In this document: positions 1-40,840 of the stretch, piece by piece
How positions within the stretch are numbered: position 1 is the first letter of the stretch
Layout: every line of letters starts with the position of its first letter
From: Paracoccaceae bacterium
GTDB taxonomy: Bacteria > Pseudomonadota > Alphaproteobacteria > Rhodobacterales > Rhodobacteraceae
NCBI GenBank assembly: GCA_011620265.1
Contig: WOZM01000134.1
Location: 1 to 40,840 of the forward strand
Length of the DNA: 40,840 nt
Reading direction: 5' to 3'
Notes under the pieces: generated by a model
The model's input: the letters and a program-made list of their open reading frames with translations, nothing else
Told to the model about the DNA's origin: nothing
Database searches by the model: none
Made by a program: the position numbers and the translations under genes

Positions 1-6
1 ACAAGG

Positions 7-32
7 GTAAGGTGGGTTTCAACCCACCTTAC
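7..32. repeat. Palindromic intergenic repeat, copy A
   Basis: A perfect inverted repeat: 12-base arms GTAAGGTGGGTT and its complement around a 2-base centre. The same element occurs twice more at 29688-29752, so it is a dispersed family and not a chance hairpin. It would fold into a strong stem in either transcript direction, but no T-tract follows. Here it lies upstream of the GFA/GNAT gene, probably just downstream of a gene outside the window. It may act as a REP-like terminator or mRNA stabiliser; that role is inferred. Confidence 0.8.
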
Positions 33-98
33 CGCGACTCGGCTTGACCTCTCGCCGGCAAGACAGCCAAATCGGGCCTTGTGGCAACGGAGGCGAAG

Positions 99-950
99 AT
101 GGACGGCGGATCGGGGCACTGCCTGTGCGGGGACATCCGGTATCGGTTCGAGGGCGCGCCGAACTGGCAGGTGCATTGCCATTGCGAAAGCTGCCGCCGC
201 GCGACCGCCTCTCCGTTCACGAGCTTTCTCGGTGTCGGCAAGGATCGCTTTCGCTGGACCGGAAAGGTGCCCGCCACCCATGCCTCCTCGCCCGGCGTCG
301 CCCGCTCCTTCTGCCCGCGCTGCGGCACGCCGATGGCCTATGAAAGCGCCGCCCGCGCGCAGGAGATCGACCTCTACGCCGCGACACTCGACGCGCCGGC
401 CGCGTTTCGGCCCGAACGCCATGTCCACTGGAACGAGCACCTGCCCTGGATCGCCCTCGCCGACGGGCTGCCCGTGCAGTACACGCCGCGCCGCCTGACC
501 GGGGACGAGCCGATGGAGCCGATCCTGAACCTCGTCCGCGCCGCCTTCGCCTATATGGACGGGGTGGTCGATCCGCCCTCCTCCGTCCACCGGCTGACCG
601 GGGACGGGATCGCCCGCGCGGCGCGCGAGGGCGAGGTCTGGGTGCTCGAGGAAGCGGACCGCCCGCTCGCCTGCCTGTTCCTCACGCCGGAGCCGGACCG
701 GCTTTATATCGGCAAGCTCGCGGTGGCCGAGAGCCTCCGGCGCAGGGGCCTCGCCCGCCAGCTTCTGGCCCATGCCGAGGCGCGGGCCAAGGCACTCGGC
801 CTGCCGGTGCTGGAGATGCGGAGCCGGGTGGAACTGACCGGCAACCACGTTGCCTTCGAGGCGATGGGCTTCGCCCGCACCGGCACGACGGCGCATGAAG
901 GCTTCGACCGCCCGACCTCCGTCACCTTCGCCAAGCCTGTCGGGCCATGA
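99..950 (+). CDS. GFA-type zinc protein fused to GNAT acetyltransferase
   Basis: Two domains in one 283-residue chain. Residues about 5-120 form a GFA/CENP-V-type zinc domain, recognised by C-x-C-G (CLCGDIRY), the CHCESC motif and C-P-R-C-G-T; this family binds structural zinc and includes proteins once linked to glutathione-formaldehyde adducts. Residues about 145-280 are a GNAT N-acetyltransferase domain with the acetyl-CoA-binding motif RRRGLARQLL and a C-terminal AFEAMGF motif. I start at ATG 99 because GGAGG at 89-93 sits 5 bases upstream; GTG 81 is in frame but has no such site. The stop overlaps the next start (ATGA), so the two genes are probably translationally coupled. Substrates of both domains are unknown. 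Confidence 0.85.
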   Translation: MDGGSGHCLCGDIRYRFEGAPNWQVHCHCESCRRATASPFTSFLGVGKDRFRWTGKVPATHASSPGVARSFCPRCGTPMAYESAARAQEIDLYAATLDAPAAFRPERHVHWNEHLPWIALADGLPVQYTPRRLTGDEPMEPILNLVRAAFAYMDGVVDPPSSVHRLTGDGIARAAREGEVWVLEEADRPLACLFLTPEPDRLYIGKLAVAESLRRRGLARQLLAHAEARAKALGLPVLEMRSRVELTGNHVAFEAMGFARTGTTAHEGFDRPTSVTFAKPVGP

Positions 951-1732
951 GCGGGGCGGAACGGCGGGCCAGGGAACGGCTCGACCCCGGCCGGGCGGAG
1001 GCGCTCGCCGCCACGCTCGGCCGCGATTTCGATCCGGAGGCGGCGCTGATCCCCTTCGGACATCAGGTCTATTTCTGGACCGTCGCCACCCGTGACGCGC
1101 TCGGCCGCGACGGGCATCCGGCGACCGGCGGCTTCCTCCCCGATCTCGGGCTGAAGCGGCGGATGTGGGCCGGCGGCCGGCTGGCATTCGCCGCCCCGAT
1201 CGGAATCGGCAGGGAGGCGGAAAAGCGGGCCGTAATCGAGCGGACAGAGCGCAAGACCGGGCGGTCGGGTCCGCTCGCCTTCGTCACCGTCCGGCACGAG
1301 ATCCGCCAGGACGGGCGACTTTGCGTGACCGAATGGCAGGATCTCGTCTACCGCGCCGACCCTGTCCCCGGCGCTCCCGCCCCGCGGCCGCCGGACGCGC
1401 CCGCCCGCGCCGGCGAGGAGGAGCACCGCGTCTTCACGCCGACCGACCTCTTTCGCTATTCGGCGCTGACCTTCAACGGGCACCGCATCCATTACGACGC
1501 CGACTACGCGCGGCAGGTCGAGGGCTATGCGGGCCTTGTCGTGCACGGGCCGCTTCTGGCCCAGCATCTGGTGCTGATGGCCGAAGGCGCGCTCGGCGCG
1601 CTCCGGCACTTCCGCTTCCGCGCGACGGCGCCGCTGATCGCGGGCGAAAAGGCGCGGTTCTGCCGGGCGGGGACGCGGCTCTGGGTCGCGGGGGAGGACG
1701 GACGGCTGTGCATGGAGGCCGAGGCGGGCTGA
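947..1732 (+). CDS. Hotdog-fold (MaoC/FAS1-type) acyl-CoA dehydratase
   Basis: A 261-residue protein of the double-hotdog dehydratase group that includes HTD2-type dehydratases and mesaconyl-C4-CoA hydratase. The N-terminal half has the FAS1-like dehydratase pattern (LPDLGLKRRMWAGGRL). The C-terminal half has the MaoC-like segment FRYSALTFNGHRIHYD followed by VVHGPLLAQHL, which carries the usual hydratase His/Asp-type active-site region. It would hydrate or dehydrate a CoA-bound acyl chain in the cytoplasm; the substrate cannot be read from sequence. ATG 947 overlaps the upstream GFA/GNAT stop, suggesting one transcript. It converges on the FAD oxidoreductase gene 33 bases downstream. Confidence 0.82.
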   Translation: MSGAERRARERLDPGRAEALAATLGRDFDPEAALIPFGHQVYFWTVATRDALGRDGHPATGGFLPDLGLKRRMWAGGRLAFAAPIGIGREAEKRAVIERTERKTGRSGPLAFVTVRHEIRQDGRLCVTEWQDLVYRADPVPGAPAPRPPDAPARAGEEEHRVFTPTDLFRYSALTFNGHRIHYDADYARQVEGYAGLVVHGPLLAQHLVLMAEGALGALRHFRFRATAPLIAGEKARFCRAGTRLWVAGEDGRLCMEAEAG

Positions 1733-1765
1733 CGGCCCGGCCGAGATCGCGTGACCACGCCGGGA

Positions 1766-2836
1766 TCAGAGACTGTCCTCGACCCGGAAGCCGTCCGGGA
1801 TCGCGTCGCGGCCGTCGAGCACCAGATCGGCCATGACCGCCGCCACCTTCGGCGCCATGCCGAAGCCGATCTTGAAGCCGCCATTGGCGATGAACTGCCC
1901 GTCCCGCCCCGGCCAGGCCCCGAGCATCGGCGCCCGGCTTTTCGCGCGCGGCCGGACACCGGCCCAACGCTCGATCACGGCGGCATCGCGGAGCGCGGGA
2001 CAGAGCGACCGCGCGGTGGCGATCAACGCCTCGAGACGCTCATCCGTCCCGCCCGCCGTCTCGAACGCGCGCTCCGAGGTCGAGCCCGCCGCCACCGTCC
2101 CGTCATGATGCGGCACCACATGCAGCCCTCCCGCGAAAAGCTGCGGCCGGTCGCGCGCGGCGCAGGCGAAAAGCGCCGCCTGCCCCTTCACGCCCGCGCC
2201 GACCCTCCGGCCGAGATCCATGGACAGATCGGCCAGCCCCGCGACGCCCGTCGCCCAGACGACCACGCCTTCGCGTCTTCTGTTCGAAAATACCTCCGCC
2301 GGAGGCTCCGACACCGCCTCCTCGACCACGCCACCTTTCGCGCGGATCGCCGCCACCAGCGCCTTGGCCGCGGCGCGCGGATGCAGCCGGGCCGAGAGCG
2401 TGTCCTCGATCAGCCATCCCGTCGGACTGTAGGGCGCCCAGCCATCCGCCCGCGCCGGCACCACCCGCCAGTCCGCCCGCCCGCGCCAGAGTCCGGCCGC
2501 CCCGTCCGCCCGCTCTCCCGCCCGCGCCACCGCCGCCTCATCGGCGAGCGGTTGCAGCCGTCCAAGCCGGGCATAGCCGGGATCGACCCCCGACGCCTCC
2601 GCCACTTCGGCCCAGAACCCCGCGGCCATCAGCAGGCTGTCGAGCTGGAACGCCTTCTTCGGGTTCCAGTTCTCCGGCACATGCGGCGCCAGCGCGCCGA
2701 CGATTCCGCCCGAGGATCCCGCCCCGATCCGGTCGCGCTCGACCAGCCGGACGGCGGCGCCGCGGCGGGCGCATTCCCAGGCGATGCTCAGCCCGAAGAT
2801 GCCGCCGCCCATCACCGTCACATCCGCGATTGCCAT
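1766..2836 (-). CDS. FAD-dependent oxidoreductase, DAO family
   Basis: A 356-residue flavoprotein with an N-terminal Rossmann FAD motif (GGGIFGLS, residues 10-17, then a glutamate-ending beta strand LVERD) and the C-terminal DAO pattern RWAGVRPRAKSRAPMLG plus IANGGFKIGFGMAP, which closes over the flavin. The family oxidises amines or amino acids: D-amino acids, glycine, sarcosine, or the tRNA-bound carboxymethylaminomethyl group in the MnmC oxidase domain. The start at 2836 is the first Met before the Rossmann strand; an in-frame extension to 2887 would run into the mnmD leader. It is divergent from mnmD with 44 bases between. In enterobacterial MnmC these two activities are fused, so this could be a stand-alone MnmC(o)-like enzyme, though a ThiO/glycine-oxidase-like role fits equally well. 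Confidence 0.85.
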   Translation of the reverse strand: MAIADVTVMGGGIFGLSIAWECARRGAAVRLVERDRIGAGSSGGIVGALAPHVPENWNPKKAFQLDSLLMAAGFWAEVAEASGVDPGYARLGRLQPLADEAAVARAGERADGAAGLWRGRADWRVVPARADGWAPYSPTGWLIEDTLSARLHPRAAAKALVAAIRAKGGVVEEAVSEPPAEVFSNRRREGVVVWATGVAGLADLSMDLGRRVGAGVKGQAALFACAARDRPQLFAGGLHVVPHHDGTVAAGSTSERAFETAGGTDERLEALIATARSLCPALRDAAVIERWAGVRPRAKSRAPMLGAWPGRDGQFIANGGFKIGFGMAPKVAAVMADLVLDGRDAIPDGFRVEDSL

Positions 2837-2880
2837 CGGCCCCGCCCTTCGCCTATCTGCCCCCCGAAGGGGTAAGCCAG

Positions 2881-3567
2881 ATGGCAACGAAGGGCCAGAG
2901 CGAGCGGGTTCTGTGGGGCGAGACCGGGGTGCCGGTCTCCGCCCTCTTCGACGATCCGTATTTCTCGCTCGCCGACGGGCTGGCCGAGACGCGGCACGTC
3001 TTCCTTGACGGCAACGGCCTGCCCGGCCGCTTCCGCCCCGGGTTCCGCATCGCCGAACTGGGTTTCGGCACCGGGCTCAACCTCCTCGCCACGTGCGCCG
3101 CCTGGGCGGGGGCGGGCATCGCGGGCCGGCTCAGCTACACGAGTTTCGAGGCCTTCCCGATGCCCGCCGCCGACATGGGCCGCGCGCTCGCGGCCTTCCC
3201 CGAGGCGGCCGCGCTGGGCGCACCGCTCCTCGCCGCCTGGGCGGCGGGCGCGCGCCGCTTCGCGCTCGGCCCGGTCGAGGTCGAGATCGTGACGGGCGAC
3301 GCGCGCGGGACGCTGCCGCGCTGGGCCAGCGTTGCCGACGCCTGGTATCTCGACGGCTTCTCGCCGGCGAAGAACCCCGAGCTCTGGTCGGAGGACCTCA
3401 TGGCCGAGGTCGCCCGCCACACCGCCCCGGGCGGCAGCTTCGCCACCTACTCGGCGGCGGGCTTCGTCCGCAGGGGCTTGGCATCGGCGGGATTTCAGGT
3501 AGAGCGGGCGAAGGGCTACGGCCAGAAGCGGCACATGAGCCGCGGCATCCTCGGCGAGGCGCGATGA
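2881..3567 (+). CDS. mnmD: tRNA 5-methylaminomethyl-2-thiouridine methyltransferase
   Basis: A 228-residue SAM-dependent methyltransferase of the MnmD family, which makes the last methylation in mnm5s2U at the wobble position of tRNA. The SAM motif ELGFGTGLN is at residues 59-67, and the family signature WYLDGFSPAKNPELW, with the catalytic-site Asp158, is at 155-169. The C-terminal segment FATYSAAGFVRRGL is also typical. This is the free-standing form without the oxidase domain of E. coli MnmC. Start ATG 2881 has GAAGGGG 8 bases upstream. The stop overlaps the following EamA gene by 4 bases (ATGA). Confidence 0.93.
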   Translation: MATKGQSERVLWGETGVPVSALFDDPYFSLADGLAETRHVFLDGNGLPGRFRPGFRIAELGFGTGLNLLATCAAWAGAGIAGRLSYTSFEAFPMPAADMGRALAAFPEAAALGAPLLAAWAAGARRFALGPVEVEIVTGDARGTLPRWASVADAWYLDGFSPAKNPELWSEDLMAEVARHTAPGGSFATYSAAGFVRRGLASAGFQVERAKGYGQKRHMSRGILGEAR

Positions 3568-4442
3568 CCGACCAGAATTTCCGCCTCGGCGCGATGCTGA
3601 TGATCGCCACGAGCTTCGTCTTCGCGATGCAGGACGGCATCTCGCGCCACCTCGCCAGCGAATACAACGTCTACATGGTGGTGATGATCCGCTACTGGTT
3701 CTTCGCCGCCTTCGTGATGGCGGTGGCCGCGCGCAAGGGCGGCGGGCTCCGCGCGGCGGTGAAGACGCGCTATCCGGCGATCCAGATCTTCCGCGGCGTC
3801 CTCCTCGCCGCCGAGATCTGCGTGATGGTGACGGCCTTCACCATCCTCGGCCTCGTCGAAAGCCACGCGGTCTTCACCTGCTACCCCCTGCTGGTCGCCG
3901 CCCTCTCCGGTCCGGTCCTCGGCGAGAAGGTCGGCTGGCGGCGCTGGGCGGCGATCGGGGTCGGCTTCCTCGGTGTGCTCATCATCCTCGAACCCGGCTA
4001 CCGGGTGTTTTCGCCCGCCGCCCTGATCCCGCTGGTCGCGGCCTTGATGTTCGCGCTTTACGGCCTCCTGACCCGATATGTCGCGCGCGGCGACCGCTCG
4101 GCGGTCAGCTTCTTCTGGACCGGAATCAGCGGCGCGGTGGTCATGACCGCGGTCGGGCTCTTCCACTGGGAACCGATGACGGGGCCGGACTGGGTCTGGA
4201 TGGCGGTCCTCTGCTGCACGGCGGCTACTGGCCACTGGCTGATGATCCGGGCGCTTGAAGTGGCCGAGGCGAGCGCGATCCAGCCCTTCGCCTACCTGCA
4301 GCTCGTCTTCGCCTCCGCGCTCGGAATGTTCGTCTTCGGCGAGGTGCTGGAGCCGAACGTCGCCATCGGCGCCGTCGTCGTCGTGGCGGCGGGGCTCTTC
4401 ACGCTCTGGCGGGCGCGGAAGGCGGCGGCCTGGACCCCATGA
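3564..4442 (+). CDS. DMT superfamily (EamA) transporter
   Basis: A 292-residue inner-membrane protein with about ten hydrophobic helices arranged as two EamA repeats (first about residues 8-140, second about 150-285). The first helix reads MLMIATSFVFAMQDGISRHLA, and the second repeat ends with PFAYLQLVFASALGMFVFGE, the usual loop and helix of drug/metabolite exporters. It likely exports a small metabolite or amino acid; the substrate is unknown. The start overlaps the mnmD stop as ATGA, so it is probably co-translated. The gene ends directly before the IS110 remnant, and its C-terminus appears intact. Confidence 0.9.
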   Translation: MTDQNFRLGAMLMIATSFVFAMQDGISRHLASEYNVYMVVMIRYWFFAAFVMAVAARKGGGLRAAVKTRYPAIQIFRGVLLAAEICVMVTAFTILGLVESHAVFTCYPLLVAALSGPVLGEKVGWRRWAAIGVGFLGVLIILEPGYRVFSPAALIPLVAALMFALYGLLTRYVARGDRSAVSFFWTGISGAVVMTAVGLFHWEPMTGPDWVWMAVLCCTAATGHWLMIRALEVAEASAIQPFAYLQLVFASALGMFVFGEVLEPNVAIGAVVVVAAGLFTLWRARKAAAWTP

Positions 4443-4560
4443 TCGCGTTGCGATCTGACCGGGTCTGTGGCCTCTCCCGCGGCATTCCCGGTTCGAGGGT
4501 TGCGTCGGATTGGCTGGCGCCGTGCCTCGAGAATGGGGGGAGAGACCATATGCAGACAGC
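4443..4560. other. Non-coding stretch before the IS110 remnant
   Basis: I see no gene here. The stretch sits between the EamA stop and the IS110-like ATG, with a purine-rich GGGGGGAGAGACC block at 4535-4547 acting as a plausible ribosome site for the transposase start. In IS110-group elements the 5' non-coding end encodes the bridge RNA, so this may be a decayed left end. I cannot identify a bridge RNA fold or the element boundary by eye. Confidence 0.35.
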
Positions 4561-4665
4561 ATGTTCCTTGGGCTTGATGTCCACAAGGCGACGCTCCCGA
4601 TTGCAGTTGCGCGGGTCGAACGGGGCGGCGAGGTCCGCCACGTCCTCGGACACTACCCAAGGCAA
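4561..4665 (+). pseudogene. IS110-family transposase, N-terminal remnant
   Basis: The first codons from ATG 4561 read MFLGLDVHKATLPIAVARVE, followed by GGEVRHVLGHYP. This is the start of the DEDD RuvC-like domain of IS110-family transposases, with the first catalytic Asp in GLDVHK. Similarity stops after about 35 residues, and the frame then runs antisense through galU, so the rest of the transposase, including the DDE/DEDD acidic residues and the C-terminal Transposase_20 domain, is missing. It marks a past insertion at the left boundary of the galU-glucan-ABC block. A chance match is unlikely given the motif and its position at a start codon. Confidence 0.7.
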
Positions 4666-4685
4666 GTTCCGCTGGCGGAGCCGTC

Positions 4686-5609
4686 TCACGGGATGACGCA
4701 GGGAGAGGCAATCGGTTCGCCCGGCATGGGGCGTGGGTACATCGCCTTGAACCGGACGGGACCGGATCCGTTGCCGGCATCCTGGTCCCTCCGGTTCTTC
4801 ACAACGGCCTGGCGCGCCAGTCCGGCTTCCATCAACCCATCGTGGCTGCCACAATCAAAGCGCCTTCCGGAAAAGCGGAAGGCGGTGAGCGTGACGGAAC
4901 CGGCGTCGTGCGCGATCGCGTCAGTGAGTTGCAGTTCGTTGCCAGCGCCGGGTCGGGTCGCCGCAAGGGTCGGGAAAATGACCGGATCAAGAATGTACCG
5001 GCCAACGGCTGCAAGTCGGGACGGAGCCTGGCCCACCGGCGGCTTTTCGACCATCCCGCTCACCGGCACGGAGCGCCCGTGGCCCGAATTCTTCAGCGAA
5101 AAGATGCCATAACACTGCGTTTCGGCCTCACCGACCTCCATCGCGGCGATCATGTGGCCGCCGGCATAGGCTTCGGTCATTTCCGCGAGACACGATTCGC
5201 CCATGATGATGTCATCGGGCAAAATAACCGCAATGGGTCCGGGCAAGACCAGGTCGCGGCAGCAGAGGATCGCATGGCCCAGGCCGAGCGGCTGGCTCTG
5301 GTTGACAAAGACGACCTCCATCGACGGCGAAAACTTGAGATCGGAAAGAACATCCGCAAGACCATGCTTTCCGCTGCTTCTGTCGGTGCAGGGATATTCC
5401 GACTCGATGTAGGACCGGATTGCGGCTTTGGACGGATGTGTCACGATCACCACGCGCTCTACTCTGGCGGCAATGGCTTCATCCAGGGCAAACTGCAGAA
5501 CGGGTCGATCATAAACGGCCAGCAGTTCTTTCGGCGTCGCCTTCGTTGCGGGAAGGAGACGGGTTCCTTGGCCTGCCGCAGGTATCAGCACCGTTCTGAT
5601 CTTCTTCAT
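4686..5609 (-). CDS. galU: UTP-glucose-1-phosphate uridylyltransferase
   Basis: A 307-residue nucleotidyltransferase that makes UDP-glucose from UTP and glucose-1-phosphate in the cytoplasm. Residues 10-30 carry the GalU nucleotide-binding signature (AAGQGTRLLPATKATPKEL). Later come VVFVNQSQPLGLGHAI (uridine/sugar site), LPDDII (metal Asp) and SGMVEKP. Start ATG 5609 has GGAG 8 bases upstream; GTG 5618 is in frame but would overlap that site. It is divergent from the cyclic glucan synthase operon, whose substrate is UDP-glucose, so supply of that polymer is its probable local job. The minus strand has GGAAC-N16-CGTT at 5650-5674, about 41 bases upstream of the start. Confidence 0.93.
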   Translation of the reverse strand: MKKIRTVLIPAAGQGTRLLPATKATPKELLAVYDRPVLQFALDEAIAARVERVVIVTHPSKAAIRSYIESEYPCTDRSSGKHGLADVLSDLKFSPSMEVVFVNQSQPLGLGHAILCCRDLVLPGPIAVILPDDIIMGESCLAEMTEAYAGGHMIAAMEVGEAETQCYGIFSLKNSGHGRSVPVSGMVEKPPVGQAPSRLAAVGRYILDPVIFPTLAATRPGAGNELQLTDAIAHDAGSVTLTAFRFSGRRFDCGSHDGLMEAGLARQAVVKNRRDQDAGNGSGPVRFKAMYPRPMPGEPIASPCVIP

Positions 5610-5649
5610 CGGGGTCACTCCATTCTCGCCAAGCCGGCGTGCAAAAGGA

Positions 5650-5674
5650 AACGCGGAAACTCAAGCAAAGTTCC
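5650..5674 (-). promoter_or_regulatory. EcfG-type promoter candidate for galU
   Basis: On the minus strand, GGAAC (complement at 5670-5674) is followed after exactly 16 bases by CGTT (complement at 5650-5653). This is the GGAAC-N16/17-CGTT form recognised by EcfG, the general stress sigma factor of alphaproteobacteria. It would start transcription about 30-35 bases before the galU ATG. A matching element on the other strand faces the glucan synthase operon. Confidence 0.5.
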
Positions 5675-5746
5675 CGCCTGTCAGAGACGGCGCGAACCCG
5701 CCGCGAATGCGCGTCGGAGTATCAGGAGCATGAACCAAAGACATGG

Positions 5747-5766
5747 CGGGCCTGAAAGCAGGCCCG
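5747..5766. other. GC-rich hairpin between the divergent promoters
   Basis: CGGGCCTG and its exact complement CAGGCCCG flank a 4-base AAAG loop. There is no T-tract, so it is not a typical intrinsic terminator. It lies between the two outward-facing promoter candidates. The rest of 5610-6066 holds no gene I can support; it is locally AT-rich around 5790-5850. Confidence 0.5.
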
Positions 5767-5945
5767 GCGCTGCGCGAATTTCCGTCAGCCGATCACCATT
5801 CATCTATGTAGTCGTAGCACAAAACGCTACCCTTCCATCGAAAATTGATGCATGGTTTCCGCAATTGCTTTCGGCCCCTGCCGACATCGCGGCAACCCAC
5901 CGACATCTGATTTGTGTGAGGGTCTGGCGGAAGTCGGGCCTTCTC

Positions 5946-5970
5946 GGAACTCATTCGAACCCCGAACGTT
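5946..5970 (+). promoter_or_regulatory. EcfG-type promoter candidate for glucan synthase operon
   Basis: GGAAC at 5946-5950 and CGTT at 5967-5970 are separated by exactly 16 bases, matching the alphaproteobacterial general-stress (EcfG) promoter form. It faces the ORF at 6067 and the glucan synthase, with a leader of about 90 bases. A TTGACA at 5970-5975 overlaps the element, but I see no good -10 box at a sigma70 distance. Confidence 0.5.
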
Positions 5971-6066
5971 TGACACATAGGTTCCAGCGTAACTGCTGGC
6001 CGAAATGCGCACGACTGATTGCGCAGATCTTCGGTCGGCGTCGTTCAGTCATGAAAGGAGCGCGAC

Positions 6067-6546
6067 ATGGTCGAAGGACTACGTCCGCCGAAAGGCGATA
6101 TCACCCTTCACCTTGGCCCAGCAATCGACAAGCCGCGGGACAAACCCGGCGCCGCTCCGAGCGGGAAAGATCCGGGCGCCGGCAGCATATCCGGGGTTGG
6201 AGAGGAAATCCGTGCCGTGCCCTTCAATGCGAGCCGCGCAACCGCGGGAGGGTCAGGCCCGAAACGGCCTTTGAATCCATTCAAGCTCCATGTCCGTGAC
6301 GTCCGTGCGCATGAGGGCGACTTCAGCGCCGTTGACCGGAGCAGCAGGCCATCCGAATGCAAGCCCTCCGACCGCAAGACTCACCGCATCGGATGGGAGC
6401 AGATCGAGCTCAAATGGGCTGCGATGACCAGTCGGGTTCAGTGCGGCCCGTCTCTGCGCGCCAAGGCGCCACCTTGCCGCCCGCTATCGGAAGGGCAGCC
6501 TGAGTCGACCGATGCCGCCAAGCCCAAAGCGCCGCCGGTCAGGTGA
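6067..6546 (+). CDS. Hypothetical 159-residue protein upstream of glucan synthase
   Basis: I do not recognise this protein. It is rich in Pro, Gly, Lys, Arg and Ser, has no membrane segment or signal peptide, and looks largely disordered, with a Pro/Ala/Lys C-terminus. Two points support translation: AGGAG at 6056-6060 lies 6 bases before ATG 6067, and its stop overlaps the GTG of the glucan synthase (GTGA at 6543-6546), an arrangement expected for coupled translation. Against it, third-position GC is lower than in neighbouring genes and the composition is unusual. It may be a small accessory or regulatory protein, or only a leader ORF. Confidence 0.4.
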   Translation: MVEGLRPPKGDITLHLGPAIDKPRDKPGAAPSGKDPGAGSISGVGEEIRAVPFNASRATAGGSGPKRPLNPFKLHVRDVRAHEGDFSAVDRSSRPSECKPSDRKTHRIGWEQIELKWAAMTSRVQCGPSLRAKAPPCRPLSEGQPESTDAAKPKAPPVR

Positions 6547-9500
6547 GCCGCCGAATGCTGCGGGACATGGCGCGGGCGATGCAGTGGCGCCGGTATGCCC
6601 TGAACCCATGGCAGGACCGGGCTCCGATCCGGTCCGATCTCTTCGGGGTCGAGCGGCTGGAGCATCACGCCCGCAGCCTGGCATTGGCGCAAACGGTCAC
6701 AACGGGTCGCCCGGTCCGGGTTCCGTCCCTTGCGGTCCGTCTGAAAGAGAACGCCTCGGTCCTGCTTGACGCGTATCGTTCCTCGGCGCGCGCGCTGCAG
6801 GCAGGCAAGACCGTCACCCCCGCTGCCGAATGGCTTTTGGACAACTACCACCTCGTTGAACAGCAAGTGAGGCAGATCAAGGATGATCTGCCGCCGAAAT
6901 ACTATCAACAGTTGCCGAAGCTTGCCGATGGCCCCTTCGCGGGCTACCCCCGCGTTCTTGGGCTGGCTTGGGCGTATGTCGCCCACACCGACAGCCTTGT
7001 GTCGCGTACGTCCCTCGTACGTTTTGTCGATGCCTATCAAACGGTCCAACCGCTGACGATCGGCGAGATCTGGGCGGTTGCCATTACTCTGCGCATCCTG
7101 CTGGTCGAGAACATGCGGCGGCTGGCCACCGAAATTTCCGAAGGCCAGATCCTGCGCGGAACGGCCGACGAACTGGTCAATCGTGTGATTGGCACCGGGC
7201 AGTTGCCTTCGGAAACTCGCAATCCGGCCCTCTCCGCCTATGACACCCTCGATCTGCCCGAGATCATGACCGCCCAGATGGCCAAACGGTTGCGCGGCTT
7301 CGACCCTGCCGAGACCCCGTTGCGTGTCTGGCTGGAGGACAAGCTCAGGCGTCAGGGTTCGTCGCTCGAAATGACCATCCTGAACGCGCAAACGCGGCAG
7401 GCTGCCACGAATGTGTCGATGCGAAACGTCGTCACCTCGATGCGCCTCGTTTCCGAAGTGGACTGGGCCGATTTCTTCGAAGAGGTGAGCCTGATCGATG
7501 CGCGGCTGCGGGAGAGCACCGGTTTCGCCGACATGGACTTCGTCACGCGCAACCGGTACCGCACCGCGATCGAGGATCTCGCGCGCGGGTCTGGCCTGAG
7601 CGAGATTGCCGTGACGGAAGAGGCCATCGCGCTTGCGGCTGGCAACGCGGACGAGTTGTCGCGGGATCCGGGTTTCAACCTCATCGGGCCGGGCCGCAGC
7701 GCGCTGGAGCAGTCGGTCCGCTATACGCCACCTCTGCGCCTAAGGGCACTCCGGTGGACCATGCGACTTGGGCTGCGCGGCTATCTCGGCGCGATAGCCA
7801 CTTGTTCGGTTGCAGTTCTGGCAGCCGCGATCTGGGTGACGGGAGCGGCAGGTGCAGGTGCTTTCGCCCTTGCCGTTCTGGCGCTGACTGGGTGGGTCGT
7901 GGCAAGCGAGGCTGGGTCCGCTCTGGTCAACCTGATTGTCACACGATCGGTGGGTCCGACGCCGCTGCCGGGCCTGGACCTGCTGGACGGCGTCCCCGAA
8001 CACCTGCGCACGATCGTCGCAGTCCCCGTGATCCTGACTGGCGTCCCGGATCTCGAGCAGCAACTGGAACGGCTTGAGGTGCATCACCTGTCGAGCGCGG
8101 ATGGTGCGCTGCACTATGCGCTTCTGTCTGATGGACCGGACTCGCCGAGCGAAACAACCGATCACGACGACGCCCTGATCGCGGCGGCCGTCGCGGGCAT
8201 CGCCCGGCTGAACGCCACATACCCCTCCGAGAACGGCGACCGGTTCCTTCTTCTGCACCGTCGTCGGAAATGGAACGCCGCGGAAGGGTGCTGGATGGGG
8301 TGGGAGCGAAAGCGCGGAAAGCTGACCGAACTCAACCGCCTTCTGCGCGGTGAAACGGATACGAGTTTCCTCTCATTGGGCAGACCCGCGCCGTTTGTCC
8401 CGGCCGGGGTGCGCTATGTCATCACGCTGGACGCCGATACGCGCCTTCTGCGCGACACGGTGCGGCGGATGATCGGCAAGATGGCGCATCCGCTGAACCG
8501 TCCGATCTTCGATCCGGTCAAGCAGAGGGTGACGCGAGGCTACGGGATCCTGCAGCCGCGTGTTACGCCAGCCCTTCCAGTCGCTGAAGAAGGCTCTGTC
8601 TTTCAGCGGGTGTTTTCCAGCCCCGGCGGCATTGAACCCTACGCGGCGGCGATCTCGGACGTGTATCAGGATCTGTTCGAAGAAGGCTCGTTCACGGGCA
8701 AGGGGATCTACGACATCGATGTGTTCGAGGCCGCACTATCGGGGCGTGTTCCGGAAAACGCGATGCTCAGCCACGACCTGTTCGAGGGCATCTTTGCCCG
8801 CGCGGCTCTGGCATCCGACATCGAGGTGGTCGAGGATTTTCCTGCCCGCTTCGACGTGGCTTCGCAACGCCGGCACCGTTGGACACGAGGCGACTGGCAA
8901 CTCTTCCCCTGGATCTTCGGCCCGAACCGGACCGACCGTGGCGGCATCCCCGCCATCGGCTGGTGGAAGATGGTCGACAATCTGCGGCGATCCCTGGTCG
9001 CCCCGATGACGCTGGCCACACTCTTCACGGGCTGGCTCTTGCCCTTGCCGGTCGCGGCGGCCTGGACGGGCTGCATTCTGGCGGTCCTTGCTCTGCCGAA
9101 ACTCTGGGCGCTTCCCTTTGCCATCCTGCCGGGGCGTGCAGGCATCACCGCGCGTAGCCACTTCGTCGCTTTTGCATCCGACGCCGCCACCGCGGCCGCC
9201 CAGATCGCGCTGACCGTGGTATTTCTTGCCGATGCTGCCTGGCGGATGCTTGACGCCATTGCGCGCAGCCTCGTGCGGCTGGCCGTGACCCGCCGCAACC
9301 TGCTGGAGTGGATGACGGCTGCGCAGGGGGCCAGCAGCGCATTGCCCGACATCGCCGGATACTACCGTTCGATGGCGGGTGGAGTTTTCCTTGGTCTCGG
9401 CACCTGCGCGCTTGCCATCTCGGTCAATCCGGGGATCTGGCCCGTCGTGGTCCCGCTGGCGCTGCTCTGGCTCGCCGCGCCCGCCATTGCGCAGATCGTC

Positions 9501-12500
9501 AGCAGACCCTGCGCCGCAAGGAACGTCGCCCCCCTGTCCGAGGCCGAAGCCCGCAGAATGAGGCTCATCGGGCGTCGAACGTGGCGATACTTCGAGACCT
9601 TCGTGACCGAGGCGGACAACTTCCTTCCGCCGGACAACTTCCAGGAAGTGCCGAAGCCGGCGATAGCGCACCGCACATCGCCGACGAATATCGGCCTCTA
9701 CCTGCTGTCAACGGTCGCGGCCCATGACATGGGCTGGATCGGATTGGGTGATGCGCTCGACCGGCTGGAACGGACCCTCACCACGATGCAGCGGATGCCG
9801 AGGTTCCGGGGGCACCTCTACAACTGGTATGACACCCGGGATCTGCGTGTCCTCGACCCGCCCTACATCTCGTCGGTCGACAGCGGCAATCTGGCGGGCC
9901 ACCTCATTTGCCTGTCGCAAGCCCTGCTCGACTGGCGCACGGCTTCCCCTGATGGTGCACAGGGGCTTCTCGATACGATACAACTCGCGCAGGAAGCGGC
10001 CGATGACGCGGGGCTTTTCGAAACCGGATTCCGGGCCACGCTGACGCAACTGGCGGATGCGCTCGCGGACCAGAGCGCGCTCGGCGATCCGGAACTGGCG
10101 CCACTTGCCGCACGTGCCACTGATCTCGCGAACGCGATTGCCGATCCGGATTCAGATCTCGTTTTCTGGACAACTGCCGTTGAGACCTGTCTTGCAGGGC
10201 ATCAGGCGGCCGCCGCCGGCAATGACGAACTTGGCCGGCGGCTCGACCAGCTTGCACAACTGGCCCACCGCCTCGCTGCGAAGATGGAGTTCGGCTTCCT
10301 GCTGGAGCCGGAAAAGAAGCTGCTTTCCATCGGCTTCTCGGTCGCGACAAACACGCTCGATCCCAGTTGCTACGACCTCATGGCGTCAGAGGCCCGGCTG
10401 GCCAGCTTCTTTGCCATCGCGAAGGGCGACATCGAGACGCGTCACTGGTTCCGGCTGGGCCGGGCGACGACGCCGATCGGCGCCGGGTCGGCCCTCATCT
10501 CATGGTCGGGCAGCATGTTCGAATACCTCATGCCCTCGCTCGTCATGCGTTCGCCCGTCGGCTCGGTTCTGGAAGAGACCAATCGCCTGATCGTGGCGCG
10601 GCAACAGGCGCATGCTAAGTCGATCGAGACGCCTTGGGGCATATCGGAATCCGCCTACAACGCGCGCGACCTGGAAATGTCCTACCAGTATTCGAACTTC
10701 GGCGTTCCCGGTCTGGGGTTGAAGCGCGGGCTTGGCGAGAACCGGGTGATCGCGCCCTATGCCACGGCACTTGCCGCGATGGTCGACCCGGTGGCCGCCG
10801 TCCGCAACTTTGCGCGCCTTGCCGCGCTGGGCGCCGAGGGCCGTTTCGGATTCTTCGAGGCCCTGGATTACACCCCTGCCCGCCTGCCCGCCGAGGCAAG
10901 TTTCGCCATCGTCCGAAGTTTCATGGCGCATCATCAGGGCATGACGATCACTGCGATCGCCAACGTGCTTCTGCACGGCTGCCTGCGCGACCGCTTTCAT
11001 GCCGAGCCGATGATTCAGGGCGTCGATCTTCTTTTGCAGGAACGGGTTCCGCGAGACGTGGCAACGGTCCATCCCCGCGCGGAAGAGGTGCTGGTCAGCC
11101 CGGTCGAGACCAGCGACATTCCGATCGTCCGCCGGTTCGACAACCCGGCCGCTGCGGCGCCGACCGCGCATCTGTTGTCGAACGGCACCTACGGCGTGAT
11201 GGTGACACCCACGGGCGCCGGGTTCAGCAACTGGCGCGACATGGCTGTCACCCGCTGGCATGCCGACCCGACACGGTCCGATCTCGGTTCGTTCATCTTT
11301 GCCCGGGACACGGCATCGGGCGAACTCTGGTCGGCGGGGGTGCAGCCGAAACGGGACGAGGCCGAGCGTCACAGGGCTGTCTTCTGCGAGCATCACGCGG
11401 CCTTCACGCATCAGGGCAGGCGATTGACGACCACGACGGAAATCGTCGTTTCCGCCGAAGATGACGCGGAGGCGCGGCGCGTCACCTTGACGAACTCAGG
11501 TCGTACCGCGCGCGAAGTCGACCTGACATCATATGCGGAACTCGTGCTGGCCCCGGCGGCCGCCGATCTGGCCCACCCGGCATTCTCGAAGATGTTCGTC
11601 GTGACCGACTTCATGCCCGAGCTTGGCGTCATCATCGCCACGCGCCGCAGAAGATCTCCGCAAGATCCCGAAGTCTGGGCCGCCCATATCGCTGTCGTCG
11701 AGGGAATCGAGACCGCGCCGATCCAGGTGGAGACGGACCGGGCGCGCTTCATCGGCCGCGGTCGCAGTATCGACACGGCCCAGATGCTGAACGCGCCCCT
11801 TTCGGGAACCGTGGGAACCGTGCTCGACCCAGTATTCTCGATCCGACGGCGTGTCAGTATTCCCGCAGGCGGCATGGCAAGGGTCACGTTCTGGATCATG
11901 GTTTCGGCGTCACCCGATCTGCTGCTGGATCAGGTCGAGCGCCACAGCGATCCATCGGCTTTCGACCGGGCCGTGACGCTGTCCTGGACCCGGGCGGAGG
12001 TGCAATTGCGCCATTTGGGCGTCACTCACGCAGAGGCCTCGGACTTCCAGCGACTGTCGGGCGCCCTCATCCGCAGCGAAGCGCGGCTACGTGCATCCGC
12101 GGCGCAGATCTCTGCCGGGGCCGGTCCTCAGTCGGGTCTTTGGCAACTGGGAATCTCGGGCGACCTTCCGATCATCCTTCTGTTGATTGAAGACCCAGAA
12201 GACATGGCCCATGTGAACGAGATGCTCAGCGCCCATGAATACTGGCGCATGAGGCAGTATCCGGTCGATCTGGTCATCCTCAACGAACGGTCGTCGTCCT
12301 ACATTCAGGACCTGCAGATTGCCATCGAAACGGCCGTTCGGTCGGCACAGACGATTCCACGGACAGAGGGCCGGCACGGAACGCTGAAAGGGGCGATCCA
12401 CACGTTGCGGGCCGATCTCGTCGCACCCGAGGCGCGCGCGCTTCTGATTGCCGTGGCGGGGGCCGTTCTCGTTGCGGGTCGCGGCAGCATCGGTCAGCAG

Positions 12501-15011
12501 CTTGACGGCATGGCGTTGTCCTCCCCGGATCTGGCACGCGAGCCACGAGCCCGGCGCACGCCTGTGGCGGTGTCGAAGGAGGTGCCGCTCGAACTGGAGT
12601 TCTTCAATGGCATCGGCGGCTTCGCCGACAATGGGCGGGAATACGTCACCGTGCTCCGTGACGGCCAGAGCACGCCGGCCCCCTGGATCAACGTGATCGC
12701 CAATCCCGGCTTCGGATTTCTGGTTTCGGCAGAGGGCACGGGCCACGTCTGGGCCGAGAACAGCCGTGAGAACCAGATCACGCCCTGGTCGAACGACCCC
12801 GTGTGCGACCCTTCGGGCGAAGCGATCTACATTCGCGATCTGGACAGTGATCAGGTCTGGACCACCACCGCCCGGCCGGTCCGGACCGAGGGCACCTATG
12901 TCGCGCGTCATGGCTTCGGATACAGTTCCTTCCAGCACGGGTACGACGGGCTGGAAGGCGAAATGGTGCAGTTCGTGCCGCTGGACGAACCCGTGAAGAT
13001 AACCCGTCTGACGATCCACAACACATCGAACCGCACCAGACGGGTTGCAGCCACTGCCTATGTCGAATGGGCGCTGGGCCCGTCGCGCCAGCGGACTGCA
13101 TCCTTCGTCACGACCGAGATCGACCCGCCTACCGGAGCGATCCTTGCAAGAAATCCCTGGAGCATCGCCTTTCCCGGCCGCGTCGCGTTCGCCGATTTCG
13201 GGGCCGGCACCACAAGCCGCACTGCCGACCGCACCGAGGTTCTCGGCCGGGATGGAAGCATGGCTGATCCGGCAGGCCTCAGAAAAGCTGAACTCTCGGG
13301 GGCAAGCGGACCCGCTCTCGACCCCTGCGCCGCCCTGCAGCGCCACATCACGCTCGCGCCGGGCGCGCGGACCGAGGTCGTGTTTCTGCTGGGTCAGGCT
13401 GCCAGTGCCGATGACGCCCGTGCACTGATCCTGAGGATGCGCGCGACGGATCCGGGCGACGTGCTGGCCCGGGTGAAGCGTCATTGGGACGGCTTCCTGA
13501 CGACCGTGCAGGTGCGATCGCCGGATCGCGCGATGGATATCATGCTGAACGGCTGGCTGCTCTATCAGACGCTTGCCTGCCGCATCTGGGCACGCGCCGG
13601 ATTCTATCAGGCCAGTGGAGCGTATGGCTTCCGCGATCAGTTGCAGGACGGTATGGCGCTGACTTTCAGCCGGCCCGAGATGACGCGCGAACACCTGTTG
13701 CGTGCGGCATCCCGACAGTTCCCCGAGGGCGATGTGCAGCACTGGTGGCTGCCGCATTCGGGCCAGGGAGTGCGGACCCGGATATCCGACGACCGGGTCT
13801 GGCTCGGGTATTGCGCGGCCCACTACGTCCGGGTCTCGGGCGACGTGGGCGTTCTGGACGAGGTGTTGCCCTTCCTCGAAGGCCCGGCGGTCGACCCCGG
13901 CGCGCACGACAACTTCTTCCTGCCCACGCGGTCGGAGCGGACCGCCACGCTTTTTGAGCATTGCGCCCTGGGTCTGGACATGGCCATCGCGCAGACCGGG
14001 GCCAACGGCATGCCGCTGATCGGCACGGGCGACTGGAACGACGGGATGAATCGTGTCGGCGAGGCTGGTGCCGGAACGAGTGTCTGGCTTGGCTGGCTCC
14101 TGATTGCGGCCATTGACCAGATGGCCCCACTTGCCGATCCCCGCGACCGGGTCCGCGCTGCCCGTTGGCGCGCCCATGCGTCAGCGGTGCGCGAGGCGAT
14201 CGAACGCGAGGGATGGGACGGTGAATGGTATCGGCGCGGCACCTATGACGATGGCACGATCCTTGGAACGGCGGCGTCAGAAGAATGCCGCATCGACAGC
14301 ATCGCCCAATCCTGGGCGGTCCTGTCGGGTGCGGCCGAACCGACGCGCGCCGCGACTGCAATGGCGTCCATGACAAGGCATCTCGTCCGGGCCGATTCCG
14401 GTCTGGTGCTGCTGTTCACACCGCCCTTTGACCGGACGCCGCTCGACCCCGGCTACATCAAGGGCTACCCGCCGGGTCTGCGCGAAAACGGAGGACAATA
14501 CAGCCATGCGGCGATGTGGGCGATTCTTGCCCAGGCGCGTCTGGGCAACGGGGATGCGGCGGGTGAACTGTTCGCGCTCCTCAATCCGATCAACCACGCC
14601 ATGACTCTTTCGGATGCGGCGCGCTACAAGGTCGAACCCTACGTGATTGCCGCCGATGTCTATTCAACTGCCCCGCACGAGGGTCGCGGCGGCTGGACAT
14701 GGTATACAGGGTCCGCAGGCTGGATGTACCGGGCAGGAATCGAGGGGCTGCTGGGGCTGACGCGATCCGGGCAGACGTTGACGGTCGACCCGTGCTTCCC
14801 GAAAGCCTGGCCAAGGCTGGAAGCAACCGTTTCCCTGGGCGCGAGCCGGGTCGAAATCATCATTGAAAATCCCCAGCGGACGGGCTGCGGTATCTTGTCC
14901 GCGGAGTTGGACGGCGTCGCTATCGTCAGCGTCGGCGGCCCGGTGAGCATAAGCCTCTGTGACCATGCACATCGGCTGAACATTCGTCTCGGACCGGCGG
15001 CATCTTCGTGA
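6543..15011 (+). CDS. ndvB: Cyclic beta-1,2-glucan synthase (NdvB/ChvB/Cgs)
   Basis: A giant inner-membrane enzyme of 2822 residues, close to the usual 2800-2870, that polymerises UDP-glucose into beta-1,2-glucan and cyclises it. Order of parts: N-terminal GH94-associated region (about 26-390), membrane helices (about 413-475), GT84 catalytic domain (about 490-800) with DAD at 630-632, a later acidic motif MLSHDLFEG and RRHRW at 776-780, further helices (about 818-985), a glycoamylase/GH144-like cyclase region (about 1005-1500), then two GH94-type beta-sandwich segments (from about 1540 and 2015) and the C-terminal GH94 (alpha/alpha)6 domain with GTGDWNDGM (Asp2497, Asp2500), which trims chain length by phosphorolysis. 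GTG 6543 is the longest start; ATG 6555 has a better site (AGGTGAG, 7-base gap). No exporter gene (ndvA/chvA type) lies in the window. Confidence 0.95.
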   Translation: MSRRMLRDMARAMQWRRYALNPWQDRAPIRSDLFGVERLEHHARSLALAQTVTTGRPVRVPSLAVRLKENASVLLDAYRSSARALQAGKTVTPAAEWLLDNYHLVEQQVRQIKDDLPPKYYQQLPKLADGPFAGYPRVLGLAWAYVAHTDSLVSRTSLVRFVDAYQTVQPLTIGEIWAVAITLRILLVENMRRLATEISEGQILRGTADELVNRVIGTGQLPSETRNPALSAYDTLDLPEIMTAQMAKRLRGFDPAETPLRVWLEDKLRRQGSSLEMTILNAQTRQAATNVSMRNVVTSMRLVSEVDWADFFEEVSLIDARLRESTGFADMDFVTRNRYRTAIEDLARGSGLSEIAVTEEAIALAAGNADELSRDPGFNLIGPGRSALEQSVRYTPPLRLRALRWTMRLGLRGYLGAIATCSVAVLAAAIWVTGAAGAGAFALAVLALTGWVVASEAGSALVNLIVTRSVGPTPLPGLDLLDGVPEHLRTIVAVPVILTGVPDLEQQLERLEVHHLSSADGALHYALLSDGPDSPSETTDHDDALIAAAVAGIARLNATYPSENGDRFLLLHRRRKWNAAEGCWMGWERKRGKLTELNRLLRGETDTSFLSLGRPAPFVPAGVRYVITLDADTRLLRDTVRRMIGKMAHPLNRPIFDPVKQRVTRGYGILQPRVTPALPVAEEGSVFQRVFSSPGGIEPYAAAISDVYQDLFEEGSFTGKGIYDIDVFEAALSGRVPENAMLSHDLFEGIFARAALASDIEVVEDFPARFDVASQRRHRWTRGDWQLFPWIFGPNRTDRGGIPAIGWWKMVDNLRRSLVAPMTLATLFTGWLLPLPVAAAWTGCILAVLALPKLWALPFAILPGRAGITARSHFVAFASDAATAAAQIALTVVFLADAAWRMLDAIARSLVRLAVTRRNLLEWMTAAQGASSALPDIAGYYRSMAGGVFLGLGTCALAISVNPGIWPVVVPLALLWLAAPAIAQIVSRPCAARNVAPLSEAEARRMRLIGRRTWRYFETFVTEADNFLPPDNFQEVPKPAIAHRTSPTNIGLYLLSTVAAHDMGWIGLGDALDRLERTLTTMQRMPRFRGHLYNWYDTRDLRVLDPPYISSVDSGNLAGHLICLSQALLDWRTASPDGAQGLLDTIQLAQEAADDAGLFETGFRATLTQLADALADQSALGDPELAPLAARATDLANAIADPDSDLVFWTTAVETCLAGHQAAAAGNDELGRRLDQLAQLAHRLAAKMEFGFLLEPEKKLLSIGFSVATNTLDPSCYDLMASEARLASFFAIAKGDIETRHWFRLGRATTPIGAGSALISWSGSMFEYLMPSLVMRSPVGSVLEETNRLIVARQQAHAKSIETPWGISESAYNARDLEMSYQYSNFGVPGLGLKRGLGENRVIAPYATALAAMVDPVAAVRNFARLAALGAEGRFGFFEALDYTPARLPAEASFAIVRSFMAHHQGMTITAIANVLLHGCLRDRFHAEPMIQGVDLLLQERVPRDVATVHPRAEEVLVSPVETSDIPIVRRFDNPAAAAPTAHLLSNGTYGVMVTPTGAGFSNWRDMAVTRWHADPTRSDLGSFIFARDTASGELWSAGVQPKRDEAERHRAVFCEHHAAFTHQGRRLTTTTEIVVSAEDDAEARRVTLTNSGRTAREVDLTSYAELVLAPAAADLAHPAFSKMFVVTDFMPELGVIIATRRRRSPQDPEVWAAHIAVVEGIETAPIQVETDRARFIGRGRSIDTAQMLNAPLSGTVGTVLDPVFSIRRRVSIPAGGMARVTFWIMVSASPDLLLDQVERHSDPSAFDRAVTLSWTRAEVQLRHLGVTHAEASDFQRLSGALIRSEARLRASAAQISAGAGPQSGLWQLGISGDLPIILLLIEDPEDMAHVNEMLSAHEYWRMRQYPVDLVILNERSSSYIQDLQIAIETAVRSAQTIPRTEGRHGTLKGAIHTLRADLVAPEARALLIAVAGAVLVAGRGSIGQQLDGMALSSPDLAREPRARRTPVAVSKEVPLELEFFNGIGGFADNGREYVTVLRDGQSTPAPWINVIANPGFGFLVSAEGTGHVWAENSRENQITPWSNDPVCDPSGEAIYIRDLDSDQVWTTTARPVRTEGTYVARHGFGYSSFQHGYDGLEGEMVQFVPLDEPVKITRLTIHNTSNRTRRVAATAYVEWALGPSRQRTASFVTTEIDPPTGAILARNPWSIAFPGRVAFADFGAGTTSRTADRTEVLGRDGSMADPAGLRKAELSGASGPALDPCAALQRHITLAPGARTEVVFLLGQAASADDARALILRMRATDPGDVLARVKRHWDGFLTTVQVRSPDRAMDIMLNGWLLYQTLACRIWARAGFYQASGAYGFRDQLQDGMALTFSRPEMTREHLLRAASRQFPEGDVQHWWLPHSGQGVRTRISDDRVWLGYCAAHYVRVSGDVGVLDEVLPFLEGPAVDPGAHDNFFLPTRSERTATLFEHCALGLDMAIAQTGANGMPLIGTGDWNDGMNRVGEAGAGTSVWLGWLLIAAIDQMAPLADPRDRVRAARWRAHASAVREAIEREGWDGEWYRRGTYDDGTILGTAASEECRIDSIAQSWAVLSGAAEPTRAATAMASMTRHLVRADSGLVLLFTPPFDRTPLDPGYIKGYPPGLRENGGQYSHAAMWAILAQARLGNGDAAGELFALLNPINHAMTLSDAARYKVEPYVIAADVYSTAPHEGRGGWTWYTGSAGWMYRAGIEGLLGLTRSGQTLTVDPCFPKAWPRLEATVSLGASRVEIIIENPQRTGCGILSAELDGVAIVSVGGPVSISLCDHAHRLNIRLGPAASS

Positions 15012-15208
15012 TGGGGATCGCTGCCAATCTGTCGGGCGAGCGCGTCAAACCGAGCCATCGCCGCACCCGTGCTGTCGGCGGCGGCCCGCTGCTCATGCCG
15101 TCTGCAAGGTCCACCTGCGTCAGTGCGGCAGGACCCACGCCCTCGCGTGACCTCCAGCGTCTGACGCGATCACCGGGGTCGCCTGGTGAGCGAAGGAGGG
15201 CGGCCCCG
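15012..15208. other. Intergenic stretch between ndvB and crp-type gene
   Basis: These 197 bases separate two convergent genes. I see no gene with a credible start and no clear T-tailed terminator hairpin. Confidence 0.5.
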
Positions 15209-15943
15209 TCATTTCAGAAGCGGCCCGGTCTGATCCAGATATGCAGGATCGAACTCGGCGAGATCCACCAACCCGCAGTAGTCGTGAAACGTCACGTGGC
15301 CGTCCCGAAACGTCACCAGCCCGCGTTCGCGAAGCTGCCGCAGGACGCGGTTCACATGGACCGCGCTTAACCCCAGCGTATCGGCGAGGTGGTACTGCGT
15401 GAGCGGGCAGTCGAACCCCTCTTTTCGGCCCATACCCACCAGCGCGAGCCGCGACCCGAGCTCGAGCAGGAAATGCGCCATGCGGGCGTCCGCATCGCGC
15501 CGGCCGATCCCTACGAGATGCTCCACGACCATCGCCTCGTCCCTTGACGCCGCCCAGAGAATTGCGGTCGCCAGGCGAGGGCTCTGCGCGAACGCTGCGA
15601 GAAGGTCGCCCGCCGTGACTTCGGCGGCCTCAATGTCCACGATGGGCTCGAAGCTGTGATCCGAGGTGCGCAAGAGAACGCTCCGCAACCCCAGAAAATC
15701 TCCAGGCACCTGAAAATCCACGATCTGCCGCGTCCCGTCGGCCTGCACCTTGTAGGAACAAACCCAACCCGCGGACAGAATGTAAGCCGCCTGGGCCGAC
15801 TGGCCCTGATGCACCATATCGCGGCCAGCCACAAAGGATCGGCGGCGCTGGTGCAGTCGTTCAAGCACGGCCCGCTCCACCTCCGACAGGGCGACGAAGG
15901 CCGAGAGCTTGCGGGTAAGGGGGCTGTTCGCCACGATGTTCAT
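15209..15943 (-). CDS. Crp/Fnr-family transcriptional regulator
   Basis: A 244-residue regulator: an N-terminal cyclic-nucleotide-binding-like beta-barrel (about 10-120, with AAYILSAGWVCSYK and VPGDFLGL), a dimerisation helix (about 125-160) and a C-terminal winged helix-turn-helix (about 181-220: LTQYHLADTLGLSAVHVNRV then RQLRERGLV). It lacks the N-terminal cysteine cluster of oxygen-sensing Fnr and is closest to the broad group of Crp-type regulators of unknown ligand in alphaproteobacteria. ATG 15943 has a GAGGGG site upstream. It is divergent from the 76-residue protein and desaturase genes, which are the obvious candidate targets; that is inferred from position only. Confidence 0.9.
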   Translation of the reverse strand: MNIVANSPLTRKLSAFVALSEVERAVLERLHQRRRSFVAGRDMVHQGQSAQAAYILSAGWVCSYKVQADGTRQIVDFQVPGDFLGLRSVLLRTSDHSFEPIVDIEAAEVTAGDLLAAFAQSPRLATAILWAASRDEAMVVEHLVGIGRRDADARMAHFLLELGSRLALVGMGRKEGFDCPLTQYHLADTLGLSAVHVNRVLRQLRERGLVTFRDGHVTFHDYCGLVDLAEFDPAYLDQTGPLLK

Positions 15944-16106
15944 GCGCCCCCTCGCACTGCTGGAAATCCCCGGCGCGGGCAATACTGAAAATTTTTGACC
16001 CGGCGACTGCTTCAGATCAGTTTATCATGCCGCATTTCCTGCGACAAACGGTGGATCAGCCGGCTTGCTCCGGCCCAACGCCACTTCGCCAAAAGGATTG
16101 CCTGCG

Positions 16107-16337
16107 ATGCCCGACCAGACGGATCATGCCGGCATGGCGGCTCTCTCGATCTGCGAGGCGCTTCTGCTCGCGATGAACGATCACAAGCTGATGCCCGAGC
16201 ACGAGATCGTGGGAGTTCTCCGCGATGCCGCAGCGACCCACAAGAACGCAATCGGCCCCAAGGCGGAAACGCATCGGGCGGTTGCGGCACTCATTGACCG
16301 GATCATCGCTGGCGGCAACTCCGTTCGGAGGCCGTGA
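16107..16337 (+). CDS. Small conserved-looking protein, 76 residues
   Basis: I do not recognise a named family. The protein is soluble, mostly helical by composition (AALSICEALLLAMNDHKL, then EIVGVLRDAAATH and AVAALIDRIIAGG), and has no signal peptide or cysteines. AAGGA at 16093-16097 sits 9 bases before ATG 16107. It is the first gene of a probable pair with the desaturase (37 bases between) and is divergent from the Crp-type regulator. A small regulatory or partner role is possible but not shown. Confidence 0.72.
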   Translation: MPDQTDHAGMAALSICEALLLAMNDHKLMPEHEIVGVLRDAAATHKNAIGPKAETHRAVAALIDRIIAGGNSVRRP

Positions 16338-16374
16338 GCCTGACACGCTCGACCGCAAAGGAGCAGACACGCCC

Positions 16375-17490
16375 ATGACACCTTCTTCCGCATCGCCCGA
16401 CAAACCGGTCCGGCCGTTCAGTGATCGGGACTTGCCGCATGGCAACAGCAGCCAAGACGGCGATGTCCAATCCGGCAGCCAGGATGACGAACGGCTGACT
16501 CCGGCGGACTGGACGCGGATGCTGGCAGGATATCAACGGCCGATCCCCTCCCGTAGCATTTTCGAACTGGCAGTCACCCTGGTGCCATTCTTCGCGATAT
16601 GGGCGGTGGCCTGGTGGATGCTGACGATCAGCACCCCGCTGGCGCTGGCCTTGGCGCTGGCGAACGCGGCCTTCCTCGTCCGCCTGTTCATCATCCAGCA
16701 CGATTGCGGGCACGGGTCCCTTTTCCGCAATCGGCGCCTATGTGACTGGATCGGCCGTGGGCTCGGCGTCCTCACGCTGACGCCCTATGACGTCTGGCGC
16801 AGGACCCACGCGATTCACCACGCCACGGCAGGCAATCTGGACCGGCGGGGTATCGGTGACATCCCGATACTGACGGTCAGGGAGTACCGGGAGAAGGGAT
16901 GGCTCGGCCGGGGCCTCTATCGCCTCGTCCGGAATCCCGTCATCCTGTTCGGAGTGGTGCCGTTCTACACCTTCTTCCTGCAGAACCGGCTGCCCGTCCA
17001 CCTGATGCGGTCCGGCAGGCGCTTCTGGCTGAGTGCGATGGCGACAAACGCCGTCATCGGCCTCGCCCTGACGGTGATCGTCTGGCTGGGCGGTTGGGAT
17101 GTCCTGCTGTTCGTGTTCCTGCCGACGATGCTTCTGGGCGCGATCGCCGGCATGTGGTTCTTCTACGTCCAGCACCAGTTCGAGGAAACCAGCTGGCAGC
17201 ACGAGGACGACTGGAACATCCGGGAGGCGGCCCTTTACGGCAGTTCGCACTATGCGCTGCCCGGCATCCTGCGCTGGATCACCGCGAATATCGGCGTCCA
17301 CCACGTGCATCATCTGGCCTGCCGAATCCCGTTCTATCGCCTACCCGAGGTGATCAAGGATCATGGGACTCTGGAACAGACCAGGCGCATCACGCTTCGG
17401 GAAAGCTTCCGCTGTGCGCGGCTGCACCTTTGGGACGAGAAGAGCCGCAGGCTTCTGTCGTTCGCAGAGGCCCGGGCACTTTCCGTCTGA
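16375..17490 (+). CDS. Membrane fatty acid desaturase
   Basis: A 371-residue integral-membrane di-iron desaturase. The three histidine boxes are all present: HDCGH at 109-113, HAIHH at 145-149 and HHVHH at 309-313. Hydrophobic segments lie at about 62-85, 88-108, 190-205, 222-240 and 242-265, placing the boxes on the cytoplasmic side as in the acyl-lipid delta-12/omega-6 type group. It would introduce a double bond into membrane-lipid acyl chains using O2 and a ferredoxin-like donor. The first 50 residues are polar and low-complexity, unlike the core. AAAGGAG at 16357-16363 precedes ATG 16375. Regiospecificity cannot be read from sequence. Confidence 0.9.
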   Translation: MTPSSASPDKPVRPFSDRDLPHGNSSQDGDVQSGSQDDERLTPADWTRMLAGYQRPIPSRSIFELAVTLVPFFAIWAVAWWMLTISTPLALALALANAAFLVRLFIIQHDCGHGSLFRNRRLCDWIGRGLGVLTLTPYDVWRRTHAIHHATAGNLDRRGIGDIPILTVREYREKGWLGRGLYRLVRNPVILFGVVPFYTFFLQNRLPVHLMRSGRRFWLSAMATNAVIGLALTVIVWLGGWDVLLFVFLPTMLLGAIAGMWFFYVQHQFEETSWQHEDDWNIREAALYGSSHYALPGILRWITANIGVHHVHHLACRIPFYRLPEVIKDHGTLEQTRRITLRESFRCARLHLWDEKSRRLLSFAEARALSV

Positions 17491-17957
17491 GCCTTGCGCA
17501 ATATGTGTCGACGGCGGAGCAAAAACCGGCCACGCAGCTCCGGTCAGGAAAATGGCCAGACACAGAAGGACCTGCATCAGCACTTTCCCGGCATCGTTTC
17601 GGACGTCACGGGGCTTTGATGATGTGACCGCCCCGCGACGACATAGATGTGCCAGGGCGGGTCTGCTGGGGAAACACTTGAAAGGGTCGCGCTTCGTCAT
17701 GGCCCAAGCGACGAAACCGCCCTGCCCGCCTCAACTCCATTCCTTCTGGCAAAGCCGTCAGAAAAACTTTGTCTAGTGAATGCGATGGCAGACCACCACA
17801 AGATATTGTCGTATGAATTTCACTTGCCAAACGGACATATTGGCTATTCCCTTGCGGTGCCCGGTCAAAAGCGGGAGGCACGCCCGAAACGGGACGTCAG
17901 GCCAGGAAACACGCGACGGGGCGGAACCCCGCACCCCAACAATCAGGAAACGTAGAT
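17491..17957. other. Intergenic region before the ABC importer operon
   Basis: These 467 bases hold no gene I can support. They should contain the promoter of the importer operon. The clearest structure is GCCAA-N9-TTGGC at 17826-17844, an inverted repeat of the size bound by LysR- or LacI-type regulators. A ribosome site AGGAAA lies at 17945-17950, 7 bases before the start at 17958. Confidence 0.5.
17826..17844. promoter_or_regulatory. Inverted-repeat operator candidate
   Basis: GCCAA and TTGGC are separated by 9 bases about 115 bases upstream of the binding-protein gene. The spacing suits a dimeric repressor or a LysR-type activator. No regulator gene is adjacent to the operon, and I cannot show binding. 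Confidence 0.3.
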
Positions 17958-19061
17958 ATGTCAATCACACATAAATTTGCGATGACCGTCAGCGCCGCAG
18001 CGCTTCTGGTTTCGAGCGGCGCGCGGGCTCAGACGATGGAAGAGCTGGTCGCGGCTGCCAACGCCGAAGGAATGCTGACCACTATCGCCTTGCCGCATGA
18101 CTGGTGCGGCTACGGCGCGGTGATCGACGGCTTCAAGGCGAAGTATCCCGGCATCACCGTGAACGAGCTGAACCCCGATGCGGGGTCGGCTGACGAAATC
18201 GAGGCGATCAAGGCCAACAAGGACAACACCGGCCCGCAGGCGCCCGACGTCATCGACGTGGGTCTGGCCTTCGGCCCGTCCTCGAAAGCCGAGGGGCTGA
18301 CACAACCCTACAAGGTCTCGACCTGGGATTCGATTCCCGACAGCGCCAAGGATGCCGATGGCTACTGGTATGGCGATTACTACGGGGTGATGTCTTTCCT
18401 GGTGAACAAAGACCTCGTCGCCAACACGCCGGCCGACTGGTCGGATCTGTTGAAGCCGGAATATGCGGGCTCAGTCGCTCTGGCGGGCGATCCGCGCGCT
18501 TCGAACCAGGCGATTCTGGCGGTGCTGTCCGCAGGTCTTGCCAATGGTGGCGCCTCGGGCAAGGACGCCGGCGAAAAGGGTCTGGCGTTCTTTGCCGACA
18601 TGAACAAGGCGGGCAATTTCGTACCGGTTATCGGCAAGGCCGGCACCGTGGCCCAGGGCGCAACCCCGATCGTCGCGATGTGGGACTACAACGCGCTGGC
18701 CGCGAAAGACACGCTTGCCGGCAACCCGCCGGTCGAGGTGATCATCCCGGCGTCGGGGACACTCGCGGGCGTTTATGTGCAGGCCATCAGCGCCTATGCA
18801 CCGCACCCGAACGCGGCAAAACTCTGGATGGAATATCTCTATTCGGATGAAGGTCAGCTTGGCTGGCTGGCTGGATATTGCCACCCGATCCGCTTCAACG
18901 ACATGGTTGCACGTGGTGTGGTGCCGCAGGACCTGCTCGACAAGCTGCCGCCGGCGGATGGCTATGCCAAGGCCTACTTCCCGACGCTGGATGAGGTGAA
19001 CGCCAACAAGGAAGCCGTTGTTGCTGGATGGGACGCCGTCGTCGGCGCCAACGTCCAGTAA
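17958..19061 (+). CDS. ABC transporter periplasmic substrate-binding protein
   Basis: A 367-residue secreted binding protein. Residues 1-24 form a Sec signal peptide with a likely cleavage after ARA (before QTMEE). The mature protein has the type II periplasmic-binding fold seen in the iron/polyamine/phosphonate group: YYGVMSFLVNKDLV, TPADWSDLLKPEYAGSVAL, then ANGG and LWMEYLYSDEGQ. Two cysteines in the mature chain could pair. It heads an importer operon with two permeases and an ATPase. The substrate could be ferric ion, a polyamine or a phosphonate; sequence alone does not decide. A strong hairpin follows the stop and may raise its level over the permeases. Confidence 0.9.
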   Translation: MSITHKFAMTVSAAALLVSSGARAQTMEELVAAANAEGMLTTIALPHDWCGYGAVIDGFKAKYPGITVNELNPDAGSADEIEAIKANKDNTGPQAPDVIDVGLAFGPSSKAEGLTQPYKVSTWDSIPDSAKDADGYWYGDYYGVMSFLVNKDLVANTPADWSDLLKPEYAGSVALAGDPRASNQAILAVLSAGLANGGASGKDAGEKGLAFFADMNKAGNFVPVIGKAGTVAQGATPIVAMWDYNALAAKDTLAGNPPVEVIIPASGTLAGVYVQAISAYAPHPNAAKLWMEYLYSDEGQLGWLAGYCHPIRFNDMVARGVVPQDLLDKLPPADGYAKAYFPTLDEVNANKEAVVAGWDAVVGANVQ

Positions 19062-19076
19062 CTTGACGGATCGAAC

Positions 19077-19107
19077 GGCCCGCCCCGGGCGATGCGTGGG
19101 GCGGGCC
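19077..19107 (+). terminator. Hairpin between binding protein and permease genes
   Basis: A perfect 10-base-pair stem, GGCCCGCCCC at 19077-19086 with its complement at 19098-19107, has an 11-base loop and is followed by TTGTTT. It begins 15 bases after the binding-protein stop. It probably works as a partial terminator or 3'-end stabiliser that keeps binding protein in excess over the membrane subunits, as is common in such operons. Confidence 0.7.
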
Positions 19108-19136
19108 TTGTTTCCAGGTCCCCACGCCGAGGCTCG

Positions 19137-20033
19137 ATGTCCAGACCGTCCCCATCACCTGTCGGCCCGAGGCGCGTGCCACTACGCGAAAGGCTGCCGT
19201 TGCATTGGCTAGGACTGGTGCCGTTCCTGACTTTCGTGACGCTGTTCCTGATCCTGCCAACGCTCTACATCGTTGTCGGCGCATTTCGCGCGCAGGGCGG
19301 TGGCTTCACACTTGATAATATCACCGGGTTGAACACCGCCTCGATCCGCTCGGCCTATTGGGTGTCGATCAAGATTTCGCTGGCCTCTGCCTCGCTCGGA
19401 TGCCTTGTGGGCTTCTGCATGGCGGCCGCGATGACACTGGGCGACTTGCCAAAATTCGTGCGCGGCCCGCTGCTGACCTTTTCCGGCGTGGCCTCTAACT
19501 TCGCCGGCGTGCCGCTGGCCTTCGCGTTTCTGGCCACTCTGGGTCCTATCGGACTGGTGACGGTGTTTCTGCGCACCAATCTTGGCATTGATCTGCGGGC
19601 GATGGGTTTCAACATCCTCAGCTTCTGGGGCCTGACGATCACCTACCTTTTCTTCCAGATTCCGCTGATGATCCTGATCATCACCCCTGCCCTTGACGGG
19701 TTGAAGCGCGAGTGGCGCGAAGCCGCCGCCATTCTGGGTGCCACGGGCCCGCAATACTGGCGGATGGTGGCCTTCCCGATCCTGTTCCCTTCAATACTCG
19801 GCACGATGGCTCTGCTGTTCGCCAATTCGTTCGGCGCCGTCGCCACCGCGATTGCGCTGACCGGGTCGTCGCTGAACATCGTTCCGATCCTGCTTTTCGC
19901 GCAGATCCGCGGCGACGTGCTGGGCAATCCCTATCTCGGCTACGCGCTGGCCTTCGGGATGATCATCGTCACCGGTATCGCCAACACGATCTACATCGTC
20001 TTGCGGGCGCGCTCCGAGAGGTGGCAGAAATGA
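19137..20033 (+). CDS. ABC importer permease subunit 1
   Basis: A 298-residue inner-membrane permease with about six helices, starting after a charged N-terminus (first helix about 25-50, LVPFLTFVTLFLILPTLYIVV). The EAA loop that contacts the ATPase reads EWREAAAILGATGPQYWRMVAFPIL. It belongs to the binding-protein-dependent permeases of the polyamine/iron type (PotB/FbpB-like). I start at ATG 19137, with GAGG just upstream; an in-frame ATG at 19092 lies inside the preceding hairpin. The stop overlaps the second permease start by 4 bases. Confidence 0.9.
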   Translation: MSRPSPSPVGPRRVPLRERLPLHWLGLVPFLTFVTLFLILPTLYIVVGAFRAQGGGFTLDNITGLNTASIRSAYWVSIKISLASASLGCLVGFCMAAAMTLGDLPKFVRGPLLTFSGVASNFAGVPLAFAFLATLGPIGLVTVFLRTNLGIDLRAMGFNILSFWGLTITYLFFQIPLMILIITPALDGLKREWREAAAILGATGPQYWRMVAFPILFPSILGTMALLFANSFGAVATAIALTGSSLNIVPILLFAQIRGDVLGNPYLGYALAFGMIIVTGIANTIYIVLRARSERWQK

Positions 20034-20812
20034 CCCGCATCGCCGCCTGGGGCGCCATTGCACTGGGAATGCTGTATTTCCTGATGCCACTGGTTGGCAT
20101 GGCCGAGTTTTCGCTGAAGATGCGGCGCGGTGTCTATTCGCTTGATGCCTACGCTCGCGTTCTTGGCGATCCGAAGTTTCAGGAGACATTTGGCTATTCG
20201 GTGGTGATGGCGATCTTCACCATCCTCTTCGGCGTGCTTCTGGTCGTGCCCACTGCCTATTGGGTGCGGCTGAAGCTTCCTGGCGCACGGCCCTATATCG
20301 AGTTCGTCACCCTCCTGCCGCTGGTGATCCCCGCCATCGTCGTAGTCTTCGGTTATATCCGGCTTTACAACACGTCCAGCTGGCTGCCTCTCACCGGCAC
20401 CGCGATGGGAACGAACATCTTGCTGATGTTCGGCTACACAACCCTCGCGCTGCCTTACATGTACCGCGCCGTCGATACCGGGCTGCGCACGATTGATGTC
20501 GCCACGATGACCGAGGCCGCGCAAAGCCTCGGTGCCGGCTGGATCACGATCCTGGCGCGAATCATTCTGCCGAACGTGCTGGTCGCGGTGCTGTCGGGCG
20601 CCTTCCTGACTTTCGCGATCGTCATCGGCGAGTTCACCATGGCCGCCCTGCTGAACCGCCCGGCCTTTGGCCCCTACATGCAGCTTCTCGGCGCCAACCG
20701 CGCTTATGAGCCTGCGGCCCTTGCGGTGATCGCCTTCGCCATAACGTGGGCCTGCATGGGCCTGATCCAGCTGGTCACCCGCCTCTCCAAACACGATAGA
20801 GCGAGAAACTGA
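20030..20812 (+). CDS. ABC importer permease subunit 2
   Basis: A 260-residue inner-membrane permease, the PotC-like partner of the preceding subunit. Helices include residues about 5-25, 55-80, 90-110, 130-150, 180-205 and 225-250. Its EAA loop reads EAAQSLGAGWITILARIILPNV. ATG 20030 overlaps the first permease stop (ATGA), and its own stop overlaps the ATPase start (TGATG), so the three membrane-complex genes are tightly coupled. Confidence 0.9.
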   Translation: MTRIAAWGAIALGMLYFLMPLVGMAEFSLKMRRGVYSLDAYARVLGDPKFQETFGYSVVMAIFTILFGVLLVVPTAYWVRLKLPGARPYIEFVTLLPLVIPAIVVVFGYIRLYNTSSWLPLTGTAMGTNILLMFGYTTLALPYMYRAVDTGLRTIDVATMTEAAQSLGAGWITILARIILPNVLVAVLSGAFLTFAIVIGEFTMAALLNRPAFGPYMQLLGANRAYEPAALAVIAFAITWACMGLIQLVTRLSKHDRARN

Positions 20813-21870
20813 TGTCCTTCCTGAAGCTCTCGCATCTCGAAAAGTCCTTCGGCCCGAACCGGGTAGTGAAGGATTTCAACCTCGACGTCGCCAAGGGCGA
20901 GTTCGTGTCGCTTCTGGGCCCATCGGGGTGCGGCAAGACCACGGTGCTGCGGATGGTCGCGGGCTTTGAAAGCGTCACGTCCGGCGGCATCAGTATCGAT
21001 GGTCAGGACGTCGTCGGCCAGCGCCCGAACCAGCGCAACATCGGCATGGTTTTTCAGGCCTATGCCCTGTTCCCCAACCTGACGGTCGCACAGAATGTTG
21101 GCTTCGGCCTGCGCGTCAAAGGCGTCGCGCACGATGCGGCGTCGGCCCGCGTGCACGAGATGCTGACGCTCATCGGCCTGCCCGACCTCGGCAACCGCTA
21201 TCCGTTCCAACTGTCTGGCGGCCAACAGCAGCGCGTGGCACTCGCGCGCGCCCTCGCCCCCAGCCCGCAGGTTTTGCTTCTGGACGAGCCGCTCTCGGCG
21301 CTCGACGCCAAGATCCGCGTCAGCCTGCGCACCGAGATCCGCGAGATCCAGAAAGAACTTGGCATCACGACGATCTTCGTGACCCATGACCAGGAAGAAG
21401 CGCTGTCGATGTCGGACCGGATCGTGGTCATGCACAAAGGCATCGCCGATCAGGTCGGAACCCCTTTCGATATCTACAATCGCCCAACGACGCGCTTTGT
21501 CGCGGGCTTCGTCGGCACACTAAACCAGTTTGATGCCACCCTGATCGACCCGACCAACGGAAGCGTCGAAATCGCCGGCACCAAAGTCGCGCTCGCCCGC
21601 ACGATCAATGCACGGGAAGGCGCCAAGATCGGCCTCGCGCTACGGCCCGAGGCAATTCACCTGGGCCGGGCCGCGGGCCGTGATGTCGTGCTGCCCGGCA
21701 ACATCCGCGACGTTCATTTCATGGGCTCCGTAATCCGCATCACGGTAAATTTCGCCGGCGGCCAGATCTCGCTGGACACGTTCAACCGCCCCAGTGCGCC
21801 ACCGCCGGAACGCGGCGCGGCGGTTGTACTCAGCGCGAATGCCACAGATTTCATCGTTCTGAGCGACTAA
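20812..21870 (+). CDS. ABC importer ATP-binding subunit
   Basis: A 352-residue ATPase of the PotA/FbpC type. Walker A is GPSGCGKT at 36-43, the Q-loop lies near FQAYALF (81-87), the signature LSGGQ is at 134-138, Walker B ends in LLLDE at 155-159, and the switch His follows in VTHDQEEA. A C-terminal TOBE-type domain (about 240-350) has the pattern ALRPEAIHLG. It powers the importer formed with the two upstream permeases. The stop codon lies inside the MITE-like repeat that starts at 21867, so the repeat has inserted at, or supplied, the last bases of the gene. Confidence 0.93.
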   Translation: MSFLKLSHLEKSFGPNRVVKDFNLDVAKGEFVSLLGPSGCGKTTVLRMVAGFESVTSGGISIDGQDVVGQRPNQRNIGMVFQAYALFPNLTVAQNVGFGLRVKGVAHDAASARVHEMLTLIGLPDLGNRYPFQLSGGQQQRVALARALAPSPQVLLLDEPLSALDAKIRVSLRTEIREIQKELGITTIFVTHDQEEALSMSDRIVVMHKGIADQVGTPFDIYNRPTTRFVAGFVGTLNQFDATLIDPTNGSVEIAGTKVALARTINAREGAKIGLALRPEAIHLGRAAGRDVVLPGNIRDVHFMGSVIRITVNFAGGQISLDTFNRPSAPPPERGAAVVLSANATDFIVLSD

Positions 21871-21961
21871 AGCGTTTCGGGTTCGTGTTGAATCAGAATT
21901 CGAACCTTTTTCGTTCGAATTCTGATACTTGCCGCCTCGACATAGGCCGGAGGCGCTTTAG
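21867..21961. repeat. MITE-like element, copy 1
   Basis: A 95-base element with inverted ends CTAAAGCG and CGCTTTAG and a central hairpin: 14-base arms (21892-21905 and 21913-21926) around a 7-base loop. The left half resembles the inverted right half of the element at 32689-32786. It holds the ATPase stop codon and could end its transcript. No transposase is encoded; small palindromic elements like this are moved in trans. Confidence 0.65.
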
Positions 21962-21992
21962 CCGGAAATTTGCAAATAAAATCAAGGACAAG

Positions 21993-22068
<76 letters not shown>

Positions 22069-22139
22069 GCACCGGGTGCTCATGTGGCCCAGCGACGCGG
22101 CGTTGTCAAGCGCGCGGCGGCGGGAGAGAGACAGATTCT

Positions 22140-22586
22140 TCAGGCTGCGGCGCCGGCCTTCGAGCGGACGAAAGCCTCGATCTCGGCCGCCGGCCGCGCG
22201 CCGGGCAGCCGTGCCACCTCGCGGCCCTTGTGCCAGAGGATCAGCAGCGGAATGCCCCGGATGCCGAGCCGCTGCGACACCGCCGGATGATCCTGCGTGT
22301 CGATCTTGGCGAAGCGCGCCCGGCCCTTCAGCGCCTGCGCGGCTTTCGCGAATTCGGGCGCCATCATCCGGCACGGCCCGCACCAGGGCGCCCAGTAGTC
22401 GACGATCAGCGGCAACTCGTCGCCGCGCGTCAGCTTGTCATGGGTGGCCAGATCAAGCTCGGCGACCTTGCCGCTCACCAAGGGATCGCCGCAAGACCCG
22501 CATTTCGGCCCCTCGGCCAGCCGCGTCGCCGGCACCCGGTTCGCCTGCCCGCAGGTCGCACAGACCAGTTTCACGGCATCGGCCAT
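22140..22586 (-). CDS. trxC: Thioredoxin 2 (zinc-containing)
   Basis: A 148-residue cytoplasmic thioredoxin. The N-terminus carries two CxxC pairs (C9/C12 and C29/C32) that bind zinc in the TrxC group. The thioredoxin domain follows, with the active site WCGPC at 68-72 and the cis-proline region [10 protein letters not shown]. It reduces protein disulfides and is typically linked to oxidative stress. ATG 22586 begins [13 protein letters not shown], the normal TrxC start. Confidence 0.93.
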
Positions 22587-22646
22587 GACATCACCTCACA
22601 TTCCGTTCGGGGAATATATCGGAAGCCGCGTCGCCTTCCGCAAGGG

Positions 22647-22964
22647 TCAGAGCAGGTCTTCCTCCTCGCCGGTCACATCTACGCCCAGCGCCTCGAGCCC
22701 GGCCTCGAGGTTCTCGGCCAGATGCGGCATGCCCATCAGGTAGTCCTCGGTCGGCGTGGTGGCCTCGGTCACCGCGGTCTCGACCGCCTGGTCGAATTCC
22801 TCGGCCTCGAACGAGCCGCGCCCGATCCAGGCGATCGCCGTCAGCTGCGCCTTGTCGTCGGTGTTGAGGCCGGCGATGAACTCGTGAAGCTGGGTTTCCG
22901 CGACGGATCCTTCGCGGGCCAGAAGGATGATCTGAACGACGGTGGCCGGGGTGATCTCCAACAT
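22647..22964 (-). CDS. DUF3775 domain protein
   Basis: A 105-residue acidic protein matching my memory of the DUF3775 family, common in alphaproteobacteria and of unknown function. It opens MLEITPATVVQIILLARE and has the segment LTAIAWIGRGSFEAEEFD, followed by an acidic C-terminus. It is soluble, with no signal peptide. I start at ATG 22964, which has AGGAAAGGGA upstream; an in-frame extension to 23006 lacks such a site. A run of ten G bases lies at 23043-23052 between this gene and gcvP. Confidence 0.78.
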   Translation of the reverse strand: MLEITPATVVQIILLAREGSVAETQLHEFIAGLNTDDKAQLTAIAWIGRGSFEAEEFDQAVETAVTEATTPTEDYLMGMPHLAENLEAGLEALGVDVTGEEEDLL

Positions 22965-23132
22965 CGGCGCTGTCCCTTTCCTGTTCCTGTCCGCAGAGAA
23001 AACCATGGCGGCCGGGCCCGCACCTTGTCCAGGATCAATCGCGGGGGGGGGGCGTGTCCTGCCTCCGCCCCGACGCGCGTAGGGACGAAGGCACTACGGA
23101 AAAACTACACGAAAACGACGGGCGCGGGACGG

Positions 23133-25982
23133 CTATTCGGCCGCGTCCATGTAGCTTTCGACCGGCGGGCAGACGCAGACGAGGTGCCGGTCGCCGTAGA
23201 CGTTGTCGACCCGTCCGACCGGCGGCCAGTACTTGTCCACCCGGAAGGCTCCGGGCGGGAAGCAGCCCTGTTCGCGGCTGTAGGGCCGGTCCCAGTCGCC
23301 GATCAGCGCATTGACCGTGTGGGGCGCGTGTTTCAGCGGATTGTTCTCCGCGTCGATCTCGCCCTTCTCGATCGCCGCGATCTCCTCGCGGATCGCGAGC
23401 ATCGCGGTGATGAAGCGGTCGAGCTCGGCCTTGGTCTCCGATTCCGTCGGCTCCACCATCAGCGTGCCGGCCACCGGCCAGCTCATTGTCGGTGCGTGAA
23501 AACCGTTGTCGATCAGGCGCTTGGCGATGTCGTCCACGGTGACATGGGCGCTGTCCGCGAAGGGCCGCGTGTCGAGGATGCATTCATGCGCGACCCGGCC
23601 CTGCCGGCCCTTGAAGAGCACGCCGTAGGCGCCTTCGAGCCGCTTGGCGATGTAGTTGGCATTGAGGATCGCCACCTTGGTCGCCTGCGTCAGCCCGGCC
23701 CCGCCCATCATCAGGATATAGGCCCAGGAAATCGGCAGGATCGAGGCCGAGCCATGCGGGGCCGCACTGACCGGCCCCTCGCTGCCGCCGGTCTCCGGGT
23801 GCCCCGGCAGATGCGGGGCGAGGTGCGCCTTGACGCCGATCGGCCCCATGCCGGGCCCGCCGCCGCCATGCGGGATGCAGAAGGTCTTGTGGAGGTTGAG
23901 GTGGCTGACATCGCCGCCCAGATCGCCCGGCCGGACGAGGCCGACCATCGCGTTCATGTTGGCGCCGTCGATATAGACCTGGCCGCCAAATTCGTGTGTG
24001 ATTTCACAGACTTCGCGCACCGTCTCCTCGAAGACGCCATGGGTCGAGGGATAGGTGATCATGCAGGCGGCAAGGTTGCCGCCCGCCGCTTCCGCCTTGG
24101 CGCGGAAATCCTCGACATCGATATCGCCGTTCTCGGCCGATTTCACCACGACGACCTTCATCCCCGCCATCTGCGCCGAGGCGGGGTTGGTGCCATGCGC
24201 CGAGACCGGGATCAGGCAGATGTCGCGGTGCCCCTGCCCCCGCGCCTCGTGCCAGGCCTGGATGGTCAGAAGGCCGGCATACTCGCCCTGCGCGCCGGAA
24301 TTCGGCTGCAGGCTCATCGCGTCATACCCGGTGATCGTGCAGAGCTTTTCCGACAGGTCGTGGAAGAGTTCGGCATAGCCTTGCGTCTGTTCGGCGGGCG
24401 CGAAGGGATGGAGGTTGGAAAACTCCGGCCATGTGATCGGCATCATCTCGGCGGCGGCATTCAGCTTCATCGTGCAGGATCCCAAGGGGATCATCGCCCG
24501 GTCCAGCGCCAGATCGCGGTCGGCCAACCGGCGCATGTAGCGCATCATCTCGGTCTCGGCCCGGTTCATGTGGAAGACCGGATGGGTCAGGTACTCCGAC
24601 TCGCGCAAAAGCGCGTCCGGAATCCGGTAATGCACGGTGAAATCGTCGTCCTTGCGGTCGATCCCGAAGGCCCGCCAGAGCCGCTGGACCGTGTCGCGCC
24701 GTGTCGTCTCGTCGAGCGAGATGCCAAGCTTCGTGTCGCCGATCTTGCGCAGGTTGATCCGCTCCTTCCGCGCCGCCTTCAGGATCACCCCCTGCATCGG
24801 GCCGACTTCGACGGTGATCGTGTCGAAGAAATGCTTCGGGCTGACCTTGTAGCCCGCCGCCTCGAGCCCCCGCGCCACCCGCACCGCCTTGCGGTGAATG
24901 CGTTGGGCGATGGCCTTCAGCCCCTCGGGTCCGTGGAATACCGCATAGAACGAGGCCATGTTGGCCAGAAGCGCCTGCGCGGTGCAGACGTTCGACGTGG
25001 CCTTTTCGCGGCGGATATGCTGCTCGCGGGTCTGCAAGCTGAGGCGATAGGCCTTGCCGCCCTGCGCGTCGATGGAGACGCCGACGATGCGGCCGGGCAT
25101 GGAGCGCTTGTGTTCGTCCTTGCAGGCCATATAGGCCGCCGACGGCCCGCCGAACCCCATCGGCACGCCGAACCGCTGGGTGGAGCCGACCGCGATATCC
25201 GCCCCCATCGCCCCCGGTTCCTTGAGGATCGTCAACGCGAGCGGGTCGGCGATGACGATGCCGACGGCATTGGCGGCGTGGAGCCTCGCGATATGGTCGG
25301 AGAAATCGGTCAGGTGGCCGTAGGTGCCGGGATACTGGAAGATCGCGCCAAAGACCTTGTCCGCCTCGATCCTGTCGGGATTGCCGACGATCACCTCGAT
25401 GCCGAGGGGCGCGGCCCGCGTCTGCATCACCGCGATATTCTGCGGGTGGCAGTTCTCGTCGACGAAGAAGGCCGTCGCCTTCGACTTCGCCACCCGCTGC
25501 GCCATCGTCATGGCTTCCGCCGCCGCCGTCGCCTCATCGAGAAGCGACGCATTGGCGATTTCCAGGCCGGTGAGGTCGCAGACCATGGTCTGGTAGTTCA
25601 GCAGCGCCTCGAGCCGGCCCTGGCTGATCTCGGGCTGGTAAGGCGTGTAGGCGGTGTACCAGGCGGGATTCTCAAGGATGTTGCGCTGGATCGCCGGCGG
25701 GCAGACGGTGCCGTAGAAGCCCTGCCCGATCATCGTGGTGAAGACCTTGTTCTTCTTCGCCACCTGCCGCATGAACCACAAAAGCTCGCGTTCGGACTTG
25801 GGCTTGCCGAAGTCGAGGGGCTTCTCCTGCCGCAGGCTTTTGGGGATCGTCTGGTCGATCAGTTCGTCCAGATCCTTCACCCCCAGCACCTTGAACATCT
25901 CTTCCATCTCGGCCGGCGACGGGCCGATATGGCGGCGGTTGGCGAAGTCGTAGGGCAGGTATCCGGTGGGGGTGAAGGGCAT
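23133..25982 (-). CDS. gcvP: Glycine dehydrogenase (decarboxylating), P-protein
   Basis: The 949-residue P-protein of the glycine cleavage system, in the fused full-length form. It decarboxylates glycine on pyridoxal phosphate and loads the methylamine group on the lipoyl arm of GcvH. The PLP lysine is K699 in [18 protein letters not shown]. The N-terminus [11 protein letters not shown] and the segment [19 protein letters not shown] are family hallmarks. It follows gcvH by 12 bases and is the last gene of the riboswitch-controlled gcvTHP operon. Confidence 0.97.
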
Positions 25983-25994
25983 CTTGGGGCGTCC

Positions 25995-26354
25995 TTATCC
26001 GATCAGGTCCTTGTAGGCGGCCTCGTCCATCATCGCGTCGAGCGCGGAAAGATCGGCCACCTTCATCTTGAAGAACCAGGCCTTGCCGGTCGGGTCCTCG
26101 TTCACCATGCCGGGATTGTCGGCGACATCGGCATTCACCTCGACGATCTCGCCGTCGAGCGGGGCCGAGATATCCGACGCGGCCTTCACGCTTTCGATGA
26201 CGACGATCTCGTCGCCCTTCGACACGGCGCGGCCGGGCTCCGGCAGTTCGACGAAGACCACGTCGCCGAGCTGTTCGGAAGCGTGATCGGTGATGCCGAC
26301 GACGACCAGATCGCCTTCGACGCGGAGCCATTCATGATCTTCGGTATACTTCAT
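25995..26354 (-). CDS. gcvH: Glycine cleavage system H protein
   Basis: A 119-residue lipoyl carrier. The lipoylated lysine is K57 in [10 protein letters not shown], and the glycine-rich turns and the C-terminal segment [12 protein letters not shown] are typical. It shuttles the methylamine intermediate between GcvP, GcvT and lipoamide dehydrogenase. It lies 18 bases after gcvT and 12 before gcvP on one transcript. Confidence 0.97.
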
Positions 26355-26372
26355 GGGTCGCTTCCCTGTTGA

Positions 26373-27497
26373 CTAGCGTTTGTAATTGTTGGGCTGGAAC
26401 GGCATCGCGGAGATGACGGCCGGCAATCTTTTTCCGCGCACCTCGCCGAAAACCACCGTCCCCTCGGTCAGGTCGGCGGGCAGATAGCCCATCGCCATCG
26501 GCGCCTCGATCGACGGCCCGAAGCCGCCCGAGGTGATGGTGCCGATCGCCGCCCCACCCTCGGACCCGGCATGGATCGCGGTGCCCTCGCGCATCGGCGC
26601 CCGGCCCTCGGGGCGCAGGCCCACGCGACGGCGCGCCGGACCTTCGGCGAGTTCCTTCAGTATCCGCTCGGCCCCCGGAAAGCCGCCCTCCCGCGCCCCG
26701 CCGGCGCGGCGCGCCTTCTGGATCGCCCAGGTGAGGTTGCCCTCGACCGGCGTCGTCGTCTCGTCGATGTCATGGCCGTAAAGGCACATGCCGGCCTCGA
26801 GCCGCAAGGAGTCGCGCGCGCCAAGGCCGATCGGGGCCACCTCGTCCATGTCGAGAAGCCGCCGCGCGAAGGTCTCGGCAAAGCGGTCGGGCACCGAAAT
26901 CTCGAACCCGTCCTCGCCGGTATAGCCGGAGCGCGAGATCCAGAGTTCGGCCGTATCCCAGGCCCTGATCGCCACGTCCATGAAGGTCAGATCGACCACA
27001 TCCGGCACCAACCGGGCCAGCGCCGCCTCGGCCTTCGGCCCCTGCAGCGCGAGGAGCGACCTGCCCTCTACCATGCCCGCGTCGCAATCCGGCAGCCCGG
27101 CCTTGAGATGCGCGAGGTCGGCCTCCTTGCAGGCGGCGTTGACGACGAGGAACAGGTGATCGCCCCGGTTCGCGACCATCAGGTCGTCGAGGATGCCGCC
27201 CGCGTCGTTGGTGAACATCGCATAGCGCTGGCGGCCTTCCCTGAGGCCGAGAATATCGACCGGCACCAGCCGTTCGAGCGCCAGCGCCGCGTCCTCGATC
27301 CGCCCCGACTTCGCGGTGAGAAGGATCTGGCCCATATGGCTCACGTCGAAAAGCCCGGCCGACGCGCGGGTATGAAGATGCTCCTTCAGCACCCCCATAG
27401 GGTACTGCACCGGCATCTCGTAGCCGGCAAAGGGCACCATCTTGCCGCCAAGGCGCACATGCAGATCGTATAGAACCGTCCGTTTCAGGTCGGCCAT
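26373..27497 (-). CDS. gcvT: Aminomethyltransferase, T-protein
   Basis: The 374-residue T-protein transfers the methylene group from GcvH to tetrahydrofolate, releasing ammonia. Typical segments: YDLHVRLGGKMVPFAGYEMPVQY at the start (first 25 residues or so), FDVSHMGQI, and SGYTGEDGFEI with GARDSLRLEAGMCLYG downstream, which line the folate site. I start at ATG 27497, with GAGGG upstream; longer in-frame starts would enter the riboswitch leader. It is the first gene of gcvTHP. Confidence 0.96.
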   Translation of the reverse strand: MADLKRTVLYDLHVRLGGKMVPFAGYEMPVQYPMGVLKEHLHTRASAGLFDVSHMGQILLTAKSGRIEDAALALERLVPVDILGLREGRQRYAMFTNDAGGILDDLMVANRGDHLFLVVNAACKEADLAHLKAGLPDCDAGMVEGRSLLALQGPKAEAALARLVPDVVDLTFMDVAIRAWDTAELWISRSGYTGEDGFEISVPDRFAETFARRLLDMDEVAPIGLGARDSLRLEAGMCLYGHDIDETTTPVEGNLTWAIQKARRAGGAREGGFPGAERILKELAEGPARRRVGLRPEGRAPMREGTAIHAGSEGGAAIGTITSGGFGPSIEAPMAMGYLPADLTEGTVVFGEVRGKRLPAVISAMPFQPNNYKR

Positions 27498-27575
27498 CGC
27501 CGCCCTCCCCTCATCCTCGCCGGTTCCAATGATCCGGCATCGCCCGGGGCGGCCGAAGCCCCCCATTCCGATGCC

Positions 27576-27748
27576 CCCTCTGTCCTTTCGCCTGAGATCG
27601 TTATCCCTTCGGCGCCCCGGATCTGATCCGGGGTCTCTCCAGAGTTCCGCTGTCAGGACGGTCCTTGAGCCTGAGAGTTTACCGGGGCGGTTGCTCCTTC
27701 GGCACCGGTGAGGGCTTTCGCCCGCCGGATTCTCCCGGTCCTGACAAG
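27576..27748 (-). promoter_or_regulatory. Tandem glycine riboswitch upstream of gcvTHP
   Basis: Read on the minus strand, two consecutive glycine aptamers are visible. The first runs from GGGAGAATCC through GCCGAAGGAGCAA to ACTCTCAGGC and AAGGACCG. The second runs from CTCTGGAGAGACC through GCCGAAGGGATAA to ATCTCAGGCGAAAGGACAGAG. The short linker between them is typical of the cooperative tandem form. In other bacteria glycine binding switches this leader on, so that gcvTHP is made when glycine is plentiful. The last base lies about 80 before the gcvT start. Confidence 0.93.
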
Positions 27749-27866
27749 TCTCTGGTTAGCGCGGATCGCCCGGTTCCGGCAAGAGGGTATGCAATGGAAT
27801 ACGACACTTTCCCATGCGGCCGCCCACCCCCTTGCACCGCCCGCCGGGCCGGGCGATGAAAGCGGG

Positions 27867-28433
27867 ATGAGTATTCGTCACCCCGCCTTCTTCGGCTACG
27901 GCTCGCTCGTCAACCGGGCGACGCATGACTACGCGCCCGGCGAACCGGCGCGGCTTGCCGGCTGGCGGCGGGTCTGGCGGCACACGACCTTGCGCGACTG
28001 GCCCTACCTCTCCGCCGAACCGGCCGAGGCGGAGATCGACGGCCTCGTCGCCGCCGTGCCGGGCGACGACTGGGCGCTTCTCGACCGGCGCGAGGCGGCG
28101 TATCGGCGCCAGCCGCTCGCCCATGACCGGCTGACGACGGTACCCCTCTGGGCGCACCGGATCGAGATCTACGCCGTGGACCCGGACCATGCCCTGCCGG
28201 CCAACGACCATCCGATCCTGCTCAGTTATCTCGACACCGTGGTGCAGGGCTTTCTCAGGGAGTTCGGGCAAGCCGGCGTCGCCCGCTTTTTCGCAACGAC
28301 CGCCGGATGGGCGCCCATCCTCGACGACCGCGCCGCTCCGCATTACCCCCGCCACCAGACGACCAGCGCGGCCGAACGGCGGCTGGTCGACGACCATGCC
28401 GACGCCCTCGGCCTGCCGCGCCGCAAGACCTGA
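27867..28433 (+). CDS. Gamma-glutamylcyclotransferase-like protein
   Basis: A 188-residue protein with the gamma-glutamylcyclotransferase fold signature FFGYGSLVN at residues 8-16, where the YGSL loop binds the gamma-glutamyl group, and DRREAAYRR with the region of the usual catalytic glutamate. The family removes gamma-glutamyl groups as 5-oxoproline or trims gamma-glutamyl amines. ATG 27867 is the start that brings the motif near the N-terminus; earlier in-frame starts lie in the riboswitch promoter area. It is divergent from gcvT and precedes pepT by 16 bases, so glutamyl-peptide breakdown is a reasonable shared theme. Confidence 0.8.
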   Translation: MSIRHPAFFGYGSLVNRATHDYAPGEPARLAGWRRVWRHTTLRDWPYLSAEPAEAEIDGLVAAVPGDDWALLDRREAAYRRQPLAHDRLTTVPLWAHRIEIYAVDPDHALPANDHPILLSYLDTVVQGFLREFGQAGVARFFATTAGWAPILDDRAAPHYPRHQTTSAAERRLVDDHADALGLPRRKT

Positions 28434-28449
28434 TTCCGGAGAAACCCTG

Positions 28450-29691
28450 ATGAGAACCGACTTCGACCGCGAACTGGAAGAGCGCCTGGTGCGCTACGCC
28501 GCCATCGACACCCAGAGCGACGAGGAGACGGGGACCAAGCCCAGCACCGCGATCCAGCTCGACCTCCAGCGGCTTCTCCTCGCCGAACTCACCGAGATCG
28601 GCGCGAGCGACGTGCGGATCACCGACTACGGCGCGGTATTGGCGACGATCCCGGCCACCGTGGAGGGCGCGCCGACGATCGGCTTTCTCGCCCATGTCGA
28701 TACAGCGCCGCAATTCAACGCGACCGGCGTGAAACCGGTCGTCCACCGCAATTACAACGGCGGCGCGATCAGCTTCGCCAACGCGCCGGCGCTGACGCTT
28801 TGGCCCGAGGTCTCGCCCCACCTTGGCGAAAAGACCGGCCATAACATCATCACGGCAAGCGGCACGACGCTTCTCGGCGCCGACGACAAGGCCGGCGTCG
28901 CGGTTATCATGAGTGCCGCGCGGCACCTCCTGGCCAATCCCGGCATCGCGCACGGAAGGATCCGCATCGCCTTCACCCCGGACGAGGAGATCGGCCACGG
29001 CGTCGACGAACGCCTGCCCGCCGACCTCGGCGCCGATTTCGCCTACACGTTCGACGGCGCCGCAGTGGGCGAGGTCGAGTACGAAAGCTTTTCCGCCGAC
29101 GGCGCCACAGTCACCATCAAGGGCGTCTCGATCCATCCCGGCACCGCGAAGGACAAGCTTGTGAACGCGCTCCATCTCGGGGCGAAGATCATCCAGACCC
29201 TGCCGCAGGTGACGATGACGCCCGAGACGACGGAGGGCCGCGACGGCTTCCTCCATGTCTACGAGATGAAGGGCACGTCGGCCGAGGTGGTGCTGAAATT
29301 CATCCTGCGGGATTTCGAGCGCGACGGGCTTGAGGCCAAGGGCGACCTTCTCCGGCAGGTCTGCGCGACGGTTCAGGCGACCGAACCCAGAGCCGAGATT
29401 TCCTGCGAAATCCGGCCGCAATACCGCAACATGCGCTACTGGCTGGAAAAGGACATGGGGCCTGTGGACCTCGCCCACGCCGCCTGCCGCGATCTCGGGA
29501 TCGAGCCCGTCTCGGTGCCGATCCGCGGCGGCACCGACGGCTCGCGCCTGACCGAGATGGGGGTGCCCTGCCCCAACCTCTTCACCGGGATGCAGGAGAT
29601 CCACGGGCCGCTGGAGTGGATCAGCGTGCAGGACATGGCGGTCGCGACGCGGCTCTGCCTGAAACTCGCCGAACGCGCCGCCCGCCCGTAA
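28450..29691 (+). CDS. pepT: Peptidase T (tripeptide aminopeptidase)
   Basis: A 413-residue M20-family zinc aminopeptidase that cleaves N-terminal residues from tripeptides in the cytoplasm. Metal and catalytic residues are visible: H82 and D84 in HVDTAPQ, D145/D146 in LGADDKAG, E179/E180 in PDEEIGHG, then DGAAVGEVEYESF of the dimerisation domain and RGGTDGSRLTEMG near the C-terminus. Start ATG 28450 has GGAG at 28438-28441. The TAA stop forms part of the palindromic repeat beginning at 29688. Confidence 0.96.
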   Translation: MRTDFDRELEERLVRYAAIDTQSDEETGTKPSTAIQLDLQRLLLAELTEIGASDVRITDYGAVLATIPATVEGAPTIGFLAHVDTAPQFNATGVKPVVHRNYNGGAISFANAPALTLWPEVSPHLGEKTGHNIITASGTTLLGADDKAGVAVIMSAARHLLANPGIAHGRIRIAFTPDEEIGHGVDERLPADLGADFAYTFDGAAVGEVEYESFSADGATVTIKGVSIHPGTAKDKLVNALHLGAKIIQTLPQVTMTPETTEGRDGFLHVYEMKGTSAEVVLKFILRDFERDGLEAKGDLLRQVCATVQATEPRAEISCEIRPQYRNMRYWLEKDMGPVDLAHAACRDLGIEPVSVPIRGGTDGSRLTEMGVPCPNLFTGMQEIHGPLEWISVQDMAVATRLCLKLAERAARP

Positions 29692-29709
29692 GGTGGGTTT
29701 CAACCCACC
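29688..29709. repeat. Palindromic intergenic repeat, copy B (partial)
   Basis: GTAAGGTGGGTT followed by TC and AACCCACC; the last four bases of the right arm differ from copies A and C. It overlaps the pepT stop codon. With copy C it fills the space between convergent pepT and gltX and probably helps end both transcripts. Confidence 0.75.
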
Positions 29710-29726
29710 GCCCGCCAGCCTTCGGG

Positions 29727-29752
29727 GTAAGGTGGGTTTAAACCCACCTTAC
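29727..29752. repeat. Palindromic intergenic repeat, copy C
   Basis: A perfect 12-base-arm copy with TA at its centre, six bases beyond the gltX stop. Copies A, B and C share arms and differ only at the centre or at one end. Confidence 0.8.
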
Positions 29753-29758
29753 GGACGC

Positions 29759-31081
29759 TCAGCCCTTCGCGCGGACCTTTTGCAGAAGCGGCATCAGGTC
29801 GGCCATCTCCGGCCCGCTCGACTGCCCCGTCAGCGCATGGCGGAGCGGCATGAAGAGGCCCTTGCCCTTGCGCCCCGTCGCCTCCTTCACCTTCGCGGTC
29901 CAGTCGGCCCAGGTCGCATCGTTGAAGGGCGGCTCGGGCAGCAGCGCCATCGCGGTCTTCACGAATTCCGCATCCTCCGCCGCGATTACCGGCTCCGCCC
30001 CGTCGCGGCAGAGCGCCCACCAGCCCGCGAGGTCGTCGAGCGTGGTGATGTTCTGCGAGGCGACGCGCCAGAACCGTTCCGCCATCTCCGCCGGCACGCC
30101 GAGGCCCGCGATCCGCTCCTTCACCGCCTCCAACGGCAGCGCCTGGTTGCGGGCACGGGTCAGGGGCCAGAGATCCTCGGCGTCGAACTTCGTCGGGGCG
30201 GCGCCGAACTGCGACAGATCGAAGCCCTCCGCGATCTCGTCGAGCGTCATCTTCAGCTCCACCGGCTGCGACGAGCCGAGCCGCGCCATCAGGCTCAGGA
30301 GCGCCTCTTTCGCCACGCCTTTCGCGCGCAGGTCGCGCAAGGAGAGCGTGCCGAGCCGTTTCGACAGCCCCTCGCCCTGCGGGCCGGTCAGAAGCGAATG
30401 GTGCGCGAAGGCGGGCGGCGTGCCGCCCATCGCCCGCATGATCTGCACCTGCGTCGCGGTATTGGTCACGTGATCGGCGCCGCGCACGATATGGGTGATG
30501 CCCATGTCGACATCGTCGACCGAGGAGGCGAAGGTATATAGCACCTGCCCGTCCGCCCGGATCAGCACCGGGTCGGAAACCGAGGCGGTGTCGATCGACA
30601 CATCGCCCAGAATCCCGTCGGTCCATTCGGTCCGCTGCTGGTCGAGCTTGAAGCGCCAGTATCCGTCGCGCTCGGCCCGAAGCTTGTCCTTTTCCGCCGC
30701 CGACAGCGCCAGCCCGGCGCGGTCATAGACCGGCGGACGCCCCATGTTGAGAAGCTTCTTGCGCTTGAGGTCCAGCTCGGTCGGCGTCTCGAACACTTCG
30801 TAAAGATCGCCCGAGGCGCGCAGCTCATCGGCCACCGCGGCGTAGCGATCAAGCCGCTCGGACTGCTTCTCGATCCGGTCCCAGTGCAGGCCGAGCCAGT
30901 CGAGGTCCTCCTTGATCGCGTCCGCATATTCCGGTTTCGAGCGTTCCTGGTCGGTATCGTCGAGGCGCAGGATGAAGGTGCCGCCGGCCTTGCGGGCGAT
31001 CAGGTAGTTCATCAGCGCGGTGCGCAGATTGCCGACATGGATATAGCCGGTGGGCGACGGGGCGAAACGGGTCACGGTCAT
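29759..31081 (-). CDS. gltX: Glutamyl-tRNA synthetase
   Basis: A 440-residue class I synthetase that charges tRNA-Glu. The HIGH-type motif is in FAPSPTGYIHVGNLRTAL near the N-terminus, and the KMSKS-type motif is GEGLSKRLG. The zinc-finger-free catalytic domain is followed by the helical anticodon-binding region. ATG 31081 has AGGAG 7 bases upstream, and an 88-residue in-frame extension to 31345 is clearly not coding. Alphaproteobacteria often have two gltX genes; this is the shorter type, and the other may lie elsewhere. It converges on pepT. Confidence 0.95.
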   Translation of the reverse strand: MTVTRFAPSPTGYIHVGNLRTALMNYLIARKAGGTFILRLDDTDQERSKPEYADAIKEDLDWLGLHWDRIEKQSERLDRYAAVADELRASGDLYEVFETPTELDLKRKKLLNMGRPPVYDRAGLALSAAEKDKLRAERDGYWRFKLDQQRTEWTDGILGDVSIDTASVSDPVLIRADGQVLYTFASSVDDVDMGITHIVRGADHVTNTATQVQIMRAMGGTPPAFAHHSLLTGPQGEGLSKRLGTLSLRDLRAKGVAKEALLSLMARLGSSQPVELKMTLDEIAEGFDLSQFGAAPTKFDAEDLWPLTRARNQALPLEAVKERIAGLGVPAEMAERFWRVASQNITTLDDLAGWWALCRDGAEPVIAAEDAEFVKTAMALLPEPPFNDATWADWTAKVKEATGRKGKGLFMPLRHALTGQSSGPEMADLMPLLQKVRAKG

Positions 31082-31160
31082 GGGATGTCTCCTCGGGCGC
31101 ACCCCCTCTTTCACAGGCCGTGCATTTTGTCCATATGATGGGCCGGGCAAGGAGTGGGAC

Positions 31161-31568
31161 ATGAACGACTGGCTGGGGCGCACCGCGCCCGATCTCGACA
31201 CGATCGAAACCATGGCGCGGGCGACCGTCGCCGACCTGCCGCCGCATTTCGCCGGCCCCGCCGGGGCGATCCTTCTCCGCATCGCCGATTTCCCGCCCGA
31301 GGATATTCTCGACGACATGGATGTCGGCGACCCGTTCGAGCTCACCGGCCTCTACGACGGCATCCCGATGACCGAGAAGTCGGTGATGGATGTCGTCGAC
31401 CGGCCCGACACGATCTGGCTCTTCCGCCGGCCGATCCTCGACGAATGGGCGGAGCGGGGCGACGTGACGCTCGGCCAGCTCGTCGCCCATGTGATGATCC
31501 ACGAGCTTGCCCACCATTTCGGCTGGTCCGACGATGAGATCGCCGAGATCGACCGCTGGTGGGAATAG
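31161..31568 (+). CDS. Zincin-like metallopeptidase family protein
   Basis: A 135-residue protein with a HELAHHFGWSDDEI motif near the C-terminus, the HExxH zinc site of the small Zincin_1 (PF06262-type) family found in many bacteria. The substrate is unknown, and proteolytic activity of the family is largely predicted. AAGGAG at 31149-31154 lies 6 bases before ATG 31161. It is divergent from gltX and ends 6 bases before the convergent pfkB stop. Confidence 0.87.
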   Translation: MNDWLGRTAPDLDTIETMARATVADLPPHFAGPAGAILLRIADFPPEDILDDMDVGDPFELTGLYDGIPMTEKSVMDVVDRPDTIWLFRRPILDEWAERGDVTLGQLVAHVMIHELAHHFGWSDDEIAEIDRWWE

Positions 31569-31574
31569 GGCGGA

Positions 31575-32519
31575 TCAGATCGGGCTGACCGGACAGGCCG
31601 CGACCAGCCGGCGGACATCGGCGGGACGGCACAGCTCGGTCGCCTCGGTCATCACCGCGGCGCTCGCCGCCGCCATTCCCTGCTGAAGCGCCTCGGGCAG
31701 CGCCGCATCGCGGGCCAGCGCCAAAGTGAAGGCCGCAAGGAAACTGTCGCCGGCGCCGACCTTGCTTTTCACCGGCACCTCGGCGGCCTTGGCGAACCAG
31801 CGGTCGTCGCCCGAGGCGAGGACCGAGCCGTCGGCGCCGCGGGCGATGATGACGATCCGGGCAGCACCCTGCCGGACGAGCTGTTCGGCAAAGTCGGCCG
31901 TTTCGCCGCGGGTCCTGAGCCGGTTGCCGGCCAGCGCCTCGGCCTCCGCCTCGTCCATGCGCAGGACATGGACGGGTTCCTTCGGTCGCGCCGCCCGGGC
32001 CAGCGTCGCACCGGACGTGTCGAGAAGCAGCAAGGCGGATCGTGCCGCGAGCCGTTCCGAAAGCGCCGCGGGAAGGTCGTCCGGCAATCCCGGCGGCAGG
32101 CTTCCCGACAGGACCACGAGCGCTCCGTCCTCGACCGCATCGGCGATGGCGGCGAGGGCGGCGGCCCCCTCGGCCGCGCTCCAGTCCGGCCCCGGCAGGA
32201 CGAAGCGATACTGCGCGCCGGTATCGCGGTCGGTCACGGCAAGGCTTTCGCGCGTCTCGCCGGGGGCCGGGAATCGTTCGGCCACGATCCCTTCGGCGGC
32301 CAGCGCCTCGGCCAGCCGCAGGCCGGTGGCCCCGCCGAGCGCGACGAAGGCCCGCGCCGTGCCGCCGAGCCGGGTGATGACCCGGGCCACGTTGATGCCG
32401 CCCCCGCCGGGATCGACGCGAAGCCCCTCGCACCGGAGCTTCGGGCCGGGGCGGACGCTCTCGACCGAGGTGGTCAGATCGAGCGCGGGGTTGAGCGTGA
32501 CGGTCAGGATCGGGCGCAT
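31575..32519 (-). CDS. pfkB: 6-phosphofructokinase II / PfkB-family sugar kinase
   Basis: A 314-residue ribokinase-fold sugar-phosphate kinase. The N-terminal KLRCEGLRVDPGGGGINVAR is very close to the E. coli Pfk-2 pattern, and the catalytic anion-hole motif VGAGDSF contains the base Asp. It probably phosphorylates fructose-6-phosphate, though a 1-phosphofructokinase role is possible. One oddity: the usual KPN-x-x-E stretch reads VLRMDEAEAEAL, so the conserved Lys-Pro-Asn is replaced. No clear ribosome site lies before ATG 32519; instead a 7-base inverted repeat sits 12-37 bases upstream. Confidence 0.87.
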   Translation of the reverse strand: MRPILTVTLNPALDLTTSVESVRPGPKLRCEGLRVDPGGGGINVARVITRLGGTARAFVALGGATGLRLAEALAAEGIVAERFPAPGETRESLAVTDRDTGAQYRFVLPGPDWSAAEGAAALAAIADAVEDGALVVLSGSLPPGLPDDLPAALSERLAARSALLLLDTSGATLARAARPKEPVHVLRMDEAEAEALAGNRLRTRGETADFAEQLVRQGAARIVIIARGADGSVLASGDDRWFAKAAEVPVKSKVGAGDSFLAAFTLALARDAALPEALQQGMAAASAAVMTEATELCRPADVRRLVAACPVSPI

Positions 32520-32530
32520 CGGTTTTCGCG

Positions 32531-32556
32531 GTCAGGGCTCTCGCCCCGACCCTGAC
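32531..32556. promoter_or_regulatory. Inverted repeat in the pfkB leader
   Basis: GTCAGGG and CCCTGAC are separated by 12 bases just upstream of the pfkB start. It could be an operator or a leader hairpin that hides or replaces a ribosome site. Further upstream, 32624-32641 is a perfect 18-base GC palindrome. I see no gene in 32520-32864. Confidence 0.45.
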
Positions 32557-32623
32557 AGGAAAAGCGCGGCCGGAAAAGGGTGTGTTCGAGTTCACCAGAC
32601 TTGCGGGAACCCCGCCGGAGAGC

Positions 32624-32641
32624 CGGCGCCGGCCGGCGCCG
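32624..32641. repeat. Perfect 18-base GC palindrome
   Basis: CGGCGCCGGCCGGCGCCG reads identically on both strands. No repeat of it was seen elsewhere in the window. It may be a protein-binding site or a chance product of high GC. Confidence 0.4.
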
Positions 32642-32688
32642 CCCCGCTCGCAGTCTCGGCGACCGCACCGTCAAAGGCTGGGACCGGA

Positions 32689-32786
32689 GGGCGATGGCGT
32701 TCCGGGTTTACGTTGAAGCAGAGTTCGAACTTTTCCTGTTCGAATTCCGATATTTGATATTTCCACATGAACCCGAAACGCTTTAG
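32689..32786. repeat. MITE-like element, copy 2
   Basis: An imperfect palindrome of about 98 bases. The right end CGCTTTAG and the stretch AACCCGAAACGCTTTAG match the inverted left end of copy 1 (21867-21961), and the centre has GTTCGAAC and GTTCGAATTC arms around TTTTCCT. Its left end is degraded (GATGGCGTTCCGGG). It abuts the truncated DUF3726 remnant, which suggests it took part in that disruption. Confidence 0.6.
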
Positions 32787-32864
32787 TCGTTGTCGCTCGC
32801 CGGCGCCCCGGCGCGAGGTCCGCGGGAAGGGCGGCGCTCTGCCCGATCACGCTCGGCTCGGCGA

Positions 32865-33014
32865 TCAGCGATCATGCCGCGCTGCCGGGCGGCCTCTGCT
32901 GGCGGCAAAGCCCGCCTCCTCCGCCAGCCCCCAGTCCATCCCCGCGCCACGTGCGGCCTTCATCGAAAGCGTCTCGATCGCGTTGCGCGAGAACCGGACC
33001 GCGCCGACGCGCAT
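32865..33014 (-). pseudogene. DUF3726-like protein, N-terminal remnant
   Basis: The 49 codons from ATG 33014 read FSRNAIETLSMKAARGAGMD then WGLAEEAGFAA, which matches my memory of the N-terminus of DUF3726 proteins (about 200 residues, common in Rhodobacteraceae). After that the frame changes composition and stops at 32865, so most of the protein is missing. It lies between the chorismate mutase gene and MITE copy 2. A chance short match is possible but less likely given the length of the pattern. Confidence 0.5.
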
Positions 33015-33102
33015 CGCCCCGGCGCCAGAGCGCGTCCCAGGGATGCGGGTCCGCGCCGGGCCAGCCGGACAGGCGTCCGACGGCTTGGGCAGCGCGACGC
33101 GG

Positions 33103-33396
33103 TCAGTCGCGGCCGATCACCGCCTCCTCGCGGGCGATCGACCAGTCGATGAGCCGGCGCCAGAGCGCCTCGGCGAGGACGGGGTCGAGCCCCTCGGCCA
33201 TCGCCCGGGCGCGGACCTTGGCCACGACTTCCTCGACCCGGCCGTCGATTCTTGCCGGCAGGCCAAGCGCCGGCTTCAGTTCGCAGGCACGGTCGATATA
33301 GCCGGCCCGCTCGACCAGAAGTGCGACGATCGCCGCGTCCACCCGGTCGATCTCGGCCCGCACCTCGGCCATCGTCCTGCATTCCGCCGGTGTCAT
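33103..33396 (-). CDS. Chorismate mutase, AroQ class
   Basis: A 97-residue all-helical protein of the AroQ fold, which converts chorismate to prephenate for phenylalanine and tyrosine. Typical segments: EVRAEIDRVDAAIVALLVER, then RACELKPALGLPARI and a C-terminal LWRRLIDWSIAREE. ATG 33396 has GGAG 6 bases upstream; ATG 33408 is in frame but too close to its AAAGG. It could instead be an isochorismate pyruvate-lyase relative, which shares this fold. It is on the same strand as the LysE and hemF genes. Confidence 0.83.
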   Translation of the reverse strand: MTPAECRTMAEVRAEIDRVDAAIVALLVERAGYIDRACELKPALGLPARIDGRVEEVVAKVRARAMAEGLDPVLAEALWRRLIDWSIAREEAVIGRD

Positions 33397-33477
33397 CCGT
33401 CTCTCCATCGGCCTTTCGACCGCCTCTTACCTGCTGCGGCGCGGCACGGCAATGCGACCGAGCGCCCGATGCCGACC

Positions 33478-34116
33478 TCAGAGCGGCGCGCGACCCGTCG
33501 CCCAGCCGAACCAGAGCGCGATGCAGGCCAGAAGCGCCGAGAGGACACGCCGGACGATCCGGCTCCGGCGCGGATCGTCGAGGATGCGCCGCGCCAGCCC
33601 CGCCAGCGTCACGATACCGGCATGGATCGCCGTCGCCACCGCGACATAGACGAGCGACAGCGTGATCGTCTCGACGAGGACCGCGCCGCCGGGATTGGTG
33701 AAGCCCGGCAGGACCGCGATGTAGAAGATCGCCGCCTTGGGGTTGAGCAGGTTGGTGATCAGCCCGCGCCGGAAATAGCGCCTGAGCCGCGCGCCCGCGG
33801 GCATGTGCTCCTCCACCCCGTCGCCGCCGTCGCGCCAGCCGTCCCAGGCCAGCCACAGGAGATAGACCACCCCGCCCCAGCGCAGCACCTGATAGAGGAC
33901 CGGCGAGGCCGTGATCGCCGCGGCAAGGCCCAAAGCCGCCGCGATCCCCACGACGGCGAGGCCGGTCGCCACCCCCGCCACCGCCGCATAGCCCGGCCGC
34001 CGCCCTTCCGAGGCCGCGACGATGGCGAGCCAGGCCATGTTCGGCCCCGGCGTCAGCTCGATCACCGTCGCGGTCAGGACGAAGGCCGCGAGTGCCTCTG
34101 GGACGAGCCCGTCCAT
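33478..34116 (-). CDS. LysE-family amino acid/metabolite exporter
   Basis: A 212-residue inner-membrane protein with about six helices. The conserved ELTPGPNMAWLA lies at residues 20-31, and NLLNPKAAIFYIAVLPGF around 120-138 is the second family hallmark. It exports amino acids or homoserine-lactone-like compounds; substrate unknown. It starts 7 bases downstream of the hemF stop, so the two are probably co-transcribed. Confidence 0.9.
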   Translation of the reverse strand: MDGLVPEALAAFVLTATVIELTPGPNMAWLAIVAASEGRRPGYAAVAGVATGLAVVGIAAALGLAAAITASPVLYQVLRWGGVVYLLWLAWDGWRDGGDGVEEHMPAGARLRRYFRRGLITNLLNPKAAIFYIAVLPGFTNPGGAVLVETITLSLVYVAVATAIHAGIVTLAGLARRILDDPRRSRIVRRVLSALLACIALWFGWATGRAPL

Positions 34117-34123
34117 CGTGCGG

Positions 34124-35002
34124 TCAGACCCATTTCGCCAGCGGCGGCAGGCTCATCAGCACCGCATTCGCGTCATGCCCGGTCTCGAGCCCGAATTTCG
34201 TTCCGCGATCGTAGACGAGGTTGTATTCGGCATAGAGCCCGCGATGGATGAGCTGCACATCGCGGTCGGCGTCGCTCCAGCCCGTGCCCATCCGCCGTTC
34301 GGCGAGCGGCAGGAAGGCCGGCAGGAAGGCGCGGCCCACCGCCTGGGTGAAGGCGAAGTCGGCCTCCCAGTCGCCGGTATTGAGGTCGTCGTAGAAGATG
34401 CCGCCGACACCGCGGGCCCGGCCCCGGTGCGGCACGAAGAAGTATTCGTCCGCCCAGGACTTGAAGCGCGGATAATAGCCCGGGTCGTGAGCGTCGCAGG
34501 CCGCTTCCAGCGTGGTGTGGAAATGCAGCGTGTCTTCGGGATATTCGATGCAGGGGTTGAGATCGGCGCCGCCGCCGAACCACCAGGCATGCGGGGTCCA
34601 GAACATCCGCGTGTTCATGTGGACCGCCGGCGCATGCGGGTTCTCCATGTGGGCGACAAGGCTGATGCCGCTGGCCCAGAAGCGCGGATCGCTCTCCATT
34701 CCCGGCACACCGCGCGCAGCCATCGCTGCCTGCGCCCGCGCCCCGAGCCGGCCATGGACGGTGGAAACATTGACGCCGACCTTCTCGAAGGCCCGGCCGC
34801 CGCGCATCACGCTCATCAGCCCGCCGCCGGCATCGCCGCCGCCCTCTTCGGTCCGCCGCGTCCGGCCGACCTCGAACCGTCCGGGCGCCGCCGCCCCGCT
34901 GGCGCGGTCCTCCAGCGCCTCGAACGCCGCGACGATCTCGTCGCGCAAGGCGCGGAACCAGGCCGAGGCCCGCGCCTTTCCGGTGTCCATCTCTTCGCTC
35001 AT
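34124..35002 (-). CDS. hemF: Oxygen-dependent coproporphyrinogen III oxidase
   Basis: A 292-residue enzyme that converts coproporphyrinogen III to protoporphyrinogen IX with O2 in haem synthesis. Family segments are intact: RGGRAFEKVGVNVSTVHG, then HMNTRMFWTPHAWWFGGG, NPCIEYPEDTLHFH and GGIFYDDLN, ending in YAEYNLVYDRGTKFGLETG. Its presence indicates aerobic life. I place the start at ATG 35002 (MSEEMDTGK); nearby ATG 35011 is also possible and the ribosome site is not decisive. It is divergent from the lipoprotein cluster. Confidence 0.94.
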   Translation of the reverse strand: MSEEMDTGKARASAWFRALRDEIVAAFEALEDRASGAAAPGRFEVGRTRRTEEGGGDAGGGLMSVMRGGRAFEKVGVNVSTVHGRLGARAQAAMAARGVPGMESDPRFWASGISLVAHMENPHAPAVHMNTRMFWTPHAWWFGGGADLNPCIEYPEDTLHFHTTLEAACDAHDPGYYPRFKSWADEYFFVPHRGRARGVGGIFYDDLNTGDWEADFAFTQAVGRAFLPAFLPLAERRMGTGWSDADRDVQLIHRGLYAEYNLVYDRGTKFGLETGHDANAVLMSLPPLAKWV

Positions 35003-35153
35003 CCCGCCCATCCCGGTCCCATCGCCCCCTTCGCCTATCAGCTTAGACCGCCCCCCGCCAGAATGACAAATCCGCGCGGGCGGCAAGGGAGTGTTTGGCC
35101 CCTCCCCGCCGGACCGCTAGACTGGTGCGGTCACAATTGCCGCGAGTCGCCCG

Positions 35154-35522
<369 letters not shown>

Positions 35523-35537
35523 CCGGAAAGCCCGCCC

Positions 35538-35918
35538 ATGCGCCTTCGCCTCGCCCTCCTCCTCGTCGCCCTCGTCACCGCCTGCGGCACGCCGCAGGAA
35601 CAGTGCATCCGCACTGCGACGCGCGAAGTCAGGACCCTCGACCGGCTGATCGCCGAGACCGAGACCAACCTCGCGCGCGGCTACACCTACGAGGAATACC
35701 AGGTTGTCCGCCACGAATGGACACGTTGCGACGACTGGGTGCACGGCACGCCGGTCCGGATGTGCTTCGAACCGGTCTGGGACACGGTGAGGCGCCCGGT
35801 CGCCATCGACCCGCAAGCCGAGCAGCGCAAGCTCGACGGGCTGAAGGCGCGGCGCAAAGCGCTCGGCCGTCAGGCCGAAGCCGCCATCGCCGCCTGCCGG
35901 GCGCAATACCCGGAATGA
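35538..35918 (+). CDS. Tandem lipoprotein 2 of 3
   Basis: A 126-residue paralogue of its neighbours. The signal ends in LVTAC with lipid cysteine C16. The mature part has [18 protein letters not shown], a Tyr/Trp-rich middle ([19 protein letters not shown]) unlike copy 1, and the end [19 protein letters not shown] shared with copy 3. It also has four mature cysteines besides the lipid one. The stop overlaps the next start as ATGA, so copies 2 and 3 are coupled. Function unknown. Confidence 0.83.
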
Positions 35919-36298
35919 GGCGGACCTTCCTTCTGCTTCTCGCTCCGGTTCTCCTCGGCGCCTGCACAAGCGTCCCGCGCGACCAGTGCCTGCGGGCGGC
36001 AACCGAAGATATCCGCACCCTCGACCGGCTCATCGCCGAGACGGAGGCAGGGCTCGCGCGGGGCTACGGGATCGACCGGCAGGACGTGCCGGTCCTCGAA
36101 CGACGGCACTGCACCGGCCTTTCGGGCTCCGCGACCTGCCTGGAGAGCGATATCGTCACCGTCGAACGGCCCGTCGCGATCGACCCGGCGGCCGAGAACC
36201 GCAAGATCGCGAAGATGCGGGCGACGCGACAGGCGCTGATCCCGCGCGCGATGTTGCAGATCGCCGAGTGCAGGCGGCGCTATCCCGAGGCTCAGTAG
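35915..36298 (+). CDS. Tandem lipoprotein 3 of 3
   Basis: A 127-residue paralogue with the best lipobox of the three, LLGAC and C17. The mature part has [18 protein letters not shown], then a distinct middle with two cysteines (RRHC and SATC), [17 protein letters not shown] and a final cysteine near the C-terminus. Its stop overlaps the end of the convergent SDR gene by 7 bases. Function unknown; the conserved cysteine count suggests two disulfides in the periplasm. Confidence 0.83.
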
Positions 36299-37101
36299 GC
36301 CGGGACCCGGACCGGGTCGATCAGCCCCCGCCCGCCATCGACGGTCAGGATCTGCCCGGTGACGAAACTCGCCCCGTCCGAGGCGAGGAACTGCGCCGTC
36401 TCCGCCACTTCCGACGGCGTCGCGATCCGGCCGAGCGGGGTGCCGGCAATGATCGTGTCGTGCCAGTCGGGATTGTCCTTCAGCGTCGATTGCAGGCTGG
36501 CGCTCATGATGCTGGCGATTGCGATGCCGTTGACGCGGATGCGTTCGGGCGCCAGCGCCACGGCAAGCGACCGCGTCGCCTGGTCGAGCGCGGCCCCGGC
36601 GATGGAATAGGCCAGCAATTCCGGCTGGGCGCGGCGCGCGGCGAGGGTCGAGACGTTGATGATCGTGCCGACCGGGCCCTCGGTCTGCGCGTCCTTTTCC
36701 GCCTGCGCGATCATCCGCTTCGCCGCCATCTGGCTCAGCTTCAGCGCCGGCAGCAGGTTCTGTTTCAGCATCGCGTCGATGGAAGGATCGTCGGGGTTCA
36801 GCGGATCGGTGGTCAGCACGGCGCGCTGCGCGTTGACGAGGATGTCGATCCGCTCGAACGCATCGACCGTCGCCGAAAGAAGGTTGGCAAGCGTCAGTTT
36901 CTGGCTGAGATCGCCGCCGAAACAGCGGATCGGCCCGTCCTCCTCCGCCGCCTGCCCGACCTCTTCGGCGAGCCGCGCCTCGTCGCTGTCGGCGAACATG
37001 ACGCGGGCGCCGCGTTCGACGAAATGGCGGGCGATGGCGAGTCCGATGCCTTTGGCGGCCCCGGTGACGATGGCGGTCTTGCCGGCGATGGACAGGGACA
37101 T
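36292..37101 (-). CDS. SDR-family protein lacking catalytic lysine
   Basis: A 269-residue Rossmann protein with the dinucleotide motif TGAAKGIG at 13-20 and a C-terminus typical of classical SDRs (FVTGQILTVDGG). The active-site YxxxK reads YSIAG (Tyr165, Gly169), so the lysine is absent, and the NNAG motif is changed to NAQR. Ser151 is present in NVS. It may be a binding or structural protein, or use a different mechanism, unlike normal alcohol/ketone oxidoreductases. ATG 37101 has GGAG 6 bases upstream. Confidence 0.86.
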   Translation of the reverse strand: MSLSIAGKTAIVTGAAKGIGLAIARHFVERGARVMFADSDEARLAEEVGQAAEEDGPIRCFGGDLSQKLTLANLLSATVDAFERIDILVNAQRAVLTTDPLNPDDPSIDAMLKQNLLPALKLSQMAAKRMIAQAEKDAQTEGPVGTIINVSTLAARRAQPELLAYSIAGAALDQATRSLAVALAPERIRVNGIAIASIMSASLQSTLKDNPDWHDTIIAGTPLGRIATPSEVAETAQFLASDGASFVTGQILTVDGGRGLIDPVRVPAY

Positions 37102-37142
37102 GGATGCTCCGGGATGATTCTCGGGCGGCAGGTTACGGGATT

Positions 37143-38150
37143 TCAGCGGCGCGGGCGAGGTGCGGCCACCGGACGCGTGCCCATGAGCAATTTGAAGCCG
37201 CCGTCGCCGCCGATCTCGGCAACCTCGCGGAAGTGCCTTGCCAGCACCGCCTCGTAGGGCAGATGCCGGTTCGCGACCATCCAGAGCCGGCCCGACGGCG
37301 CCAGCATCGCCGCCGCCGCCGCGATGAAGGCGGCGCCGAGCGCCGGCTCGGCGGCGCGGCCGGTATGGAAGGGCGGGTTCATGATCACCGCGTCGACCGG
37401 CGCCTCGGGGCGGAAGCGGGTCGCATCCTCCCAGTGGAAGCGGGCGCGGGGATCACCGATGTTGCGCCGCGCGCAGTCGAGCGCGGCGCGGTCGGCCTCG
37501 ACGAGGTGCAGGACCTCGACGCCCGGCCGGGCGAGGATCTGCGCCGCGAGCCAGCCCCAGCCGGCGCCGAGATCGGCGATCCGTGCCGGCAGCCTGTCGG
37601 GCAGCGCGGCGGCGAGAAGGGCGGAACCGTGATCGACCTTCTCGGCCGAGAACACGCCGGGCCGGGTGACGAAGCCCGGCGCCGGGATCAGGTCCGCCGC
37701 GCGCCAGTCGTCGAAACGCGGGCCGGCATCGAAGCGGAAGATCTTGCCATGCGCCTTCGCGATGGGCGCCGACACGGCGGTGCGGGCACGGATGTCCTTC
37801 AGCATCGTGTCGACGCCGTCGGTCTTCTGCCCGTCGATCCAGACCGGCCCGCCGGGATCGACCCGGCACGCGGCCTCGGCCACGAGCGCCCGGGCGGCGG
37901 CGCGGGCACGCGGCACGAAGACGACCGACGCGGCAAAATCGCCCGTGGCCTCCGACACCGACGGCACCACCGTCCAGCCCCGCGCGGCAAGGGCGTCGTG
38001 ATCGGGGCGGAAGCCCTGCACGATCACCGCCCGCGCCTGCGGCAGATCGGACAGATCGGTCGCGGCCCCCGGCCCGAGCACCAGAACCCGCCCCGACGGA
38101 GGCAACGCATCGGCGCCCTGAAGCGCGAGGGAAAGTCTCGGATGGGTCAT
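37143..38150 (-). CDS. RsmC-like SAM methyltransferase
   Basis: A 335-residue protein with the two-half layout of RsmC/RlmG rRNA guanine methyltransferases: a degenerate N-terminal methyltransferase-like half (about 1-150) and a C-terminal catalytic half with the SAM motif IADLGAGWGWLA (about 190-201) and the catalytic NPPFHTG. It probably methylates a guanine in 16S or 23S rRNA. It lies 19 bases downstream of the site where clpS transcription would come in on the same strand, so the two may form an operon with clpS first in reading order reversed: this gene is upstream of clpS. Confidence 0.85.
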   Translation of the reverse strand: MTHPRLSLALQGADALPPSGRVLVLGPGAATDLSDLPQARAVIVQGFRPDHDALAARGWTVVPSVSEATGDFAASVVFVPRARAAARALVAEAACRVDPGGPVWIDGQKTDGVDTMLKDIRARTAVSAPIAKAHGKIFRFDAGPRFDDWRAADLIPAPGFVTRPGVFSAEKVDHGSALLAAALPDRLPARIADLGAGWGWLAAQILARPGVEVLHLVEADRAALDCARRNIGDPRARFHWEDATRFRPEAPVDAVIMNPPFHTGRAAEPALGAAFIAAAAAMLAPSGRLWMVANRHLPYEAVLARHFREVAEIGGDGGFKLLMGTRPVAAPRPRR

Positions 38151-38169
38151 GCGGACCGGGGCCCCGCCC

Positions 38170-38511
38170 CTATTCCTTTTCCATCGTGCATTGCAGGGGA
38201 TGCTGGTGCCGCCGGGCGAAATCCATCACCTGCGCCACCTTGGTCTCGGCCACCTCGAAGGAAAAGACCCCGACCACGGCCAGCCCCTTCTTGTGCACCG
38301 TCAGCATGATCTCGAAGGCCTGCGCATGGCTGAGGCCGAAGAACCGCTCGAGGATATGGACGACGAATTCCATCGGCGTGTAGTCGTCGTTCAGCAGCAG
38401 CACCTTGTAGAGCGGCGGCCGCTGCGTCTTCGGACGGGTCTTTGTAATGACCGCGCTGTCGGGGTCATTGTCGTCCTTCCGGTCCGACAGGGTGATGGGG
38501 CGCAAGGCCAA
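38170..38511 (-). CDS. clpS: ATP-dependent Clp protease adapter ClpS
   Basis: A 113-residue adapter that delivers N-end-rule substrates to ClpAP. The core [19 protein letters not shown] and [19 protein letters not shown] is intact. I place the start at TTG 38511 because AGGAGG at 38518-38523 sits 6 bases upstream and the length then matches typical ClpS. ATG 38565 is in frame but lacks a good site and adds an unusual 18-residue tail. It is on the same strand as the RsmC-like gene, whose start lies 20 bases from the clpS stop, so clpS is upstream in the transcript. Confidence 0.92.
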
Positions 38512-38652
38512 AGGCTCCCTCCTCGGGATTCGGGCGCAGGGGTTCGGGACGTCAATATAATCCATGGGCGGGGTGAGAAAAAGGTTGCGATTGGATCGGG
38601 ATTGATCCGGACGCGCGAAAACGCCAGATTGGCCGTCCCCGAGGACGCGCCG

Positions 38653-39363
38653 ATGCCCCATCTCGCCACCATCGCCTTCGACGCCGACGACACGCTCTGG
38701 CACAACGAGCGCTTCTTCCGGCTGACCCAGGACCGCTTCGCCGCGCTCCTGGCCGACTACGCGCCCAGCGACCACCTCGCGGAACGGCTTCTCGCGGCCG
38801 AGCGGCGCAATCTCGGGCAGTACGGCTTCGGCATCAAGGGCTTCACCCTCTCGATGATCGAAACCGCCCTCGACGTGACCGGCGACCGCGTCCCCGCGCG
38901 CGTCATCCGCGAGATCGTCGCCGCCGGGCAGGAGATGCTCGCCCACCCGATCGAACTGCTGCCCCACGCGCGCGAGGCGGTGCAGCGGCTCACCGGGGAC
39001 TACCATATCCTCCTGATAACAAAGGGGGACCTCCTCGATCAGGAACGCAAGCTGGCGCAGTCCGGGCTCGGCGAGCTCTTCGACGGGGTGGAGATCGTGT
39101 CGGACAAGACCGCCCCCGTCTATGCCGGGATCTTCGCCCGCCACGGCCATCCGCCCGACGCCGCGATGATGGTCGGCAATTCGCTGAAATCCGACGTGCT
39201 GCCGGTTCTCGCGCTTGGCGGCTGGGGCGTCCATGTGCCGCACGACCTGACCTGGGCGCTCGAACACGACGAGCCGCCCGAGGGTCACGCGCGCTTTCGC
39301 AGCCTCGACGATCTCGGCGCGCTCGGCGACCTCGTCGCGGCGGTCGAATCCGGCCCTGCCTGA
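38653..39363 (+). CDS. HAD-family hydrolase
   Basis: A 236-residue haloacid-dehalogenase-fold hydrolase. Motif I is FDADDTLW with nucleophile D10 and acid D12; motif II Thr is in LLITKGD; motif III Lys is in [12 protein letters not shown]; motif IV is [12 protein letters not shown]. It is most likely a phosphatase of a small phosphorylated metabolite. GAGGA at 38641-38645 lies 7 bases before ATG 38653. It is divergent from clpS. Confidence 0.9.
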
Positions 39364-39503
39364 CCCGATCTGGTGGTCGCGCGGCCCCGCGCGACAAGAT
39401 ATGCCAAGCCCCCGCAAACTGTCTCAGCATCGGCAACAAACACATTGAAATTAGGGTGTTTTCGCATCGCGGCACCTGTGCTATCGTGGCGCAAATCAGT
39501 GAA

Positions 39504-39526
39504 GTCCCGGCGCCAATGACCGGGAC
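39504..39526 (+). other. Leader hairpin before the carboxypeptidase gene
   Basis: GTCCCGG and its complement CCGGGAC flank a 9-base loop, ending 16 bases before the GTG start. It may affect translation start. The rest of 39364-39542 shows no gene. Confidence 0.45.
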
Positions 39527-39542
39527 ATGAGGCAGGAAAAAG

Positions 39543-40840
39543 GTGAGACAGGTGTTTGCTTGTCCGGGGCAGTGCGTCCGACGCACCCGCATGTTCGTCG
39601 CATTCGTGCTGGCGTTTCTTCTCGTGCCGATGCTTGCGCTCGCGGCACCCTATGCCGATTTCGTCATCGACGCCCGCACCGGCGAGGTTCTGCACCAGGA
39701 CAATGCCGACACGCGGCTCCACCCCGCCTCCCTGACCAAGATGATGACACTCTACATCGCCTTCGAGGCGATCGAGCACGGCGAGATCTCGCTCGACAGC
39801 AAGGTCACGATCTCCAAGCACGCGGCCGCGCAGCCGCCCTCGCGGCTGGGCCTCAAGCCCGGCCAGACCATTGCCTTGCGCTACCTGATCCGCGCCGCCG
39901 CGATCAAGTCGGCGAACGATGCGGCGACCGCCATCGGCGAGGCGATCGAGGGGTCGGAGCCGGCCTTCGCCCGGCGCATGAACCGCACCGCGAAACAGCT
40001 CGGCATGACCCGCACGACCTTCGTGAACGCGAACGGTCTCACGGCATCCGGCCACCTTTCGACCGCCCGCGACATGACCATGCTCGGTCGGCATCTCTTT
40101 TACGACTACCCGCAATACTACAACCTCTTCTCGCGCACGACGGCCGATGCCGGCGTCGCGCAGGTCGCCCATACCAACCGCCGGTTCCTCGCCGCCTACA
40201 AGGGCGCCGATGGCATCAAGACCGGCTATACCTCGGCGGCGGGCTTCAACCTTACCGCCTCGGCCCAGCGCGGCAACAAGCGCATCATCGCCACCGTCTT
40301 TGGCGGCAAGTCGACCGCGAGCCGCAATGCCCGGGTGGCGGAACTGATGGATCTCGGCTTCGGCAAGGCGCCGAACCGGGTGACCGTGCAGAAACCCGCG
40401 CGGCCCGAATATCTCGCCAGCGCCGAGCCGTCCGAACCCGCCGATGACGGCATGGCCGAAGCCGTGGCGCGGGCCGTCACCACCGCGTCCGGCGCCGTCG
40501 CCGCGGGCAAGACCATCCGCCTCAACGTCGCCGTCGTCCGCAGCCCGCGCCCGAAACCGCGTCCGCTTCCGGGTGTCACGGTGCCGCCGGAAGAGCTGCT
40601 CCTCGCGATGCAGGACGACATCAACGCGGCCCTCGCCGAGGCGCAGGAACTCGCCCTGACCGAGCCGGCCGCCGAAGCAGTGGCCACGGCGGAGGTCGCC
40701 CCGGAAGTGGCAACTCCTGAAGCGGCCGCGCCCATAGAGGTCGCGACTGCCGACGCCACCGCGCCAACCGAAACCGCCGGCCCCACCTTCGTCGCGACGA
40801 CCGAGCCGCAGCCCGAGACTGCGATCGCCCTCGCCGCCGC
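39543..40840 (+). CDS. D-alanyl-D-alanine carboxypeptidase (cut by window edge)
   Basis: A periplasmic low-molecular-weight penicillin-binding protein that trims peptidoglycan stem peptides. Serine-enzyme motifs are complete: S63-L-T-K66, S123-A-N125 and K226-T-G228. I take GTG 39543 as start: AGGAAAAAG precedes it, and it gives the signal peptide a charged front (RRTR) before FVAFVLAFLLVPMLALA; ATG 39591 lacks both. After the catalytic domain comes a long Ala/Glu/Thr/Pro-rich stretch from about residue 330, and the frame is still open at the last base. The full protein probably ends in a cell-wall domain outside the window. Confidence 0.93.
   Translation, partial: MRQVFACPGQCVRRTRMFVAFVLAFLLVPMLALAAPYADFVIDARTGEVLHQDNADTRLHPASLTKMMTLYIAFEAIEHGEISLDSKVTISKHAAAQPPSRLGLKPGQTIALRYLIRAAAIKSANDAATAIGEAIEGSEPAFARRMNRTAKQLGMTRTTFVNANGLTASGHLSTARDMTMLGRHLFYDYPQYYNLFSRTTADAGVAQVAHTNRRFLAAYKGADGIKTGYTSAAGFNLTASAQRGNKRIIATVFGGKSTASRNARVAELMDLGFGKAPNRVTVQKPARPEYLASAEPSEPADDGMAEAVARAVTTASGAVAAGKTIRLNVAVVRSPRPKPRPLPGVTVPPEELLLAMQDDINAALAEAQELALTEPAAEAVATAEVAPEVATPEAAAPIEVATADATAPTETAGPTFVATTEPQPETAIALAA

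Follow-up and report, generated by a model that had tools for sequence, protein, structure and literature searches.

Putative EcfG general-stress promoters at a cyclic glucan synthase operon and a galU-like gene in a Rhodobacteraceae bacterium

We analyzed a DNA stretch of 40,840 nucleotides from a Rhodobacteraceae genome (hereafter, the window), in which two exact copies of GGAAC-N16-CGTT lie on opposite strands between a galU-like gene and an operon for a cyclic glucan synthase (cgs). From the sequence of the window, its genome and its relatives, we propose that both elements are probably EcfG general-stress promoters, which would drive the galU-like gene leftward and an operon of a small open reading frame (ORF) and cgs rightward. 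Taken separately, EcfG control of the cgs operon appears very probable, and EcfG control of the galU-like gene appears likely. Under stress, PhyR takes NepR off EcfG. In this bacterium, stress would thus lead PhyR to remove NepR from EcfG, and polymerase carrying EcfG would bind both elements, transcribing leftward a second galU-like gene that may supply UDP-glucose, and rightward an operon encoding a conserved small protein and the synthase; the product may have a role in envelope or osmotic protection. This would be a recurrent regulatory link of an ordinary kind, in which an operon new to a known regulon is added, and the undescribed small protein is its more interesting part. If it is true, then the general stress response in Rhodobacteraceae is tied directly to periplasmic glucan.

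Putative promoter elements between the galU-like gene and the cgs operon

The features concerned, in order of position, are as follows.

4686-5609, minus strand: GalU-like UTP-glucose-1-phosphate uridylyltransferase, second copy in the genome (Pfam NTP_transferase)
5650-5674, minus strand: EcfG-type promoter element GGAAC-N16-CGTT, exact match, 40 nt ahead of the galU-like start codon and overlapped by a hairpin
5653-5677, minus strand: inverted repeat with a T-rich tail, overlapping the minus promoter element (-16.3 kcal/mol for 5640-5685)
5946-5970, plus strand: EcfG-type promoter element GGAAC-N16-CGTT, exact match, 96 nt ahead of the ATG at 6067
6067-6546, plus strand: small ORF of 159 aa, whose C-terminal part from 6388 corresponds to the conserved small protein that relatives encode ahead of cgs
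6543-15011, plus strand: cyclic glucan synthase gene (cgs), 2822 residues, with GH94 domains

Both elements occur in the intergenic region 5610-6066 (457 bp), 271 bases apart, and each has a spacer of exactly 16 bases, as an earlier note on this DNA had reported. They fit the EcfG promoter form (GGAAC at -35, 16-17 bases and (C)GTT at -10), and each precedes a gene at a short distance and in the right orientation (gaps of 40 and 96 nt). The earlier note had also let each element point at its own gene. This holds for the minus element and the galU-like gene, but the first gene behind the plus element is the ORF 6067-6546 and not the synthase; this small ORF, the status of galU as a second copy and the hairpin over the minus site had all been missed. 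The reading of the motif as the EcfG form agrees with published forms: promoters in Rubellimicrobium were predicted from GGAAC-N16-17-C/GGTT (PMC12148442), and GGAAC-N17-20-GTT was derived in Sphingomonas (PMC6599016). The genome therefore resembles the alphaproteobacterial PhyR-NepR-EcfG systems in GGAAC, 16-17 bases and CGTT shortly before genes, together with a complete cassette, but differs from those in the papers listed in its putative target, a cyclic glucan synthase.

The number of matches in the window is not striking. With spacings of 15-18, there are three GGAAC/CGTT matches against 1.26 expected, and three or more occurred in 12 of 100 shuffles; the third exact match, with spacing 15 (6701-6724, minus strand), falls within the synthase gene, and we attribute it to chance. 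Nor is the motif enriched genome-wide (87 matches, against 147 for the reversed pattern), and we rejected such enrichment as support. It is the placement that makes the pair unusual, and not the number: among 200,000 first-order Markov copies of the intergenic region, an exact site with a 16- or 17-base spacer arose on the plus strand in 1001, on the minus strand in 1207 and on both in 41, some of which may be overlapping palindromes. The earlier note had likewise argued that two correctly oriented copies are unlikely to arise by chance. The low genome-wide count, and the position of most other sites inside predicted genes (see below), would agree with both matches being chance; however, the rarity of such pairs in the simulated regions, and the top ranking of the element among bipartite words upstream of this operon in relatives, make this hardly credible.

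The overlap of the minus element with the inverted repeat introduces another question. It is conceivable that the plus element alone is an EcfG promoter, serving the small ORF and cgs, and that the minus element is a chance match in an inverted repeat, with galU on another, unrecognised promoter. The hairpin favors this reading, and the region holds two terminator-like sites against 0.7 (sd 1.0) in shuffles. However, a minus-strand site arose in only about 0.6% of the simulated regions, the hairpin would sit upstream of the predicted minus-strand start near 5643, and no minus-strand gene that it could end was seen between the hairpin and 6066. On the last two grounds, we rejected the hairpin as a true terminator and keep it as a caution. 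A search of 5550-6150 for competing sigma70-type promoters found none, although only 0.2 were expected, so that this absence is weak evidence and is not used as support. A perfect 8-bp GC-rich hairpin also occurs in the middle of the intergenic region (5747-5766).

The PhyR/NepR/EcfG cassette and EcfG-type sites

The genome contains the complete phyR/nepR/ecfG cassette that the earlier note had proposed to look for. On contig C187, NepR (59.9 bits) is followed directly by an ECF sigma factor (NF009198, 308.5 bits, cut-off 270); PhyR is encoded on the other strand (356.8 bits, cut-off 240), and a HisKA_2 kinase is also present. EcfG, NepR and PhyR are thus all encoded in the same genome as the window; other sigma-70-family genes are present as well. 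NepR is patchy in the genus, occurring in 12 of 21 same-genus genomes (E 1e-5 or better). In Rhodobacter sphaeroides, the cassette has been described with a role in membrane stress (PMC5830050).

We found 45 exact sites with 16- or 17-base spacers in the genome, 12 of them on C187 (23.2-38.3 kb), two in the window and 31 elsewhere. Ten of the 12 on C187 lie 26-87 nt ahead of checked start codons, and the EcfG promoter form is therefore visible within the same genome. The genes that they precede encode a ferritin-like (Dps) protein, NepR, PhyR, a phospholipase D-like protein, CsbD, an AI-2E-type transporter (for which we chose a TTG start), a PLDc_N protein, a DUF1328 protein and two nameless proteins. 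Genes such as these are typical EcfG targets. Two of the ten sites lie between phyR and nepR in a divergent arrangement like that of the pair in the window. As for the remaining two, no gene is evident behind the site at 31225, and the presumed start codon behind the site at 37384 turned out not to be one. The region C187:22000-38300 as a whole has the appearance of a general-stress island, with the cassette, many stress-type genes and exact EcfG-type sites over about 15 kb.

The 31 sites outside C187 and the window are divided into 23 inside genes and eight between genes, and two of these eight are correctly oriented and at most 250 nt ahead of a gene; these labels are approximate, being derived from a simple codon-usage script that sometimes picked the antisense frame. 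The pair in the window is among the few sites that are placed like promoters.

Recurrence of the site before cgs in relatives

We searched 21 other genomes of the genus for cgs and did not find it. In a sample of the family, it occurs in 36 of 394 genomes, including the window's own; the 37 matches gave 30 loci (one being the window's own), and seven matches returned no locus. A short ORF lies directly ahead of cgs in 23 of the 29 relatives' loci fetched, and also in all seven named loci that we pattern-searched (Cypionkella, Marivita, Tabrizicola, Rhodovulum, Pseudorhodobacter, Tropicimonas and a Rhodobacter MAG, the last being a genome already counted among the 23).

Within 300 nt upstream of the small ORF and cgs, eight of the 34 loci from relatives have the exact element on the coding strand, and one has it on the opposite strand. 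This count leaves out L105 and L172 (one genome, less than 200 nt upstream), the seven matches without a locus and the named Rhodobacterales L067 and L078 (no exact site within 600 nt), and it includes L159 with 157 nt upstream only. Since some of the loci may be close relatives (L051/L154, L092/L174), the 34 are not fully independent. Seven of the 28 small-ORF loci have the exact element, which places it at the top of 360 letter-permuted motifs (the next had two, and the mean was 0.09). When spacings from 10 to 25 were scanned, six loci had the element at 16, one at 17 and one at 10, and none at any other spacing. A motif-free search of the coding strand for words of 5+4 bases over the same spacings ranked GGAAC-N17-GTTG first (8/28) and GGAAC-N16-CGTT second (6/28), the two words overlapping each other. 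With any NGTT ending allowed, a site is present in 14 of the 28 loci, and about half have neither form. The recurrence before the small-ORF/cgs pair in relatives indicates that the link to cgs recurs across Rhodobacteraceae.

In addition, we looked for exact coding-strand sites within 600 nt of cgs in a broader set, using 68 of 80 loci (12 were dropped owing to short upstream DNA or uncertain taxonomy). Such a site was present in two of 36 loci from other alphaproteobacteria, in none of 24 from other bacteria and in none of the eight named Rhodobacterales loci. The contrast between groups is weak here; the exact site of Tabrizicola lies beyond 600 nt from cgs, ahead of galU. In two relatives, the region that separates the small-ORF/cgs operon from a divergently transcribed gene has a site on each strand: both are exact in L288 (genome G410), and L092 has an exact minus site and a plus site ending in TGTT. 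We suspect that the divergent neighbors in these two loci encode PRC-barrel proteins.

If the sites serve EcfG, then their relation to the cassette in other genomes is of interest. PhyR and NepR are jointly absent from eight cgs genomes examined (G032, G090, G142, G173, G287, G427, G065 and G066), with completeness of 86% for G090 and 89% for G287. Among the 28 small-ORF loci, there was no correlation with the presence of phyR/nepR: the exact site occurs in 6 of 22 loci with them and 1 of 6 without, and any NGTT ending in 11 of 22 and 3 of 6. Co-occurrence was therefore discarded as proof. This lack of correlation would fit a reading in which an ECF sigma factor other than EcfG serves the elements; the further sigma-70-family genes in the genome would provide candidates, and G173 has an exact site but neither PhyR nor NepR, its closest EcfG relative being only 28% identical. 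However, an EcfG-like sigma factor is present in two of the three NGTT exceptions without PhyR and NepR (50% identity in G032 and 46% in G066), and in the window's own genome the same promoter form lies ahead of stress-type genes near ecfG, phyR and nepR among them. We consider a different ECF factor to be very improbable. In G032, the EcfG-like gene lies near two GGAAC-N16/17-TGTT sites, and the TGTT ending also occurs before cgs of that genome, although this is a single case.

The galU-like gene, the small ORF and glucan synthesis

The product of the galU-like gene scores 236 bits against TIGR01099, under the equivalog cut-off of 326.8, and we therefore call it GalU-like. The other copy in the genome, at C298:24392, is 47% identical to it, and no EcfG-type site was found in the 3.8 kb examined at that locus. 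We surveyed the neighbors of cgs in 28 upstream stretches, 20 of them extended (from the 29 loci of relatives) and 8 named. L063 and L284 have a related galU next to cgs and in the same orientation, and L093 has one in two frames; the divergent arrangement is found in the window only. In the Tabrizicola locus L063, an exact site with a 17-base spacer lies 37 nt ahead of galU, and in L093 an AGTT variant precedes it. L284 (G173) has no site ahead of galU, and its exact site overlaps the galU frame at the 3' end, ahead of the small ORF. Thus, of the three relatives in which the galU next to cgs is usable, the first carries an exact site ahead of galU, the second a variant, and the third no site.

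These results bear on the reading in which only the plus element is a promoter. The uniqueness of the divergent arrangement and the siteless galU of G173 speak for it, and the exact and variant sites of L063 and L093 speak against it; together with the position of the hairpin, they lead us to regard it as unlikely. EcfG control of galU, as one half of our proposal, is plausible from two exact cases (the window and Tabrizicola) and one variant. The comparison with relatives suggested in the earlier note supported the site before the small ORF and cgs and gave a mixed result before galU. The note's prediction that UDP-glucose and cyclic glucan synthesis form one general-stress regulon unit is likewise well supported for cgs and weaker, though plausible, for galU. 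The recurrence of the site on the sugar side in relatives suggests that the glucan is made as part of the stress response, and if this is true, then some genomes may keep a second galU to feed the synthase. We also observed galU-like fragments beside cgs in L282 (G306) and L276 (G287), as if lost from a once-linked cluster.

The synthase itself resembles NdvB, with residues 65-2790 matching the solved structure 8rf0 over its full length (2538 bits) and with GH94 domains, but the Rhodobacteraceae synthase differs in the overlapping small ORF ahead of it. The known control of the glucan exporter gene ndvA in Sinorhizobium also differs from the one proposed here, its reported activator being FeuP, and not a stress sigma factor (PMC3616915). 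Rhizobium etli ndvA goes down under salt shock and up under heat shock (PMC4167512), which indicates that stress induction of cyclic glucan genes is no general rule. Among the literature matches listed, as judged by titles and the beginnings of abstracts, there was no report of EcfG control of a cyclic glucan synthase, although an entry in a supplementary regulon table could be missed in this way.

The small protein has 55-80 aa in relatives and begins with M-x-W-D-Q-I-E-x-K-W-x-x-M-T-R-R, in which W3, I6, W10, M13 and R16 are invariant among 30 sequences. Three codons are used at I6 and five at R16, and this variation at invariant residues speaks for selection on the protein. In the window, ATC replaces the usual initiating ATG, and the reading frame continues upstream without a stop as far as the ATG at 6067, which is preceded by AAAGGAG. 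The small ORF and cgs overlap by GTGA in the window; in 29 relatives the last bases are GTGA (23), ATGA (2), TTGA (2) or CTGA (2), so that the cgs start can overlap the small-ORF stop and the two genes may be translationally coupled.

No Pfam family matched the small protein above chance, and the window protein, queried alone, had no match in NCBIfam. Its first 26 residues resemble the CsbD family, aligning with the genome's own CsbD at an hhalign probability of 89.8 in a single comparison picked after the likeness had been noticed. However, the rest of the protein is variable, and PF05532 (CsbD) was matched by none of the 30 members at E values up to 10, in a search in which HMMER filters drop most weak matches. 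We therefore rejected membership in the CsbD family and keep the N-terminal likeness as a lead. A tentative idea, which we hold to be possible but doubtful, is that this protein, with its CsbD-like N-terminus and GTGA coupling, is an undescribed stress-induced partner or regulator of the synthase, through which the general stress response would control the glucan by protein as well as by transcription. If this is true, then the small protein is a candidate partner of the glucan synthase. Beyond cgs, a gene at 15209-15943 (minus strand), which we take to be Crp-like, and a gene of about 77 residues with a similar start at 16107-16337 (plus strand) also recur near cgs in L051, L274 and L275, as judged by eye.
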